From: Vibrio sp. FE10
Lineage (GTDB): Bacteria; Pseudomonadota; Gammaproteobacteria; Enterobacterales; Vibrionaceae
DNA: 64,000 nucleotides
NCBI RefSeq assembly: GCF_030297155.1
Contig: NZ_AP028067.1
Coordinates: forward strand, 2,418,001 to 2,482,000
Direction of reading: 5' to 3'
Position 1 is the first letter of the stretch. Each line of letters opens with the position of its first letter. A program made the position numbers and the translations under genes. Below the pieces are notes generated by a model. It saw only the letters and a program-made list of their open reading frames with translations, was not told where the DNA came from and did not search any database. Positions 1 to 64,000 of this stretch are shown here, piece after piece.

Positions 1-453
1 GTCGCCAAACTTATCAGTGACGTAACGATCGTGAATCGTACCCTGCTGCACACCAATAGTTTTACCCGCTAGGCCGGCCTCATCAATGCTAAATTCTGCG
101 TTCTTAGCAGCAACAAACACAGCTGGCGTTTGATAGTACTTATCGGTGAACAGTATTTTGCGCTTACGCTCTTCGGTAATACGCATCGAAGCCATGATCA
201 CATCTGACTTTCTCGCCAATAGACTTGGAATCAACGAATCCCAGCTTTGTGATACCCAAGTACAATCCAACTTCGCTTGCTCACACAAGGCGTCTGCTAT
301 CTCAATATCAAACCCAACAGGTTTACCTTCGCTGTTTTTGTAGTTGAATGGCGGATAGGTAAAGTCTGACGCTAAACGGATTTCTTTCGCCTGTACTGTG
401 GTACCAAGTAAAGCAGCCGCACAAGCGAGTCCTAGTATTATCTTTTTCATCAT
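1..453 (-). CDS. Amino-acid ABC transporter periplasmic binding protein (3' end missing)
   Basis: This gene runs off the left edge, so only the first 151 codons are seen. The protein starts with a signal peptide (KK, a hydrophobic stretch, cleavage after VQA) and continues into the family 3 solute-binding fold, with the typical early segment DFTYPPF, then GFDIEIADAL and SWDSLIPSLL. Family members of this type bind lysine/arginine/ornithine, histidine or similar amino acids in the periplasm and deliver them to an ABC permease. I chose the ATG at 451-453 because an AGGA lies 5 bases before it; ATG codons at 450 and 459 are alternatives. The start lies only 7 bases after the stop of the HisC-like aminotransferase, so the two are probably co-transcribed. 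The exact ligand cannot be told from this part. Confidence 0.85.
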   Translation of the reverse strand, partial: MMKKIILGLACAAALLGTTVQAKEIRLASDFTYPPFNYKNSEGKPVGFDIEIADALCEQAKLDCTWVSQSWDSLIPSLLARKSDVIMASMRITEERKRKILFTDKYYQTPAVFVAAKNAEFSIDEAGLAGKTIGVQQGTIHDRYVTDKFGD

Positions 454-460
454 TGCCATC

Positions 461-1603
461 CTAGATATGATTTTTATCGAGTTGAGATTGAGTTTCTTTA
501 TGTTGAGATTGTTGAATTTGTTTGTCTTGTTGATTCTTTTCTAATTCGGTTTGGTAGCGTGAAAGTGACGCTATCACTTCTGCCATACTCTCTTGACTAC
601 CGATACTGATACGCACGCAATTACGCAAAGCAGGCTCATGGCTCTGATTTCTGGTCACAATGCCATCTTTCGTCAATACGCTAAACAGTTCATGCCCCGA
701 TTTTTGACGCAGCAAAATAAAGTTGGTCGATGATGGATAAACATGTTCAATGAAGTCGAACTGGGTCAACGCAGCTGCAAACTGATTACGAATCTCAACC
801 AGTTTAGCGGTCGCCTGTTTCATCACCGCAACACGCTCATCAGACAAAGCTTCTAATACGATCTGAGAAGAACAATCTGGCATTGGGTATGGAGGAATCA
901 GCTTGGACACATATTGCATCACGTTGGGACTAGCCAAAATAAAGCCACAACGTACAGCAGCTAGTCCAAACGCTTTAGATAAAGTGCGAATCACGACTAG
1001 ATGCGGATAACGCTCAATAAGGTTCACAGCCGATGTCTGAGGTTCAAATTCAATATACGCTTCATCGACCACGACTAGCGATTTACCCACAGTTCCTTCC
1101 AGTACCTCAATCAGGTCGGCTTTTGGAATCACGTTGCCCGTTGGGTTGTTCGGTGAACACAGAAAGACAAGATTAACCAGTTCGGACTTCTGCACAATAT
1201 CGGCGACATTAAGATTAAAGTCTTCTTGCAATGGCGAGTCTAAAGTCTCTATCGCCAGTGCATCGGCACAAAACTCGTACATAGCGTAAGTTGGAGAACA
1301 AATGAGGATATTGTCTTGTGCTGGTTTGCAAAAGGTTCTTATCAGTAAATCAATCGCTTCATCAGCACCACGAACCGCAACGGTGGCAGAGTCAGTTTCA
1401 CAATAGGCTTGATAAGCCTTGGCAATGTCTTGCGGTAAGAAATCAGGATAACGGTTATAACCTTGTTCACCCTCGAACAAAGTATTTTCCAGTTCATTGG
1501 CATTTAACCAGACACGTCCATCGCCGCCAATTCTTCTTGCCGATTGATAAGGTATTAATTTTTTTACAGCCTGAGGCACTAAGCTATCAATAAAAGATGT
1601 CAA
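461..1603 (-). CDS. HisC-like class I/II aminotransferase
   Basis: This is a 380-residue PLP-dependent aminotransferase of the histidinol-phosphate aminotransferase family. Visible marks are SPNNPTGN (about residues 150-157), VVDEAYIEF, the PLP-lysine motif RTLSKAFGLA (Lys near 210) and the C-terminal arginine region VRISIG. HisC enzymes move an amino group from glutamate to imidazole-acetol phosphate, and relatives act on aromatic or other amino acids. No other his gene is nearby, and it sits directly upstream of an amino-acid binding protein and opposite a LysR regulator. It therefore looks like a paralog working in uptake-linked amino acid metabolism rather than the his-operon enzyme. The last 27 residues are an unusual polar Q/K/N-rich tail beyond the family core. 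The substrate is unknown. Confidence 0.8.
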   Translation of the reverse strand: MTSFIDSLVPQAVKKLIPYQSARRIGGDGRVWLNANELENTLFEGEQGYNRYPDFLPQDIAKAYQAYCETDSATVAVRGADEAIDLLIRTFCKPAQDNILICSPTYAMYEFCADALAIETLDSPLQEDFNLNVADIVQKSELVNLVFLCSPNNPTGNVIPKADLIEVLEGTVGKSLVVVDEAYIEFEPQTSAVNLIERYPHLVVIRTLSKAFGLAAVRCGFILASPNVMQYVSKLIPPYPMPDCSSQIVLEALSDERVAVMKQATAKLVEIRNQFAAALTQFDFIEHVYPSSTNFILLRQKSGHELFSVLTKDGIVTRNQSHEPALRNCVRISIGSQESMAEVIASLSRYQTELEKNQQDKQIQQSQHKETQSQLDKNHI

Positions 1604-1652
1604 GAAGCTATCCCTTTCATGTAATTACGATTCCTTCACCACTGCCTTCATA

Positions 1653-1683
1653 TTCAAAATATGTGACTTATACACATATTGAA
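1653..1683. promoter_or_regulatory. Dyad in the aminotransferase/LysR intergenic region
   Basis: AATATGTG (1658-1665) and CACATATT (1673-1680) form a perfect inverted repeat with a 7-base spacer, flanked by TTCAA and GAA. It lies between two divergent promoters, where LysR-type regulators usually bind imperfect dyads. I infer that it is the operator of the adjacent regulator. Confidence 0.4.
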
Positions 1684-1783
1684 TCACAAATGATGACTAA
1701 GTATTTACATTCAAACAGAACACTATTGATAAATGAATCGAAATAATCACATAATAGCCATGATAAAAAGTCATAGGTAAAGC

Positions 1784-2671
1784 ATGAATAAAACTCTCCC
1801 TTCAACAAAAACACTGCTCGCGTTCTTGTCTACAGCTAAGCATCTCAACTTTACACGTGCTGCACATGAGCTCAATGTCACGCAAGGTGCAGTAAGCCGT
1901 CAGGTGCTGTCGTTTGAAGAGAGTCTTGGGTGCGATCTTTTCTACCGACATGCTCGTGGGTTGTCATTAACCCCCAAGGGAGAAGAACTGGTTCCGCTGA
2001 TTCAAGAGACCATTCAACAACTGCAATCAGCGCTTAATCAAGTTGCCAGCTCTCCATCGAAGATCAAACTCAACGCACCAAGCTGTATTACCTCTTGGCT
2101 ATTGCCTAAGCTGATGTCATTCCAACAAGCTTTTCCTGAAATTGATGTTGAGTTGACCTCAACCATCAAGCACGTTTTCGAACCAAGCTTTGATCCTTTT
2201 GATGCCGTCATCACCTATGGCAAGAAACCAAGCCAACAATCGATTGTTAGCCAACTCTTGTTTAATGAACAACTCGCGCCAGTCTGCCAAGCGCAAAGCA
2301 TTAAACCGAGTCACCTTACCAGTGGTTCTTCTTCTCTAATCAAGCCACACAAGCTCGCTCAATACACATGGCTACACGCTAACAACGAACAAAGTGATTG
2401 GCGACTTTGGTTAGAGCATATTGGAAGTCATGACCTTTCAAGCAAGAAAAACCAGCAATTTGCGACACTCGATCAAGCGATGAACGCCGCAATACAGGGC
2501 TTTGGGATTGCGATAGGCGACATCACTCTCGCCAAGCAAGACATCGACTTAGGTAGGTTGGTCAAGGTAAGTGAAGGAAGCATCTTTTCTGGTAATGGGT
2601 ATTTTTTTCTGCAACCTAAAAACCGGCAAAACCCTTCCCTATCAACTTTAGTCGATTGGCTAGTCGGTTAG
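1784..2671 (+). CDS. LysR-family transcriptional regulator (GcvA-like)
   Basis: The 295-residue protein has an N-terminal winged helix-turn-helix (LAFLSTAKHLNFTRAAHELN, then VTQGAVSRQV) followed by the periplasmic-binding-protein-like effector domain. The HTH wording and the downstream RHARGLSLTPKG match the GcvA/AmpR-like subgroup. An AGG lies about 7 bases before the ATG. It is divergent from the HisC-like aminotransferase and amino-acid binding protein, so it most likely controls that pair and itself. The effector is unknown; an amino acid or keto acid would fit the neighbours. Confidence 0.85.
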   Translation: MNKTLPSTKTLLAFLSTAKHLNFTRAAHELNVTQGAVSRQVLSFEESLGCDLFYRHARGLSLTPKGEELVPLIQETIQQLQSALNQVASSPSKIKLNAPSCITSWLLPKLMSFQQAFPEIDVELTSTIKHVFEPSFDPFDAVITYGKKPSQQSIVSQLLFNEQLAPVCQAQSIKPSHLTSGSSSLIKPHKLAQYTWLHANNEQSDWRLWLEHIGSHDLSSKKNQQFATLDQAMNAAIQGFGIAIGDITLAKQDIDLGRLVKVSEGSIFSGNGYFFLQPKNRQNPSLSTLVDWLVG

Positions 2672-2689
2672 CGGTTAGCGGTTAGCGGC
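2667..2689. repeat. Short tandem repeat GGTTAGC
   Basis: Three adjacent copies of a 7-base unit, GGTTAGC, overlap and follow the stop codon of the LysR gene. The stop TAG itself is part of the repeat, so slippage would add copies without changing the protein. Confidence 0.6.
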
Positions 2690-2972
2690 TATCAAATTGC
2701 CAATTGAGAAACATTAAAGCTTCAGTCGTTCGTCAGAATGAGAATTTTACCATTCTCAAAATAAAACTATTTTGCGCCAACTACGTATTGGTTTTTAGAG
2801 AATAGAACGTACATTCCTTTAACTAGTTGAAAAGAAAATTAATTCAACTTTTTATCTCAGAAACTCTATTCCAACGGACAAAATGGCATTCGAATTGCTT
2901 TGTCATAGATAACCCAACCAATATACAGCAGGTTGCAAAGATATAACTGCAGCTTGTCACGGAGGATAGGCT
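2672..2972. other. 301-base intergenic region
   Basis: AT-rich stretch between the LysR gene and the small unknown gene. It holds the GGTTAGC repeat at its start and a 7-base-pair hairpin (TGAGAAT 2739-2745, ATTCTCA 2752-2758) that could be a weak terminator of the LysR gene. The rest presumably carries the promoter of the next gene; I see no further open frame. Confidence 0.5.
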
Positions 2973-3221
2973 ATGACCTTACAAAGACATACATACTACG
3001 GCTTAATTCACCATGGAATTAAAACCTTATTAATCGATAGAATTGGCCACTTCACTGAGCGTGAGTATCACGAGTACCTTGACCTAACGACTGGTAAATC
3101 GACGTGTTTTGCGATGAGTGAGCAAGAGCTTGAAAACACCTTAGACAGTTTGAAGAGTGAGGGCTATCTTGAGGACATCAAGAAATTGATCCCTCGATAC
3201 CAAACATCGTCCATGCGGTAA
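2973..3221 (+). CDS. Conserved-looking small protein of unknown function
   Basis: An 82-residue protein I do not recognise. It is preceded by a strong ribosome-binding site, GGAGG, 8 bases before the ATG, which supports real translation. It has no signal peptide or membrane segment. It is rich in charged residues, with a predicted helical second half (MSEQELENTLDSLKSEGYLE) that resembles the end of a small winged-helix or helical-bundle domain. The gene stands alone, about 110 bases before yciB, in the same direction. Codon use looks like that of its neighbours. Confidence 0.65.
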   Translation: MTLQRHTYYGLIHHGIKTLLIDRIGHFTEREYHEYLDLTTGKSTCFAMSEQELENTLDSLKSEGYLEDIKKLIPRYQTSSMR

Positions 3222-3330
3222 CAGGAGTTACACAACATTAGTTTTGCAGCCAATTGTCTCGGGCTATTTAGCATCGAGGCAATTTTGGTTAGACTGTCTG
3301 CAACTCAACTAACTGGATACTCAGTGCCAC

Positions 3331-3933
3331 ATGAAGCAAATCCTTGATTTCATTCCTCTCATCATTTTCTTTGCGCTGTATAAGATGTACGACATCTACA
3401 CAGCTACAGGCGCATTGATTGTTGCTTCCGCAGTACAAATCGTTTTGACGTACATTATCTACAAGAAAGTGGAGAAAATGCAGATCATCACATTTTTGAT
3501 GGTTGCCGTATTTGGCGGCATGACCATCTTTTTGCATGATGACAACTTCATAAAATGGAAAGTAACCATCGTTTATGCATTGTTCGCGATCGGCCTGACT
3601 GTCAGTCACCTAATGGGCAAATCAGCGATTAAAGGCATGTTAGGTAAAGAGATCTCTCTTCCTGAAGCGGTATGGGGCAAGATCAACTGGGCTTGGACTC
3701 TGTTCTTCACTCTGTGTGCGATCCTCAATGTTTACGTTGCTTTCAACCTACCATTGGATGTGTGGGTCAACTTCAAAGTGTTTGGCCTTCTCATCGCTAC
3801 TTTTGCATTTACCTTGCTAACGGGTGTTTATATCTACAAGCATTTACCAAAAGACCAGCTTCAGTCAAAAGAGCAAGCTCCAGAAAACGATAAGCAACAA
3901 GAGCTCTCAGGTAAAAATACCGACGAGAAATAA
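3331..3933 (+). CDS. yciB: Inner membrane-spanning protein YciB (septation protein A family)
   Basis: A 200-residue protein with about five transmembrane helices, starting [14 protein letters not shown], the classic start of the YciB/IspZ family. Other family marks are [12 protein letters not shown] and [10 protein letters not shown]. YciB lies in the inner membrane and is linked to envelope and septum synthesis in enterobacteria; its biochemical activity is not settled. It is somewhat longer than the E. coli protein because of a hydrophilic C-terminal tail of about 25 residues rich in K, Q and E. It is followed by yciA and yciI in the same direction, the usual order in vibrios. Confidence 0.93.
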
Positions 3934-3992
3934 CCCTTAGAGATGAGTCCGCATCCCCTTTTTGATACAATTATTATCAATATGCGATTTAA

Positions 3993-4027
3993 CAGTGGCC
4001 AATGATACTCGTGATCATTGGCCACTG
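3993..4027 (+). terminator. Perfect 14-bp hairpin between yciB and yciA
   Basis: CAGTGGCCAATGAT (3993-4006) and ATCATTGGCCACTG (4014-4027) are exact inverted copies around a 7-base loop. The following bases, ATTGTTTGTG, are only moderately T-rich, so this may be a weak or Rho-assisted terminator, or an operator. Confidence 0.5.
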
Positions 4028-4128
4028 ATTGTTTGTGTTCGGTGAATACGTTAAAAATACGACCACCGCGAGTACCGCAAACACATCTATTTAAATTCAA
4101 AACAATCAATACCATTAAGAGTACAACA

Positions 4129-4527
4129 ATGACTATTCAATCAACTTTGAACCCGATTGGTTCTTTACTTCTTCGCACCTTGGCGATGCCCTCTGATACC
4201 AATGCAGCAGGTCAAATATTCGGTGGTTGGATAATGTCTCAACTGGACCTGGCTGGCGGCATACTGGCGAAAGAGATCTCAAACGGAAAAATAGTCACCG
4301 TGTCAGTATCAAGCATCGAATTCAAACAGCCAGTATCGGTCGGCGATGTAGTCTGTGTTTATGGCGACTGCACCAAGATTGGCCGCAGCTCGATGAATAT
4401 CGACCTAGAGGTATGGGTTAAGCCGGTACTTGATCACGGCATCGGCGATCGTTATAAAGTTTGTGGCGCGACATTCAACTACGTTGCTGTAGACGAAAGC
4501 GGTAAACCTCGCCCAATCAACAAATAG
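4129..4527 (+). CDS. yciA: Acyl-CoA thioester hydrolase YciA
   Basis: A hotdog-fold thioesterase of 132 residues. The signature LRTLAMPSDTNAAGQIFGGW, with the catalytic Asn/Asp region in MPSDTN, marks the YciA/acyl-CoA hydrolase family. These enzymes split acyl-CoA to free acid and CoA in the cytoplasm, with broad chain-length range. An open frame extends upstream to 4018, but that stretch encodes no family sequence. I chose the ATG at 4129, which places the conserved core at the usual distance from the N-terminus. It lies behind the 14-bp hairpin and may have its own promoter. Confidence 0.93.
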   Translation: MTIQSTLNPIGSLLLRTLAMPSDTNAAGQIFGGWIMSQLDLAGGILAKEISNGKIVTVSVSSIEFKQPVSVGDVVCVYGDCTKIGRSSMNIDLEVWVKPVLDHGIGDRYKVCGATFNYVAVDESGKPRPINK

Positions 4528-4552
4528 TCCTTCGACGACCTTATCTCTCTCA

Positions 4553-4592
4553 AAGGTCTTTAGTCATTTCGATTAAAAATGCTAAAGACCTT
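4553..4592 (+). terminator. Hairpin after yciA
   Basis: AAGGTCTTTAG (4553-4563) pairs with CTAAAGACCTT (4582-4592) around an 18-base loop. The long loop and weak T tail make it a moderate terminator candidate. Confidence 0.45.
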
Positions 4593-4720
4593 CTCACTCT
4601 GCCGCACCATTTCACAATTTCTTATCATTAGCTCTTCCAATACCCATTAGTTCGCGTAAATTAGCCAGATAAATAATTTAATCGCTCTAATTCAGTGAAG
4701 TAACATAAGGATATCTCAAC

Positions 4721-5017
4721 ATGTGGTACGTGATTTTTTCTCAAGACGTCGAAAACTCATTAGAAAAACGCCTAAGTGTTCGCCCACAACATCTAGAACG
4801 CCTACAAACACTTCACGATGAAGGTCGACTTCTAACAGCAGGTCCAATGCCCGCTATCGATTCAGATAACCCTGGTGAAGCGGGTTTCACAGGTTCTACT
4901 GTAATTGCTGAGTTCAACTCTTTAGAAGACGCACAAGCATGGGCTGACGCAGACCCGTACATTGATGCTGGTGTCTACCAAAATGTCATCGTAAAACCAT
5001 TCAAGAAAGTATTTTAA
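4721..5017 (+). CDS. yciI: YciI family protein
   Basis: A 98-residue protein of the YciI-like/YCII domain family, a small ferredoxin-like alpha-beta fold. It begins [17 protein letters not shown] and contains the conserved LLTAGPMP segment and the DPYIDAGVY segment near the end. Related domains carry a His-Asp pair and some work in chlorinated-aromatic degradation, but the function of stand-alone YciI is not established. A good ribosome site (AAGGA) precedes the ATG. Its stop is one base before the start of the pilotin gene, so both are translated from one message. Confidence 0.9.
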
Positions 5018-5018
5018 C

Positions 5019-5414
5019 GTGAAAAAATGGATTATTGGTTCACTGGCTTTAGCTCTGCTTGCAGGCTGTGCTTCAAGTGAGCAAGACCAACAAAGACAGC
5101 TTGAAATGATGGCACAACACCGTGCTGGCGTTTTATCGGCTGGCCTGCCAATTGAGTATGGCCCATTGTCAGTTATGCGTGTACTGGCAAAAAACACCGT
5201 TATCGAGATCATGATGATCTACAACCAAGACGCTAAAGGTGCTAAGCCTTTGAACCAAGTTGTAGACATGAGTGTGAATAGCTACTGCACCAACTCTGAA
5301 GTAAGAGCAAACCTCGACATGGGCTTGGCTTACAACATCAAGATTCGCAATACTCGCGGACAATTGATGGTTGAGAAGCTGATCAGCAAAGATACTTGCC
5401 AGAGCAGCAGCTAA
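5019..5414 (+). CDS. gspS2: Type II secretion pilotin lipoprotein (AspS/GspS2 family)
   Basis: A 131-residue lipoprotein with a GTG start. The signal peptide ends in the lipobox LAGC with the lipidated Cys at residue 17. Two further cysteines (in NSYCTN and KDTCQ) are placed as expected for the disulfide of the Vibrio pilotin. In V. cholerae the AspS pilotin carries the GspD secretin to the outer membrane, and as I remember it also lies next to yciI and metE, matching this order. The gene is thus far from the main type II secretion operon. The usual literature name AspS collides with aspartyl-tRNA synthetase, so I give the family symbol. Confidence 0.8.
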   Translation: MKKWIIGSLALALLAGCASSEQDQQRQLEMMAQHRAGVLSAGLPIEYGPLSVMRVLAKNTVIEIMMIYNQDAKGAKPLNQVVDMSVNSYCTNSEVRANLDMGLAYNIKIRNTRGQLMVEKLISKDTCQSSS

Positions 5415-5442
5415 ATTCGAGATTCGAATAAGCACCAAGTAG

Positions 5443-5474
5443 AAAGGCCTCGCATTTGCGAGGCCTTTGTTTTT
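5443..5474. terminator. Bidirectional terminator between pilotin and metE
   Basis: AAAGGCCTCGCA (5443-5454) pairs exactly with TGCGAGGCCTTT (5457-5468), followed by GTTTTTT on the plus strand. It lies between two convergent genes and can serve both. Confidence 0.85.
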
Positions 5475-5506
5475 TGAGAGTAATCAAACCCTAACGTTAG
5501 CTAAAC

Positions 5507-7855
5507 TTAAACTCCTGCCGATTCCCACTCTTTACGCAGTGTCTTAGTCGCCGATACAAGATTGGTCAGTGCAGCTTCTGTCTCTGCCCAGTTACGTGTC
5601 TTAAGACCACAATCTGGGTTTGCCCACAAACGTTCTGCCGGGATTTTCTCTGCCGCCTTCTTCAGCAAATCAACAATCCACTCTTCTGATGGGATGTTTG
5701 GTGAGTGAATATCGTAAACACCTGGGCCAATCGCATTCGGGTAATTGAACTCTTCAAACGCTTTCAGCAGTTCCATGTTCGAGCGAGAGGTTTCAATGGT
5801 AATCACATCTGCATCTAGCGCCGCCACTGAATCAATGATCTCGTTGAACTCGCTGTAACACATGTGTGTATGGATCTGAGTCTCTGGCTTGGCACTCGCT
5901 GCTGAAATCTTAAAGGCATCGACCGCCCACTCTAAGTATTCTGCATGGTCGCGTTTTTTCAGCGGCAAGCCTTCACGAATAGCAGGCTCATCAATTTGAA
6001 TAATGTTGATTCCAGCGTCTTGCAAATCCGACACTTCATCACGCAGCGCAAACGCTAATTGGTTGGTGATCTCTTTGCGAGAGATGTCTTCACGTGGGAA
6101 TGTCCAACACAAGATAGTGACAGGTCCTGTGAGCATTCCTTTCATTTGCTTTGAAGTCAGAGATTGAGCATAGGTCGACCATTCTACCGTCATTGGTTTT
6201 TCACGCTCGATATCCGCAACCACAATCGCAGGTTTCACGCAGCGAGAACCATAGCTTTGTACCCAACCAAATTTGGTGGTTTGGAAGCCTGCTAGATTTT
6301 CTGCAAAGTATTCCACCATGTCATTTCGCTCGGCTTCACCATGCACAAGCACATCCAAATCGAGTGCTTCTTGACGTTTGACCGCATCCGCGATGTGACC
6401 TTTTAGTGCGTTGGTATATTCCGCTTCACTCAATTGACCGGTGCGGTAGGCGCTACGTTGAACGCGAATCTCACCGGTTTGCGGGAAAGAGCCAATCGTT
6501 GTGGTTGGTAACAACGGTAAGCCGAGAACTTCAGACTGATGCGCCGCTCGCTCAGCATAAGGCGCACTTCTCTCAGCTAACGCTTTAGTGATGGTATTAA
6601 GGCGAGCTTGTACCTGAGGCTTGTTGACATGAGTCGCGCTCTTACGAGCAACAATTGGCTGGCTGTACGTCTCACAAGCTAAAATGGCATTTTGATCGCC
6701 GTCTAACGCAGCTCCCAATAAACTCACCTCGGTGACTTTCTGTTTCGCGAAAGCAAACCAACTCTTCACTTCTTCGCTAAGCGAATCTTCTAATTCTAAA
6801 TCCACTGGGCTGTGCAGCAACGAGCATGAACTTGCCACCCACAGTTTTTCTCCTAGCTTCTCTTTCACTGGCTGTAGTAGATCCAGATGCGCGGCCAAAT
6901 CAGCACGCCACACATTGCGACCGTTAATCGCCCCTGCAGAAAGCACCCAATCTTCCGGTAACTTGTTCACCACCTCATTAAGTTGCTGCGGTGCTGCAGC
7001 CAAGTCGATGTGTAAACCGTTGACGGGCAGTTCTACGATGTTATCTAACGTGTCAGTCACTGAATCAAAGTAAGTGGTAAGCAGCAGTTTTACATCGCCT
7101 TGAATCACTTGATAAGCCAACTTGAATGATTCAGACCACCGCTTTTCAAGTTCCAGAGAAAGAATAGGTTCGTCAATTTGCACCCACTCAACACCTAACT
7201 TGGAAAGTTTAGCCAAAATCGCTTGGTAGGCAGTAAGAAGGCGAGGCAACAGGGTTAAGCGGTCAAAGCCCTCTTCCACTTCTTTGCCTAGGTACAAGTA
7301 AGACAGTGGGCCGAGAAGTACAGGCTTAACCTTGTGTCCTGCTTTTATCGCTTCGTTCACTTCGTCAAACAGCTGTGGCCAGCTCACTTCGAATGAGTCG
7401 TCTTTACTGAATTCAGGAACAATATAGTGATAGTTAGTGTTGAACCACTTAGTCATGTCAGACGCTGCTGAGCTGTCTTTTGTGCCACTTTCCAAACCAT
7501 GTTGACCACCACAACAGGTTGGCTGCGTTTGAGATTGACCACGACCTACGCGGAACAAGGTATCTAAATCTGGAAAGGCTTTTTCATCTCCTGAACCACC
7601 AGCATGACGCTTTGGCACGTGGCCTAGAAGTAACGTCGTTGTCAGAACATGGTCGTACCATGCGAAGTCGCCCGCAGTTGCAAAGCTTAGATTCGCGTCG
7701 GCTTGTACATTCCAGTTACGATTTCTTAGCTCGCTGCCGAGCAGCTTAAGTTCTGATTGGTCAATCTCACCACGCCAGTATTTCTCTAGTGAGAACTTAA
7801 GTTCGCGTTTTTCGCCGATGCGTGGGTAACCAAGAATATGCGTTGTTGTCGTCAT
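5507..7855 (-). CDS. metE: Cobalamin-independent methionine synthase
   Basis: This 782-residue enzyme moves the methyl group of 5-methyltetrahydropteroyltriglutamate to homocysteine, the last step of methionine synthesis. The N-terminal domain starts [19 protein letters not shown]. The C-terminal catalytic half has [10 protein letters not shown] and the zinc ligands in [10 protein letters not shown] and NPDCGLKTR. It is some 30 residues longer than the E. coli enzyme, mostly through a glycine/serine-rich insertion near residues 106-130 that includes a CC pair. It is divergent from metR, with MetJ-like boxes in the shared promoter region, so methionine and homocysteine levels should set its expression. 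Confidence 0.97.
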
Positions 7856-7923
7856 GAGTCTGTTCCTTATTCGATAATTTTAATTTCCGGTCAGACTGCC
7901 TTTGATGATTTCACTTTTCACAA

Positions 7924-7939
7924 AGGCGTCTGGATGGCT
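7924..7939. promoter_or_regulatory. Candidate MetJ boxes (two tandem)
   Basis: AGGCGTCT (7 of 8 match to AGACGTCT) is directly followed by GGATGGCT (5 of 8). Tandem 8-base met boxes are the known form of MetJ operators. It lies 70-85 bases upstream of the metE start codon. Confidence 0.55.
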
Positions 7940-8002
7940 AAACTATCGCCCTAATCCGATCTATGGACAACGTCCAAATATTCATCTTGTTTATTAATAA
8001 TA

Positions 8003-8028
8003 TTCATCTTTAATCGTCCAAAGATGAA
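8003..8028. promoter_or_regulatory. Candidate MetR dyad
   Basis: TTCATCTTT (8003-8011) and AAAGATGAA (8020-8028) form a perfect inverted repeat with an 8-base spacer; a further TTCATCTT copy lies at 7981. The TTCA/TGAA half sites resemble MetR recognition, though the spacing is longer than in the enterobacterial consensus. Confidence 0.45.
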
Positions 8029-8036
8029 CAGTTTAA

Positions 8037-8060
8037 ATCCATCTGGACATCTAGACGTTT
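8037..8060. promoter_or_regulatory. Candidate MetJ operator of three tandem met boxes
   Basis: Three adjacent 8-mers, ATCCATCT (5/8), GGACATCT (6/8) and AGACGTTT (7/8), match the AGACGTCT consensus in phase. It lies in the metE/metR intergenic region, nearer metR, where a MetJ repressor could turn off both genes when S-adenosylmethionine is high. Confidence 0.6.
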
Positions 8061-8133
8061 ACAAAACATAAAAAACACCGTAGGGTGATTATTAAGAAAT
8101 ATTGAATTGGCTTAGGGAATATGAGGAATACTC

Positions 8134-9045
8134 ATGATAGAGCTTAAACACCTTCGAACATTGACCACCTTGAGAGACAGCGGCTCGCTTACAGCCACTG
8201 CGACTTCTCTTCATCTGACTCAGTCGGCGCTTTCTCACCAATTGAAAGACCTTGAGGCTCGTATTGGCGGTCAGCTTTTCCTGCGTAAAACTAGGCCCGT
8301 AAAATTCACCTCTGAGGGTGAGATCTTGCTTAAGCTCGCAGATGAGATACAACCAAGAATTGCCAAAGCAGAGAATGAACTCGCGAGCCTGAAAGAGGAT
8401 GTGAATGGTCGATTGCACATGGCGATCGAATGTCACTCTTGCTTCCAATGGTTAATGCCTGCTTTGAAGGAGTACCAAGTTGCTTGGCCAAGCGTGACGC
8501 TCGATTTCTCATCAGGCTTTGGTTTTGAACCTCTGCCGGCTTTGATGGCTGGGGAGTTGGACTTGGTGATCACCTCAGACATTCAACCGCGTTCAGAGGT
8601 CCATTACGAACCGCTCTTTGATTTCGAGATGCGTTTGATCACCGCCATCAACTCACCTTTGGCAGAAAAGCCAAGCATCGATCCACAAGATCTTAGCGAT
8701 ATCACGATGCTCTCTTATCCGGTTCAAAAACAGCGTCTTGATGTTGTGAAGCACTTTTTGCAACCGGCAGGTGTAGAGCCTAAGAAATGGAAACAGGCAG
8801 ACAACACATTAATGTTGGTACAAATGGTATCGGCTGGTTTAGGTGTTGCGGCATTACCGAACTGGGCGATCAGCGAGTTTTCAAGACAAGGGTTAATTGC
8901 CAGTAAACCACTGGGAAAAGGACTTTCAAGACGACTATTTGCGGCGGTAAGAAACTCCGAGAAAGACAAACGTTATCTGCAAGCTTTCTTTAGCACGGCA
9001 AGACAACAAAGTAAGAGTCACCTAGATGGGATTGAGGTCGTTTAA
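8134..9045 (+). CDS. metR: LysR-family activator of methionine genes
   Basis: A 303-residue LysR-type regulator beginning MIELKHLRTLTTLRDSGSL, with the HTH segment ATSLHLTQSALSHQLKDLE typical of MetR. In enterobacteria MetR activates metE and other genes with homocysteine as coactivator. Divergence from metE is the classic arrangement and strongly supports the name. The intergenic region holds both a MetR-like dyad and MetJ-like boxes. The start is the ATG at 8134, preceded by GAGGAA. Confidence 0.95.
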   Translation: MIELKHLRTLTTLRDSGSLTATATSLHLTQSALSHQLKDLEARIGGQLFLRKTRPVKFTSEGEILLKLADEIQPRIAKAENELASLKEDVNGRLHMAIECHSCFQWLMPALKEYQVAWPSVTLDFSSGFGFEPLPALMAGELDLVITSDIQPRSEVHYEPLFDFEMRLITAINSPLAEKPSIDPQDLSDITMLSYPVQKQRLDVVKHFLQPAGVEPKKWKQADNTLMLVQMVSAGLGVAALPNWAISEFSRQGLIASKPLGKGLSRRLFAAVRNSEKDKRYLQAFFSTARQQSKSHLDGIEVV

Positions 9046-9120
9046 CGGTATTGATTGTTGAGTTAAATGAGCCTGCGTTCAACATTAGATGCAAGCTCCA
9101 AAAGCAAACGCCAGATACAA

Positions 9121-9150
9121 AAAAGTCACAGATAATCTGTGACTTTTTTC
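9121..9150. terminator. Terminator after metR
   Basis: AAAAGTCACAGAT (9121-9133) pairs with ATCTGTGACTTTT (9135-9147) and runs into TTTTTT. The A-run on the other side makes it usable by the convergent gene too. Confidence 0.85.
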
Positions 9151-9222
9151 TCAGCATCAATTCAGTATCAACTGGAGGACGATACTTGTTTGAACACGAG
9201 CGATGACGCGCCAATTCGATGT

Positions 9223-9423
9223 TTATCTTGGATAAGACTTGAACTGATTAGTCAGTGGGTCGTATTGATAGCCAAGCATATCCAGCTTACCGACGACACT
9301 TTCTATATCCATTTCATACATGCTGACCAGCTCTTCAAAGCTATCACATTCCAAACGAAGCTTTTCGTTGACGATCCCGAGCAAGATAATGCTATCGAAA
9401 CCTTTGACGTTGCTTAAATCCAT
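9223..9423 (-). CDS. DUF4250 small protein
   Basis: A 66-residue protein with the DUF4250 pattern: DLSNVKGFDSIILLGIVNEKLR at the start, a middle helix with LECDSFEELVSMYEMD, and LGYQYDPLTNQFK at the end. The family is short, helical and of unknown function. The gene stands alone and convergent to metR. There is no signal peptide or membrane segment. Confidence 0.8.
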   Translation of the reverse strand: MDLSNVKGFDSIILLGIVNEKLRLECDSFEELVSMYEMDIESVVGKLDMLGYQYDPLTNQFKSYPR

Positions 9424-9555
9424 CCTGAACTCCTAACGAACACACGATTAGAATTAAGTTTAGAACGCTTACCAGCCGCATGCTTAAAAACAGATCACAC
9501 TTCTTTCGCTACCACTGATTTAATCAACTAAAAGTTTCGAGAACTCGACAGCCTC

Positions 9556-10236
9556 TTACAACGCCCAAACCGGTGTTAAGCCAATCACTGACGCTAATAA
9601 CATCAGCAATGCTATCGTTAACTGCAACTTCTCAGGTGTTTTGACAAACAGCAAATGCCAACACCAAACCACGATAGAAGAGATAAGCAAAGCAAAGCTA
9701 AACAACAAAGTTGAAATAACAGGTTCTAGTTGCGCTTCAGACAATGAATAAACGTTAATCACGGTCGCCAACACCACCAGCATGCCACTCAATACGCCCA
9801 CAACAGGCAGAACGCGGTGAAATGCTTGTAAGCGCGTTCTTGCGATAGTCAGCAGTAAATGTCCGAAAGAAGCACCCAGTAAAGCCACCAACAACACAGT
9901 AGCAATAATACCAACTGGGTTTACCTGTTCGCTTGCTTGGATAGCAACATATGACAACGCCAAACCACAAGCAAGATACATCACCCAGATAGGGCCTGAA
10001 TCACGTGTCTTCTTAGTTTGAACTTGAGAATAGAAATAGAAGATAGCGAATACGATCAGAAACGCTTCAATTCTTAATGAAGCAACAGCAAGCCAAAGCA
10101 CGCCAATCGCAGGTAACATCTTGTGAATACGGCCACGTTGGCCAGGGCAAATATCACCCTTCACTAAGATTAAAGTTAAGATCAGTTGGGCTCCTAATAG
10201 CATGGGAGCAAATTGTACTAATAATGATTCGACCAT
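9556..10236 (-). CDS. Multi-pass inner membrane protein of unknown function
   Basis: A 226-residue hydrophobic protein with about seven predicted membrane helices separated by very short loops. Two positively charged loops (GQRGRIHKM and QTKKTRD) suggest the inside-facing sides. I do not recognise a family. It is divergent from ygiQ with about 237 bases between the starts, and about 130 bases upstream (in reading order) of the DUF4250 gene. There is no sign that it belongs to a known transporter class. Confidence 0.6.
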   Translation of the reverse strand: MVESLLVQFAPMLLGAQLILTLILVKGDICPGQRGRIHKMLPAIGVLWLAVASLRIEAFLIVFAIFYFYSQVQTKKTRDSGPIWVMYLACGLALSYVAIQASEQVNPVGIIATVLLVALLGASFGHLLLTIARTRLQAFHRVLPVVGVLSGMLVVLATVINVYSLSEAQLEPVISTLLFSFALLISSIVVWCWHLLFVKTPEKLQLTIALLMLLASVIGLTPVWAL

Positions 10237-10473
10237 TGTGGATCTACTTATTCAGACTTATTTTCGCGAATAATATCAAAAACTGCTGCGAACACTAATC
10301 AAAATCACAAATTAGCGACGTTATTCAAGGCTTCAACTATGCTGTTGTATGGTTCTTTTGTCAGCATTATCTGCAAAATGGCGAAAGACACCAGAACTAA
10401 CAGGGGCATGTTCTACTGGCTAGTCTAGGCTCATGCCGCTATAATTCCCGCCTCAAAAATCAGAGGTTGAAAT

Positions 10474-12867
10474 ATGTACAGCGATATCACTCCTATTCAC
10501 GAACACAAAAAATACTGGGCCGAGTGCTACGGAACAGCACCCTTTTTGCCTACCAGTAGAAAGGAGATGGATGCTCTTGGATGGGATAGCTGTGACATTA
10601 TTATTGTAACTGGTGACGCGTATGTCGATCACCCTAGCTTTGGTATGGCTATCATTGGCCGTTTGCTTGAAGCTCAAGGTTTCCGCGTGGGCATCATTGC
10701 CCAACCAAAGTGGGACAATAAAGATGCCTTCATGGAACTGGGTCGACCTAACCTATTCTTCGGCATCACTGCGGGTAACATGGATTCCATGATCAACCGC
10801 TACACCTCTGATCGCAAACTTCGTCATGACGATGCCTACACACCGAACAATGAAGGTGGTAAGCGTCCTGACCGTGCAACTCTGATTTATTCTCAACGTT
10901 GTCGTGAAGCCTACAAAGGCACGCCAATCGTTCTTGGTGGTATTGAAGCGAGCTTGCGTCGCGTTGCGCACTACGACTACTGGTCTGATAAAGTTCGTCG
11001 CTCTGTATTGTTTGATGCAAAAGCAGACATCCTTCTTTTCGGTAACGCCGAGCGTGCACTGGTTGAAGTGGCACATCGCATTGCTGACGGCGAAGACATG
11101 TCAACGCTGACAAACATTCGCGGTACAGCAATCAACCTGCCTGCAGCGCCTGAAGGTTACAAAATTATCGATTCTTCTCGTATCGAAAAACCGAACAAAG
11201 CCTACGTTCCGGTTAACCCGTACGAAGTAGAAACGCAGTGTGATACCAAGAAAGACGAAAAAGAAGAAGTAAAGGCGCAGCCAATCACGATTCGCCCTTC
11301 TCGCCACGATGCAAAAACAACTGCGGTTCGTATCCCTGGTTTCGAAAAACTGAATAACGACCGTATTCTTTACGCTCACGCTAGCCGTATTCTGCACCTA
11401 GAGACCAACCCGTATTCAGGTCGTGCTCTTATTCAACGCCACGGTGACCGCGAGCTTTGGGTAAACCAAGCGCCAATCCCTCTTGCAACTGAAGAGATGG
11501 ATTACGTGTTTGGCCTTGCGTACAAGCGTGTTCCTCACCCTATGTATGGCAAAGCAAAGATTCCAGCATATGACATGATCAAAACCTCGGTTAACATCAT
11601 GCGTGGTTGTTTTGGTGGTTGTTCTTTCTGTTCAATCACAGAACACGAAGGACGAATCATTCAGAACCGTTCGAAAGAATCGATCTTGGATGAAATCGAA
11701 GACATTAAAGATAAAGTCCCTGGCTTTACTGGTACCATTTCTGATTTGGGTGGCCCAACGGCGAACATGTATCGCTTAGGTTGTTCTGATCCTAAAGCTG
11801 AAATTAACTGTCGTCGCCCATCATGTGTGTTCCCTAAAATCTGTGAAAAACTGAACACAGACCACCAGCACACCATTGACCTTTACCGCTCAGCGAGAAA
11901 GGTTCCGGGCATCAAGAAAGTAATGATCGCATCAGGTGTTCGTTATGACCTTGCGATTGAGTCTCCAGAATACGTACGTGAGCTTGTGACTCACCACGTT
12001 GGTGGTTACTTGAAGATCGCTCCAGAACATACTGAAAAAGGCCCTCTGGATCTGATGATGAAGCCGGGCATGGGCACTTACGATCGTTTCAAAGAGATGT
12101 TCGAGAAGTACAGCGCTGAAGCGGGTAAGAAACAGTATCTAATTCCTTACTTCATCTCTGCTCACCCGGGCACGGAAGATGAAGACATGCTTAACCTTGC
12201 GTTGTGGCTAAAAAAGCATAACTACGAGTGTGACCAAGTACAGAACTTCTACCCATCGCCAATGTGTAATGCTACGTCGATGTACTACTCAGAGACCAAC
12301 CCTCTGAAGCGCGTGAAATACAAAAAACGTGAAGATGTTCCAGTGCCTAAAGGCGATCGTCAACGTCGTCTGCATAAAGCATTGCTTCGTTACCACGATC
12401 CAGAAAACTGGAAGATCATCCGTGAAGCACTGATCAGCATGGGCAAAAAGCATCTAATTGGTGACAAAGCGAACTGCTTAGTCCCAGAAGAAGATTTTGA
12501 AGCTCAGACACCAGCACAGCGTCGTAAATCTGGTCGTCACGGCTCACAACGTTTCGCAACTAAGCACAGTAAAGCTCAACCGGGTCTTGGCGGCGAAAGC
12601 CCACGTAACCATTCTAAGCCTGGTGGCAATAAGCCTAAACCGGGTGGTAAGAAGCCAACAGGTAGCAACGGCAATCAGGGCAACGGCAAGCAGAACGGTA
12701 ATGGTAATAAACCAGCGACTGGCTTCATCAAAAAAGCCCCTGCTAGCCAGCAATCGCAAGGCAATGGCAGCGGAAATGGCAAGCCAAACCGCAGCAAAGC
12801 GGGCAATGGTCAAGGTGGTAAACCTGCAAGTAACGGAAAGAATCGCCAGCGCGCAACACAACGTTAA
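10474..12867 (+). CDS. ygiQ: YgiQ family radical SAM protein
   Basis: A 797-residue protein of the UPF0313/YgiQ family. The N-terminal part carries the cobalamin-binding-like region (about residues 30-200). The radical SAM cluster motif CFGGCSFC starts at about residue 379, within [18 protein letters not shown], followed by a Cys-rich segment ([21 protein letters not shown]). The C-terminal DUF3362 region ends near residue 680. Beyond that is a tail of about 115 residues that is low in complexity and rich in G, N, K and Q, likely disordered. The reaction is not known. It is a single-gene unit with a strong terminator. Confidence 0.93.
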
Positions 12868-12896
12868 TATAGCGACCCCATTTACTTGGTTATCAT

Positions 12897-12928
12897 AAAA
12901 AAGCGCAGCTAGATAGCTGCGCTTTTTT
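12897..12928. terminator. Terminator after ygiQ
   Basis: AAAAAAGCGCAGCT (12897-12910) pairs exactly with AGCTGCGCTTTTTT (12915-12928) around a 4-base loop; usable in both directions. Confidence 0.9.
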
Positions 12929-12968
12929 ATGTCTGGAAGATTTTCAGAATGGTTTAAACCAATAAACC

Positions 12969-12992
12969 TATCAACTTATCAACTTATCAACT
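12969..12992. repeat. Short tandem repeat TATCAACT x3
   Basis: Three exact 8-base copies of TATCAACT between the ygiQ terminator and the stop codon of the SutR-like gene. It looks like a slippage product without a clear role. Confidence 0.6.
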
Positions 12993-12999
12993 TATAGAC

Positions 13000-13638
13000 C
13001 TATGAACGCTGCCATTGGTCGGGATAGTGGATGATGTTATGGAAAACCGCTTGTTCAGTTCCGATGTTCTTGTATCCATGAAGTTGTTCTGCATTAAAAC
13101 GCACCGCTTGTCCCGGACTCAGCTCATGCCAGCTATCGTCAAAAAACACCGCCATACGACCTGAGATACACAATATATGTTCAATCACTCCGGTACTGTG
13201 TGGTTCAGAAAAGTGCTCATAGTTCTCTGCTAGCCCAAGCTCATAAACTTCAAAGCCTAACGATGGTTCAAAAGGAAAAACAACACTGACCGAGAAGCCC
13301 TCATTCAAGCTTTCATCACGCAATTCATTGGCGTCTCGGAACAAGCTCACCAGCTCGTTGCTAGAACAAGACAGAATCAAACTCGAGAAGGAAACGTTCA
13401 AGCCAGTTGCGATTTGCCACAGCTTCGCGACGGTTGGGCTCGATTCACCACGTTCAATCTGCCCTAACATCGCTTTACTGACACCGGTCGCTTTGGCAGT
13501 CGCGTCGAGGCTCCACCCTTTCTCTTTACGAATCCGTTTTAGGTTGTGGCTGACTTGCACGTCGTTTTGGTCACTCAAACTCTCTTTTACATTAAAGCTA
13601 GTTTCCACATTCATGTTCTTCGGCATGTTTTCGTTCAT
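13000..13638 (-). CDS. SutR/YdcN-like regulator (XRE helix-turn-helix plus cupin)
   Basis: This 212-residue protein has an XRE-type HTH at about residues 32-85 (LKRIRKEKGWSLDATAKATG, VSKAMLGQIERGESSPT) and a C-terminal cupin (about 135-205; HILCISGRM, LSPGQAVRF). The layout and the divergent BenE-type neighbour match the E. coli ydcN (sutR)-ydcO pair; SutR there is linked to sulfur-utilisation genes. The first 30 residues are an extra hydrophilic leader. Two palindromes in the shared promoter region are likely its operators. The inducer that fits the cupin is unknown. Confidence 0.85.
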   Translation of the reverse strand: MNENMPKNMNVETSFNVKESLSDQNDVQVSHNLKRIRKEKGWSLDATAKATGVSKAMLGQIERGESSPTVAKLWQIATGLNVSFSSLILSCSSNELVSLFRDANELRDESLNEGFSVSVVFPFEPSLGFEVYELGLAENYEHFSEPHSTGVIEHILCISGRMAVFFDDSWHELSPGQAVRFNAEQLHGYKNIGTEQAVFHNIIHYPDQWQRS

Positions 13639-13699
13639 CTACCTATTCAAGTTTGCTCGTGCTTAATCTTGTCACGAACAAAATTTAAACAAATAACAC

Positions 13700-13719
13700 T
13701 TGTGCGCTATAGCGCACAA
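13700..13719. promoter_or_regulatory. Perfect 20-bp palindrome, likely SutR-like operator 1
   Basis: TTGTGCGCTATAGCGCACAA reads the same on both strands. It lies about 60 bases from the regulator start and about 50 bases before the transporter start. Confidence 0.7.
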
Positions 13720-13736
13720 ATGCTAAGTTGAGTTCT

Positions 13737-13756
13737 ATGTATGTTATAACGCACAA
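13737..13756. promoter_or_regulatory. Degenerate copy of the palindrome, likely operator 2
   Basis: The right half TAACGCACAA matches the half site of the palindrome at 13700 in 9 of 10 bases, and the left half ATGTATGTTA matches its own dyad partner in 7 of 10. The two centres are 37 bases apart. It sits directly before the transporter ribosome site, well placed for repression. Confidence 0.55.
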
Positions 13757-13770
13757 CGAGAGTGGTTAGT

Positions 13771-14985
13771 ATGGGTCAGGTTAAGTTTTCTCACATCAGT
13801 ACTGGTTTTATTGCGGTATTTATCGGTTATGCGAGTGCGGCAGCGATCATCTTCCAAGCGGCGACCAGTGCAGGAGCTAGCCAGCAGCAGATTGCTTCAT
13901 GGTTTTGGGCGCTCGGAATTGGCATGGGCGCGTCGACGATTCTGCTATCGTGGAGATACAAACAACCGGTAGTGACCGCATGGTCGACACCGGGCGCTGC
14001 GCTACTTATCACCTCATTGGATGGACTCACCGTAGAACAAGCCGTGGCTATCTTCCTATTTAGCTCACTGCTAATCACCATTACGGGTCTAACAGGCATC
14101 TTTGACACGCTGCTTAAACGAATCCCAACATCGATTGCCTCTGCGATGCTAGCGGGTGTGTTGTGGATGTTTGGAATTGGAATTTTCACCTCTCTGTCTC
14201 AAGAGGCGATTATCATCGGCACCATGTTAGCTGCGTATATTTTTGCGAAGCCTAAATTTGGTAATCTATTAATTCCTTTTATCTTACTGCTTGCCGTCAT
14301 AATGAGTGGCGTTGCCGGAAAGCTCGATTTTTCAGATGTGAACTTAACGCTGACTCAGCCTATGTTCATTACGCCCGATTTTGATTTGGCGTCTCTGTTG
14401 AGTGTTGGGATTCCGTTATTTGTGGTGACAATGGCATCACAAAACCTGCCTGGATTCGCGGTATTGAAAGCCAATGGTTATAACCCACCAGCGTCACGAA
14501 TTATCACCACGACAGGCATTACCGGTTTATTGCTCGCTCCCTTTGGTGGTTTTGCGTTTAACTTGGCTGCGCTGACAGGGGCAATATGCATGAGCCCGAA
14601 CGCCGACCCAAACCCGAAAAGTCGTTATAAAGCGGCATTAACGATGGGTGGTTTCTATTTGTTGGCGGGGGTATTGGGCACAACCTTTGTTTCTCTGTTT
14701 TCATCGGTTCCACAAGCCATCATTATTACCATTGCAGGGTTGGCCTTGTTACCGACACTTGCGAACAGCCTGACGACAGCACTTGCTGATGACACACATA
14801 GAGAAGCGGCATTGCTCACCTTTTTGCTTACCGCCTCTGGGATTAACTTTGCGGGAGTTGGCAGCGCATTTTGGGGATTGTGTTTGGGGTTAATCTGCTA
14901 CGGGATAAAGAATTGGCAGTTAAAAGCGGCTCAAGCAAAGCAGGCTCAACCTACACAAACCAACGAAGGCAAAGAACAGAGTTAG
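13771..14985 (+). CDS. BenE/YdcO-family inner membrane transporter
   Basis: A 404-residue membrane protein with about 11-12 helices and the BenE-family core (VTAWSTPGAALL, about residues 70-81; FGGFAFNLAALTGAICM, about 260). The family is annotated as benzoate/proton symporters, but the E. coli YdcO substrate is not established, and no aromatic degradation genes are nearby. I chose the ATG at 13771; a GTG at 13762 in frame would add three residues but has no better ribosome site. It is divergent from the SutR-like regulator and probably repressed by it. A terminator follows at 15030. Confidence 0.85.
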   Translation: MGQVKFSHISTGFIAVFIGYASAAAIIFQAATSAGASQQQIASWFWALGIGMGASTILLSWRYKQPVVTAWSTPGAALLITSLDGLTVEQAVAIFLFSSLLITITGLTGIFDTLLKRIPTSIASAMLAGVLWMFGIGIFTSLSQEAIIIGTMLAAYIFAKPKFGNLLIPFILLLAVIMSGVAGKLDFSDVNLTLTQPMFITPDFDLASLLSVGIPLFVVTMASQNLPGFAVLKANGYNPPASRIITTTGITGLLLAPFGGFAFNLAALTGAICMSPNADPNPKSRYKAALTMGGFYLLAGVLGTTFVSLFSSVPQAIIITIAGLALLPTLANSLTTALADDTHREAALLTFLLTASGINFAGVGSAFWGLCLGLICYGIKNWQLKAAQAKQAQPTQTNEGKEQS

Positions 14986-15029
14986 AATTACCAATCGTCT
15001 TCAATCGTCAATTTTCAATGTTCAATAAA

Positions 15030-15060
15030 AAAGGCAAGTCATTGGATGACTTGCCTTTCT
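15030..15060. terminator. Bidirectional terminator between the BenE-type gene and gtrA-like gene
   Basis: AAAGGCAAGTCAT (15030-15042) pairs with ATGACTTGCCTTT (15046-15058), with T runs on both strands. It separates two convergent units. Confidence 0.85.
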
Positions 15061-15075
15061 CTTTCTTTTTCTTTT

Positions 15076-15549
15076 TTAGCGGGTAAAGACCCAATACTGA
15101 CTAAACAGGTAGTTCGTCACCATGCCGATCAAAATACCAACGGCCATCGCGATAAACACAGCCCCAGTAAACGCTGGCAGTAATTCAGTCATCAACTTAA
15201 AGCACAACAAATTAGGTACTGCTGATATCGATGCTGACAACATGAACTTTTGCCACTGAATCAGTTTTTCAGACCAATGACCCTGCCCTTTGAACCCAAA
15301 GGTCAGCACGCGATTACCAAACCAGGTTGTCGTTGCTGCAGCAATGAAAGATCCAATTCTCGCCGTCATTAAAGGTAAACCAACAATGTAATGCAGTAAG
15401 GCAAATACCGCACAATCAACAACGAACCCGCCAACACCGACCACTGCGAACCGAACCATCTTGTGATGGGACTGAAGCCTTTGGCTGTGTGTCTGGAGCT
15501 TGTTATTGATCATTCGCAGCCCTGAGTTAACGCTGAACATCACTTTCAC
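15076..15549 (-). CDS. GtrA-family membrane protein
   Basis: A 157-residue protein with four membrane helices. The start of the domain, FAVVGVGGFVVDCAVFALL, and the end, GMVTNYLFSQYWVF, are typical for GtrA. These proteins are thought to flip or accompany undecaprenyl-phosphate-linked sugars in the inner membrane. It is the last gene of a three-gene operon and overlaps the preceding GT39 gene by 23 bases. The first 30 residues are a basic extension. Confidence 0.88.
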   Translation of the reverse strand: MKVMFSVNSGLRMINNKLQTHSQRLQSHHKMVRFAVVGVGGFVVDCAVFALLHYIVGLPLMTARIGSFIAAATTTWFGNRVLTFGFKGQGHWSEKLIQWQKFMLSASISAVPNLLCFKLMTELLPAFTGAVFIAMAVGILIGMVTNYLFSQYWVFTR

Positions 15550-17014
15550 TTCGAATGTGACTCAACGACAAATTTGGTTTGATATCTTGACTATGACAAC
15601 TGAATAAAGCGCGCTTTATTTTCACCGTCGGCTCCAAAATACACGTTAACGCGTTGTCTTTAATCTTGGTTTCCACTTCCGCTCTTTTACCAATCAAGTA
15701 GAACTTGTCGATGCCGTCGAGTTGCTCTATATCAAGTAGCTTCTTCGCTTGCCCATGGCTATAAAATTGCCCTGAGAACGGTCGTTTTCCTACATAAAAA
15801 CTCGGTGACGAATCCGTGATCTGTTCGAAGATGATACGGTCACTTTTCTCATTCGCCTTGCCTAGATTCAGGTAAACCATCGCAATCATCAATAAGACTG
15901 GCAGAACCAAAGCCACGCTCGAGAACCACTTCTTATCTTTTTCCACCACAAGTATAGCAACCAACAAACCAAGGGCTGGAATACCCGGTAGGACGTATGC
16001 TGGGAGAATATTGCCCGCCATAGTGAAAAGGATCAGAGGCGAAATCAGCCAGCACACAAGGAATGAAAACAAGCCGCGATTTTCAGTATTAATTTCTGCA
16101 ATTTTCTTACGGCGAACAAACGCTAGTATAGGCAATACAATCGACCAAGGCGCAGCGGCTTGAATCCAGAATACCCAGATCATGCCTCGTGTTTCATCGT
16201 GAGCGGAGCCGTAAAGATCCCCTTCCCAGCCACTCACGACAAAACGCTTAAAGTGTTCGCCAACAATAAAGTAATCAATAAAGCCCGGTGTCGCCATTTC
16301 TGCCATGATGTACCACGGCAGCGCGATCGCTAACATCACACCTAAGCCAGACAACAATGGGAAACGTTGCCAAAGCGCTTTGAAAGCACCAAAGAAGCCG
16401 TGTTGTAATACCAACCAAGGGAATACGGCGATGCCCATGATGACGATCGCTACTGGCCCTTTTGCAAGCAAACCTAACGCTAAACCAATAAAGCCAACGT
16501 AACCCCAATTTCTATTGGTCTTCGCACTCCCTTCACCTTTCCGACCCTCTCCTCCTAGCCAACATAGATAGAAACCTAACATAGCAATGGTCATCGCCAA
16601 GGTTAACGCGATGTCTGTCATCACTGCACCCGCAGCGATTGAGAAAATGCCGCATGTCGCCAACACTACCGCGGCAACCAACGCACTTTGGCCAGTTCGC
16701 TTCGCCATGTAAGCCGTCAACAAAATCGTTACGACACCCGCTAACCAATGAGGTGCACGAACGGCAAATTCACTCAAGCCGAACAACTCAATACCTACAG
16801 CACTCATCCATGTAAACAGCGGCGGCTTACCCCAGAAAGGAATGCCATAGTCAAACTGAGGCGTTAACCAATTGCCTGTTTCCACCATTAAACGAGCCAT
16901 TTCGCCATAACGCGCTTCTGTGGTGTCCATTAATGGGTAAGTCGCCAGAGATAAAAGCCTTAGAACCAATGCAAAAGACAACAAATACCATAGGTGCGTT
17001 CTGTTCAGGCTCAT
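15527..17014 (-). CDS. ArnT-like glycosyltransferase (GT39/PMT superfamily)
   Basis: A 495-residue integral membrane protein with about ten helices and a C-terminal soluble part. Near the N-terminus it has the acidic motif DTTEARYGEMARLM followed by GKPPLFTW, the pattern of ArnT and related lipid-linked sugar transferases that act on the periplasmic side. ArnT proper adds aminoarabinose to lipid A, but none of the arn biosynthesis genes are seen here, so the sugar and acceptor are open. It overlaps the upstream GT2 gene by 4 bases and the downstream GtrA gene by 23, so the three are translationally coupled. Confidence 0.87.
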   Translation of the reverse strand: MSLNRTHLWYLLSFALVLRLLSLATYPLMDTTEARYGEMARLMVETGNWLTPQFDYGIPFWGKPPLFTWMSAVGIELFGLSEFAVRAPHWLAGVVTILLTAYMAKRTGQSALVAAVVLATCGIFSIAAGAVMTDIALTLAMTIAMLGFYLCWLGGEGRKGEGSAKTNRNWGYVGFIGLALGLLAKGPVAIVIMGIAVFPWLVLQHGFFGAFKALWQRFPLLSGLGVMLAIALPWYIMAEMATPGFIDYFIVGEHFKRFVVSGWEGDLYGSAHDETRGMIWVFWIQAAAPWSIVLPILAFVRRKKIAEINTENRGLFSFLVCWLISPLILFTMAGNILPAYVLPGIPALGLLVAILVVEKDKKWFSSVALVLPVLLMIAMVYLNLGKANEKSDRIIFEQITDSSPSFYVGKRPFSGQFYSHGQAKKLLDIEQLDGIDKFYLIGKRAEVETKIKDNALTCILEPTVKIKRALFSCHSQDIKPNLSLSHIRSESDVQR

Positions 17015-18030
17015 GCTGACTCCTCTAATTTAAAATGTGTTTTTAATGCAGGTGTATCGACCACCGATTGGATCAGATACAAAGGACGATTCTTGGTTTC
17101 AATGAAAATACGACCTATGTACTCTCCCATTAAACCAATACTCAAAAGTTGGATGCCGCCAAGGGCAAGTTGTACGACCATCATTGACGGATAGCCCGTA
17201 ATGGGTTCGCCAAACATGATGGTTTTGAAAACGATAACCATGCCATACACAAAAGCAGTCAGCGCGACTAAGCCACCCAATGCGGTAGCGATGCGCAGCG
17301 GACGAATCGAAAACGAGGTAATGCCATCCATCGCCAATCCGATGAGTTTGAGATAGTTCCATTTCGTTTCACCGCAGAAGCGAGCATCACGCTTAAATTG
17401 GAGCGTTGCTTGTTGGAAACCCGGCCATGAAAAAATGCCTTTCATGTAACGGTTACGTTCTGGAAGTTGATTGATATGGTCGACAACTTCGCGGCTCAAC
17501 AGTCTGAAATCGCCCACGTTCTCAGGCACATCTATCTTCGCAGCCACGTTCATGACTTTGTAAAAGCTTGCCGCTGAAAACTTTTTAAACCAGGTTTCAC
17601 CGTCACGCTGGCTGCGCTGCATATTGACCACGTCGTAGCCTTCGCGCCATTTCGCGATCATTTGCGGAATCAGCTCCGGAGGATCTTGTAAATCAGCATC
17701 TAATAGGATTACGGCTTGTCCACGACAATGCTCAAGGCCAGCACTCATGGCTGACTCTTTCCCAAAATTACGGCTTAAACCAATAACAGAAATTGAACTA
17801 TTGATTGAAGTGAATGAACTCACCAAGTCCAAGCTGTTGTCTTTGCTGCCATCGTCGACATAAACAATCTCGCTCGTGATCGGTAAGCTATCGAGAACCT
17901 TAGTGAGGCGAGAGTGAAACTCTTCCAACACCTCTTGTTCATCGTAGAAAGGCACAATGATAGACAGAGATACCGCAGGGTTAATCTGCGATGTGGATAT
18001 CTTAGGGCGGCTAATATGAAGTTCAGACAT
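17011..18030 (-). CDS. GT2 family polyprenyl-phosphate glycosyltransferase (GtrB/ArnC-like)
   Basis: A 339-residue protein. The catalytic domain begins LSIIVPFYDEQEVL and contains the nucleotide-sugar site YVDDGSKDNS and the DADLQDPPE motif (about residues 115-123). Two C-terminal membrane helices (about 240-265 and 275-300) anchor it. Enzymes of this type attach a sugar from a nucleotide donor to undecaprenyl phosphate on the inner side of the membrane. It is the first gene of the GT2-GT39-GtrA operon, which together would charge, flip and transfer one sugar. It is divergent from a two-component system. Confidence 0.9.
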   Translation of the reverse strand: MSELHISRPKISTSQINPAVSLSIIVPFYDEQEVLEEFHSRLTKVLDSLPITSEIVYVDDGSKDNSLDLVSSFTSINSSISVIGLSRNFGKESAMSAGLEHCRGQAVILLDADLQDPPELIPQMIAKWREGYDVVNMQRSQRDGETWFKKFSAASFYKVMNVAAKIDVPENVGDFRLLSREVVDHINQLPERNRYMKGIFSWPGFQQATLQFKRDARFCGETKWNYLKLIGLAMDGITSFSIRPLRIATALGGLVALTAFVYGMVIVFKTIMFGEPITGYPSMMVVQLALGGIQLLSIGLMGEYIGRIFIETKNRPLYLIQSVVDTPALKTHFKLEESA

Positions 18031-18155
18031 AATACGTTCTTCTATTTTTTAATCTGAAGCCAATCTACCCTCCCATAAGTGAAAGTTATGTTATTGACAT
18101 ATTTTTCACGCTCACTCAGGATAATGTTACTGTCTATTTCTGTATGAGAATCAAA

Positions 18156-18833
18156 ATGAAACGAGTTCTATTAGTCGAAGATAACCGTGAAATTGCAGGT
18201 GTCTTGTTTGATTATTTTGAGTGTATTGGCATGGAACTCGATTACGCGGACAACGGTGAACTTGGCCTACAACTCGCGTTGGAAAACTCATTTGATATCA
18301 TCATATTGGATCTGATGTTGCCAAGAATGGACGGCCTCACGGTTTGTAATAAACTGCGAGACCAAGGCAACGCGACACCCATCTTGATGTTGACCGCCTT
18401 AGATAGCCGCGAAGATATGCTAAAAGGCTTTGAACATGGTGCCGATGATTACCTCACCAAGCCTTTCGATTTGGATATTCTAGAAGCGAGAATGAACGCG
18501 CTGGTTCGTCGTTACCGTGGAAAAGTGGCCTCTTCTAAGCTTCAGTTCGGTGAACTCACCATCGACCAAAAAACCCGTAAAGCTTACCGACAAGATAAGC
18601 TTCTTGCGCTAAACCCAACCACTTACACCATACTTGAGATGCTTTGCCAAAACGCACCTGAAGTAGTGACTCGCGAAGATATCTCATACAAGCTCTGGGA
18701 AGAAGACGAGCCCAATAACGATGTATTACGCAGTCACATCTATCAATTACGTAATCAACTGGACAAGCCTTTCGACACCCAAATGCTGATTACTGTGCCT
18801 AAAGTAGGATTCCGTTTGGAGTCATCGAATTGA
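18156..18833 (+). CDS. OmpR-family response regulator
   Basis: A 225-residue response regulator. The receiver starts MKRVLLVEDN and has the phosphorylation site Asp52 in ILDLMLPRMDG and the conserved Lys in LTKPFD. The C-terminal winged helix (about residues 130-222) includes the recognition segment DVLRSHIYQLRNQLDKP. I chose the ATG at 18156, with GAGA before it; an in-frame ATG at 18144 would add four residues. It overlaps the kinase gene by 4 bases. The general layout recalls the polymyxin/envelope regulators of vibrios (VprA/CarR type). It probably controls the divergent glycosyltransferase operon. Confidence 0.9.
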   Translation: MKRVLLVEDNREIAGVLFDYFECIGMELDYADNGELGLQLALENSFDIIILDLMLPRMDGLTVCNKLRDQGNATPILMLTALDSREDMLKGFEHGADDYLTKPFDLDILEARMNALVRRYRGKVASSKLQFGELTIDQKTRKAYRQDKLLALNPTTYTILEMLCQNAPEVVTREDISYKLWEEDEPNNDVLRSHIYQLRNQLDKPFDTQMLITVPKVGFRLESSN

Positions 18834-20128
18834 TCTTAAACGTTCTGACAAGCACTAAAACTCTAACTGGCCGCTTAGCGGTTTTCTTTGGGTTAATGGC
18901 CGTGATTGTATCTGCATTCGTCTATGTTGTTTTTGTCGCCGCACTGTACTTGTCAGAAGATCGAGTTGGTGAAAGGCGTATCCTGATCGACCGCAACTAT
19001 GCGGTTGGCTTATTCCAAGCCGGTGAGAGTGGCGAGTTAAGAATTGATGACCTGACCATTGCCTACAACGATATTTCATTCTTACCTCCCGAATACTTGA
19101 AGTACATTGAAGGCAAAGAGAGCTTTGTTGGTGAGGTCGGAGAAGAACCAGACTCACGCATGGTGTATGTCGGTGAGTATTCTGATGAAGGTGAAACCCA
19201 TCCGATAATCCTGCTTTCCGAGATAGATCGTGTCGAGTTTGATATTTACGAATTAGTGTATGCGACCACCTTTGTACTGACCCTCCTTTCAATTCTGATT
19301 TTTAGCTTTGGTGCTCTGCTTTATCGATTATCAAAGCGGTTGATTGAGCCGTTCAATTCCCTGTCTGAACAACTGGAATCCAATAAGCTCAATCTCAACG
19401 AAGAGTTTGGTGTGAGTGACGATGCGGCGGTGGAATTTCGCCAACTGACCGATCAACTCAATCAATATCGTCGAGAAATCAATTCCCTACTCAAGCGAGA
19501 ACAAGCCTTTGCACGCTATTCAAGCCATGAACTGAGAACACCGCTGACTGTTGCTCGCGGAGCGAATAAGCTACTCCTTCGCAGTGAAACAACTGAATTT
19601 CAATCTCGCCAGGTTGAGCGTATCGATGACGCCATTGTTCAGATGTCTGAAATGGTCGATGCCCTACTTGGCCTCGTTCGTTATGAAAGAAACAGTGACG
19701 ATGCACCGCTTCGCTTATTTAGTCAGCAAGAGCTAGAGACAATCGTTTCGAAAAACTCGTTACAAGCAGACGAGAAGGAAGTCGAGATAACCTTACAAGT
19801 TCAATCAGAACCCACCATTCAAGCCACCAGCGCGATCATGAACATGCTGGTCGGCAACTTGTTGAGAAATGCGATTGCAGCAACCAATAGTGGCACAGTA
19901 ACCATCACCCTCTCCCAAGACAATCTTGTGATTGAGGACCAAGGCGAAGGCCTTCAGGAACAATACAATCCAAATGGTCATGGGCTAGGCTTGTTGATTG
20001 TCGATGACTTGTGTCAGCGCTTCCATTGGGACTTTGAATTATTCAATCGCAGCTGTGGTGGGTGCACCGCGAAAATCGCCTTTCAAACCGATTTATCCCT
20101 GTCCATATCAAAGCAGACAAACTCGTAG
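18830..20128 (+). CDS. Sensor histidine kinase, TTG start
   Basis: A 432-residue membrane kinase. Two membrane helices (about residues 17-40 and 145-167) enclose a periplasmic sensor region of about 105 residues that is rich in acidic residues (EDRVGE, GEVGEEPDS, GEYSDEGE). The dimerisation domain holds the phospho-accepting His233 in YSSHELRTP; the ATPase part has NLLRNAI, EDQGEG and NGHGLGLLIV. The TTG start forms TTGA with the stop of the regulator gene, which indicates coupled translation. An acidic sensor surface could bind divalent cations or cationic peptides, as in PhoQ; this is inference. Confidence 0.88.
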   Translation: MILNVLTSTKTLTGRLAVFFGLMAVIVSAFVYVVFVAALYLSEDRVGERRILIDRNYAVGLFQAGESGELRIDDLTIAYNDISFLPPEYLKYIEGKESFVGEVGEEPDSRMVYVGEYSDEGETHPIILLSEIDRVEFDIYELVYATTFVLTLLSILIFSFGALLYRLSKRLIEPFNSLSEQLESNKLNLNEEFGVSDDAAVEFRQLTDQLNQYRREINSLLKREQAFARYSSHELRTPLTVARGANKLLLRSETTEFQSRQVERIDDAIVQMSEMVDALLGLVRYERNSDDAPLRLFSQQELETIVSKNSLQADEKEVEITLQVQSEPTIQATSAIMNMLVGNLLRNAIAATNSGTVTITLSQDNLVIEDQGEGLQEQYNPNGHGLGLLIVDDLCQRFHWDFELFNRSCGGCTAKIAFQTDLSLSISKQTNS

Positions 20129-20216
20129 TACTAAGCTCAATATCCACCGAAAACTTGATTTAGTTGGTTTACAGCGCTCGCTAGCTACTAGATACTCATT
20201 GGTCCTATTTGATTTA

Positions 20217-20247
20217 AAAATGCTGGCTCTTAGTCAGCATTTTGTCT
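20217..20247. terminator. Terminator after the two-component system
   Basis: AAAATGCTG (20217-20225) pairs with CAGCATTTT (20235-20243) around a 9-base loop, followed by GTCT. It ends only about 10 bases before the next start codon. Confidence 0.65.
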
Positions 20248-20254
20248 AAGTGCG

Positions 20255-21184
20255 ATGAAACTAAATAATAGCCCTGTAACTCAACATCAATACAACGACC
20301 ACACCTTTTTCTTAAAGCGTGACGACCAGCTTCACTCCCACTTTTGCGGCAACAAAGCCCGAAAATTCATGAAGCTGTTGGAAGACGAGCACCCAGAAAC
20401 CACCACCTTGATCAGCTATGGTTCTGCTCAGGCTAACTCTCTGTTCTCACTCTCTGCACTCGCAAAGATTAAAGGCTGGACGCTAGAGTTTTACGTCGAC
20501 CACCTTCCTCAATGGCTACAAGAACGGCCTATCGGTAATTACCGTGGTGCGATTGACCTTGGGGCTAAGGTTATTTCAACTAAAGAGATGGGCTCGGAAC
20601 TTCATCCACAAGAGTATATTGAGCAAGTAAGACAACCAGACTCCCACTGTATTGTTTTGCCAGAAGGCGGCCGCTCTCAGCTTTCTGAGTATGGTGTTAA
20701 ACAACTGGCGATGGAGATACTGAGTTGGACGCGCTTCGAAAACCAACACGATTTTGTGGTTGCACTGCCCGCTGGTACAGGTAGCACAGCGCTGTATCTT
20801 CATAAGCATTTAAAGTTGCACAACATCCCTGTATTAACCTGCGCTTGTGTCGGCGGCGTTGATTACCTAACACAACAATTTAATGAGCTTGGTGAATCCG
20901 ATCACCCACAGATATTACCGCTCAAAGCTAAGCATCACTTTGGTAAGTTGTATCAGCAGGATTATCAGACTTGGTTGGATTTACAAGAGCAAACCGACAT
21001 TGAGTTCGATCTGCTTTATGATCCATTGATGTGGCAATGCTTGGAACAGTGGCAAGAAGACAACCCAACCAAAACCATTATCTATATCCATCAAGGTGGC
21101 ATCTTAGGCAACGAATCGATGTTGCCACGCTATCAGCGTAAATATCCAGATATGTTCAGCAGCACGACCAACGCTTCCTGGTAA
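20255..21184 (+). CDS. PLP-dependent ACC deaminase / D-cysteine desulfhydrase family protein
   Basis: A 309-residue protein of the tryptophan-synthase-beta-like PLP fold. The N-terminal LKRDDQLHSHFCGNKARKF contains the PLP lysine of the ACC deaminase/D-cysteine desulfhydrase family (NKARK), followed by ISYGSAQANSLFSLSALA, the phosphate/substrate loop, and LPAGTGSTALYL. Members either open aminocyclopropane carboxylate or release sulfide from D-cysteine. Vibrios are more likely to use D-cysteine, but I cannot decide from the sequence. It stands alone between a terminator and the dienelactone hydrolase gene. Confidence 0.82.
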   Translation: MKLNNSPVTQHQYNDHTFFLKRDDQLHSHFCGNKARKFMKLLEDEHPETTTLISYGSAQANSLFSLSALAKIKGWTLEFYVDHLPQWLQERPIGNYRGAIDLGAKVISTKEMGSELHPQEYIEQVRQPDSHCIVLPEGGRSQLSEYGVKQLAMEILSWTRFENQHDFVVALPAGTGSTALYLHKHLKLHNIPVLTCACVGGVDYLTQQFNELGESDHPQILPLKAKHHFGKLYQQDYQTWLDLQEQTDIEFDLLYDPLMWQCLEQWQEDNPTKTIIYIHQGGILGNESMLPRYQRKYPDMFSSTTNASW

Positions 21185-21403
21185 TTGTTCTTCTTACTTC
21201 TAACTCAAGCGATTTAAATTTTCGTGTTCTCAAAACAACGCCAAACAGCCATCACACTTCATAAATGATGGTTGTTTAACGTATTTCACCTTCATTTTCC
21301 CTCCCTACTCTTACATTTCAAATTAGAGACGGAAATCTGGCGAGAATCATCGCGTTATCTATACTTTCGATTGGAACGTCACTGTCATCGAAAAGAATAA
21401 TGC

Positions 21404-22141
21404 ATGCGAATACTCACTACGCTAGGCTTGTTTTCAGTTTTACTGCCCTTCTCTGCAATTTCGGGAGAAAACGTCACTTATCAAGTCGACGGTATGGACT
21501 ACGAAGGTTATTGGAGTGAAGCCAGTGATCAAGCGCCTTTGGTGTTGTTAGTACATGATTGGGACGGCTTAACCGATTACGAAAAGAAACGTTCTGAGAT
21601 GCTCAACGAACTGGGTTACAACGTGTTCGCCATCGACCTATTTGGTAAAGGCATTCGCCCGACCGAAGTGAAAGATAAAAAGCAACACACGGGCGAACTC
21701 TATAAAGACAGAGAAAAAATGCGCGCGCTACTTAATGCAGGAGCAATGGAAGCCAAACGACTTGGCGGTAACTTAGATAACAACGTGATGATGGGCTATT
21801 GTTTTGGCGGCGCTGCTGTTTTAGAAGCCGCGCGTGCGGGCATCCCTTCGAAAGCTTATGTCACTTTCCATGGTGGTTTATCAACACCGAAAGGCCAAGA
21901 CTACTCTCAGACCAAAGCGCCTGTCGTCGTGTTCCATGGCACAGCAGATTCGATGATTTCAATGCTAGATTTTGGCAACCTCGCCGCTGAACTTGAAACG
22001 ACCAAGGTTCCACATGAAATGATCACCTACAGTGGCGCTCCACATGCGTTTACCGTGTTTGGCTCCAATAATTACCAAAATGAAGCCGACCAAAAATCCT
22101 GGGATCGCTTTACTCATGTGTTAGAAAACACCACCCGATAA
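21404..22141 (+). CDS. Exported dienelactone hydrolase family protein
   Basis: A 245-residue alpha/beta hydrolase with an N-terminal signal peptide (about 20 residues, ending near SAISG). The catalytic triad of the dienelactone hydrolase family is visible: nucleophile Cys near residue 133 in GYCFGG, Asp in HGTADS and His in APHAFTV. The oxyanion region is VLLVHDWDGL. Classic members act on dienelactone in the cytoplasm; the exported version points to an ester substrate in the periplasm. There are no neighbours that hint at it. Confidence 0.87.
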   Translation: MRILTTLGLFSVLLPFSAISGENVTYQVDGMDYEGYWSEASDQAPLVLLVHDWDGLTDYEKKRSEMLNELGYNVFAIDLFGKGIRPTEVKDKKQHTGELYKDREKMRALLNAGAMEAKRLGGNLDNNVMMGYCFGGAAVLEAARAGIPSKAYVTFHGGLSTPKGQDYSQTKAPVVVFHGTADSMISMLDFGNLAAELETTKVPHEMITYSGAPHAFTVFGSNNYQNEADQKSWDRFTHVLENTTR

Positions 22142-22159
22142 GCAGCAACACTCAAACCA

Positions 22160-22195
22160 AATTAGCCCATGCTTAATGGTAAACATGGGCTAATT
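22160..22195. terminator. Hairpin between convergent dienelactone hydrolase and dadA genes
   Basis: AATTAGCCCATG (22160-22171) pairs exactly with CATGGGCTAATT (22184-22195) around a 12-base loop. T tails are short; probably a bidirectional terminator. Confidence 0.6.
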
Positions 22196-22219
22196 CGTAC
22201 GACCAAGTATTTTGATGAA

Positions 22220-23473
22220 CTACAAGTAGCGTTGAATACTCAAGTCATCGGTTTTGATATCACTAGCCGAACCGCTGACCACACTTGCCAAGATCTTTCC
22301 TGAGCCGCACGCCATCGTCCAGCCCAAGGTTCCGTGTCCCGTATTAGTAAACAGATTCTTGATGGGCGTCTTGCCGATAATAGGCGTGCCATCTGGCGTC
22401 ATTGGTCTTAGTCCTGTCCAATACTCTGCCTTAGAAAAATCCCCTGCTTGTGGGAAAAGATCTTTTATCACCATATCAATCGTGGCTTTACGTTTTTCAG
22501 GAATGAGGTAATCAAAACCAGCAAGCTCTGCCGTCCCTGCAATACGAATTCGATCATCGAAACGAGTCATCGCCACCTTATAGGTTTCATCCATTACGGT
22601 GGAGGTCGGTGATTTATCAGCATTCACGATAGGCAATGTCAACGAATACCCTTTGACTGGATAGACAGGAATAGACAGGTCGACTTGCTTCAGCAGATCA
22701 CGAGAATAACTGCCCGAAGCTACCACATAAGCGTCTGCTTTGAATTCACCTTGGGTTGTGGTGATACTCTCAATGGTTTGATTCTGATGATTGAGCTTGA
22801 CCACTTCAGTATCAAACACGAACCTAACACCGAGCTGTTTGGCTTTTTCAGTCAAGGTTAAACAGAACTGATAACAATCACCGGTTTCATCGTGTGGTAA
22901 ATACAGGCCACCCACCAGCTTGTCTTTAACGTCAGCTAAACCCGGTTCCACCGACAGACACTGCTCAACACCAAATAACGAGTGCTCGATTCCACTCTCT
23001 TTAAGCAGCTTCATGTCCTGCTGAACAGCGCCCAGTTGCTTCTCGCTTCGAAACACTTGCAGCGTCCCTTTCTGCCTGCCCTCATAAGCCAGTTCCTCAC
23101 TGGTTCTCAGGTGGGTCAGACAATCACGACTGTAATTTGCCACTCTCAGCATACGAGATTTATTCTGTGCGTATTTGGCTTCATTGCAATTGGCGAGCAT
23201 CTTAGTAGCCCAAGAAACCAATTCAGGGGAAAGTGACGGTTTCACTTTTAATGGCGCATGCTCTTGGGTGAGCCACTTCATCGCTTTTAAAGGGATTCCG
23301 GGGGCAGCCCATGGAGAGGAGTAGCCGTAAGAGATTTGGCCAGCATTCGCAAAACTGGTTTCCTTACCACTGCTATCTTGACGATCGATAACCGTCACCG
23401 AGTGACCCTCTTTCGCCAAATACCATGCGCTGGTCAACCCAATAACACCACTGCCAATAACGATAACTTCCAT
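22220..23473 (-). CDS. dadA: D-amino acid dehydrogenase
   Basis: A 417-residue FAD enzyme of the DadA family. The Rossmann dinucleotide motif GSGVIGLTSAWYLAKEG lies at the very start, and the C-terminal part has the FAD-contacting YWTGLRPMTPDGTPIIG and NTGHGTLGWTMACGSG. DadA oxidises D-alanine and other D-amino acids to keto acids at the inner membrane and passes electrons to quinones. No alanine racemase gene (dadX) follows. A LysR gene on the same strand lies 130 bases upstream. The length fits the family. Confidence 0.93.
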   Translation of the reverse strand: MEVIVIGSGVIGLTSAWYLAKEGHSVTVIDRQDSSGKETSFANAGQISYGYSSPWAAPGIPLKAMKWLTQEHAPLKVKPSLSPELVSWATKMLANCNEAKYAQNKSRMLRVANYSRDCLTHLRTSEELAYEGRQKGTLQVFRSEKQLGAVQQDMKLLKESGIEHSLFGVEQCLSVEPGLADVKDKLVGGLYLPHDETGDCYQFCLTLTEKAKQLGVRFVFDTEVVKLNHQNQTIESITTTQGEFKADAYVVASGSYSRDLLKQVDLSIPVYPVKGYSLTLPIVNADKSPTSTVMDETYKVAMTRFDDRIRIAGTAELAGFDYLIPEKRKATIDMVIKDLFPQAGDFSKAEYWTGLRPMTPDGTPIIGKTPIKNLFTNTGHGTLGWTMACGSGKILASVVSGSASDIKTDDLSIQRYL

Positions 23474-23602
23474 TGCATCCGCCTTTTATGTCACGCAACA
23501 TTCTTGTAACTTTCGGACACTTTATTGGGCGGGCATTGACTTAACAATACAGTTAGCGTTGATAAAAAGTCATCACATCATGATTCAAAGAAATACTTGG
23601 GA

Positions 23603-24535
23603 TTACAAAACGATAGCGTGGGCGTCGCTACGTAAAAAAGACGTGTTCTCTATTAAGAAATCAAGGAAGGTTTCAGCCTGAATACTTAGCTCTCTCCCTT
23701 TCAAAGATTGCACCTTAACGGTCGCTTTAGATAATACCTCGATTTCCGTTGGCACGACTTCTATTCGGCCTGATTCTATCTCTTCAAGAACCGTCAGCTT
23801 AGGCATAAAAGTGACGCCAAGCCCCGCGACGACAAAATTAGTCAGTGCAGTAACCGAGTTGGTTTGTAATTTAGGTTGGAGATTAAAATGCGACATTTGC
23901 TCGGCGTGTTTCACTAGTCGTCCCATGCCAGTCGAAGTGTCTATTAAAGCCAGCGACACATCTTTGATTTCTTGCAGCGTCACAGGTGTCGCTTTCATTG
24001 TTAGAAAGTGCCCTTTTGGAGCGATAAGTTCTAATGGGTGACTGCGTTCCACATGCGTTCGTAGTTTTGGATGCGGTGCTGCTGCGTAAGTAATGGCAAA
24101 ATCGATCTGCTGATCTTCAAGCATCTTAACGGCATCAAGAGCACCGGCTATTTCTATCGACAAGTTGATGTCTGGATAACGGGTCATAAAGGTCTGCATC
24201 GGCTCAGACACTAGATTAGTGATAAACCCTTCACCTATCGCAATACTGACACTACCACCGGTCAGATTTTTAAGCTTGGTCAATTGAGTTAATACTGCAG
24301 CCTCACCTCTTATAATGGTGCGATAGTGATTCAACAACTCGTTTCCCGCTTCCGTTAAATAGGACTGACGGTTATTGCGCTCCCACACCTTCATCTCAAC
24401 CTGATCTTCAAGTTGGGACAGCATGCGACTCACAGCTGCAGGATCAACATTCAACATCTTCGACGCTTTACGTAACGACCCGTATTTCGATAAAGCATTT
24501 AGGTATTCCAGCGCGCGGATATTAAAGTGATGCAT
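23603..24535 (-). CDS. LysR-family transcriptional regulator
   Basis: A 310-residue regulator with the N-terminal HTH (ALEYLNALSKYGSLRKASKM, VDPAAVSRMLSQLEDQ) and the effector-binding domain. It lies upstream of dadA in the same direction rather than divergent. It may therefore be read together with dadA or regulate it from the 130-base gap. The target and effector are not visible. A terminator-like hairpin lies further upstream at 24706. Confidence 0.85.
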   Translation of the reverse strand: MHHFNIRALEYLNALSKYGSLRKASKMLNVDPAAVSRMLSQLEDQVEMKVWERNNRQSYLTEAGNELLNHYRTIIRGEAAVLTQLTKLKNLTGGSVSIAIGEGFITNLVSEPMQTFMTRYPDINLSIEIAGALDAVKMLEDQQIDFAITYAAAPHPKLRTHVERSHPLELIAPKGHFLTMKATPVTLQEIKDVSLALIDTSTGMGRLVKHAEQMSHFNLQPKLQTNSVTALTNFVVAGLGVTFMPKLTVLEEIESGRIEVVPTEIEVLSKATVKVQSLKGRELSIQAETFLDFLIENTSFLRSDAHAIVL

Positions 24536-24705
24536 TCAACTTCCTTGTGATTCAAATTACACGAATAACAAGCGTCTCATAAATTCGGCATTAACCTATA
24601 TTCCAATTTGATGAGATAGGGTTTGCGCTCATCAACTTGTGCACCGAGTCACTTCAAGACTATGGTTACTCAGCTATTCAGTATGTTTTGTCTGTTCCAA
24701 ATAAG

Positions 24706-24737
24706 ACAAAGGCGACAACTTTCGTTATCGCCTTTGT
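24706..24737 (-). terminator. Terminator after the TRAP/HAD operon
   Basis: ACAAAGGCGA (24706-24715) pairs with TCGCCTTTGT (24728-24737). Read on the minus strand it follows the HAD gene and runs into TCTTATTTGG. Confidence 0.75.
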
Positions 24738-24769
24738 TCTGCTGATTGCTGACTAAATATGAATAACGA

Positions 24770-25555
24770 CTATTTCAACGCCAATAATTTATCTGTGAAC
24801 TCAGCGAAACCATATCCGCCGGGCTTCTTCATAACAACAACCGGATGATGCGATAACTTCGTCCAATAGTGCTCAATGTTCGCTACACCAACACTGAAAG
24901 GTAGGGCTTCAAACATAAACTGATCATTCATAGAATCGCCAACATAACAGGCATGTTGGAGTATCTCTTGATCAGACAACCCTTTCTCTTTCAAGAATGC
25001 CGTTGAAGTAGCTCTTTTCGAGTGCTCACCATACCAAGCATTAATGTGAATAGAGCTTGCTGTGGCATGTGCGCCTAACGCGTGAATTTTAGAAACGATT
25101 TCTTCAATAATGGCATCGTCGACTCGAGGACGGTTCTGGCCAATATCAATCGCAACCTCACACAAGCGATAAGACTGATCCAACGTTAAAGACAGCTCTG
25201 GGTAATCGCTCAAAATAGCTAATACTTGTTCTTTAAGTTGACTCTGATTGGCACTAATTTCTGGCAAAGGGATATCAGAACGCAATGTCAGATAACCATT
25301 TTTCTTTTCCATAATAAACGCACCATTCTCACCGAGAACCGCATCCACAGGCCATAGTTGCGCAATATGATCACACCAACCAGCGCAGGCACCCGTTACA
25401 GCCACAACCTTTTTTCCCGCATCTCTTAGCGCTTTCAAGGCCACCAATGTTTCTGGTGGCAACTGTCCTTGCCAAGTTAAGGTATCGTCGACATCCGTCA
25501 GTACCCAATCAATGCTTTTCCAATTTTGGTCTAAATCATTCGTTACCGAATTCAT
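24770..25555 (-). CDS. HAD-superfamily (Cof-like) phosphatase
   Basis: A 261-residue cytoplasmic phosphatase. Motif I is LTDVDDTLTWQG (catalytic Asp pair, about residues 21-26), motif II is AVTGACAGW, and motif IV is YVGDSMNDQFMFEA, typical for class IIB HAD enzymes with a cap domain between motifs II and III. These remove phosphate from sugar phosphates or similar compounds. It is the last gene of the TRAP operon, so it likely acts on the imported compound or on a product of the divergent phosphodiesterase, for example glycerol phosphate or a phosphorylated polyol. This is inference. Confidence 0.83.
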   Translation of the reverse strand: MNSVTNDLDQNWKSIDWVLTDVDDTLTWQGQLPPETLVALKALRDAGKKVVAVTGACAGWCDHIAQLWPVDAVLGENGAFIMEKKNGYLTLRSDIPLPEISANQSQLKEQVLAILSDYPELSLTLDQSYRLCEVAIDIGQNRPRVDDAIIEEIVSKIHALGAHATASSIHINAWYGEHSKRATSTAFLKEKGLSDQEILQHACYVGDSMNDQFMFEALPFSVGVANIEHYWTKLSHHPVVVMKKPGGYGFAEFTDKLLALK

Positions 25556-25590
25556 TTCTACACCCTCAAATATAAACTAACTTATTAGTG

Positions 25591-26874
25591 TTAAAGTAAA
25601 TTCGGTAAAAACATCACTAAACTTTCAGAGAAAGTCAGCAACATCAACACCGACAATAAAGCGAGTAGCAAAGGCACTACTTCTTTTACAAAGTCGACCA
25701 TACGAACCTTCAAGATGGAACATACAGTAAACATCATCGAACCGAACGGTGGCGTCACACCACCAATCATAATATTGACGATTACGATAATGCCGAAGTG
25801 AACTGGGTTAACGCCTAGGTTAAGCACAGCAGGCAGCAGTAATGGCGTGAGTATGATCATCGCGGCCCCGCCTTCGATGAACATACCGACCACTAACAGC
25901 AAGACGTTAATCAACAACAGCAAGACTAACTTGTTGTCGGTAAGCTCGATCAAAGCAGACGCAACATTGTGTGGGATCTGCTCAAGCGTCATGTAGTAAC
26001 CGAAGACCATCGCTCCGATAATAATAAACATCACACTACTCGTACCTTGCACCGTTTCGCGCATGATAAGCGGGATATGTCGTAAGCCGAGCTGACGATA
26101 AACAAAAACCCCAATAATCGCGCAAAGCAATACGGCAATAGCACCCGCTTCGGTAGGCGTAAACAGACCAAAACGCATACCCAAAATAATGCCAAAGGGA
26201 ATCAGCAAAGCGGGAATCGCTTTTAGAAAGTAATGAAAACGCTCTTTGGCAGACGCAGGCTCAGAACGAGAAGGCTTGTAACGACGCTTGCGAGCGATGA
26301 AAGCAATAGTCACCATCAGCGACAACGCCATCAAAAATGCAGGTACATAGCCAGCAATAAACATCTGATGAACGGAGACATTCGCTAGCAGGGCAAAGAT
26401 GATTAAGTTAATACCCGGAGGAATAACTGGGCTGATACTTGATGATGCCGCTGTTACAGCCGCCGTGAATGGCAGATCATAGCCACGCTTGGTCATTTCA
26501 GGTGCAAGAATCTTCGATTGCATTGCAGCATCCGCATTCGCAGAGCCTGAAATACCGCCCATTAACGTACTCAGCGCCACATTAACCTGCGCCAGGCCAC
26601 CCGTTTTATGACCAATCATTGAGTCTGCAAACGCCAACAAGCTTTTACTGATCCCCGCATAATTCATCACCGAACCAACCATGATAAAAAAGGGAATAGC
26701 CAACAATGGAAATGACTCTGTTGAGCTAATAAAGCGCTGCATTACCAAGCTGACGGGAATCGAGTCATTAATAAAGAGAAAATACACCATTGCCGATGCG
26801 ATCAATGAAAACGCAATGGGTATATTCAATAGAAACAGAACAAAAAGAATAAGGATTGGAAGATAGCTTTCCAT
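25591..26874 (-). CDS. dctM: TRAP transporter large permease (DctM family)
   Basis: A 427-residue protein with about 12 membrane helices. Family marks are LSTLMGGISGSANADAAMQS and VTAASSSISPVIPPG in the first half, and the conserved repeat IGGVTPPFGSMMF near the end. It forms the sodium-driven translocation channel for an organic anion. It lies 9 bases downstream of the small permease gene and 35 bases upstream of the HAD gene, so the whole set is one operon. The DctM label states the family, not the ligand. Confidence 0.93.
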   Translation of the reverse strand: MESYLPILILFVLFLLNIPIAFSLIASAMVYFLFINDSIPVSLVMQRFISSTESFPLLAIPFFIMVGSVMNYAGISKSLLAFADSMIGHKTGGLAQVNVALSTLMGGISGSANADAAMQSKILAPEMTKRGYDLPFTAAVTAASSSISPVIPPGINLIIFALLANVSVHQMFIAGYVPAFLMALSLMVTIAFIARKRRYKPSRSEPASAKERFHYFLKAIPALLIPFGIILGMRFGLFTPTEAGAIAVLLCAIIGVFVYRQLGLRHIPLIMRETVQGTSSVMFIIIGAMVFGYYMTLEQIPHNVASALIELTDNKLVLLLLINVLLLVVGMFIEGGAAMIILTPLLLPAVLNLGVNPVHFGIIVIVNIMIGGVTPPFGSMMFTVCSILKVRMVDFVKEVVPLLLALLSVLMLLTFSESLVMFLPNLL

Positions 26875-26883
26875 TAATCGTAC

Positions 26884-27348
26884 CTACTTAAAAGAGCGCT
26901 TTAAAGAAGCGATATCGCTGACGATGAATCGAACCGTATGGATTGCCATCAATGAAAAACAAAGTAACAGCACACCATTGATAGCAAAATATGACATGCC
27001 CATCACTGGCGTTACCTTGTTGGATAACATCAGGTATTGATAACTCAGAACAGCCATCAAGATGTTCAGAGCCAGTAGGAAGAAGGAAACACATAACCTA
27101 AATGGGATTTTTGCTTTTTCTGGCAGCATGGCGACCACCACATCAACACCCATGTGTAGTTTGTGTTTATAGCAAGAACTAATGCCTAAATAGACAGCCC
27201 ATATGAAGCAAATAACCGAGAGTTCTTCGCTCCAAGGGACAACAAATCCAAACCCATAACGCAAAACAACGTTAATAATGACCACTAAAACGGTAATCGA
27301 AATAGCAATAGAGGCGAGGATTTCTTCAATATTTTTCAATAAAAACAA
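26884..27348 (-). CDS. dctQ: TRAP transporter small permease (DctQ family)
   Basis: A 154-residue protein with four membrane helices. It contains the typical WSEELSVICFIWAVYLG segment and the LHMGVDVVVAMLP stretch. It pairs with the DctM-type subunit in the inner membrane. The gap of 108 bases to the binding-protein gene upstream contains a hairpin that may lower permease expression relative to the binding protein. Confidence 0.9.
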   Translation of the reverse strand: MFLLKNIEEILASIAISITVLVVIINVVLRYGFGFVVPWSEELSVICFIWAVYLGISSCYKHKLHMGVDVVVAMLPEKAKIPFRLCVSFFLLALNILMAVLSYQYLMLSNKVTPVMGMSYFAINGVLLLCFSLMAIHTVRFIVSDIASLKRSFK

Positions 27349-27400
27349 AAGACTTCTCCAATGAAATACCCAACATCACGTCGGTTACTTCAGGAATAAA

Positions 27401-27424
27401 ACGACCTGAAGGAAATCAGGCCGT
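27401..27424 (-). terminator. Intra-operon hairpin between dctP and dctQ
   Basis: Read on the minus strand, ACGGCCTGA and TCAGGTCGT form a 9-bp stem (one G-U pair) with a 6-base loop followed by TTTATTCC. It probably acts as an attenuator or RNA-stabilising end for the dctP message. Confidence 0.6.
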
Positions 27425-27456
27425 CTTCATTAACGAATTAATCTACATTCGCAGAA

Positions 27457-28470
27457 TTACTGTGCAGCTCGAATCGTTTCCAACTCTTTCATGATCGTTG
27501 CGTGTATACCTTCACTCCATGTTGGGAATTGGTTGTACACGTCAGCTGTCAACTCATTGAACTCATCCGAGTTAACTTCATTAAACGTAACGCCTAGCTC
27601 TTCAAGTTTCTGCGTGTATTCAACATCAAGCTTAACCAGCTCTGCAGTGTTAGATTCTGCGCCCGCTTCTAGCTCTTCATTGATGATTTGCTGTTGCTCC
27701 GGCGTAAACTTGTCCCAAAGAGTCGGTGAAATGTAGATACCAACCGTGCCTAGGAAGTGTTTAGTCAAAGACATATTCTTCGCTACTTCATAGATTTTGG
27801 TTGAGTACATCGTCAAAATCGAACCTTCAAGGCCGTCAACAACACCTTGTTGAACACCTGCGTAGGTTTCTGGGAATGGCAGAGAAGCTGGAGCCGCGCC
27901 CATTGCTGAAAGCGTGCTGATAAACAACTGACTTTGTGGAACACGAATACGCATCCCTTTCATGTCTTCAGAGTTCACTATTTCTTTATTAGTGATCATG
28001 TGACGGAACCCAAACATGTAGTCTGCATTCAGTACTTTAATGCCTTTCTCTTCAGCTTTAGCCTTCAAGCCCGCGACAAATTCTGTATCCATCATCGCTA
28101 AATATTCATCATACGTGTTGTACAACATTGGGCCGGCCAGTGCAGCGAAGTCTGGTACGTAATCGCCCAGGTAGGTTAAATCCTCAACGGCAATCCAGTT
28201 CGCGCCGTTAACGACTTGCTCCAAGTTGTCTTTATAAACCGGTAATTGACCACCAGGAAAAACTTTTATATTTACCGAACCTTCGGTTCTTTCGCGTATT
28301 TTATCGGTCGCTTTAATGAGTTCTTGGGTTAACAGCTCGTTTTGAGTGAACACAAGGCTCATGTTGATATTAATCGGCTCGTCTTTAGCGTCCGTTCCGG
28401 CCTTGTCAGCTTCACCACAACCAACAAGTAACGTTGCCGCCATAATTACTGTACCTAATAGCTTTTTCAT
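27457..28470 (-). CDS. dctP: TRAP transporter substrate-binding protein (DctP family), lipoprotein
   Basis: A 337-residue binding protein. The signal peptide ends in LLVGC with the lipidated Cys at residue 18, so it is membrane-anchored, which is less common for Gram-negative TRAP binding proteins. The mature protein has the family pattern: VKVFPGGQLPVYKDN, the long helix region, and the conserved RIRVPQSQLF with the carboxylate-binding Arg, then SLPFPETYAGVQQGVVDGLE. The ligand is unknown. It is the first gene of the operon and divergent from the phosphodiesterase/DeoR pair. Confidence 0.92.
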   Translation of the reverse strand: MKKLLGTVIMAATLLVGCGEADKAGTDAKDEPININMSLVFTQNELLTQELIKATDKIRERTEGSVNIKVFPGGQLPVYKDNLEQVVNGANWIAVEDLTYLGDYVPDFAALAGPMLYNTYDEYLAMMDTEFVAGLKAKAEEKGIKVLNADYMFGFRHMITNKEIVNSEDMKGMRIRVPQSQLFISTLSAMGAAPASLPFPETYAGVQQGVVDGLEGSILTMYSTKIYEVAKNMSLTKHFLGTVGIYISPTLWDKFTPEQQQIINEELEAGAESNTAELVKLDVEYTQKLEELGVTFNEVNSDEFNELTADVYNQFPTWSEGIHATIMKELETIRAAQ

Positions 28471-28743
28471 TTTTTAATCACCTTATCGTGGCTATCTTTT
28501 CTAAATATAGAGGGTGTTATTAAGTTTTCGTAGAGTATGTAAGTGAATTATTACATTCATATGAACATTTATCTTAGCCACTTGAACACATTGAGGATAA
28601 GGTCTCACTATTGTATAAACTATAACCGACTTCTTTTAACCAGTTCTCAGTTAAAATGGGTTGATATAGCCTATCGATAATAAATCTGTAATAAAATAAA
28701 GCTAATGTCCCCTAAATTTTCAAATGAACATCGAGAATACATT
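28471..28743. promoter_or_regulatory. Divergent promoter region of the TRAP and phosphodiesterase units
   Basis: This 273-base AT-rich gap must hold both promoters. It contains the 10-base palindrome TTCATATGAA (28556-28565) near its middle, a possible regulator site. I see no convincing gene in it. Confidence 0.4.
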
Positions 28744-29448
28744 ATGATTACAGGCCACCGCGGTGCCGCTTCTTTAGCACCAGAAAATACGTTAGTCAGT
28801 ATTGAAAAAGCAGCGAAAGCTGGCGCTAAATGGGTTGAAATTGATACCCAGTTAAGCGCTGATGGCACCCCAATGGTTTTTCATGATAAAACGGTAAATC
28901 GTTGCACTAACGGAACGGGCAATATCGCAGACCTAGATTTATCCGCACTCAAGGCGTTAGATGCTGGCAGTTGGTTTGGTAGCGAGTTCGCGGGAACAAC
29001 GATCCCGACGTTGAGTGAAGCGCTCGACAAGTGCCTAGAGCTCGATGTGACCTTGAACCTTGAGATCAAGATTTACGATGATAAGGTTATCCAACCTTTA
29101 GTTGAGAAAGTTGCTGCGCTGATTGAACAAAAACAGTTCCCTATTGAAAAGCTACTTATCTCAAGCTTCAAAAAAGAGGCACTAAGCCTTTGCCAACAGA
29201 TGATACCAGAAGTTAAAAGAGGCTTTATCTGCGAGGGTTGGAATGATTTCAGCCTAGAGTCACTTAAATCACTCGACCTTTACAGCATTCATATTGACCA
29301 CCGAATTCTTGACGAGAAAACGGCGAAAGCGATCAAAGCTTCTGGCGCAGTTCTTAAAATATGGACACTGAACGATCCTCAATTGGCGGCTAAATATTTC
29401 AACCTTGGTGTCGATAACATCATCACCGACGTACCAAACCAATTTTAG
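28744..29448 (+). CDS. Cytoplasmic glycerophosphodiester phosphodiesterase (UgpQ-like)
   Basis: A 234-residue GDPD enzyme. It starts MITGHRGAASLAPENT, with the catalytic His-Arg pair (residues 5-6) and the Glu of PENT; the metal-binding Glu-Asp segment is EIDTQLSADG and the second catalytic His is in FHDKTVNR. There is no signal peptide, so it acts in the cytoplasm and would yield glycerol-3-phosphate plus an alcohol. An open frame begins 13 codons earlier, at 28705, but family members start at this ATG, which has GAG about 10 bases upstream. It lies 9 bases before the DeoR gene. Confidence 0.9.
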   Translation: MITGHRGAASLAPENTLVSIEKAAKAGAKWVEIDTQLSADGTPMVFHDKTVNRCTNGTGNIADLDLSALKALDAGSWFGSEFAGTTIPTLSEALDKCLELDVTLNLEIKIYDDKVIQPLVEKVAALIEQKQFPIEKLLISSFKKEALSLCQQMIPEVKRGFICEGWNDFSLESLKSLDLYSIHIDHRILDEKTAKAIKASGAVLKIWTLNDPQLAAKYFNLGVDNIITDVPNQF

Positions 29449-29457
29449 TGAGCTTCT

Positions 29458-30213
29458 ATGGAACTGAACCATCGTCAGAAAGAAATACTCGCAACGCTTA
29501 AGGCTAACCAAGACATACAGATCGACCACTTAGCCGAGTTATTTTCTGTCACCACTCAAACCATTCGTCGTGACGTAAACCACTTGTGTGAACAAGGCCT
29601 TGCGCGAAGAGTACACGGAGGCGTGAGCTTACCCACTACGCTCACTAATACTAGCTACCGATTCCGTGCTGGCGTTGAGTCTGAAACAAAAGACAGTATT
29701 GCCATGGCCGTTGCAGACGCAATTCCTGAAGGTTCAACGGTAATGATGGGCATTGGCACAACTGTCACTCGTATCGCGCAGTACTTATTGGCGAAGCCAG
29801 CATTACGAGTGATCACCAATAACCTGCAAGTCGCTCGAATCCTCGAAGCAAACGAGCAGATTGAAGTGTACTTAGCGGGCGGTTTATTTCGAAGAGAACA
29901 TCAAGACATGGTGGGAAGTAGCGTAGTCCACTTCTTTTCCGATTTTGAAGCCGACATTGGTATTTGTGGTTGTGGCTCAGTAACAGACAGCCATTTCGCC
30001 ATGGAACATGAGCAGGTTGAAGCCGACCTATCCAAATCTATTATCCAAAACAGCCGTGAAAGTTGGCTTGTTGCAGATGCCAGTAAATGGGGACGCTTTG
30101 CTGCTCTAAAAGTGGCATCGCTGGAGCAGTTTGATCGTATATACACCAATAACAGTCAGCTGCCTTCGGAACTCAATGTAAACTTAGTGGAAGATAACGA
30201 AGCCAATGCTTAA
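29458..30213 (+). CDS. DeoR/GlpR-family transcriptional regulator
   Basis: A 251-residue repressor-type protein. The N-terminal HTH (RQKEILATLKANQDIQIDHL, then TTQTIRRDVNHLCEQGL and RRVHGGV) is followed by the sugar-isomerase-like DeoR effector domain with VMMGIGTTVTRIAQYL and the conserved DASKWGR. DeoR proteins sense phosphorylated sugars or glycerol phosphates. It follows the phosphodiesterase by 9 bases and faces the TRAP operon, so it likely controls both, with a phosphate ester as effector. Confidence 0.9.
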   Translation: MELNHRQKEILATLKANQDIQIDHLAELFSVTTQTIRRDVNHLCEQGLARRVHGGVSLPTTLTNTSYRFRAGVESETKDSIAMAVADAIPEGSTVMMGIGTTVTRIAQYLLAKPALRVITNNLQVARILEANEQIEVYLAGGLFRREHQDMVGSSVVHFFSDFEADIGICGCGSVTDSHFAMEHEQVEADLSKSIIQNSRESWLVADASKWGRFAALKVASLEQFDRIYTNNSQLPSELNVNLVEDNEANA

Positions 30214-30220
30214 ACACAAC

Positions 30221-30246
30221 AAAGCCTAGCATCACCGCTAGGCTTT
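30221..30246. terminator. Hairpin between convergent DeoR and gltS genes
   Basis: AAAGCCTAGC (30221-30230) pairs exactly with GCTAGGCTTT (30237-30246) around a 6-base loop; T tails are short on both sides. Confidence 0.7.
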
Positions 30247-30277
30247 GAAATCTACGTATAGGAAATAGCCGACAAGG

Positions 30278-31492
30278 TTACATCCCAACAAAAAAGCTAA
30301 TCACCAGTGCGTTAATCAAATCGACAAAGAAGCCACACACCAATGGCACCACAATGAATGCTTGTGGGCTTGCGCCATAACGATGCGTCACGGCGGTCAT
30401 GTTAACTATCGCTGTGGCAGTCGAACCCAAAGTGATACCCCCGAAACCTGAACATATCACTACCGAGTCGTAGTTTCTTCCCATCAAATAGTAAACGACA
30501 AAGATGGTAAACAGCAGCGAAAGCAAAATCTGGATACTCATTACAACGGAAATATAACCAAACAGCCCGTCAAGATCCCAGATGCGTAACCCCATCAATG
30601 CCATCGTTAAGAACATACCCAAACAGATGTCAGAGATCATCGCTAAGCCTTTGCGGCCTTGAGCTATTTTCTCTTGCGTGCGGCGCTTCTTAAACAGTGC
30701 TCGACCAATATTTCCGATCAAGATACCGGCGATTAAACAGCTTACGAATAACGGAAGTTTTAAGCCCATCGAATCAATAACTTCACTCAGGCTGTAACCA
30801 AGCATCAGAGTGAGGTTTAAAATCAGCCATGCCCACAACACGCCGTAATGACTCAATTCAGTGCGTGTTTCGCTTTCTTGGTACGCACCAACCGTCACAT
30901 CTTCTTCATTAGACGGGCTGATCTTGTGTTTATTAAGTAGGTAGTTTGCAATTGGACCACCAATCACACATGCCGCAATTAAGCCAACCGTGTTTGACGC
31001 CACACCGAGCTCTAGCGCGTTCGAAATGCCAAATTCTTCCACGAACATTGGTGCCCACGCTAATGTGGTACCTACACCGCCGATTAAGCTCACAGAGCCC
31101 GACAACAAGCCCGCTTTAGGGTCCATTCCAAAGCTCGAAGCTACCGCCATCCCGGCCACGTTTTGTAACACGATAAAGACAGCAGCAAGAAACAACAGAA
31201 TGAACAGCGGTCGCCCACCCTTGATCAGCGTTTTAATATCCGCTTGGAGTCCGATGCCAGCAAAAAAATAGAGAAGCAAAAAATCTCTGACATCTAGGCT
31301 AAAGGTGATTTGGATTTCAAACAGATAATAAAGCGCTGCTACGGTTGCAGCACAAACGAAGCCGCCAATAACCGGCTCTGGCAGTGAGTACTTCCTTAAT
31401 ACTTCAGATCGCTCGATCAGACCTTTACCGATAAACAGTAAAGAGATCGCGATAGTAAAGGAGAGCATTGGAGAAACGAGGGTTTCTGTCAT
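30278..31492 (-). CDS. gltS: Sodium/glutamate symporter
   Basis: A 404-residue GltS-type carrier with about ten or more membrane helices. The conserved features are the start with FIGKGLIER, KYSLPEPVIGGF, the first pore-loop GSVSLIGGVGTTLAWAPMF, and the second inverted copy ICSGFGGITLGSTATAI. It brings in glutamate with sodium at the inner membrane. The gene is a single transcription unit convergent to the DeoR gene. The length matches E. coli GltS (about 400). Confidence 0.93.
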   Translation of the reverse strand: MTETLVSPMLSFTIAISLLFIGKGLIERSEVLRKYSLPEPVIGGFVCAATVAALYYLFEIQITFSLDVRDFLLLYFFAGIGLQADIKTLIKGGRPLFILLFLAAVFIVLQNVAGMAVASSFGMDPKAGLLSGSVSLIGGVGTTLAWAPMFVEEFGISNALELGVASNTVGLIAACVIGGPIANYLLNKHKISPSNEEDVTVGAYQESETRTELSHYGVLWAWLILNLTLMLGYSLSEVIDSMGLKLPLFVSCLIAGILIGNIGRALFKKRRTQEKIAQGRKGLAMISDICLGMFLTMALMGLRIWDLDGLFGYISVVMSIQILLSLLFTIFVVYYLMGRNYDSVVICSGFGGITLGSTATAIVNMTAVTHRYGASPQAFIVVPLVCGFFVDLINALVISFFVGM

Positions 31493-31712
31493 GGGGTAAT
31501 AGATTCCTAGTGGTAAGGTTATTCATAATGTTGCTTACCCTTAATCATCAAGATCCAGACCAAAAAATCAAGCGTTTATCGGTGACAAAAACAGCTAATA
31601 TGGATCAATTTGAGTCAGTATAAATAGAGGAAATGACTATCAAGAAATGATTTAAGAAACTCATACTCGGGATGTATGTGGATGACGTGAAATATAGGGG
31701 CTCTAAAACGAG

Positions 31713-31740
31713 AAAACCCCAGCATTTCTGCTAGGGTTTT
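31713..31740 (-). terminator. Terminator after tRNA-Ser
   Basis: On the minus strand a stem of AAAACCC/GGGTTTT plus AGCA/TGCT with one mismatch is followed by CTCGTTTTAG. It begins 7 bases after the CCA end of the tRNA gene. Confidence 0.75.
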
Positions 31741-31746
31741 GAATAG

Positions 31747-31837
31747 TGGTGGAAGGATGGGGATTTGAACCCCAGATACGCTATAAACGTATACTCGCTT
31801 TCCAGGCGAGCGCCTTAAGCCACTCAGCCATCCTTCC
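31747..31837 (-). tRNA. tRNA-Ser, anticodon GGA
   Basis: The minus strand folds as a class II tRNA. The acceptor stem is GGAAGGA/TCCTTCC, the D loop region is TGGCTGAGTGGCTTAAGG, and the anticodon arm is CTCGCCTGGAAAGCGAG with anticodon GGA (serine UCC/UCU). It has a long variable arm (TATACG..CGTAT) and the T arm GGGGTTCAAATCCCC. The CCA end is encoded. The length is 91 bases including CCA. Confidence 0.95.
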
Positions 31838-32017
31838 ACAAATTGTGTGTTGAGCTTGTCACTCAACGAGGCGCTACTTTATTGATTCTGCTTGCTTTGG
31901 TCAAGGGGCATTCTCAAAAAAAGTGCCTTTTTCGGCTTGTTCGATTACAAATTAACTCATTAGATCAAAAACAAACCAACTTTCATTCTATTGTTGTACT
32001 TACGCTTGTTGCTTTTC

Positions 32018-32467
32018 TTAAGCTTGTTGATAGTAGCCCGGAACTCTAAACCATTTACGGCACATATCTAAGAAATAACCGTACAACACGCCCATACCAC
32101 ATGAGATCACAGCGTTACTGGTTACAGCGGTAACGATCTGGTCGCTTGAAGCACCAACCGCCAATAAAATACCGGCATACACAGGCGACTGGAACAACAC
32201 GTAAGCTAAAAGGTCAGATATATTCTTCATCAACGAACTTTGTGAAAGCTTTGCACCATTACGCAAGAACCAATCACGAAAAACACCATAAGGCCAAGCG
32301 ATAGCAATGTTTACTGGAATAGATAACGTTCGAGAAGCAAGAGATTGCTCAAACGTCATACCTGAAATAAACACTTCTACGATCATGCCAGAGATAAAAC
32401 AGAAAACTACCATAGCAAATGTATCCGCCGCTGCGTTACGAATACAAAATGGACCACGAGACTTCAT
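32018..32467 (-). CDS. alaE: L-alanine exporter AlaE
   Basis: A 149-residue inner membrane protein with about four helices. It matches AlaE (YgaW) in length and in the segments [31 protein letters not shown] and [10 protein letters not shown]. AlaE exports L-alanine and protects the cell from its build-up. It is a single-gene unit. Upstream (32468-32715) lies a 248-base AT-rich stretch that must contain its promoter and in which I see no gene. Confidence 0.9.
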
Positions 32468-32715
32468 TGATGCTAAACCTAAAATATATCACTGCCTATT
32501 GAGTGAATTAGTAACATATAAACAAGGTGTATTTACACCCTACCAGATAATGTCGCTATTAAATCATAATATTAGCAGTCATACATTCCAAATTAAAAAT
32601 CAAGTTGTAAATTAACAACCAAAAACCATTTAAAAAGCAGTCACTTCCACCAAAAAATCACACCAAGGTCAAATAATAGACAATTCGTCATTTACTTTCT
32701 GTAATTAAACAACAT

Positions 32716-35370
32716 CTAGGCCATAGGTAGATTTACAGTAATGATATTGATGACATCTTGAGAAGGGGGCTCTCCCAAAGAAACCTGTTCTAGTGCCTTA
32801 TCAACTTGATAGGTCAGTTCAGCATTGTTCATAGGCTTAACGTGAACACGCAGGCTCTCTAATGCAAATTGAATCAACTCTAGATTATTGTCTTCGAGCG
32901 CCACGTAGAGCGTGACCAGGAGTTCTTCTGTATTGTCTTTGTTTCGCAGATCAGGTTTAGGCAGCGAACGGCTTTGGCTTTTTTCCCCATGAGGATGTGC
33001 ATTGGGAGCATTTCCGTTATGCCAGTTTAATTCGTGTTTCTCTATTCCATGTTTTGCTATTCCATGACTTTCTCTTTCATGAATAGCTTGATCATGGTTG
33101 TTGTCGCGATTAGCACTGTCACTTTGTTCATTATCGCCCTCTTCCTCGTGGAACTGGTAAAGCTTGTTTGAATAACGGAATAAGGCGTCATCAAGCTCTC
33201 GCTCATCGATTGGTTTTGCAATAATGTAATCCACACCGGCGCCGAGCATACGTTCACGAGTCTCTTTGAAGACATCAGCAGTACAACCAAATATCAAGAC
33301 AGATGAAACATCGCCAATTAGAGCGCGAATCGCGGTTGTTGATTCCACACCATCCATCACTGGCATATGGTTATCCATCAACACCAAATCAAAGTGCTCA
33401 GCAACGACGGCTTGTATGGCCAGCTCACCATTTTCTACACTTTTACACGTGAACCCTTTACTGCTCATAAAGGTTTCGATGATGACGGTATTGGTTCGGT
33501 TATCTTCTACAATCAACACTTTCAAGCCAGAGTAATCCAACTTCTTATGTGGCAAGCTCTCGATCTCGCCAGGCTGACAAGGTTGTATCTTCAGTCGAAC
33601 ATCGAAGCTCGTTCCTATGCCCTCTTCACTGGTAACGGTAATACTGCCATCCATGAGCTGAGCAATCTTCTTTACAATCGCCAAGCCAAGACCAGTACCG
33701 CCAAAGCGTCTTGTGGTCGACGACTCGGCTTGTTCAAAAGGCTTAAAGATACGCTTTTGGGCTTCTTTTGAGATACCAATGCCAGTATCGCGAACTCGAA
33801 TACTGAGGTAGGTGTCGCTCCCTTCTACAATTTCTTTCAGGTACACCTCAACAAAACCTCTGGAAGTGAACTTCACAGCGTTGTTCAGTAGATTAAACAA
33901 GATTTGGCGCAGGCGAGCCTTGTCCGAGAAGTACCAACGGCCAGAAGGCACCTCCGAATACACTTTAAATTGAAGTCCTTTCTCGGATGACAATGTGTAG
34001 TAGACGCTGTTAATACTGCCGATGATCGAATCAAGCGGGAATCGAGTCTCATCGAGATCTAACCTGCCCTGCTCGATCTTTGAGTAATCCAATATTTCAT
34101 TGAGCAAAGTCATCATATGATCGCCCGAATCGTACAAGCTCTTAAGATGCTTCTCTTGTTCAGGATTTAGAGGCGTTTTGAGCAGGATCTGAGCGGTGCC
34201 CAATACCCCATTCATAGGCGTACGAATTTCATGTGACAAGGTCGCGAGGAAAGCAGTTTTAGCATTGGTTGATGCCTGAGCTTTGACCTTTTCTGCTTCG
34301 AGGTAAATGGTCTTTTCGTTGAAGGTTTTAATCAAGTGGCCGATTTCATCATCACTGGAGTAATCCACATCGATGATCTCACCCGCCTTAGAGCCATCGA
34401 CCTTAGCGGCAATGGTTGTTATCGGGCTAATCAAATAGCGATTCAACAAGTAATAACCGGCCATTACACACAGCAGTAATAGCGGCACAATACCGCCCTC
34501 GATACTCATCACCTGACGAAAGACTTCATCTGCCACACGTGACTTTGAGTTAACCACATCGACTTGCCAACCGAACTCGCCAAATTGGCTGCTACTGATG
34601 TAGATCCCTTCAACGAGATTGAAGTTATGAGAGACCAAGACTTGGTTGAGTTTATCTCTCAGCGTAATGCCGAGGTTGTACTCTTCTGCGTGGTTTTTAA
34701 TGAAACCCAATAACTCTTCAAGAGAGAGATCCACCGTCGCAATCCCGGCAAAGGTTCCGTCGTAATAATAAGGGGAAGAAGCGGTGATCATTCGAACGTG
34801 CGTGTATGGGTCGATATACACATCACTCCATGAGATGGTTCCTTGTGGCTCGTCGACAACAGACGTGTACCAATACTCTTCATGGTAAGGAGCGTTTTTA
34901 GGGTTGTTGTAAGAAAACAGCTGGTCAATAGTGCCATCGTCAGCTTTGTTGAAAAAATAGCTGTTAAGCAGCTTCTTAGAATCTAAGACGTAAGGTTCTG
35001 GCCAAATGCCCGCACTGACGATCGTGTCATCGCTCGCCGCCAGCATCGACTTAAACAGCGGGATGACATCCTCGCCATTACGATGCGCCTGAGCAAAGCC
35101 GACTAAACTATCAACAAAGCCTTGAGAGCTGCTGAGTGGCTCTGTAATCAATGAGGATAACAACTCCGTACGCAAGTCGAGGTTTTGTTGTAACTTGGCA
35201 CGCACAGGGGATTCTACGACGTAATACGTCACACTGCCGACAATGGCAATAAACATTGCAAGGTATAAACCAAGCGCTACCATGCTTTTTTTCTTAAGAG
35301 ATGACCGTATCTGCATAATTTTTTTGTTGTTTTCTTTTCTGTTAAACCTAGTGTTTATCACCAACGACAT
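32716..35370 (-). CDS. Hybrid sensor histidine kinase with Cache-type sensor
   Basis: An 884-residue membrane kinase. Two membrane helices (about residues 30-55 and 295-315) flank a large periplasmic domain of the dCache type (YWYTSVVDEPQGTISWSDVY, ASSPYYYDGTFAGIATVDLS). A HAMP linker, the HisKA motif LATLSHEIRTPMNG (His near 390), ATPase boxes (NNAVKFT, DTGIGIS, GGTGLGLAIV) and a receiver with Asp in VLMDNHMPVMDG follow. After the receiver comes a His-rich linker and a C-terminal helical region with no clear phosphotransfer histidine. The start is ATG at 35370 with AAAGG before it; ATG at 35316 is possible. No partner regulator is adjacent. Confidence 0.87.
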   Translation of the reverse strand: MSLVINTRFNRKENNKKIMQIRSSLKKKSMVALGLYLAMFIAIVGSVTYYVVESPVRAKLQQNLDLRTELLSSLITEPLSSSQGFVDSLVGFAQAHRNGEDVIPLFKSMLAASDDTIVSAGIWPEPYVLDSKKLLNSYFFNKADDGTIDQLFSYNNPKNAPYHEEYWYTSVVDEPQGTISWSDVYIDPYTHVRMITASSPYYYDGTFAGIATVDLSLEELLGFIKNHAEEYNLGITLRDKLNQVLVSHNFNLVEGIYISSSQFGEFGWQVDVVNSKSRVADEVFRQVMSIEGGIVPLLLLCVMAGYYLLNRYLISPITTIAAKVDGSKAGEIIDVDYSSDDEIGHLIKTFNEKTIYLEAEKVKAQASTNAKTAFLATLSHEIRTPMNGVLGTAQILLKTPLNPEQEKHLKSLYDSGDHMMTLLNEILDYSKIEQGRLDLDETRFPLDSIIGSINSVYYTLSSEKGLQFKVYSEVPSGRWYFSDKARLRQILFNLLNNAVKFTSRGFVEVYLKEIVEGSDTYLSIRVRDTGIGISKEAQKRIFKPFEQAESSTTRRFGGTGLGLAIVKKIAQLMDGSITVTSEEGIGTSFDVRLKIQPCQPGEIESLPHKKLDYSGLKVLIVEDNRTNTVIIETFMSSKGFTCKSVENGELAIQAVVAEHFDLVLMDNHMPVMDGVESTTAIRALIGDVSSVLIFGCTADVFKETRERMLGAGVDYIIAKPIDERELDDALFRYSNKLYQFHEEEGDNEQSDSANRDNNHDQAIHERESHGIAKHGIEKHELNWHNGNAPNAHPHGEKSQSRSLPKPDLRNKDNTEELLVTLYVALEDNNLELIQFALESLRVHVKPMNNAELTYQVDKALEQVSLGEPPSQDVINIITVNLPMA

Positions 35371-35454
35371 CAAGCCTTTTTAGATTGAAGCTTGATTGGC
35401 ACAAGTTCATTGGTACTATAAGCGCAAATATGTTCCCTTTTACGGTACCTCACT

Positions 35455-36024
35455 TTGACCTTACAAGATATTCTTGCGCTTCCAGAGTTGGAAGGAAAGC
35501 TAATCACAGAACACAAAACCATGGGATTTGTCACTGCAATGGCAGCGGCGCCTAATGTGTTAACACCGCATGAGTGGCTACCGTTCCTTTGGGGTGGCGA
35601 AGAAGTTGCTCCATTTACAGACGGTGAACAACTTGAAAGCTACATTGAAGTTATCATCACGCTTTGGAATAAAACACGTCCTGAGCTAATCGAAGGTACT
35701 TGGGTTTGGCCTGAAGCTTGCCAATTGGATGATGCAGAAGTGGTGAACACTGCTGCCCGTGATTTCTGTGAAGGCTTACTTCAAGGCTGGCAGATCGCCC
35801 GTGATGACTGGGAAACACTTATGCCTGAAGAGAACGAAGACAACGCACTTGTCGGTGGTGTATTACTTTCTCTAAGTATGCTTTACGATCCAGAAACGTC
35901 AATTGCAACGCTTGCAGAACAAGGCATTGAAGGCCTAGAGCAATTCGAAGAGATCTTCAACGCAGTTCCAGTGATGCTTTGCGGTCTAACGCAGCGTGGT
36001 ATCGCACTAGCAGAAGCTCAATAA
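35455..36024 (+). CDS. YecA/UPF0149 family protein, TTG start
   Basis: A 189-residue acidic protein whose MGFVTAMAAAPNVLTPHEWL segment followed by LWGGEE matches the UPF0149/YecA family domain. Unlike E. coli YecA it lacks the C-terminal cysteine-rich SEC-C motif. The family function is poorly known; YecA is a ribosome- and SecA-associated protein. No in-frame ATG precedes the conserved core, so the likely start is TTG at 35455; the ATG at 35521 would cut into the domain. A strong terminator follows. Confidence 0.78.
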   Translation: MTLQDILALPELEGKLITEHKTMGFVTAMAAAPNVLTPHEWLPFLWGGEEVAPFTDGEQLESYIEVIITLWNKTRPELIEGTWVWPEACQLDDAEVVNTAARDFCEGLLQGWQIARDDWETLMPEENEDNALVGGVLLSLSMLYDPETSIATLAEQGIEGLEQFEEIFNAVPVMLCGLTQRGIALAEAQ

Positions 36025-36082
36025 GCTAGATAAGCAGTGCAAAAGAATTAAGCTCATTTGCTTAGCTCGATCAAACGATAGC

Positions 36083-36112
36083 AAAAAGGCCTCACGATGA
36101 GGCCTTTTTTAG
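36083..36112. terminator. Bidirectional terminator between yecA-like gene and potassium channel gene
   Basis: AAAAAGGCCTCA (36083-36094) pairs exactly with TGAGGCCTTTTT (36098-36109), with A and T runs on both sides. Confidence 0.9.
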
Positions 36113-36133
36113 ATCTGAATAAGTGGTGTTAAC

Positions 36134-37165
36134 TTAAAAGCCTTTCCAATCAAAGTGATCGATACGTTCATCGGCAATATAAAACAACTTAGTCCCACTG
36201 CTTACAACTTGATCGAGTTCTGGGTTAAGTTCAATACCGCTACCCGTATCAATCGCAATCAACGTTGCTTGATACTTCTCTTTAAACACAGAGAAAATAG
36301 GCGCAACGGTGACAGGCTCAGCGTTTTCAGGGAAGTACGTTGAATACTGTGTCATGCCTCTTGTGGAACTCAATAGCTCTTGGTGAAGCGCACTAGAACC
36401 AGGGTCGACAGCAGCTTTAGCCAGCATTTCCGCACCCACAGCAGGAATACATTCTGAATTTGGACAATGCTTGTGTAGCAGGTCGCTCAATGCCTCATCT
36501 TTAAAGTAAACCAAAAGGTGGGCCTTCGGGTTTCGGTTCGCACAGTAGAGCGCCGCAGATAAGGTGATGTCGTCTTCTGGGTTATCAATCAGAATACAAC
36601 TGGCTGACTCAATGCCCGTTTTCTCCATCTCTTTGCCATCCGTGTAGCTATTCACTTTGACGAAATTGATTTCGCCAGGTAACGGGTTTTCGATATCTGA
36701 ACGAGTACATAATACGATTGGGCGTTTGCCCGTTTCTTCATGCTGCAACATGCGAATGAGATGAATGGTTCTTTGCTCATTCCACCCAAGCATCAAAATA
36801 TGGTTGTCCACTCTAACTCTCCTTTTTCCTAGCAAGCCTGCTCGCCAATATTCAACACCTTCGGTTGCAACCTTACCGAGCAAAGCTGCGAAAAGGCTCA
36901 GTCCACCTGGAATGACAAATAGGATGACAATCCATCGACCTGCATCCGTTGTCGGTGAAAGGTCTCCGTAACCAACGGTTGACGCTGTCACGACCAGATA
37001 ATAGGCAAATGTTGTGATTGAGTTGGTTAAATCCGTTTCACCAGCGACGTACAGCATCGACCACGACAAAAAGATGTAGCCTAGAAAGGTGAATAGTAAA
37101 TTTTTGCCATTCAAAACAAAGATATTCGCTTTGATCCAGCGTTTGAGTTGTAACCAGATTATCAT
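36134..37165 (-). CDS. Potassium channel protein with cytoplasmic RCK/TrkA-N domain
   Basis: A 343-residue protein. The N-terminal part has two membrane helices around the pore helix and selectivity filter TVGYGDLSPT (about residues 62-71). A cytoplasmic nucleotide-binding-like domain begins with HILMLGWNEQRTIHLIRML (about 122-140) and extends to about 250, followed by a small C-terminal domain. The usual GxGxxG of the Rossmann fold is replaced by LGWNEQ, as in the Castor/Pollux-like branch, so ligand binding may differ from NAD-binding RCK domains. It is a single gene between terminators. Confidence 0.88.
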   Translation of the reverse strand: MIIWLQLKRWIKANIFVLNGKNLLFTFLGYIFLSWSMLYVAGETDLTNSITTFAYYLVVTASTVGYGDLSPTTDAGRWIVILFVIPGGLSLFAALLGKVATEGVEYWRAGLLGKRRVRVDNHILMLGWNEQRTIHLIRMLQHEETGKRPIVLCTRSDIENPLPGEINFVKVNSYTDGKEMEKTGIESASCILIDNPEDDITLSAALYCANRNPKAHLLVYFKDEALSDLLHKHCPNSECIPAVGAEMLAKAAVDPGSSALHQELLSSTRGMTQYSTYFPENAEPVTVAPIFSVFKEKYQATLIAIDTGSGIELNPELDQVVSSGTKLFYIADERIDHFDWKGF

Positions 37166-37287
37166 TCGAGCCTCTAATCCTTCTATCTTATTTACATGCT
37201 AGAAAAAATACGCGATATCAACAAGATATATCATCAGAAAAAGATACATAAGAACAACATTGATATCGATAGCCAATATTCAGATAC

Positions 37288-37312
37288 AAAAAAACCAGCA
37301 CTCGGCTGGTTT
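37288..37312 (-). terminator. Terminator after nadA
   Basis: AAACCAGC (37292-37299) pairs with GCTGGTTT (37305-37312); on the minus strand the stem runs into TTTTTTTG. Confidence 0.85.
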
Positions 37313-37377
37313 CTCTCTTGATGATAAAAGCAGAACTGTGATTAAGCTGGACTGCTTATATCATCACGACAACGAAA

Positions 37378-38439
37378 TTAAGCGTTGCCTTTAACCTGTA
37401 GGTTAAGCTGTTCGGCAAAATCTAGCATGCGGTTCAATGGAATAAGAGACTTCACACGTAGTTCGTCAGAAACGAAAATTTCGTGTTGCTTACCACCATG
37501 CTCAAGTGCGTTTTCAATCGCTTCAAGGCCGTTCATTGCCATCCAAGGACAGTGTGCGCAGCTACGACACGTTGCACCAGCACCCGCTGTTGGGGCTTCA
37601 ATCAGTTCTTTTTCAGGAACCAATTGTTGCATCTTGAAGAAGATACCTTTGTCAGTCGCGACAATCATCTGTGGATGAGGCAGCTCTTTCGCTTTCTTGA
37701 TCAGTTGGCTTGTTGAGCCTACAGCATCAGCCAGTTCAACAACACTTGCTGGTGATTCTGGGTGAACCAAAATAGCCGCTTCTGGGTAGACCGATTTCAT
37801 TTTCTTCAAAGCATCCGCTGAGAATTCATCATGAACGATACACTCACCTTGCCAAAGCAACATGTCAGCGCCAGTTTGATTTGCAATGTAAGAACCTAGG
37901 TGACGGTCAGGGCCCCAAATAATAGGTTTGCCTTCAGCGTCTAGGCTTTCAACGATTTCTAAAGCGATGCTCGACGTAACCACCCAGTCTGCACGAGCTT
38001 TAACAGCGGCAGAGGTGTTCGCGTATACAACCACGGTGTGGTCAGGGTGAGCATCACAAAATTCTGTAAATTTGTCAGCAGGACAACCAAGATCAAGTGA
38101 ACATTCAGCTTCAAGCGTTGGCATTAGAATGCGCTTTTCAGGCGTAAGAATCTTCGCAGACTCACCCATGAAACGAACACCAGCGATGATCAAAGTGCTT
38201 GCTGAATGACGGTTACCGAACTTAGCCATTTCTAAAGAATCGCCAACGAAACCACCAGTTTCTTCAGCCAGAGCCTGAATTTCAGGATCCGTGTAGTAGT
38301 GTGCAATTAGAACTGCATCTTTTTCTTGAAGTAGTTTTTTGATGTTCGCGATGTGGGCCTGTTTCTGAGCGTCGCTCAATGGAACTGGCTTCGGCGGAAA
38401 CGGGTAAACTGTATCGATTTTATCTAGTATATGACTCAT
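37378..38439 (-). CDS. nadA: Quinolinate synthase A
   Basis: A 353-residue [4Fe-4S] enzyme that condenses iminoaspartate with dihydroxyacetone phosphate to quinolinate in NAD synthesis. Conserved features are the N-terminal [30 protein letters not shown], and the cluster cysteines in [16 protein letters not shown] and the C-terminal [10 protein letters not shown] (near residues 289-298). I set the start at the ATG of [12 protein letters not shown]; the open frame with a TTG six codons earlier has no family support. It lies downstream of the tol-pal operon but is separated from it by a terminator. Confidence 0.95.
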
Positions 38440-38614
38440 TGCTCTTGCTCTACGCAACTTCTTCCGAGGATTAGAGTATTCTACACAGGACAGCGATGAG
38501 GATCAAAAAGGATTGGTTGCAAGCGATGTCTAGCTAATACTTAAAACGCATAAACAAGGTGATGCATTGGCGTCACAAAGCGGCTAAGTAAATATGGAGG
38601 AAGTAAATAGATAT

Positions 38615-38640
38615 AAAAAAGAGGTACCTGAGCACCTCTA
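38615..38640 (-). terminator. Terminator of the tol-pal operon
   Basis: On the minus strand AGAGGT and ACCTCT form a stem around an 8-base loop and run into TTTTTATATC, shortly after the cpoB stop codon. Confidence 0.75.
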
Positions 38641-38645
38641 TTTGT

Positions 38646-39434
38646 TTATAAGTGGGTTTTAGCCACTTTTGCCGAAGCACTGTTTGGGTACTCGGTCACG
38701 ACTTGTTGGTAATATTTCTTAGCTTGCGTCGCGTTATTATTGCGCGCAGCTATGTCACCAAGCTTAACCAGCGCATCTGCTCGCTTGTTTGAGTCTTTGT
38801 ACGACACAACAGCGGCAAAGCTCTTCACGGCTTCTTTATCTTGCTTCTTAGCGAAATAAAGCTGACCTAACCAGTAATGTGAGTTAGGTGTGAAGGTTGA
38901 ATCTGGGAAGTCTTTTTGAAACTTTTGGAATGCTGCGATAGCACCCGTGTAGTCTCGTTGCTTTAGAATCATATCTACAGCATTTTGATAAGCGGTTTGC
39001 TCATCGACATCAGTACTGAACGTACCAGAAGCATCATTGGAGCCTTCGCTCGCTGCCACTGCTACCGTTGCTGTTCCTGCTGCTTTCACCTCGCCTCTTA
39101 CACGATCCAGTTCAATGAACAGTTCACGTTGGCGCTCTAGCATTTGCTTCATATCGTAACTGTTTCGTTCCAGCTCACCACGAAGTTCACTGATCTCCAG
39201 TGCCATGTCGTCGATTTGCTGTTGCATTTGAAGCTGAACGAGGTTGCGATTTTGAAGCAGGCGTTCTAAACGCTCAATATCTGATTCGTTAGATGCAGAC
39301 GCTGCTCGAGAGGAAGATGATGAATTGGTTGCGGTGCTATTGAGATCGGATACTGGAGCTGGTGCAGCGAACGCGATGTTCGCTGCACTTGCCAGTAACG
39401 AAAGCAAAATGACTCGCTTTGTGTTACTGAACAT
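38646..39434 (-). CDS. cpoB: Cell division coordinator CpoB (YbgF)
   Basis: A 262-residue periplasmic protein. After the signal peptide (cleavage after AFA) comes a coiled-coil trimerisation segment (about residues 50-110; RLERLLQNRNLVQLQMQQQI) and a C-terminal set of TPR repeats (YQNAVDMILKQRDYTGAIAA and following). CpoB links peptidoglycan synthesis to Tol-Pal driven outer membrane constriction. The start is ATG at 39434 with GAGG 9 bases upstream; a TTG five codons earlier would overlap this ribosome site. It is the last gene of the operon. Confidence 0.93.
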   Translation of the reverse strand: MFSNTKRVILLSLLASAANIAFAAPAPVSDLNSTATNSSSSSRAASASNESDIERLERLLQNRNLVQLQMQQQIDDMALEISELRGELERNSYDMKQMLERQRELFIELDRVRGEVKAAGTATVAVAASEGSNDASGTFSTDVDEQTAYQNAVDMILKQRDYTGAIAAFQKFQKDFPDSTFTPNSHYWLGQLYFAKKQDKEAVKSFAAVVSYKDSNKRADALVKLGDIAARNNNATQAKKYYQQVVTEYPNSASAKVAKTHL

Positions 39435-39467
39435 GAGGCAATTCCTCAATTATATAGCCTACTAAAA

Positions 39468-40010
39468 TTAGTAAACTAGTACTGCACGACGGTTTTTAGC
39501 GTACACATCTTCAGATTGACCTAGAAGAAGTGGCTTCTCTTCACCGTAGCTTACGATAGAGATTTGGTCTGCTTGAACACCTAGAGCTTGTAGATATTTT
39601 GCTACAGCTTGTGCACGACGCTCGCCAAGTGCGATGTTGTACTCAGGAGTACCGCGTTCGTCAGCGTGACCTTCGATAGTAACGTTCATGTCAACGTTAT
39701 TGCTTAGGTAAGCTGCGTGAGCTGCTAGAATTTCTTCGTAGTCGCCAGCGATAGTAGAGTTATCGAATGCAAAGTAGATTGTTTGAGTTTCGCGTAGCGC
39801 TTGCTCTTTAAGCTCTTGCTCAGACAGTTGAGCGTTAGCATCAATTGGCGTTACAACAGTTGTGTCTACGTTGCCTTCTGAACCTGAAGTTGTTTGGTTG
39901 CTTTCAGTACCTGAAGTTGCAGATGTTGCTTCATCAGTTGAGCTACATGCCGTTACTGCCATCACTGGTAGTGCAATCATCAAGCCTTTAAGAACTTTGT
40001 TAAGTTGCAT
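39468..40010 (-). CDS. pal: Peptidoglycan-associated lipoprotein Pal
   Basis: A 180-residue outer membrane lipoprotein with a lipobox-like VTAC (lipidated Cys at residue 22), a Ser/Thr-rich spacer and an OmpA-like peptidoglycan-binding domain with [20 protein letters not shown] and GERRAQAV. It anchors the outer membrane to the cell wall and binds TolB. It sits in the order tolB-pal-cpoB as in other gammaproteobacteria. Confidence 0.97.
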
Positions 40011-40121
40011 CTTTTTTTCCTTACGTTATCAAACTTAGTTTCTACAGCGACTAAGTGCTATAGATAGTTAATTGCCACAATAGTTAACACTATCAATAGC
40101 TAAAAGAATGTATCACTTTAA

Positions 40122-41474
40122 CTAGAGGAACGGTGACCACGCAGGCGCTCTTACGCGTCCGTTGGTTGCCGGTAATCTAGCTTTGAAACGACCATCGATA
40201 GAAACCATCGATAATACGTTTGTTTTGTTGTAGATAGAGCTATAGATAACCATACCTCCATTCGGTGCAATGCTTGGAGATTCATCTAACAGAGTTTTTG
40301 TTAGCACCTGAACTGCACCGGTTTCCAAATCTTGCTTAGCCAAGTTAAAGCCTGAGTTGCTACGATTCACCATGATAAGGAATCGACCATCAGGAGTAAT
40401 CTGGCCACCTAAGTTTTGGCTACCTTGCCAAGTAATACGAGAAGTCGAATTATTGGACAAATTTACATTATAAATCTGAGGTTTACCACCGCGATCCGAC
40501 GTGAAAATAAGAGACTTGCCATCTGGGTGCCAGAACGGTTCAGTATTATTAGAACGTCCGCGGGTAATTTGAGTCAGCTTACGGCTAGCAAGGTCAAGTG
40601 TGTACACTTGAAGGCTGCCTGTTTTCGACAATACCAATGCCAATGTTTTACCGTCTGGAGAGAATCTTGGCGCGCCATTGTGACGAGGGTATGACGTCAC
40701 CTTCTCACGTTCACCGGTGTAAATATTCATAATGAATATTTCAGCTTGGCCATTTTGGAAGCTTACATAAGCAAGTTTCTTACCGTCTGGAGACCATGCT
40801 GGTGACATAAGAGGTTGCTTAGAACGAAGTACTAAACGCTCATTGAAACCATCGTAATCAGCAACACGAAGTTGGTATGGGTATTTGTCTTTGTCGTTCA
40901 CTACCACGTAAGAAATACGAGTTAAAAACGCGCCTTTCTCACCAGTCAGTTCTTCATACACTAAATCAGAAATACGGTGCGCGTACTCTCTCAAGCGTTT
41001 GCCCGGAACCGTCGCTTTCTTGTTGAACAAAACGTGATCTTTAGAAAGTACCAGTTGGCCTTCATCACTCAGCGCACGGCTTTGTCCTTTGGTCAGTTGA
41101 CCACGAACAATGTCGATCAACTGATAGTTGACTACGTATTGCCCTTCAGCATTTTTAGTAATGCTGCCAGTTAGCAATGAATCAACGCCTAAGTTAGTCC
41201 AAGCATCAAAGTCGACCTCTGTTTCGCTGTAAGGCGTTTGAGGCATTTTGCTTGTTGCAACTGGGCTGAATTTACCACTGCGCTGTAAGTCAGAAGCAAT
41301 AACCGCTGATACATCGTGTGGCAATGGCTCTGCGCCTTCCCAGCGGAAAGGTACAATAGCGATAGGTCTAGCAGAGTTTATACCGTCTGTAATAACCAGC
41401 TCCAGCGCTGCATGTGCAAACTGGCTGCTTGTCGCTATTACGAAAACAAAACTCAGTAATAGTTTTTTTAACAC
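40122..41474 (-). CDS. tolB: Tol-Pal system protein TolB
   Basis: A 450-residue periplasmic protein with a signal peptide (cleavage after AHA), an N-terminal alpha-beta domain ([16 protein letters not shown]) and a C-terminal six-bladed beta-propeller of WD40-like repeats, seen as repeated [20 protein letters not shown] units ([29 protein letters not shown]). It binds Pal and TolA. The spacing to tolA is 12 bases. Confidence 0.97.
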
Positions 41475-41486
41475 AAGTTCGTCCTT

Positions 41487-42554
41487 TTACTCTGGTGATA
41501 CAGTTAAGTTGATGTCTTTCAGTGATTTCACAATGTCTGGGTCTTTAGGCAATGGATAAGATTGCACTTGTGCCACGGCACGCTTGGTTGCTGCACACAA
41601 ACGGCTGTCTCCATCCAAAATACTCAAGCTTCCCAGAATCGCATTCGAACCCGTTGGAATGAGCTTAAGGTTCACTCGACATGAGCGTCCTCTGTAGCTG
41701 TCTTCTAACAATAAGTTCTGTTGAATAAGCTGAGTATAAATCGCACCGTAACGCTGTGCTTCATCACTAATAAATTGCTGTTTAGCCGAAGAGTTTTGAG
41801 TAGACTCAGTTTCAAGCCCAGCAAAGATATCGTTCAATGCCGCCTCTTGTTGCTTGCGCTCTTTTTCAGCTCTTGCTGCAGCTTCTTTTGCTTTACGGGC
41901 TTTCTCCGCTGCTGCTGCCGCTTCTTTCTCTTTCGCTATACGCTGCTTCTCAGCACGTTCAGCGGCTTCTTTTTCTTTACGAGCTTTGTCTGCTGCCTCT
42001 TTCGCGGCTTTTTCTTTTGCCACGCGTTCTTGTTCCGCTTTGGCAACAGCCGCTTCTTTGGCTTTGCGTTCTTTCTCCGCCTTAACCACAGCAGCTTCTT
42101 TTAGCTTGCGATCAGCTTCTGCTTTCGCTGCTTTCTTTTGTTCTGTCTTTAAACGAGCCTCTTCAACTTTACGTTGTTGCTCTTTTTCAACTCGACGCTT
42201 TTCAGCTTCTCGCGTCGCTTTCGCTTCTTTGGCTTGTTTTTCTTTCAACTTGCGGATGTTTTCTTCTTCCGCTTTACGATTCTTTTCAAGTCGCTCGCTT
42301 TCACGACGTAACTTGTCTAATCGTTCTTGTTCTTTCTTACCCGCAGCTTCTCTTTGTTGACGAATCTGTTGGGCTTGCTGACGAACTAATTGAGGGTCAA
42401 TCACGACCGCCTGAACCATCTGCCCTGTTGGCTTAGGTTCTGACATCGTGAAGTCAGCTCCCCAAATAAGAGCGACGAATAGAATGACATGCAGCCCGAT
42501 TGAAATTAGAAGCGGCGTTTTGAAATTATTGGATTTTTTATTATTCGCTTTCAT
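41487..42554 (-). CDS. tolA: Tol-Pal system protein TolA
   Basis: A 355-residue protein. One N-terminal membrane helix (about residues 13-32; TPLLISIGLHVILFVALIWG) is followed by a long helical domain very rich in K, A, E and R (about 75-240), which spans the periplasm, and a globular C-terminal domain with GRSCRVNLKLIPTG and LCAATKRAVAQV. It transmits the energy of TolQR to the outer membrane. The repeat-rich middle gives long open frames on the opposite strand that are not genes. Confidence 0.96.
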   Translation of the reverse strand: MKANNKKSNNFKTPLLISIGLHVILFVALIWGADFTMSEPKPTGQMVQAVVIDPQLVRQQAQQIRQQREAAGKKEQERLDKLRRESERLEKNRKAEEENIRKLKEKQAKEAKATREAEKRRVEKEQQRKVEEARLKTEQKKAAKAEADRKLKEAAVVKAEKERKAKEAAVAKAEQERVAKEKAAKEAADKARKEKEAAERAEKQRIAKEKEAAAAAEKARKAKEAAARAEKERKQQEAALNDIFAGLETESTQNSSAKQQFISDEAQRYGAIYTQLIQQNLLLEDSYRGRSCRVNLKLIPTGSNAILGSLSILDGDSRLCAATKRAVAQVQSYPLPKDPDIVKSLKDINLTVSPE

Positions 42555-42567
42555 GGATGCTACGGAG

Positions 42568-43011
42568 CTATTCCCTTATATCCGTTAAAAGGCCAACCTT
42601 TGGCACACCTGCACGGCTTAATTCATCAAGTAATAAAACAACTTCAGCGTAAGGCGTTGCGGCATCACCACCGACCGCCACTGGAGAGTTAGGATTCAGA
42701 GACAATTCCGCTTTTACCCGAACAATAATGTCTTCCATTGATAGGCCTCTTTGAACCTCTTCATCGTTAACACTCAAACCAAGCTCACCGTCTTTGTTCA
42801 CTTCAACGATAATGAAGCTCGCATTCTCGTCACCCAGTAAATCTTGAGCTGATTTAGCCGTTGAAGCTTTTGGCAATTCAACATCAACACCTTGTGTAAC
42901 GAAGGGCGAGGTCACCATAAAAATAATCAGCAAAACCAGCATAACGTCGATGTAAGGTACAACGTTAATCTCTGCCGTCATTTTGCGTTTTTTAGGTTGG
43001 TATCCAGCCAT
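42568..43011 (-). CDS. tolR: Tol-Pal system protein TolR
   Basis: A 147-residue protein of the ExbD/TolR family with one N-terminal membrane helix (INVVPYIDVMLVLLIIFMVT) containing the conserved membrane Asp in YIDVML, and a periplasmic domain. With TolQ it forms the proton channel that drives TolA. It follows tolQ by 3 bases. Confidence 0.97.
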   Translation of the reverse strand: MAGYQPKKRKMTAEINVVPYIDVMLVLLIIFMVTSPFVTQGVDVELPKASTAKSAQDLLGDENASFIIVEVNKDGELGLSVNDEEVQRGLSMEDIIVRVKAELSLNPNSPVAVGGDAATPYAEVVLLLDELSRAGVPKVGLLTDIRE

Positions 43012-43014
43012 CGA

Positions 43015-43698
43015 TTATTCCCTGCCAGCCATCGCTTGACGGTGAAGAATACTGTGAAACTCTTCAGAGAAAGTCGCGTAGTTATGTTCGAGTTTACCTA
43101 CTCGGCTACTGAAGCGGTTGTAAGCCATAACTGCCGGAATCGCGGCGAAAAGACCCATTGCTGTTGCAATCAGTGCTTCTGCAATACCAGGCGCAACCAT
43201 TGCGAGTGTCGCTTGCTTCACTTCGCCTAGTGCGATGAATGAGTGCATGATGCCCCACACAGTACCAAACAGGCCGATATAAGGACTGATAGAACCGACG
43301 GTCGCTAAGAAAGGTAAGTTAGTTTCTAGCTCATCCACTTCACGGGCAACCGCAACACGCATTGCACGACCTGTGCCTTCCATAATGAAGTCTGGAGAAG
43401 TGGCATTAGATTTACGAAGGCGAGCAAATTCAGTGAAACCTGCGTAGAAGATCTCTTCAGTACCAGAAAGCTCGTCTTTGCGCTTATTGCTCTCTTGATA
43501 CAATTTAGCAAGATCAACGCCAGACCAAAATTTGTCTTCAAAGACTTCTGTTTGTTTAGAAGCTTGAGATAATACTTTACTTCTTTTTATGATCATTGCC
43601 CAAGAAACAACAGACATGCCCATAAGAATCAGCATGACCATCTTAACTAGTAAGCTAGCTTCTAATATTAGGCCTAAGATTGAGATTTCAGCAGTCAC
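43015..43698 (-). CDS. tolQ: Tol-Pal system protein TolQ
   Basis: A 227-residue protein of the ExbB/TolQ/MotA family with three membrane helices (about residues 15-38, 135-160 and 170-195). Typical segments are [20 protein letters not shown] with [11 protein letters not shown], and [20 protein letters not shown]. It forms the proton-motive-force motor with TolR. Its start overlaps the end of ybgC by 11 bases. Confidence 0.97.
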
Positions 43699-44125
43699 TA
43701 TTCGTTAGCTCCGTGAGAATAAATGTTGGCATTGCTTTGGGTTTCATTTTTTGATTATCGATACATGCTACCTTAACCATTGCTTTACACAATGCCTTGC
43801 CATCAGGATTTACGATCTCTTGACAGAAGACCAAGGTAGCTCGCTTCAACTCGTAAATATTTGTAATGACTTGTAAAGAATCATCAAGTCGCGCACCTTG
43901 AATAAAATCAATGTCCATATGTCGGACTACGAAACCGATATTTTGTTCTAACAAGACTTGCTGAGAGACGCCAATTGAGCGCAACATCTCAGTTCGAGCG
44001 CGCTCAAAGAACTTAAGATAGTTGGCATGATATACCACCCCACCAGCATCGGTGTCTTCGTAATACACTGTCACAGGCCAAGTAAATGGCTTAGATAATC
44101 CCTGCAATTTGCTACCACAACCCAA
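43688..44125 (-). CDS. ybgC: Acyl-CoA thioesterase YbgC, non-ATG start
   Basis: A hotdog thioesterase of about 145 residues. The catalytic motif [20 protein letters not shown] matches YbgC. It hydrolyses acyl-CoA and interacts with acyl carrier protein; its link to Tol-Pal is positional. There is no in-frame ATG before the motif, so translation must start at a rare codon: TTG at 44125 or TTG at 44107. A start at 44107 would give an N-terminus closer in length to E. coli YbgC. It is the first gene of the tol operon. Confidence 0.92.
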
Positions 44126-44204
44126 AACGATAAAGATCTCACTATAACCTAACTCTTTATCATTAAAAGTATATGGCAGTGATTTATTTGATTTGAAAGA
44201 CGAA

Positions 44205-44240
44205 AAAAAAGGCCATCTGTATAAGATGACCTCTTTTTGG
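44205..44240 (-). terminator. Terminator of the cydABX-ybgE operon
   Basis: On the minus strand AGGTCATC and GATGGCCT form a stem with one mismatch that runs into TTTTTTTT. It separates the cyd and tol operons. Confidence 0.75.
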
Positions 44241-44259
44241 CTAAAAACCCAACAACTAC

Positions 44260-44285
44260 CTAGGTTTACTTCGTTATAAACCTAG
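44260..44285 (-). repeat. Inverted repeat after ybgE
   Basis: CTAGGTTTA (44260-44268) and TAAACCTAG (44277-44285) pair exactly around an 8-base loop, 14 bases past the ybgE stop and before the main terminator. It may stabilise the 3' end of the cyd message. Confidence 0.5.
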
Positions 44286-44298
44286 TCCACGACCCCAT

Positions 44299-44601
44299 TT
44301 AGATAAGGCGCAGCACTGTTAGATAGAGCAAAATCGTGAGTGAAACGTAAGGGCTGAATAACAACTGCCACATCCAAGCTCTTGGCTTAAAACCGATACC
44401 ATAAACCATGCTCGAGCATACTGCCCAGATGAACATAGGCCCAATGATAGCGTTAAAGCCACCGATGCTTGCCGCGTACGTTTCAGGATCCCACATTACT
44501 AAACCAACATGCATGAAACCCAATATTAGGGATAAGGCTCTTAGCAGAGTCTTATCCATTGGTTGATGCAATTTAGCAACTTGCTCTGCGAGATTACTCA
44601 C
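44299..44601 (-). CDS. ybgE: Cytochrome bd operon protein YbgE
   Basis: A 100-residue membrane protein with three helices, matching the Cyd operon protein YbgE family (LSLILGFMHVGLVMWDPETY near the start). The function is unknown. It starts with GTG inside the end of cydX, overlapping it by 8 bases, so the two are translated together. It is the last gene of the cyd operon. Confidence 0.9.
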   Translation of the reverse strand: MSNLAEQVAKLHQPMDKTLLRALSLILGFMHVGLVMWDPETYAASIGGFNAIIGPMFIWAVCSSMVYGIGFKPRAWMWQLLFSPYVSLTILLYLTVLRLI

Positions 44602-44701
44602 TGTCTTTATCCATCATTTCTGAATGCTCAAGCCAAAGAGCATTGATGATGCCGAATGCACATGCTAGAAGTACACCCAAAATCCATGCGAAATACCACA
44701 T
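44594..44701 (-). CDS. cydX: Cytochrome bd oxidase small subunit CydX
   Basis: A 35-residue single-pass membrane protein, too short for most gene finders. It begins MWYFAWILGVLLACAFGI and continues NALWLEHSE, the standard CydX sequence pattern. CydX stabilises the CydAB quinol oxidase. An AGGAG ribosome site lies before the ATG. It follows cydB by about 30 bases. Confidence 0.95.
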   Translation of the reverse strand: MWYFAWILGVLLACAFGIINALWLEHSEMMDKDSE

Positions 44702-44732
44702 AAAATTTCTCCTAAGTTATTTAACTTCTAGC

Positions 44733-45869
44733 TTAGTAAGCTGAAACGTCATTATCTTCGATGTGTTTCTTATCTAGACGACCAAACATTTTGTAGTATG
44801 TCCAAGTCGTGTAGCAAAGAATCACAGGAACCATTACCGCCGCAACCGCAGTCATTAGGCCAAGTGTTAGTTCACTCGCTGTTGAATCCCACATAGTCAA
44901 ACTTTGACTTGGATTCAGGCTCGATGGCATTACGAATGGGAACATTGCAAAACCAGCCGTTAAGATAACACCAGCGTTCGATAGGCTTGAGAACAAGAAT
45001 GCGAAACCACCGCGCTCAAAGCGAGATGCAATCACAGCAAGTAGCGGCATTGCTACACCAAGAATCGGCGCAGCCCACATTGCTGGATACGTTTCGAAGT
45101 TTGTCATCCAAGCACCAACTTGAAGTGATACTTCTTTATTTAGCGGGTTTGAGTCAGCAAACGTATCGATAGTGCTTGTGATTACATAGCCTTCGATAGA
45201 TTGAACCCAGAAGCCACCAATAATAAACAGAGCAATAGCAATAACACCCGTGATCTGAGCAACGTTACGAGCGCGGCTGTGCAGTTCTTCTGTTGTCTTC
45301 ATTTGAAGCCATGTTGCACCTTGCATCACGAACAACATCAGAGCCAACACGCCACAAAGCAATGCAAACGGGTTAAGCAGAGCGAAGAACGTACCATGGT
45401 ACTTAGACATCATGAATTCGTTCAGTTCGAATGGAACACCTTGTAGTAGGTTACCAAATGCCACACCGAAAATGATTGGCGGAACTGTGCCACTAAAGCA
45501 AAGTGCGTAGTCCCATGTTTTACGCCATTTTGGATCTTCAATCTTAGAACGGTAATCAAGAGCAAGTGGTCGTAACCAAAGCGCTGCTAACGTCGCGTAC
45601 ATTGCGAAGTAGAAACCAGAGAAAGACGTCGCGTAAACCAAAGGCCATGCAGCAAACAATGCACCACCAGCCGTAATTAGCCAAACTTGGTTGCCATCCC
45701 AGTGAGGGGCAATCGTGTTGAGCATAATACGACGTTCAGTGTCGCTCTTACCGATAACAGGTGAAAGGGCTGCAACACCCATATCAAAGCCATCAGTTAC
45801 GGCGAAACCAACCAGTAGAACACCGATCAATACCCACCAAATAAGTCGTAAGCTTTCGTAATCAAACAT
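44733..45869 (-). CDS. cydB: Cytochrome bd ubiquinol oxidase subunit II
   Basis: A 378-residue membrane protein with about eight helices. It starts MFDYESLRLIWWVLIGVLL and has VTDGFDMGVAALSPV and the conserved HWDGNQVWLITAGGALFAAW. It forms the heterodimer with CydA that reduces oxygen to water at low oxygen without pumping protons. The gap to cydA is 13 bases. Confidence 0.97.
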   Translation of the reverse strand: MFDYESLRLIWWVLIGVLLVGFAVTDGFDMGVAALSPVIGKSDTERRIMLNTIAPHWDGNQVWLITAGGALFAAWPLVYATSFSGFYFAMYATLAALWLRPLALDYRSKIEDPKWRKTWDYALCFSGTVPPIIFGVAFGNLLQGVPFELNEFMMSKYHGTFFALLNPFALLCGVLALMLFVMQGATWLQMKTTEELHSRARNVAQITGVIAIALFIIGGFWVQSIEGYVITSTIDTFADSNPLNKEVSLQVGAWMTNFETYPAMWAAPILGVAMPLLAVIASRFERGGFAFLFSSLSNAGVILTAGFAMFPFVMPSSLNPSQSLTMWDSTASELTLGLMTAVAAVMVPVILCYTTWTYYKMFGRLDKKHIEDNDVSAY

Positions 45870-45882
45870 AATATTCCCTCAC

Positions 45883-47469
45883 TTATACTTCGACTGAACG
45901 GCTAACTTTGTCTTCAACAGAGTTATCGTTTTGTTCGAAGTGGTAACGGCCTGTCTTTAAGCTACTTGGACCTTTACGTGCGAATTTCAGCATTAGGTAA
46001 ACTTCAGCAATCAAGAACACTGTGTACAGTGCCAGAATCGCGAATAGAGAAGTCCAAAGCTGTTCAATAGTTAGTGCTGATGCAGCCACGTTAACCGGTA
46101 GGATTTCACCAACCGCCCATGGTTGACGACCAAACTCAGCAACAAACCAACCTGCTTCAATCGCAATCCAAGGTAGTGGAATTGAGAACAACGCCGCTTT
46201 AAGTACCCATGGTTTCTGTTCGATCTTCTGACGACACGTTTGAACAAACGCTGCACCGAATACAAACAGCATGATGAAGCCACAAGCAACCATCAGACGG
46301 AACGACCAGAATAGAGGCCAAACTGTTGGGATAGAATCATCCGCAGCCATTTGGATTTGATCTTCTGTTGCATCAACAACGTCGTCTGTGTAGCGCTTAA
46401 GAAGCAGACCGTAACCTAGGTCACCTTTCACTTCGTCGAACGCTGCCATGTTTTCTTCAGATTTGTCACCAGAACGTAGCTTTTCAAGCAGCTCGTATGC
46501 GTACATACCAGTACGGATACGATCAACGTGATCATCACGTAGGTCACGCAGGCCCGTTACTTCAGTATCAAGCGAACGCGTTGCGATGATACCCATTACG
46601 TAAGGGATTTTAATTGCGTAGTCAGTATTCATTGTTTCTTGGTTTGGAATACCAAAAACAGTAAATGCGGCTGGAGCTTCTTCAGTGTGCCACTCTGCTT
46701 CTACCGCAGCGAGCTTCACTTTTTGAACTTCACCAAGCTCGTAACCAGATTCATCACCTAGCACGATTACTGACAGGATCGCCGCCATGCCGAAAGATGC
46801 TGCAATCGCAAAAGAGCGACGAGCAAAGGCAAGGTCACGACCTTTAAGAATGTAGTATGAGCTGATACCAAGGATGAACATTGCACCCGTTGTGTAACCA
46901 GACGCCACTGTGTGTACAAATTTAACTTGTGCTACTGGGTTTAGTACAACTTCAGCGAAGCTCACCATTTCCATACGCATGGTTTCAAAGTTAAATTCTG
47001 CACCCACTGGGTTTTGCATCCAGCCGTTTGCTACCAAGATCCATAGCGCTGAGAAGTTAGAGCCTAGTGCTACTAACCACGTTACCGCTAAGTGCTGACG
47101 CTTTGACAATCTGTCCCAACCGAAGAAGAAAAGACCAACAAAAGTAGACTCTAGGAAGAATGCAACAAGCGCTTCAATAGCTAGCGGAGCACCGAAGATG
47201 TCTCCAACGTAGTGAGAATAGTAAGACCAGTTTGTACCAAACTGAAACTCCATGGTTAAGCCTGTCGCTACACCAAGAGCAAAGTTAATACCAAACAATT
47301 TACCCCAGAACTTGGTCATGTCCTTGTAAATTTGTTTGCCCGTCATTACATATACTGACTCCATAATGGCAAGAAGAAATGCCATACCTAAGGTCAGTGG
47401 AACAAATAGGAAGTGATACATCGCTGTAAATGCAAACTGCAATCGCGACAGATCAACAACATCAATCAT
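45883..47469 (-). CDS. cydA: Cytochrome bd ubiquinol oxidase subunit I
   Basis: A 528-residue membrane protein with about nine helices that carries hemes b558, b595 and d. His19 (in [14 protein letters not shown]) and the later His of [13 protein letters not shown] are heme ligands, and [12 protein letters not shown] is the family signature. I set the start at the ATG at 47469, which has a strong AAGGAG 5 bases upstream; a frame start ten codons earlier has no such support. An FNR-like box upstream suggests induction when oxygen is low. Confidence 0.97.
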
Positions 47470-47684
47470 GGTAACTCCTTTGTGTCGGCTGAATGACACT
47501 TGTGTGATAATTCACCGCAAAAATCCATGTTAAAACAATTTATATAATTGTTATTACAAATTGAAATTTGTAGCAAAAACGTACCGTTATAGTTAGATTA
47601 TTGTTAAGCATGAGCTAATATAGCTGGCGCTAATATTACTGGTAAAATCAGTATGTTTCAAAAGGTTTATGGGAGAACCCTGCG

Positions 47685-47698
47685 TTGATTTGTATCAA
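47685..47698. promoter_or_regulatory. FNR-type box upstream of cydA
   Basis: TTGATTTGTATCAA matches the FNR consensus TTGAT-N4-ATCAA in all fixed positions. It lies 216 bases before the cydA start codon, so the cyd transcript would have a long leader or the site acts at a distance. Confidence 0.7.
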
Positions 47699-47974
47699 AT
47701 TTATTCGAGCAAATTAGAGTTATTTTTGTACAATCATGATTAAAATCACACCAATTCTGCTTGCCTTAATAACAGCGCATGATATCTGTGACAAAAGCTC
47801 AGCACCGCCTCAACATACGAATTACAACTACCTATAAAGTATTAACAAAAAATATGACAACTTATTTCATTTTTTGTTGCCCAAATCAAACCTGCAATCA
47901 AAGTTTTCATTTTTGAAGCGCCCTTTTCGACCTTTTTACCGACTCGCTCAAAGAGTTGTTATTCAGTAAAAAGC

Positions 47975-48006
47975 AAAAAATCCCAGCGCTTATGCAACTG
48001 GGATCT
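47975..48006 (-). terminator. Terminator after ruvB
   Basis: On the minus strand ATCCCAG and CTGGGAT form a stem around an 11-base loop that runs into TTTTTTGC, about 16 bases after the ruvB stop. Confidence 0.8.
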
Positions 48007-48021
48007 TTAGAAATGAATAAG

Positions 48022-49038
48022 TTAACGATTAGAAGGCTTATCTATTCCGAAGTGTAAATACGCTCTGTCGGTAGCAATTCGACCTCTTGGTGTTCTTTGC
48101 AGATAGCCCTGCTGAATCAAATACGGTTCCAATACATCTTCAATCGTATCTTTTTCTTCACCAATCGCGGCTGCCATGTTGTCGATACCGACCGGACCAC
48201 CACCAAACTTCTCCATAATCGCAAGTAGAAGCTTTCTATCCATGTAGTCAAAACCTTTGGCATCCACGTCCAACATGTTGAGTGCCTTATCCGCCACTTC
48301 TGGGCAAATATGTCCGTCGGCTTTCACTTCCGCGTAATCTCGAACGCGACGTAATAAACGGTTCGCGATACGCGGTGTACCACGAGCACGACGAGCAATT
48401 TCTAATGCCCCATCCGACTCCAATGAAAGTCCAAGGCAATCTGCGCTGCGCTGAACGATGTTTTGAAGGTCTTCAACCTTGTAGTACTCAAGACGCTGAG
48501 TAATACCAAAACGGTCACGTAATGGCGATGTCAGTGAGCCAGCACGAGTGGTTGCGCCAATCAGAGTAAAAGGAGGAAGGTCGATCTTAATAGAGCGAGC
48601 CGCTGGGCCTTCACCAATCATGATATCCAGTTGGTAATCTTCCATTGCTGGATACAGAACCTCTTCAACCACAGGGCTTAAGCGGTGGATCTCATCAATG
48701 AAAAGCACATCGTTTTCTTCGAGGTTGGTTAATAGCGCGGCTAAGTCGCCCGCTTTTTCTAAAACCGGACCTGAAGTCGTACGGATGCTCACATCCATTT
48801 CATTGGCAACAATGTTCGCCAACGTGGTTTTACCTAAACCGGGAGGGCCAAAAATCAACAGATGATCCAGAGCTTCATTTCGCATTTGAGCGGCTTGAAT
48901 GAAAATCTCCATCTGGTTACGAACGTGGTCCTGACCTTGATAGTCGGCTAGCGCCTTTGGACGTATTGCACGGTCGATAACATCTTCATCTTTAAAGACC
49001 GGATTATCCGGTGCAATCAGGCGATCGGCTTCAATCAT
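48022..49038 (-). CDS. ruvB: Holliday junction branch migration ATPase RuvB
   Basis: A 338-residue AAA+ motor with Walker [16 protein letters not shown], Walker [12 protein letters not shown], sensor 1 GATTRAGSL and the arginine-finger region PLRDRFG, followed by the C-terminal winged helix ([15 protein letters not shown]). It drives branch migration with RuvA. It is 73 bases downstream of ruvA and ends in a terminator. Confidence 0.98.
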
Positions 49039-49111
49039 AAATTCTGTTATTCCTAACTCTGCGCACAGGCAAAGTGAATGAGTCTATTTTGTAGAACAAG
49101 TATACGAGGTA

Positions 49112-49723
49112 TTAAACCATCGACTTCAGTGCTTCGCGAATCACTTGTTCGCTGGTCATGCCATCTTTAGCCACTTGAGCAACAACTTTAGAGGCTTGAG
49201 TCGGTTTATAACCCAACGCAAGTAGTGCGCTTACTGCTTCTTCTTCAGCATCGTGAGCCGCTGGCATCGAGTCCATTGGCGCTGCATCCGTTGCAGGCGT
49301 AAACAAGTCACCTGCTCCCCACCCTTTGAGGCGGTCTTTCATTTCAACAACCAGACGCTCTGCCGTTTTCTTACCAACACCCGGCAGTTTAACCAGTGTT
49401 GAGATATCTTCGCGTTCAACGCTTTGAACGAATTGGCTTGCCGTCATGCCTGAAAGGATACCAAGACCAAGTTTAGGGCCGACACCATTCGCTTTGATCA
49501 CTTCACGGAACAAGGCGCGCTCTTTAACGGTGTTAAAACCATAAAGTAGCTGAGCATCTTCACGTACCACAAAATGAGTGTAGATAATTGCTTCTTCGCC
49601 TACGTTTGGTAACTCATAAAAACAGCTCATTGGCATTTGGACTTCATAACCAACACCACTGACTTCAATCAATAATTCAGGTGGCTGTTTTTCTATTAAT
49701 GTACCGCGGAGACGTCCGATCAC
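49112..49723 (-). CDS. ruvA: Holliday junction DNA helicase subunit RuvA
   Basis: A 203-residue protein with the N-terminal OB fold ([20 protein letters not shown]), tandem helix-hairpin-helix motifs ([30 protein letters not shown]) and the C-terminal RuvB-binding domain ([15 protein letters not shown]). It forms a tetramer on Holliday junctions. A LexA-like box lies 50-65 bases upstream of its start, so it is likely SOS-induced with ruvB. Confidence 0.98.
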
Positions 49724-49766
49724 AATTCACTCTCTTGATGGAATTTAATTTGAAGGACAGAATATA

Positions 49767-49794
49767 AAAGAACTGGATACTTATCCAGTTCTTT
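49767..49794 (-). terminator. Terminator of the chemoreceptor gene, overlapping the ruvA LexA box
   Basis: AAAGAACTGGATA (49767-49779) pairs exactly with TATCCAGTTCTTT (49782-49794); on the minus strand it continues into TTTTATATTC, about 20 bases after the chemoreceptor stop. Confidence 0.8.
49773..49788. promoter_or_regulatory. LexA-like SOS box upstream of ruvA
   Basis: CTGGATACTTATCCAG fits the CTG-N10-CAG form of the gammaproteobacterial LexA box and closely resembles, as I remember it, the E. coli ruvA operator. It lies 50 bases before the ruvA start codon. Confidence 0.7.
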
Positions 49795-49815
49795 GTGTTT
49801 TTTGAAGTGAATTAT

Positions 49816-51276
49816 TTAGGCTTGCTTAGCTTGCGAGACCACGCTGTTCAAGCTCGCAACCAGTTCTTTAACCGAAGTAACATGACCTGTTAGCTCAGAA
49901 CCATAATTAGCGACTAAACCTGACACCGATTTAGTTTCCGCCACGCTTTGAGCCACTTCTGAACTGGCGAGATCGAGCTCTTTCAACGAGTCCATCTGCA
50001 TTGCCATAATATTGGTGAGCTGATTAACATCTGTTGATATGGTTTGCACCTCTGAGATAATGCCGTTCATCTCGCTCGCCGTGGTTTCGATGATTGCTCT
50101 GCCGTGTTCAACTTCTTCTTTACTGCGGTCTAACAACGTTCGAATCTCTATTGCTGAATGACTGCTTTTCGCCGATAGCTCTCTCACCTGATCCGCGACC
50201 ACAGCAAAGCCTCGCCCCTGTTCACCCGCGCGCGCAGCTTCAATTGCAGCATTGAGAGCCAATAAGTTGGTTTGCTCAGCAACCGAGGTAATCAAATCAG
50301 CGACTTTCATGATTTCTTGATTACTTTGAATGATCTGGCTGATCGCATCGGTTGAGGCTTCTAATGACTCTGAGCTTTTTTGCGCTTTGGTGCCCACCGC
50401 TTCGCTGCGCTCTTTCAGTTCACCCACAAATGAATTAGATTCTTCGATGCCTTGAGTCATTTGATGGAGTTGTTGGCTCATCTCTTCTGCGGCGCTCGCT
50501 TGAGATTCGCAATTGATATTCAACACTTCGACTTGAGCATGCAAGTCTTGTGACTGCTGATCCAAATGAACCGAAACACCTTGTAGGCTCTCTGAATTCG
50601 AATTGGCTTGGTCGAGCACGATAGAAAGTCGGCCTTCGCTTTGCGTTGCTTGGTTAGCAACATGTTGGCTTTCTGAAATCGCCTCCTCTGCCATTTCGAT
50701 TGCCACCTCTTTTTGCTTAGCGGTAAAAGCTTGAGCAATGCAGATCACCACCAACGGCATGATCACGCCAGACCAAGTTTCAACCACTACCGCATCAGGG
50801 GTTAGCTCAAGCTGAGGAAATGCAAATCCATTGAGATGTGCAGACGTCATCAACAATGACACACCGACAACCAGCCCGCTCCACACCAAAGCCACGATTC
50901 GAGTCCCCGATAAGAAAAAAGCGACCACTAACAAAGGCACCCAATAAGCTTGAGTGGAAGCCACTACCCCACCGCTTTGATAAATGATGTTCAACGCGTG
51001 GACAGCCATGCCGACAAAACCAAAGTTAAGGGCAAGGCTCGGTTTACTCGTCACGCGGAGTAGCAGTGCCGAGATCAGTTCGAATACGATAAGAAATACA
51101 GATGTGGCGACCAGCAGTTGCTCTTCATGCTTAGTCCACTTGATTAAGCTATAGACGCCCACAAAGAATGCGATAAAAGTGAAGAGTAATAAGATATCGG
51201 CTTGTCTGACTTCGTTGTTACTCCACCCGTTACTTTTGGGTAGAAACAGCGCGCGCCACAGCTTGATTGGGTTCAT
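49816..51276 (-). CDS. Methyl-accepting chemotaxis protein without a large periplasmic sensor
   Basis: A 486-residue chemoreceptor. The first 190 residues form about six membrane helices with short loops instead of the usual periplasmic ligand domain; there is no clear HAMP. The C-terminal signalling coiled coil carries the invariant hairpin ([20 protein letters not shown] and [15 protein letters not shown], about residues 335-370). It may sense membrane state, redox or energy, or a cytoplasmic/membrane ligand. It lies between ruvC and ruvA with its own terminator. Its promoter region has the inverted repeat AATAACAT/ATGTTATT (51321-51351). Confidence 0.92.
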
Positions 51277-51491
51277 CAGTGATCATCCTTGATTAACTTG
51301 TAAGACCTCCGACCAATGTTAATAACATGTTAAATGATACGCAATGTTATTATCTGGGTTATGTTCGAAAGATCTCATTTCGTCAAGGATTTAGCGGCGC
51401 ATTGTTTTGATATGAGCCAAGCAGGGCGTGAGGCTCATCAATAGAATAGTCTTAAAAGGCAGAATGTTAGGAGCTAACAATAGAATGAGAT

Positions 51492-52013
51492 TTAACGGTA
51501 ACGCCCTTTTCTTGCTCCTGTTGCTTTACCTGCAAGTGCGACCAAGGTTTTATTGGTGTTAGCGTGAGTGATCGCTACGCCTAGAGCATCGGCTGCATCG
51601 GCTTGTGGCTTAGCCGGTAGTTTAAGCATACTCATCACCATATTCTGAACCATAGACTTATCAGCGCCACCATTACCTGTCACCGCTTGTTTGATCAAAC
51701 GAGCCGCATATTCATGTACGGGTAAATCAGCATTCACCGCAGCTACAATCGCACTGCCACGCGCTTGGCCAAGTTTAAGCGCTGAATCGGCATTCTTCGC
51801 CATGAACACTTGTTCGATCGCGAATACGTCAGGCTGAAACTGAGTAATGATCTCACTCACGCCCGCATAGATTTGCTTTAAGCGACCTGGCAGTTCTTTT
51901 TCGGAAGTACGAATACAACCACTACCTAAGTAATATAGATGGCGACCATTTTGACGAATCACGCCATAGCCGGTAATGCGAGAGCCAGGGTCAATCCCTA
52001 AGATAATAGACAT
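51492..52013 (-). CDS. ruvC: Crossover junction endodeoxyribonuclease RuvC
   Basis: A 173-residue resolvase with the RNase H-like fold. The acidic catalytic residues are in [15 protein letters not shown] (Asp7), [15 protein letters not shown] (Glu) and [15 protein letters not shown] (Asp pair). It cuts Holliday junctions together with RuvAB. It is separated from aspS by a terminator and from ruvAB by the chemoreceptor gene. Confidence 0.97.
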
Positions 52014-52073
52014 AACTTCAAATACTGATTATTTATACATGCTTTATGAGCTTAGTATATCGAACGCAAAAAA

Positions 52074-52100
52074 AAATGCCCGTCAAATTAACGGGCATTT
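52074..52100 (-). terminator. Terminator between aspS and ruvC
   Basis: AAATGCCCGT (52074-52083) pairs exactly with ACGGGCATTT (52091-52100); on the minus strand it runs into TTTTTTTTTGCG. A second inverted repeat, AGCTTAAGT/ACTTAAGCT (52150-52177), lies just upstream in reading order. Confidence 0.85.
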
Positions 52101-52225
52101 CGTTGTTCTGCGAAAGAAAAAGTTCTAACAAAAACTAAATTTTATTGAAAGCTTAAGTGCTATCTAAGACTTAAGCTCTATCGAAAACTCACTGCTTAAT
52201 TAGAAAGTTGAGCTTAATCGTTTGA

Positions 52226-53998
52226 TTAGTCTTCTTTCTTCGCTAAGTTAACAGCGATTGCTAGCTCTTCCAGTGATGCTGGGTTTGCTAGGCTTGGCGC
52301 ATCTGTTAATAGACATGCTGCAGCTGTTGTTTTCGGGAATGCGATAACGTCACGGATGTTCTCTGTACCACAAAGAAGCATTGCTAAACGGTCAAGACCG
52401 AATGCTAGACCTGCGTGTGGTGGCGTACCGTACTTAAGCGCTTCAAGTAGGAAACCGAACTTCTCTTGCTGTTCTTTAGCTTCGATACCTAGGATACCGA
52501 ATACAGCCGTTTGCATTTCTGCGCTGTGAATACGTACAGAACCGCCGCCTACTTCGTAGCCGTTGATTACCATGTCGTATGCATCAGAGTTAGCTGCTGC
52601 TGGGTTTGCTTTTAGCTCTTCCGCGCTCACACCAAGTGGTGATGTGAATGGGTGGTGCATTGCGTGAAGGTTGCCTTCGCCATCTTCTTCGAACATTGGG
52701 AAATCAATAACCCAAAGTGGAGCCCACGCTTTCTTGTCTGTTAGCTCTAAGTCATCACCTAGCTTGATACGAAGTGCGCCCATTGCTTCAGCAACGATGT
52801 TCGCTTTATCTGCACCAAATAGGATGATATCGCCAGATTCAGCTTGAGTGCGCTCAAGAAGACCGTTGATTACGTCTTCGTTTAGGAACTTAGCAACTGG
52901 AGATTGGATACCTTCCATGCCAGCAGCACGGTCGTTAACCTTCATCCAAGCTAGACCTTTCGCGCCGTAGATACCTACGTGCTCTGCGTAACCGTCGATT
53001 TGCTTACGAGTCAGCTTAGCGCCACCCGGTACACGGATTACCGCTACGCGACCTTTTTCGTCGTTCGCAGGGCCAGAGAATACTTTGAACTCAACATCTT
53101 TCAGTAAGTCAGCAACGTCTACTAGTTCTAGTGGGTTACGTAGATCTGGCTTATCAGAACCGAAACGACGAATCGCTTCAGAGAATGGCATTACTGGGAA
53201 TTGACCCAGTTCAACATCTAGAAGCTCTTTCCACATATCGTGAACGAGCTTTTCAGTGATGTTACGCACTTCTTGAGAAGACAGGAATGATGTTTCGATA
53301 TCGATCTGAGTAAATTCAGGCTGACGGTCAGCACGTAAATCTTCATCACGGAAACATTTAACGATTTGGTAGTAACGGTCAAAACCAGACATCATCAGCA
53401 GTTGCTTGAACAGCTGAGGAGATTGAGGAAGTGCGTAGAAGCTACCTTTATGAACACGGCTTGGTACTAGGTAGTCACGAGCGCCTTCAGGTGTCGCTTT
53501 AGTTAGTACTGGTGTTTCGATATCTAGGAATAGGTTCTCGTCTAGGAAACGACGAACGAAGCTAGAAGCACGTGCACGAAGCTTAATACGATCACTCATT
53601 TCTGGACGACGAAGATCGATGTAACGGTACTTTAGACGCTGTTCTTCAGAGTTCGTTTGGTTGAAATCCAGTGGAAGCGCTTCTGAACGGTTGATGATCT
53701 CAAGGCCAGTTGCGTAAAGTTCAACTTCACCCGTCGCCATATCTTTATTTACTTGGCTGTCAGGACGAACACGTACTTCACCAGTAAATTTGATACAGAA
53801 TTCATTACGCAGTTGGTTAGCGATCGGGAAGATATCTTTCATATCTGGATCGACAACAACCTGAACGACGCCTTCACGATCTCGCATATCGATAAAGATA
53901 AGACCGCCTAAATCACGGCGACGGTTTACCCAGCCGCACAATTCTACAGTTTGTCCCGCCAGGGACTTGTTCAGGTTACCACAGTAATGGGTACGCAT
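52226..53998 (-). CDS. aspS: Aspartyl-tRNA synthetase
   Basis: A 590-residue class II synthetase of the bacterial type. It has the N-terminal anticodon-binding OB fold ([20 protein letters not shown]), motif 2 ([18 protein letters not shown]), the bacterial insertion domain, and motif 3 ([15 protein letters not shown]). It charges tRNA-Asp in the cytoplasm. The length matches the family. It is a single transcription unit ending in the terminator at 52074. Confidence 0.98.
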
Positions 53999-54278
53999 AA
54001 TGAATTTCCCAATCTCTTAATTATTTACTAGTTTCCAAGCTGTCAGTGGTCATTCCACACAACAGAGCAAAGGAACATTTATACGCGGAAACTCGCCTAA
54101 AATCGACCTTCCACATTCGAATTTATTGTGTTTTATCTGGCTTTGCTGCTTTTTAGCCCATCAAGTGCGCAAAGATTCATCAAAACCGAAAAAATTGCGT
54201 TAATTATATCTCGAAAGTACATTAATCAGCAAAAGTCTCGTACAGTAGTTTTTCGTTTCAACTTCAAAACGTTTTGTA

Positions 54279-55199
54279 ATGACTAATGGCGTGAAAACTA
54301 ACGGTGTAATGACGATGGAAACTTTACCTTTAAGACTTGGATTAACAATGTGGTCTCATTCTGAGTGGCAAAGTCAGTTCTATGGTAAAGGAACAAAACC
54401 TGCTGAGCGCTTGGAAAAGTACACCCAAGTTTTTCATACCGTCGAAGGCAACACGACTTTTTATGCGACACCCAGTGTCTCAACGGTCAATAACTGGAAA
54501 GCCGCGAGTCACGATGATTTTAAGTTTACGTTTAAGCTGCCTAAGTTCATCACCCACCAGCAGCACTTAAAACATTGCCAAGCCGAACTCAAAGAATTTC
54601 TGCTCACCATGTCGCCACTGCATAGGCGCATTGGTCAATGGACGATTCAATTGCCCCACAGCTTTGAACCCAGCATGCTCCCTGCCCTTCAAAAATTTTG
54701 TACCTTGTTTCCAAAAGACATGCAGCTCGGCGTTGAAGTTCGTCACCTTGGTTTCTTTGATAAAGGCGATGCCGAAAAACGTTTCAATCATTGGTTAATA
54801 GAAGAAGGGATCAATCGCATCATCATGGATAGCCGCCCTGTTTTCTCCGCACCACCAACCACAGAAGCGGTGATCGACGCACACCAAAAGAAACCACGCG
54901 TTCCGGTTCATGCCATTGCGACGGCAAACAATCCGATGGTTCGCTTTATTGGTCATCCAGACCAGGAACCCAATCTCACATTCTTTAAACCTTGGTTCGC
55001 GAAATTACCAACTTGGTTAAATGAAGGTAAACAGCCTTATTTAATGATTCACACCCCAGACAATAATCACGCACCTGAGCTTGCGATCGCTATCTATAAG
55101 CAGTTACAGACACAAGTTACTGAACACACACAGATAACCTTGCCTAATTTGGCGGAGTTTCCTGCTCAAAAAGGTGACCATCAAATCTCGATGTTTTGA
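54279..55199 (+). CDS. yecE: DUF72 family protein YecE
   Basis: A 306-residue TIM-barrel-like protein of the DUF72 family (LGLTMWSHSEWQSQFYG, VEGNTTFYATPSV, FTFKLPKFITH). The function is unknown. In E. coli yecE also lies close to cmoA and cmoB and near aspS, so the order is conserved. The true start is uncertain: ATG codons at 54279, 54309 and 54315 are in frame, none with a strong ribosome site, and the conserved part begins after the third. Confidence 0.85.
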   Translation: MTNGVKTNGVMTMETLPLRLGLTMWSHSEWQSQFYGKGTKPAERLEKYTQVFHTVEGNTTFYATPSVSTVNNWKAASHDDFKFTFKLPKFITHQQHLKHCQAELKEFLLTMSPLHRRIGQWTIQLPHSFEPSMLPALQKFCTLFPKDMQLGVEVRHLGFFDKGDAEKRFNHWLIEEGINRIIMDSRPVFSAPPTTEAVIDAHQKKPRVPVHAIATANNPMVRFIGHPDQEPNLTFFKPWFAKLPTWLNEGKQPYLMIHTPDNNHAPELAIAIYKQLQTQVTEHTQITLPNLAEFPAQKGDHQISMF

Positions 55200-55320
55200 T
55201 GGTAAACAACCACTAACATGCGTTCACTTTCATCAATCTCAGTTTTCGTGACACAAGCGATTTTTTTACGTAAAATACGTCCCCTTTTATTTGGTACGAA
55301 TTCTGTGCCAATTACGCTGA

Positions 55321-56067
<747 letters not shown>

Positions 56068-56097
56068 CGCATATACCCAATCAGCTCGTACTAAAAC

Positions 56098-56196
56098 GTC
56101 ATCCTCAAGAGCGAGGAACGAGTGAGTTGGGGATCTCTATCAAGTACGATAAACCGAGATTCCCTATCATGTTCGTCCCTCACTGTAGGGAATGAC
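56098..56196. repeat. Palindromic intergenic repeat element between cmoA and cmoB
   Basis: A roughly 99-base imperfect inverted repeat. The left end GTCATCCTCAAGAGCGAGGA and the reverse complement of the right end, GTCATTCCCTACAGTGAGGG, match in the pattern GTCATyCC..GAGrGAsGraCGA. The middle holds GGGGATCTC and GAGATTCCC as further arms. It would fold into one long hairpin. I recognise this as the kind of dispersed intergenic repeat common in Splendidus-clade vibrios; it encodes nothing. Confidence 0.7.
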
Positions 56197-56249
56197 AAAT
56201 TTAATTTTTATTTTAGGGTTTATTGACCCTATTAACTCAGTGAAAAACT

Positions 56250-57221
56250 ATGTTTAATTTTGCCAATTTTTATCAACTCATTGCCCAAGACACTCGCCTA
56301 CAGCCGTGGCTCAATGTTCTTCCTCAACAGCTGACGGATTGGCAAAATGCAGAGCACGGTGACTTTGACCGTTGGTTACGTGCACTGAATAAGATCCCGC
56401 AAGGCGTTCCTGATCAAGTTGATTTAAAGAACTCTGTGACTATCGGCAGCAGCACACCATTTCAAACAGGTGAACTTAAAAAGCTAGAGAGCTTATTAAA
56501 GACGTTCCACCCTTGGCGCAAAGGTCCTTATACCGTTCATGACATTCATATCGATACAGAATGGCGCAGCGACTGGAAATGGGACCGTGTACTTCCGCAT
56601 ATCTCACCGCTTAAAAACCGTTCAGTACTCGATGTAGGTTGCGGTAATGGCTACCACATGTGGCGTATGTTAGGTGAAGGTGCTCGTTTGACCGTCGGTA
56701 TCGATCCGTCGCACCTTTTCCTTGTTCAGTTTGAAGCTATCCGTAAGCTGATGGGCGATGACCAACGCGCTCACCTGTTACCTTTAGGTATTGAACAGCT
56801 GCCAAAACTGGAAGCTTACGACACTGTATTCAGCATGGGTGTGCTTTACCACCGCCGTTCACCGCTCGATCATTTGATCCAATTAAAAGACCAATTGGTA
56901 TCTGGTGGCGAACTGGTACTTGAAACGTTAGTGATTGAAGGTGACGAAAACGCTGTTCTTGTGCCTGTTGACCGCTACGCGCAAATGAGAAACGTGTACT
57001 TCTTCCCATCCGCTCGCGCACTGAAACGCTGGCTTGAACAAGTTGGTTTTGAAGACGTCCGCATCGTTGATGAAAATGTTACGACGGTTGGCGAACAACG
57101 CACAACAGAATGGATGACACATAACTCACTGCCAGATTACTTAGACCCGAATGATCCAAGTAAAACAGTTGAAGGTCATCCAGCACCGAGACGTGCCGTT
57201 CTTGTGGCGACAAAGCCGTAA
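56250..57221 (+). CDS. cmoB: tRNA U34 carboxymethyltransferase
   Basis: A 323-residue enzyme that transfers the carboxymethyl group of carboxy-SAM to 5-hydroxyuridine-34 of tRNA. It has the N-terminal helical domain, [20 protein letters not shown] and the SAM-binding motif [15 protein letters not shown], then [16 protein letters not shown]. It works in sequence with CmoA. The length equals the E. coli protein. It is separated from cmoA by a repeat element but in the same direction. Confidence 0.97.
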
Positions 57222-57339
57222 ATAAGTTCTCCGCAGCTATTGTTCTGGTGACCACCGAATAATAGCTTTTGGTAGCAATGAAGCCATCACATCTGTCGCA
57301 GTAAACTTTGACTTAAAAGCGCGTAAATTGAACAAAAAT

Positions 57340-57452
57340 TGACTTATGTTTAATAAGTGAGCTATTTCAATTGGCGATAACTGGCGCAGCGCTCACATTG
57401 CGATTCAATATGACCAGACTCTTACATTAGGATGCTTCACGCATCCTTTTTT
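57340..57452 (+). ncRNA. Possible small RNA between cmoB and the retropepsin gene
   Basis: TTGACT (57340-57345) with CTATTT 17 bases downstream makes a weak promoter pattern, and a compact terminator (AGGATGC 57429-57435, GCATCCT 57441-57447, then TTTTTT) lies about 80 bases further. The terminator is 200 bases past cmoB, which is far for its 3' end. No open frame is seen. This is a tentative call; the hairpin may simply end a long cmoB leader. Confidence 0.25.
57429..57452 (+). terminator. Terminator before the retropepsin operon
   Basis: AGGATGC and GCATCCT form a 7-bp stem around TTCAC, followed by TTTTTTG. Confidence 0.8.
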
Positions 57453-57507
57453 GTAGGCTAAACTTCTAAATAGTCTGAACTATTCTCTAATTTCCAAAGG
57501 TTTTTTT

Positions 57508-58248
57508 ATGTTTAAGCGATTATCGCCAATTGTGGCGGTTGGTTTGCTCTCTGGCTGTACCCTCACCAACGGTGCGGCCTACCACCAAGAAACTCTCGAC
57601 GCTATTGCCCGCTCAGAGACAAACATCGCAAATAAGGTTCAAAACCTTGAACTGCAAGTCAGCAATCAAAGTGATTATATAGAAAGCTTAGAAGACGAAA
57701 TCATCACCCTTTCTAGCCAATTAGATGTTCATCTAACGAGCATGGAACACAAAGTTATTGAACAGCTAGAGGAAGAAGAACCTGTAGCAGTAGCAACCCC
57801 ACCGATCGCTCCTACATCACAACCGACCATCCTTGGTGGAATCGAAAAAGTATCCATTGATTCTATCAACCAAAGCTTTGATGCACGTGTTGATACCGGC
57901 GCAACAACCTCTTCTTTAAATGCTGTAGACATCAAAGAATTCGAGCGTAACGGTAAAGACTGGGTGAAGTTCCACTTAGCAGATAAAGCACAATCACCAG
58001 AAGACCAGAAATGGATTGAAGCACCTGTTGTACGTTTTGTAAAAATCCGCCAATCAACCAATGATCAGACAGAACGTAGAGCTGTGATTGAATTATGGGT
58101 GAAAGTTGGAAAAATCCATGAAAAAGCGCAATTTACATTGGCGGATCGCTCTCAAATGAGTCACCCTGTATTACTAGGGCGCGAATTTATCAAAGACATA
58201 GCGCTAGTAGATGTAAGTAAAAAATACGTACAAACGGAAGTTAAATAA
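57508..58248 (+). CDS. Retropepsin-like (ATP-dependent zinc protease family) lipoprotein
   Basis: A 246-residue protein. The signal peptide ends in LLSGC with the lipidated Cys at residue 17. A coiled coil of about 60 residues follows (ETNIANKVQNLELQVSNQSD and on), then a proline-rich linker, then the domain of the family named ATP-dependent zinc protease/DUF785 (about 108-246), which has the aspartic protease motif ARVDTGATTSSL (catalytic Asp129) and HPVLLGREFI near the end. The fold is that of single-domain retropepsins, so it should act as a dimer; the coiled coil may hold it together. It is the first gene of a three-gene operon with a gap of 17 bases. Substrate unknown. Confidence 0.85.
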   Translation: MFKRLSPIVAVGLLSGCTLTNGAAYHQETLDAIARSETNIANKVQNLELQVSNQSDYIESLEDEIITLSSQLDVHLTSMEHKVIEQLEEEEPVAVATPPIAPTSQPTILGGIEKVSIDSINQSFDARVDTGATTSSLNAVDIKEFERNGKDWVKFHLADKAQSPEDQKWIEAPVVRFVKIRQSTNDQTERRAVIELWVKVGKIHEKAQFTLADRSQMSHPVLLGREFIKDIALVDVSKKYVQTEVK

Positions 58249-58265
58249 CAATAGTAGGGTAAGCT

Positions 58266-59771
58266 ATGACGTCAAGAATTCCATTTTATATCTCAATTTT
58301 CCTGCTCATCGTAGCAGGTATAACACTGAGTATGTTCAGACATACAACCTACGGTGTACCCTGGACTCCAGGCGAAACTAATCAGGTTTGGGACATTGAA
58401 GCTCGTATCGAATTCAATGCAGTGGGCAAAGAAGCAAAAGTTTCACTAGCCGCACCTCACACACAGTCTAACTTTACACTTATCGGCGAGTCAGCTTCAT
58501 CACCAGGCTACGGCATTTCATACTTGGATACAGATTCAGGTCGCCGTGCTGAGTGGTCAATTCGTCACGCAGATGGCCCGCAAACTATCTACTACAAGAC
58601 ACAGTTCTTAGTCGACAGCCAAGCGAACGTTACTTCAACACCTCCAGAAGGTGAAGTGGCTCAACCAAGCTTTGACGGTCCTGAAGAAGCTGCAGCTCTT
58701 GCTTTGATTGACAGAGCAACCAAGCGTTCAGCAGATAACATCACCTTTACTCGTGAGTTAATCAAAACGCTTAACGATCCAGACAGCCAAAACTCAGCGC
58801 TGATTCTGAATAACATGACTAAAGTGGAAGCGACACACAAGCTACTTTCTGCCGCTAAAATCCACAACAAAGTGGTCGGTGTTATTGAGCTGGAAGACGG
58901 ACGTCGTCGCCAATCAATCCAACACATGAACCAAATTTGGGATAATAACCAGTGGGTTCTATTCTCTCCTGAATCTAGCGAGCAACAAGTTCAACCAAAC
59001 TTACTCATCTGGGACGAATCAAATGTCTCTCTATTAGATGTAGTGGGCGGCCAGAACAGTAAAGTTCACTTCTCGATGATTGCTCAGGAAATCTCACCAA
59101 CAGAAGCAACCAGCAGTAAAGTCTCTGCCGATCAACTGTTGAACCTGTCGATCCACAGCCTACCGTTAGAAGAGCAAGCGATGTTTAAAACCATCATGCT
59201 GATTCCAATTGGTGCGCTTATCGTTGTGTTCCTGCGAGTTATCATCGGTCTTAAGACTTCTGGTACGTTCATGCCCGTCCTGATTGCCGTGGCATTCGTT
59301 CAAACGCAGTTGGTGACAGGTATTGTAGGCTTCCTACTGATTGTTGGTACTGGTCTTGTAATTCGAAGTTACTTATCCAAACTCAACCTCTTGCTCGTGG
59401 CCAGGATATCCGCCGTAATTATTACGGTAATTATGATTATCTCGATATTTACTGTAGTCGCATTTAAAATCGGACTTACCGAAGGTCTATCGATTACGTT
59501 CTTCCCAATGATTATCTTGTCTTGGACTATCGAACGTATGTCTATCCTTTGGGAAGAAGAAGGCGCGAAAGAAGTTGTACTACAAGGTGGCGGCTCACTA
59601 TTTACCGCGGTACTTGTTTACTTAGGTATGACTAACCCGTTCATTCAACACTTAACGTTCAACTTTATTGGTTTGCAGCTTGTTATTCTAGCGACCATCT
59701 TGCTACTAGGTAACTACACAGGCTACCGCCTAACCGAGCTTCGTCGCTTTAAACCGCTAGCGGAGGACTAA
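58266..59771 (+). CDS. Inactive transglutaminase domain fused to seven membrane helices
   Basis: A 501-residue membrane protein. One N-terminal helix (about residues 7-25) leads into a periplasmic region with a transglutaminase-like part (about 140-260; ATHKLLSAAKIHNKVVGVIE, IWDNNQWVLFSPES) that lacks the Cys-His-Asp triad, matching the family described as inactive transglutaminase fused to 7TM. The C-terminal part (about 310-490) has seven helices, including GLKTSGTFMPVLIAVAFVQT. The dead domain likely binds a peptide. It follows the retropepsin gene and precedes the ligase gene by 3 bases. Confidence 0.87.
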   Translation: MTSRIPFYISIFLLIVAGITLSMFRHTTYGVPWTPGETNQVWDIEARIEFNAVGKEAKVSLAAPHTQSNFTLIGESASSPGYGISYLDTDSGRRAEWSIRHADGPQTIYYKTQFLVDSQANVTSTPPEGEVAQPSFDGPEEAAALALIDRATKRSADNITFTRELIKTLNDPDSQNSALILNNMTKVEATHKLLSAAKIHNKVVGVIELEDGRRRQSIQHMNQIWDNNQWVLFSPESSEQQVQPNLLIWDESNVSLLDVVGGQNSKVHFSMIAQEISPTEATSSKVSADQLLNLSIHSLPLEEQAMFKTIMLIPIGALIVVFLRVIIGLKTSGTFMPVLIAVAFVQTQLVTGIVGFLLIVGTGLVIRSYLSKLNLLLVARISAVIITVIMIISIFTVVAFKIGLTEGLSITFFPMIILSWTIERMSILWEEEGAKEVVLQGGGSLFTAVLVYLGMTNPFIQHLTFNFIGLQLVILATILLLGNYTGYRLTELRRFKPLAED

Positions 59772-59774
59772 GTT

Positions 59775-60755
59775 ATGTTTGATCAATTTACTTCACCGTT
59801 TAAGTTGAAAGACAAAGGCATAATGGGGATGAACAAGCGTAACCATAGTTATATTGGTCGCTATAATGATCGTTCCAAGTATCCACTCGTTGATGACAAG
59901 CTTAAGACTAAGATTATTGCTGAACAGGCTGGTGCAACCGTACCAAAGTTGATTGGCGTAATTGGTCACCAAGCTGAAGTAAAAACAATCCATAAAATGG
60001 TTAAAGAGTGGCCTGGCTTTGTTATTAAGCCAGCGCAAGGAAGTGGCGGTAAAGGCATCCTTGTCGTGATCTCTCATAAAGATGGGGTTTACACCAAACC
60101 ATCGGGTTCAACCATTAACGAAGAAGACGTAGAGCGTCACATCAGTAATGCTCTAGCCGGTCTTTTCTCACTAGGTGGTAAGAACGATGTAGCTGTAGTT
60201 GAAAACCTCATCAAGTTTGATGAGTGTTTCGAAGGCTTCAGTTACGAAGGCGTGCCAGATGTACGAATCATCGTATTTAAAGGCTACCCTGTGATGGCGA
60301 TGATGCGTCTTTCTACTTCAGCTTCTGACGGCAAGGCAAACTTGCACCAAGGTGCTGTGGGTGTCGGTATTTGCATCGCGACCGGAAAAGCCGTTCGTGC
60401 GGTTCAGTTTGACCAACCAGTAACTCACCACCCAGATACAGGGAAAGAGTTGGCGGCGCTTCAAGTGCCGCATTGGGAAAAACTGCTGACTCTTGCATCA
60501 AGCGCTTGGGAAATGACAGGTCTTGGCTACATGGGTACGGACATGGTTTTAGACCAAGAAGAAGGCCCTATGGTACTGGAGCTTAATGCTCGTCCTGGAT
60601 TAGCAATACAGATTGCAAACGGCGCAGGTTTATTGCCTCGCTTGCATCATATTGAAAATCTAGGCACACCCGCTGAATACCCAAAAGCTGCAGAGCGCGT
60701 TGCCTACGCGGCTAAGCAATTTGGTGTTCACGGTAGCGAGATTGTACCGAGCTAA
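59775..60755 (+). CDS. ATP-grasp alpha-L-glutamate ligase-like protein (RimK-related)
   Basis: A 326-residue cytoplasmic ATP-grasp enzyme of the RimK-related group that accompanies the inactive transglutaminase/7TM protein. The early segment MNKRNHSYIGRYNDRSKYPL is specific to this group. The ATP-binding loop is VIKPAQGSGGKGILVV (about residues 76-91) and the metal-binding Glu/Asn are in MVLELNARPGLAIQIANG. RimK enzymes add glutamate to a carboxyl end; the acceptor here is unknown. It has a good GGAGG site and ends the operon. Confidence 0.88.
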   Translation: MFDQFTSPFKLKDKGIMGMNKRNHSYIGRYNDRSKYPLVDDKLKTKIIAEQAGATVPKLIGVIGHQAEVKTIHKMVKEWPGFVIKPAQGSGGKGILVVISHKDGVYTKPSGSTINEEDVERHISNALAGLFSLGGKNDVAVVENLIKFDECFEGFSYEGVPDVRIIVFKGYPVMAMMRLSTSASDGKANLHQGAVGVGICIATGKAVRAVQFDQPVTHHPDTGKELAALQVPHWEKLLTLASSAWEMTGLGYMGTDMVLDQEEGPMVLELNARPGLAIQIANGAGLLPRLHHIENLGTPAEYPKAAERVAYAAKQFGVHGSEIVPS

Positions 60756-60827
60756 TCTAAATGAAGAGCTAGCTAAGTTAAGCTTAGTGATTGAGTAAAT
60801 AATTCGATACCGAGTCGAGTTCAATAG

Positions 60828-60863
60828 AAAAGCCGCATAACTCTGAGAGTTACGCGGCTTTTT
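60828..60863. terminator. Terminator after the retropepsin operon
   Basis: AAAAGCCGC and GCGGCTTTT form a 9-bp stem extended by TAACTC/GAGTTA with one mismatch; T runs on both strands suit the convergent genes. Confidence 0.85.
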
Positions 60864-60891
60864 AATGTCTGAAGTTTAAGTTAGCGCATTA

Positions 60892-61053
60892 ATACCAATC
60901 GTAGTAAATAACTGTTCACCCTAGCTGGTTAAAATACTCGATAACTGCGTTAGAATTTTTGATTGTAGAATAACTACTTATCAAAAAATTCCGCCTTGTT
61001 CTCAAGCCTGTTTCCTGCGCTATTTCTGATCACTTACTTACTGTGATTGGTAT
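60892..61053. repeat. MITE-like element with terminal inverted repeats
   Basis: A 162-base noncoding element bounded by ATACCAATC (60892-60900) and GATTGGTAT (61045-61053), exact inverted copies. The similarity continues inward: ATACCAATCGTAGTAAATAACTG against ATACCAATCACAGTAAGTAAGTG. It ends 3 bases before the stop codon of the formate dehydrogenase gene. The form suggests a small nonautonomous mobile element or a dispersed structural repeat of vibrios. Confidence 0.7.
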
Positions 61054-61056
61054 AAG

Positions 61057-64000
61057 CTAGGCCTCTGTTGCTTCAGTTTCAGGCTTGCGGATTGGATCAA
61101 TACGCACAGCCGCCACCTTAAACTCTGGGATCTTGGCATGTGGATCCGTTGCAGTCGTCGTCAAACGGTTAACCGGTGATTCCACGAAATGGAATGGAAT
61201 AAACACCACACCCTTTTGCATTCGTTTAGTGACAAAAGCAGCAATTTCAATTTCACCACGACGTGTCGATACCTTTAACATCTGTCCGTTAGAGACCCCT
61301 AACGCTTCAGCATCATGAACACTGACCATTGCACGCGGCCCAGCTAAGTTATCTAACCCTTTTGTCTTGCGAGTCATGGTACCGGTATGGAACTGCTCCA
61401 ACACACGCCCCGTCGTTAGTACTAATGGATATTCTGAATCTGGCAGCTCTGCCGCGTATCGAAACGGAATTGCTTCCATTTGACCACGCCCGCGAGTGAA
61501 TTGAGTTTGGTGCATGATGCGAGTGCCGTCAGGATTGTTCTTGTTGCTCGGCCACTGGACACCATTCACGGTAATGTTCTCCCAACGTAAGCCACCATAT
61601 TGCGGAGTCACTCTTGCTATCTCATTGGTGATATCGGCAACGGTGTTATAGCCCCAACCGCCGCCCATTGCGTTGGCTAGCATCTGAATAATCACCCAAT
61701 CTTCTTTCGCTTCACCGGGAGGATTAACCGCAGGATTAATACGTTGGACTCGGCGCTCTGTATTGGTGAAGTGACCGGATTTTTCTGCAAATGAGCAAGA
61801 TGGCAGAACCACATCAGCATACTGCGCCGTTTCGGTTAAGAAGATGTCTTGAACGACAAGGAAATCCAACGCTTCAAGTCCTTCAATCACGTGCGCTTGG
61901 TTTGGATCACTGAGCACTGGATTTTCGCCCATCACGTATAAACCACGTACGTCACGGTGACACGCCGCATCGATAATCTCTGTGAGCGTTAAACCCGTTT
62001 CAGCAGGCAAATCGGAAACGCCCCACTCCATCGCAAATTTTTGACGAACCATTGGGTTATACACTTTCTGATAACCCGGTAGATTGTTTGGCAACGCGCC
62101 CATGTCACATGCGCCCTGAACATTGGATTGACCACGCAATGGGTTGATACCACCACCTTCAATTCCAATGTTGCCGCACAAGAGTTGCAGGTTAGCAATC
62201 GAGCGAACATTGTCGTGCCCTGTGGTGTGTTGCGTAATACCCATTGAGTAATACACAGCCGTGCGTTCTGCAGTGCCAATCAAACGCGCCATCGCGAAGA
62301 TGTCTTCTGCTTTCACACCTGTCACCAATTCCACTTTGTCTAAGGAATAGCTTGGCGACATCACCTCTTGTAGCAGAGTATCAAAGCCATCAACTCGGTC
62401 TTCAATATACTCTTGATCATACCAACCGTGTTTGATGATCTGTTGCATTACACCGTTGATCAACATTACGTCAGTACCCGGTCGGTGCGCTAAATAGAGT
62501 TCCGCATGATCCGCAATATCGATCCTTTTTGGATCGGCGACAATAAGACGAGCACCACCATGTCTCACTGCTTGCTTGATGTGCGAACCAATAATTGGGT
62601 GCGCCGAAGTGGTGTCTGACCCAATAATAAAGATCACATCTGAGTGCTTGATACTTGGAATATCATTGGTCATCGCTCCACTGCCCAAAGAAGCCTCTAA
62701 ACCCGTTACCGTTGAAGCGTGACAAAGGCGAGCACAATGGTCGACGTTGTTGGTTCCAAGCTCACGGCGGATGAATTTTTGGAAAGCATAGTTGTCTTCG
62801 TTGGTGGTTTTAGCCGAAGAGAAACCCGCTAGAGCATTGCTGCCAAAGCCTTGTTTAATCGCAGTAAATTTATCAGCGATCAATTTAATCGCTTCATCCC
62901 AACTTGCGGGTTGTAGCCAGCCATCTTTGCGGATTAATGGTGTGGTTAGCCGCGCATCGCTGCCGACAAAGTCGAACCCAAATCGCCCTTTCACACACAA
63001 CATTCCCTCATTGACCGGAGAGTCCCCGCCCTCGATGTAGCGGATCTTGTTCTTTGCTTCATCAACATGCATGGTGAGCTTGCAACCCACCCCACAATAG
63101 GTGCAGATGGTGTCGACTTTCTTGAGTACGTCGGTATCGCCTTGCTTTTTGTCTCTCGCATCGACCATAGCGCCGGTTGGACACGCCTGAATACAAGATC
63201 CACATTGCACACAGTTAGAATCGCCCATTAAGGTTTTATCGGCGCCAAAGTTAGGACGACACTCAGGCCTTGACGCAGGCTTGCCATCTGATTGATTCAT
63301 GAAGCTTAAAACGCCATGTACATTTTGTTCGCGACACGCTTGGATACACTGGCCGCAACTGATGCAGCGATTGGCATCAAAAATGATGAATTCAGAACTG
63401 TCATCAACCGCAAATTTTTGTCTGGTTAAACCGACCTTAGTTTCTTCAGCGCGAATCGCTTGCCAACTGTCGTTAGAAGCCACATCGATTTTGTATTCTG
63501 GATGCGTTTGCGTAGCCTTGTATTCAGTCGAATAATCTCGCAGGTCGCAATCGGTATTAGCTTGGCAGCCACACTCTAAACATCTTGCCGCTTCAGCTAT
63601 CGCGTCGACATTATCAAAGCCAGTTTCTACTTCGTCAAAGCTTTGCTCGCGCTGCTCAGGGGTGAGTTCTGGCATGATCTTACGAGCCATTCGCTGTATC
63701 GATTTGTATTGCTCTGGATCAACGGCTTTTAGCTGCTTTTGCTTTCTTGAATTGAAGGGCTTCGCAGGGATCTGGTTCATGTCACCATTAAAGAATCGGT
63801 CGATCGCTTGCGCAGCAATTCGGCCATCCCCTACCGCTTCAACAGCGGTTGCTGGGCCACGTCGGAAATCGCCAATACTGAAGATATTGCCTGTTCCCGT
63901 GTGCATGGTTTGCGGATCAGCGTCAGCGGTATTCCAACGCGTTAGCGGGATTTCTAGTGACTCATTGTCCATAAAGCTAAGATCAGGCTTTTGCGACACG
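61057..64000 (-). CDS. Formate dehydrogenase alpha subunit fused to flavin oxidoreductase and ferredoxin domains (5' end missing)
   Basis: The frame runs off the right edge; about 980 residues are seen. The first 80 are the C-terminal end of a glutamate-synthase-small-subunit-like flavoprotein (GNIFSIGDFRRGPATAVEAV). Then come a cysteine cluster (CLECGCQANTDC), two ferredoxin motifs (CISCGQCIQAC, CVQCGSCIQACPTGA), and the molybdopterin oxidoreductase with its own [4Fe-4S] motif CTYCGVGC. The molybdenum ligand is a Cys (ARLCHASTVTG), not selenocysteine as in E. coli FdhF. The molybdopterin-binding C-terminal domain (VLTTGRVLEQFHTGTMTRKT) is complete. The layout suggests NAD(P)-coupled formate oxidation in one polypeptide. 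Confidence 0.88.
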   Translation of the reverse strand, partial: VSQKPDLSFMDNESLEIPLTRWNTADADPQTMHTGTGNIFSIGDFRRGPATAVEAVGDGRIAAQAIDRFFNGDMNQIPAKPFNSRKQKQLKAVDPEQYKSIQRMARKIMPELTPEQREQSFDEVETGFDNVDAIAEAARCLECGCQANTDCDLRDYSTEYKATQTHPEYKIDVASNDSWQAIRAEETKVGLTRQKFAVDDSSEFIIFDANRCISCGQCIQACREQNVHGVLSFMNQSDGKPASRPECRPNFGADKTLMGDSNCVQCGSCIQACPTGAMVDARDKKQGDTDVLKKVDTICTYCGVGCKLTMHVDEAKNKIRYIEGGDSPVNEGMLCVKGRFGFDFVGSDARLTTPLIRKDGWLQPASWDEAIKLIADKFTAIKQGFGSNALAGFSSAKTTNEDNYAFQKFIRRELGTNNVDHCARLCHASTVTGLEASLGSGAMTNDIPSIKHSDVIFIIGSDTTSAHPIIGSHIKQAVRHGGARLIVADPKRIDIADHAELYLAHRPGTDVMLINGVMQQIIKHGWYDQEYIEDRVDGFDTLLQEVMSPSYSLDKVELVTGVKAEDIFAMARLIGTAERTAVYYSMGITQHTTGHDNVRSIANLQLLCGNIGIEGGGINPLRGQSNVQGACDMGALPNNLPGYQKVYNPMVRQKFAMEWGVSDLPAETGLTLTEIIDAACHRDVRGLYVMGENPVLSDPNQAHVIEGLEALDFLVVQDIFLTETAQYADVVLPSCSFAEKSGHFTNTERRVQRINPAVNPPGEAKEDWVIIQMLANAMGGGWGYNTVADITNEIARVTPQYGGLRWENITVNGVQWPSNKNNPDGTRIMHQTQFTRGRGQMEAIPFRYAAELPDSEYPLVLTTGRVLEQFHTGTMTRKTKGLDNLAGPRAMVSVHDAEALGVSNGQMLKVSTRRGEIEIAAFVTKRMQKGVVFIPFHFVESPVNRLTTTATDPHAKIPEFKVAAVRIDPIRKPETEATEA

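Follow-up and report, generated by a model that had tools for sequence, protein, structure and literature searches.

Three genes of the 64,000-nucleotide stretch of Vibrio sp. FE10 DNA analysed here (the window) are almost certainly the rlo operon (rloA-rloB-rloC) in its Vibrio form (Table 1). The rlo system was already described in 2025; new here are a sub-clade whose RloA is a lipoprotein on a stalk, a sister family with gene fusions, and a lead that connects RloB to PgsC/CapC. On an evenly balanced judgement, the best model is that poly-alpha-glutamate is made by RloC, exported by RloB and trimmed by RloA.

Identification of the operon

A 2025 study (PMC12239564) named and characterised the rlo operon of Pseudomonas aeruginosa (PA14_41690-41710-41730; PA1768-PA1767-PA1766), and NCBIfam holds Rlo models, so the view in the first-pass annotation that these families are known by domain only is not supported. 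The window proteins score far below the cut-offs of the Rlo models, with 113.1 bits against 210 for RloA3, 99.1 against 250 for RloA2, 92.3 against 280 for RloA1 and 350.6 against 900 for RloB; for RloA1, RloA2 and RloB these are narrow models, classed as "exception". Some of the operon's Pfam families reportedly originate in a 2009 amidoligase survey.

The ORF call reproduced to the base the annotated spacing of the three genes, with gaps of 17 bases between ORF1 and ORF2 and 3 bases between ORF2 and ORF3. A terminator-like hairpin separates the operon from cmoB. We argue for it from its place at the cmoB/ORF1 junction and not from number, since the four such sites in the whole stretch are close to the 3.6 expected from shuffles.

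Table 1. Features of the rlo-like operon, in window coordinates
Feature	Position	Strand	Basis
Terminator-like hairpin, between cmoB and rloA-like ORF1	57429..57447	+	consensus scan only
rloA-like gene (ORF1), lipoprotein retropepsin, 246 aa	57508..58248	+	ORF call, Pfam, NCBIfam, conservation
Lipobox LSGC, residues 14-17 (Cys17), then Thr	57547..57558	+	pattern match
Stalk, coiled-coil-like heptads, about residues 27-95	57586..57792	+	heptad score; outer limit by eye
Retropepsin domain, residues 108-244; Asp129 at 57892-57894; pocket Arg127, Arg191, Arg214	57829..58239	+	PF05618, conservation; roles from PMC12239564
rloB-like gene (ORF2), dead transglutaminase fused to membrane region, 501 aa	58266..59771	+	ORF call, Pfam, NCBIfam, alignment, AF2
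Periplasmic beta and transglutaminase-like part, residues 39-276	58380..59093	+	
Membrane region, residues 301-482	59166..59711	+	PF14402; AF2 model
Conserved motif G316-x11-G328-x4-G333-x3-P337-x3-A341	59211..59288	+	family alignment; spacing identical in CapC alignment
rloC-like gene (ORF3), RimK-like ATP-grasp ligase, 326 aa	59775..60755	+	ORF call, Pfam, NCBIfam, conservation
Asn-Leu-His 189-191, common to RloC and same-genome RimK	60339..60347	+	conservation comparison
Glu-Leu-Asn 269-271, ATP-grasp motif	60579..60587	+	conservation comparison

A lipoprotein protease on a stalk

ORF1 matched PF05618 (E=2.5e-48). The first-pass description of a coiled-coil lipoprotein with an aspartic protease motif held: the lipobox cysteine and the catalytic Asp129, within DTG, are where it had placed them, and the best 42-residue heptad stretch of the stalk (from residue 27) was equalled by 1 of 300 shuffles. 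The Pfam search added weak matches of the stalk to coiled-coil families. The lipobox signal predicts export of the protein, and the DTG site and basic pocket are present. Relative to P. aeruginosa RloA, in which the D48A, R114A and R137A mutants give no rescue (PMC12239564), the window protein has R127 in place of the pocket lysine K46 and keeps R191 and R214 (compare R114 and R137). Equivalents of D48, R114 and R137 are likewise kept in 39–40 of 40 RloA rows.

A disulfide-forming cysteine pair is reported to be conserved in periplasmic RloA (PMC12239564). The window protease domain contains no cysteine, hence no such pair, and we therefore file it as a variant and not as RloA1, RloA2 or RloA3. 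Two cysteines are found in none of the eight RloA rows of the window's sub-clade, against 30 of the remaining 32. This sub-clade (8 of 40 loci) is monophyletic; its RloA proteins are long-stalked lipoproteins without the disulfide pair. Lipoprotein-type RloA was defined by a lipobox and at least 100 residues ahead of the catalytic Asp; two loci that matched the lipobox pattern, L064 and L078, have 34 and 37 residues before the Asp and were classed as having ordinary signal peptides, and L069, missed by the pattern on account of an over-extended ORF start, has a lipobox visible by eye and was counted as a lipoprotein. Heptad scoring covered seven of the eight stalks and its support was uneven: four beat nearly all of 300 shuffles (shuffles scoring as high: 1 for the window, 7 for L067, 11 for L071 and 0 for L074), and three did not (107 for L063, 100 for L079 and 118 for L094).

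A dead transglutaminase on a possibly CapC-like membrane core

ORF2 matched PF14400 (E=2.7e-56) and PF14402 (E=4.8e-109). As had been noted from the first reading, the transglutaminase-like domain lacks its triad: in the core RloB alignment the Cys/His/Asp columns read N/Q/S in the window, and among the 30 core rows Cys occurs in none, His in none and Asp in 14.

The RloB membrane core may resemble PgsC/CapC of the poly-gamma-glutamate synthases, a likeness that we treat as a lead, the profile comparison being not significant. Both have the G-x4-G-x3-P-x3-A motif and the same order of helices; AF2 models of the RloB core and CapC, compared without superposition, are alike in helix and loop order. 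At three thresholds, 1, 1 and 6 of 1000 shuffles equalled the match anchored on the shared motif. Neither model matched the PDB above chance level, RloB did not hit PF14102 even with E allowed to reach 10, and HHalign of RloB against CapC was not significant in any setting (best probability 4.6, with a half-domain; positive control 96.8), the reversed control outscoring the true pair in one run and in one setting of another. A candidate literature link to CapC (PMC12419801) was discarded, the name CapCone being unrelated.

A RimK-like ligase distinct from RimK

ORF3 matched the ATP-grasp family PF14397 (E=1.8e-100), with the RimK-like PF08443 far weaker (E=1.1e-8), and TIGR02291 at 557.2 bits (cut-off 314.2). 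It fell far short of the RimK family model, at 46.7 bits against 143.4. RloC and RimK have in common Asn-Leu-His, Asp162, Arg164, Asp256, Glu269 and Asn271, and the window RloC keeps the ATP and metal residues of the ligase; we take its Glu-Leu-Asn to be the ATP-grasp metal site. The operon is not itself the RimK-RimB system, which is ruled out by the lipobox, the sub-cut-off RimK score and the presence in the same genome of a distinct rimK-rimB pair, located on contig C2.

Conservation, a sister family and fusions

Among 274 sampled genomes, core RloB was present in 47, with RloC immediately downstream in 46 and RloA upstream in at least 45; the families do not occur mostly apart, the outcome that the first-pass annotation had named as refuting its reading. 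The operon was found in 35 of 37 sampled vibrios. Because the gene order is kept across the class, we reject a chance arrangement.

A sister family has an intact transglutaminase triad and TPR proteins and lacks RloA. RloB-RloC fusions occur in L043 and L106, genomes from separate orders; the second fusion came from a search of relatives, and both are of the sister family, neither of the core. No further fusion was present among 19 genomes from the order of G181, and in a relative, G275, the two matches lie in separate frames 62 bases apart. The last residue is D or E in 13/40 RloA, 10/41 RloB and 5/41 RloC proteins (5/8 RloB in the window's sub-clade); the acidic end is not conserved, and an RpsF-like C-terminal acceptor on RloA, RloB or RloC was rejected on this ground.

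A model for synthesis, export and trimming of poly-glutamate

Under the poly-alpha-glutamate model, RloC in the cytoplasm would, by analogy with RimK, link L-glutamates through alpha-peptide bonds. RloB and RloC would work together on the cytoplasmic side of the inner membrane, and the acidic chain would pass into the periplasm through the RloB membrane region, bound or guided there by the dead transglutaminase domain. The window RloA stalk may hold two protease subunits together. From its conserved residues, the window protease would cut chains from a length of about eight glutamates upwards, as P. aeruginosa RloA does in vitro (8 or 10 consecutive, not 6; PMC12239564). How much fixed negative charge the periplasm carries would be determined by synthesis relative to cleavage, and chains that accumulate uncut would make low salt intolerable. 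This fits the published genetics, in which sucrose partially rescues protease-less cells, and cells lacking all three RloA proteins regain full growth without salt once rloB or rloC is deleted (PMC12239564). Favouring the model, besides RloA cutting and these rescues, are the kept RloA residues, the residues common to RloC and RimK, the gene order, the RloB-RloC fusions and the CapC-like motif and helix order of the RloB membrane core. RimK with RimB forms free alpha-poly-glutamate of up to 28–36 units in vitro, and such chains are present in cells (PMC11957791). The proposed placement, with the ligase on the inside, the protease on the outside, the membrane protein in between and a role in envelope stress, was anticipated by the first-pass annotation and agrees with PMC12239564 and the conserved residues.

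Against the model, the best Pfam family of RloC is ATPgrasp_ST and not RimK, the two fusions fall in the sister family without RloA, RloB has no PF14102 match and its HHalign comparison with CapC is not significant. In P. aeruginosa, mutants of rloB alone or rloC alone also show ampicillin and shape defects (PMC12239564), which simple polymer overload leaves unexplained. We found neither the RloC product nor RloB transport demonstrated in the literature examined, and a limited search, which leaves absence unproven, returned no later paper on RloB/RloC, exported poly-alpha-glutamate or a CapC link.

The beta-lactam sensitivity and shape defects of the mutants would suit a reading in which RloB regulates cell-wall synthesis in response to an RloC product and is reset by RloA, osmotic death being a wall defect; the V. 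cholerae rlo genes are also controlled by the cell-wall-linked VxrAB system (PMC12239564). Such a regulator requires an additional partner and explains the fusions and the poly-Glu pocket less directly, and we hold it to be quite unlikely. Unlikely to a lesser degree is that RloC adds poly-glutamate to one particular envelope protein or precursor, with RloB moving, binding or sensing the product and RloA untagging it in the periplasm. RimK tags RpsF and RimB untags it in the cytoplasm, and RloA cleaves poly-Glu within or at the end of proteins; however, the published proteome search yielded a single candidate, which RloA did not cut (PMC12239564), and the lack of conserved acidic ends on RloA, RloB and RloC also counts against it. 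The same search result leaves the peptide of the first-pass annotation, if taken as genome-encoded, unsupported.

ATP-grasp ligases yield many small products, and the ATPgrasp_ST match would suit a small peptide or amino-acid conjugate sensed or carried by RloB, with poly-Glu cutting a side activity of RloA. We consider this very improbable: RloA needs at least eight glutamates in vitro and its pocket mutants fail in vivo (PMC12239564), and RloC has the Asn-Leu-His and metal-site residues of RimK.

Extending the poly-alpha-glutamate model, we tentatively propose, at clearly less than even confidence, that RloB-RloC is a synthase-exporter, the ATP-grasp counterpart of PgsB-PgsC. The membrane part of RloB would be a conduit distantly of the PgsC/CapC type, its periplasmic transglutaminase domain would guide the chain and membrane-tethered RloA would cut it. 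The wider family would then comprise two machines: rlo, which retains the polymer in the periplasm and trims it there, and another, with intact transglutaminase, TPR proteins, a putative outer-membrane protein and a ligase sometimes fused to the conduit, which sends the polymer to the surface or cross-links it there. If RloC-RloB does make and export alpha-poly-glutamate, many Gammaproteobacteria, including nearly all sampled vibrios, would have an anionic polymer that has gone unrecognised, together with dedicated enzymes for making, exporting and trimming it. This would account for the rescue of protease-less cells by loss of the ligase or membrane protein, and perhaps for the operon's surfacing in screens on antibiotics, exopolysaccharide and vesicles. 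Together with the fusions, the CapC lead makes the role of RloB directly testable.

Comparison with known systems

The window operon is like that of P. aeruginosa in gene order, domains, RloA Asp and poly-Glu pocket, dead transglutaminase and RimK-like ligase, and differs in its RloA, a long-stalked lipoprotein without the disulfide cysteines. RimK-RimB also pairs an ATP-grasp glutamate ligase with a PF05618 retropepsin; both of its enzymes are cytoplasmic and work without RloB, whereas the window RloA bears a lipobox. Unlike TgpA, the membrane-bound periplasmic transglutaminase of P. aeruginosa, the window family lacks the catalytic triad, and its membrane region differs. PgsBCA/CapBCA resembles it in placing a maker of glutamate polymer beside a small multi-helix membrane subunit; PgsB is Mur-ligase-like, RloC is an ATP-grasp enzyme, and alpha rather than gamma bonds are expected for rlo.

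Results

The operon in the window is a variant of a system already published in 2025 (PMC12239564), whose genes Lormand and colleagues named rloA, rloB and rloC in P. aeruginosa. The first-pass annotation had described three closely spaced genes for a retropepsin lipoprotein, a membrane protein and a RimK-related ligase, and this observation was real and correctly read: coordinates, domains and gaps of 17 bases (rloA-rloB) and 3 bases (rloB-rloC) were confirmed. Upstream lie cmoA and cmoB; downstream, a convergent gene that resembles a formate dehydrogenase-like gene extends beyond the window edge. The best named matches of the window's RloB were from V. splendidus and V. crassostreae. Some public records label this Vibrio RloB 'Gonadoliberin III', surely a misannotation.

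Coordinates of features in the window, in its genome and at two loci elsewhere
Feature	Position	Strand	Basis or location
rloA-like gene, PF05618 retropepsin with lipobox and stalk	57508-58248	+	profile search
rloB-like gene, PF14400+PF14402 membrane protein	58266-59771	+	profile search
rloC-like gene, TIGR02291/PF14397 ATP-grasp ligase	59775-60755	+	profile search
Terminator-like hairpin	57429-57447		between cmoB and the operon
Convergent downstream gene	end at 61057		beyond the window edge
tRNA, sole Rfam match in the window at the gathering threshold	31750-31837	-
Exported-looking protein with two PF05618 matches	G000:C1:713208-714665		window genome
Exported-looking orphan PF05618 protein	G000:C2:1742117-1742518		window genome
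Lipoprotein-clade RloA of L071	3950-4735	-	G179:C205:19000-25000
Two-CapC-domain protein of L050	5094-8330		G077:C34

Among 274 genomes sampled from the class, core RloB, the family of the window's membrane protein (PF14402 match above 300 bits), was present in 47. RloC was the next gene downstream on the same strand in 46 of these, including G033, where it is a fragment under the cut-off; in the remaining genome, G114, it sits on a different contig. RloA lies directly upstream of RloB in at least 43 of the 47 (at least 39 among the matches listed, plus four identified separately) and was also seen in longer stretches of G220 and G155, bringing the total to at least 45; no adjacent RloA was found at the core RloB locus of G167, and G120 was left out of this tally. 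The families thus occur together rather than mostly apart, as the operon reading had required. With a 150-bit limit of our choosing, RloC matches occurred in 52 genomes, every one also carrying RloB. Some RloC-family match at E 0.001 was found in 85 of 274. The weaker matches, most of which score under 50 bits, are presumably other ATP-grasp proteins. Within the window's genus, RloB was present in 35 of 37 genomes, its own counted, in a sample of 61 relatives. The only two genomes of the genus without a match were G303 and G316, the latter about 1 million bases in size.

The window's RloA belongs to a distinct variant: 8 of 40 loci combine a lipobox with 100–148 residues between the lipid Cys and the catalytic Asp (two more lipobox pattern matches with short spacers were left out), and these eight form a single branch of the RloB tree (support 100/100). 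The residue after the lipid Cys guides lipoprotein sorting, non-Asp favouring the outer membrane (+2 rule); since none of the eight has Asp there, the outer membrane is their favoured location. The two protease-domain cysteines of the disulfide pair were found in 0 of 8 lipoprotein-type RloA versus 30 of 32 others. Four of the eight stalks, the window's included, showed clear heptads; three did not, and one was not scorable. Because the retropepsin active site assembles only in a dimer, we propose that the stalk may replace the disulfide's job, pairing the two protease halves. The words lipoprotein, lipobox and coiled are absent from the main text of PMC12239564. One RloA of this clade (L071) has DPG replacing DTG and no pocket Arg residues, and judged by these residues is probably a dead protease retained in its operon.

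Relatives of RloB outside the core extend the range of architectures. A tree of 49 RloB rows, 41 of them core and L049 left out, separated the core (99/99), a second type (100/98) and a third type (100/100). The second type is a sister family found in five sampled genomes (L039-L043), one of which (G033) also carries the core type; here a relative of RloB is paired with an ATP-grasp protein, and no RloA adjoins them. Domain scans of L042 and L043 found TPR proteins, and L042 also encodes a secreted 411-residue protein, putatively of the outer membrane, with sub-threshold barrel matches only. The transglutaminase triad is intact in L039-L042; L043 has the His and Asp, and a pattern search of its protein did not find the Cys. 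RloB and RloC parts are fused into one protein in L043 (838 residues) and L106 (807 residues); the latter, in G329 from the same order as the window's organism, keeps the triad Cys and His and has Gly at the Asp position. Third-type loci (L044-L046, probably L049) have no adjacent RloC or ATP-grasp gene, and a PF05618 gene adjoins the RloB-like gene divergently in L045 and convergently in L049.

In poly-gamma-glutamate synthases the small membrane subunit is CapC/PgsC, whose predicted helix/loop order is the same as that of the RloB membrane core: helix, 8-residue loop with G-x4-G, helix beginning x-P, long helix, 5-residue loop, helix, conserved-Pro helix stretch, Gly, helix. The conserved-Pro stretch is predicted to be broken in CapC, whereas in RloB it is unbroken. 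The two top ungapped offsets align RloB G-x3-P-x3-A with the first CapC motif and with the second, a repeat, giving 5 conserved-letter matches each (next best 3; reversed CapC best 4). At thresholds of 0.85, 0.9 and 0.8, the first offset, chosen for testing after inspection of the data, was attained by 1, 1 and 6 of 1000 letter shuffles and both values jointly by 0, 0 and 25; 5 matches at any offset arose in 40 of 500. HHalign of RloB against CapC, with or without secondary structure, gave nothing significant (best Prob 4.6, for a half-domain; positive control, tandem versus canonical CapC, 96.8), a reversed control outscored the true comparison in one run and in one setting of another, and a PF14102 profile search of RloB returned no match. 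We regard the relationship as a lead, not homology. Two CapC domains (PF14102) and a long soluble part make up proteins of roughly 1080 residues in L050, G062:C68 and G143:C2; that of L050 adjoins a CHASE2 protein.

Discussion

PMC12239564 reports that P. aeruginosa RloA cleaves runs of at least 8 Glu and that cells without the three RloA-type proteases do not grow without salt, a defect that sucrose alleviates. In that study RloA carrying catalytic or pocket mutations fails to restore salt-free growth, and removing rloB or rloC rescues the protease-less strain. According to PMC11957791, RimK acting with RimB produces free alpha-poly-glutamate chains that reach 28-36 units, and such chains are present in cells. 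The operon or its relatives also appear in a suppressor screen of an exopolysaccharide study (PMC7314104), among ceftazidime-selected mutants (PMC10187892), in parallel evolution under antibiotic (PMC10127599) and in a screen tied to vesicle overproduction (PMC12096838).

The operon most likely works by synthesis, export and trimming: RloC would make alpha-poly-glutamate, RloB would export it and RloA would trim the exported polymer, which would harm cells in dilute medium if left untrimmed. Three rival accounts invoke, respectively, an envelope acceptor that becomes glutamylated, a role in regulating the cell wall, and a carrier or receptor for a small metabolite. For the synthesis-export-trimming account, RloA chemistry and the genetics come from other studies, and our comparison shows that the components, their order and their sites are conserved, and adds the variant architecture together with the fusions; we infer the RloC product and RloB transport, and likewise the stalk's function. 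The value of the finding lies in RloB's middle step; it can be tested directly by way of the fused proteins, the sister family and the possible CapC relationship.

Beyond the operon, the window genome encodes a lipoprotein-looking orphan PF05618 protein with a lipobox-like start (L054), an exported-looking protein that matches PF05618 twice (L056/L057), and rimK-rimB (L055, L058). Its additional PF05618 proteins echo the redundancy among RloA proteins in P. aeruginosa.
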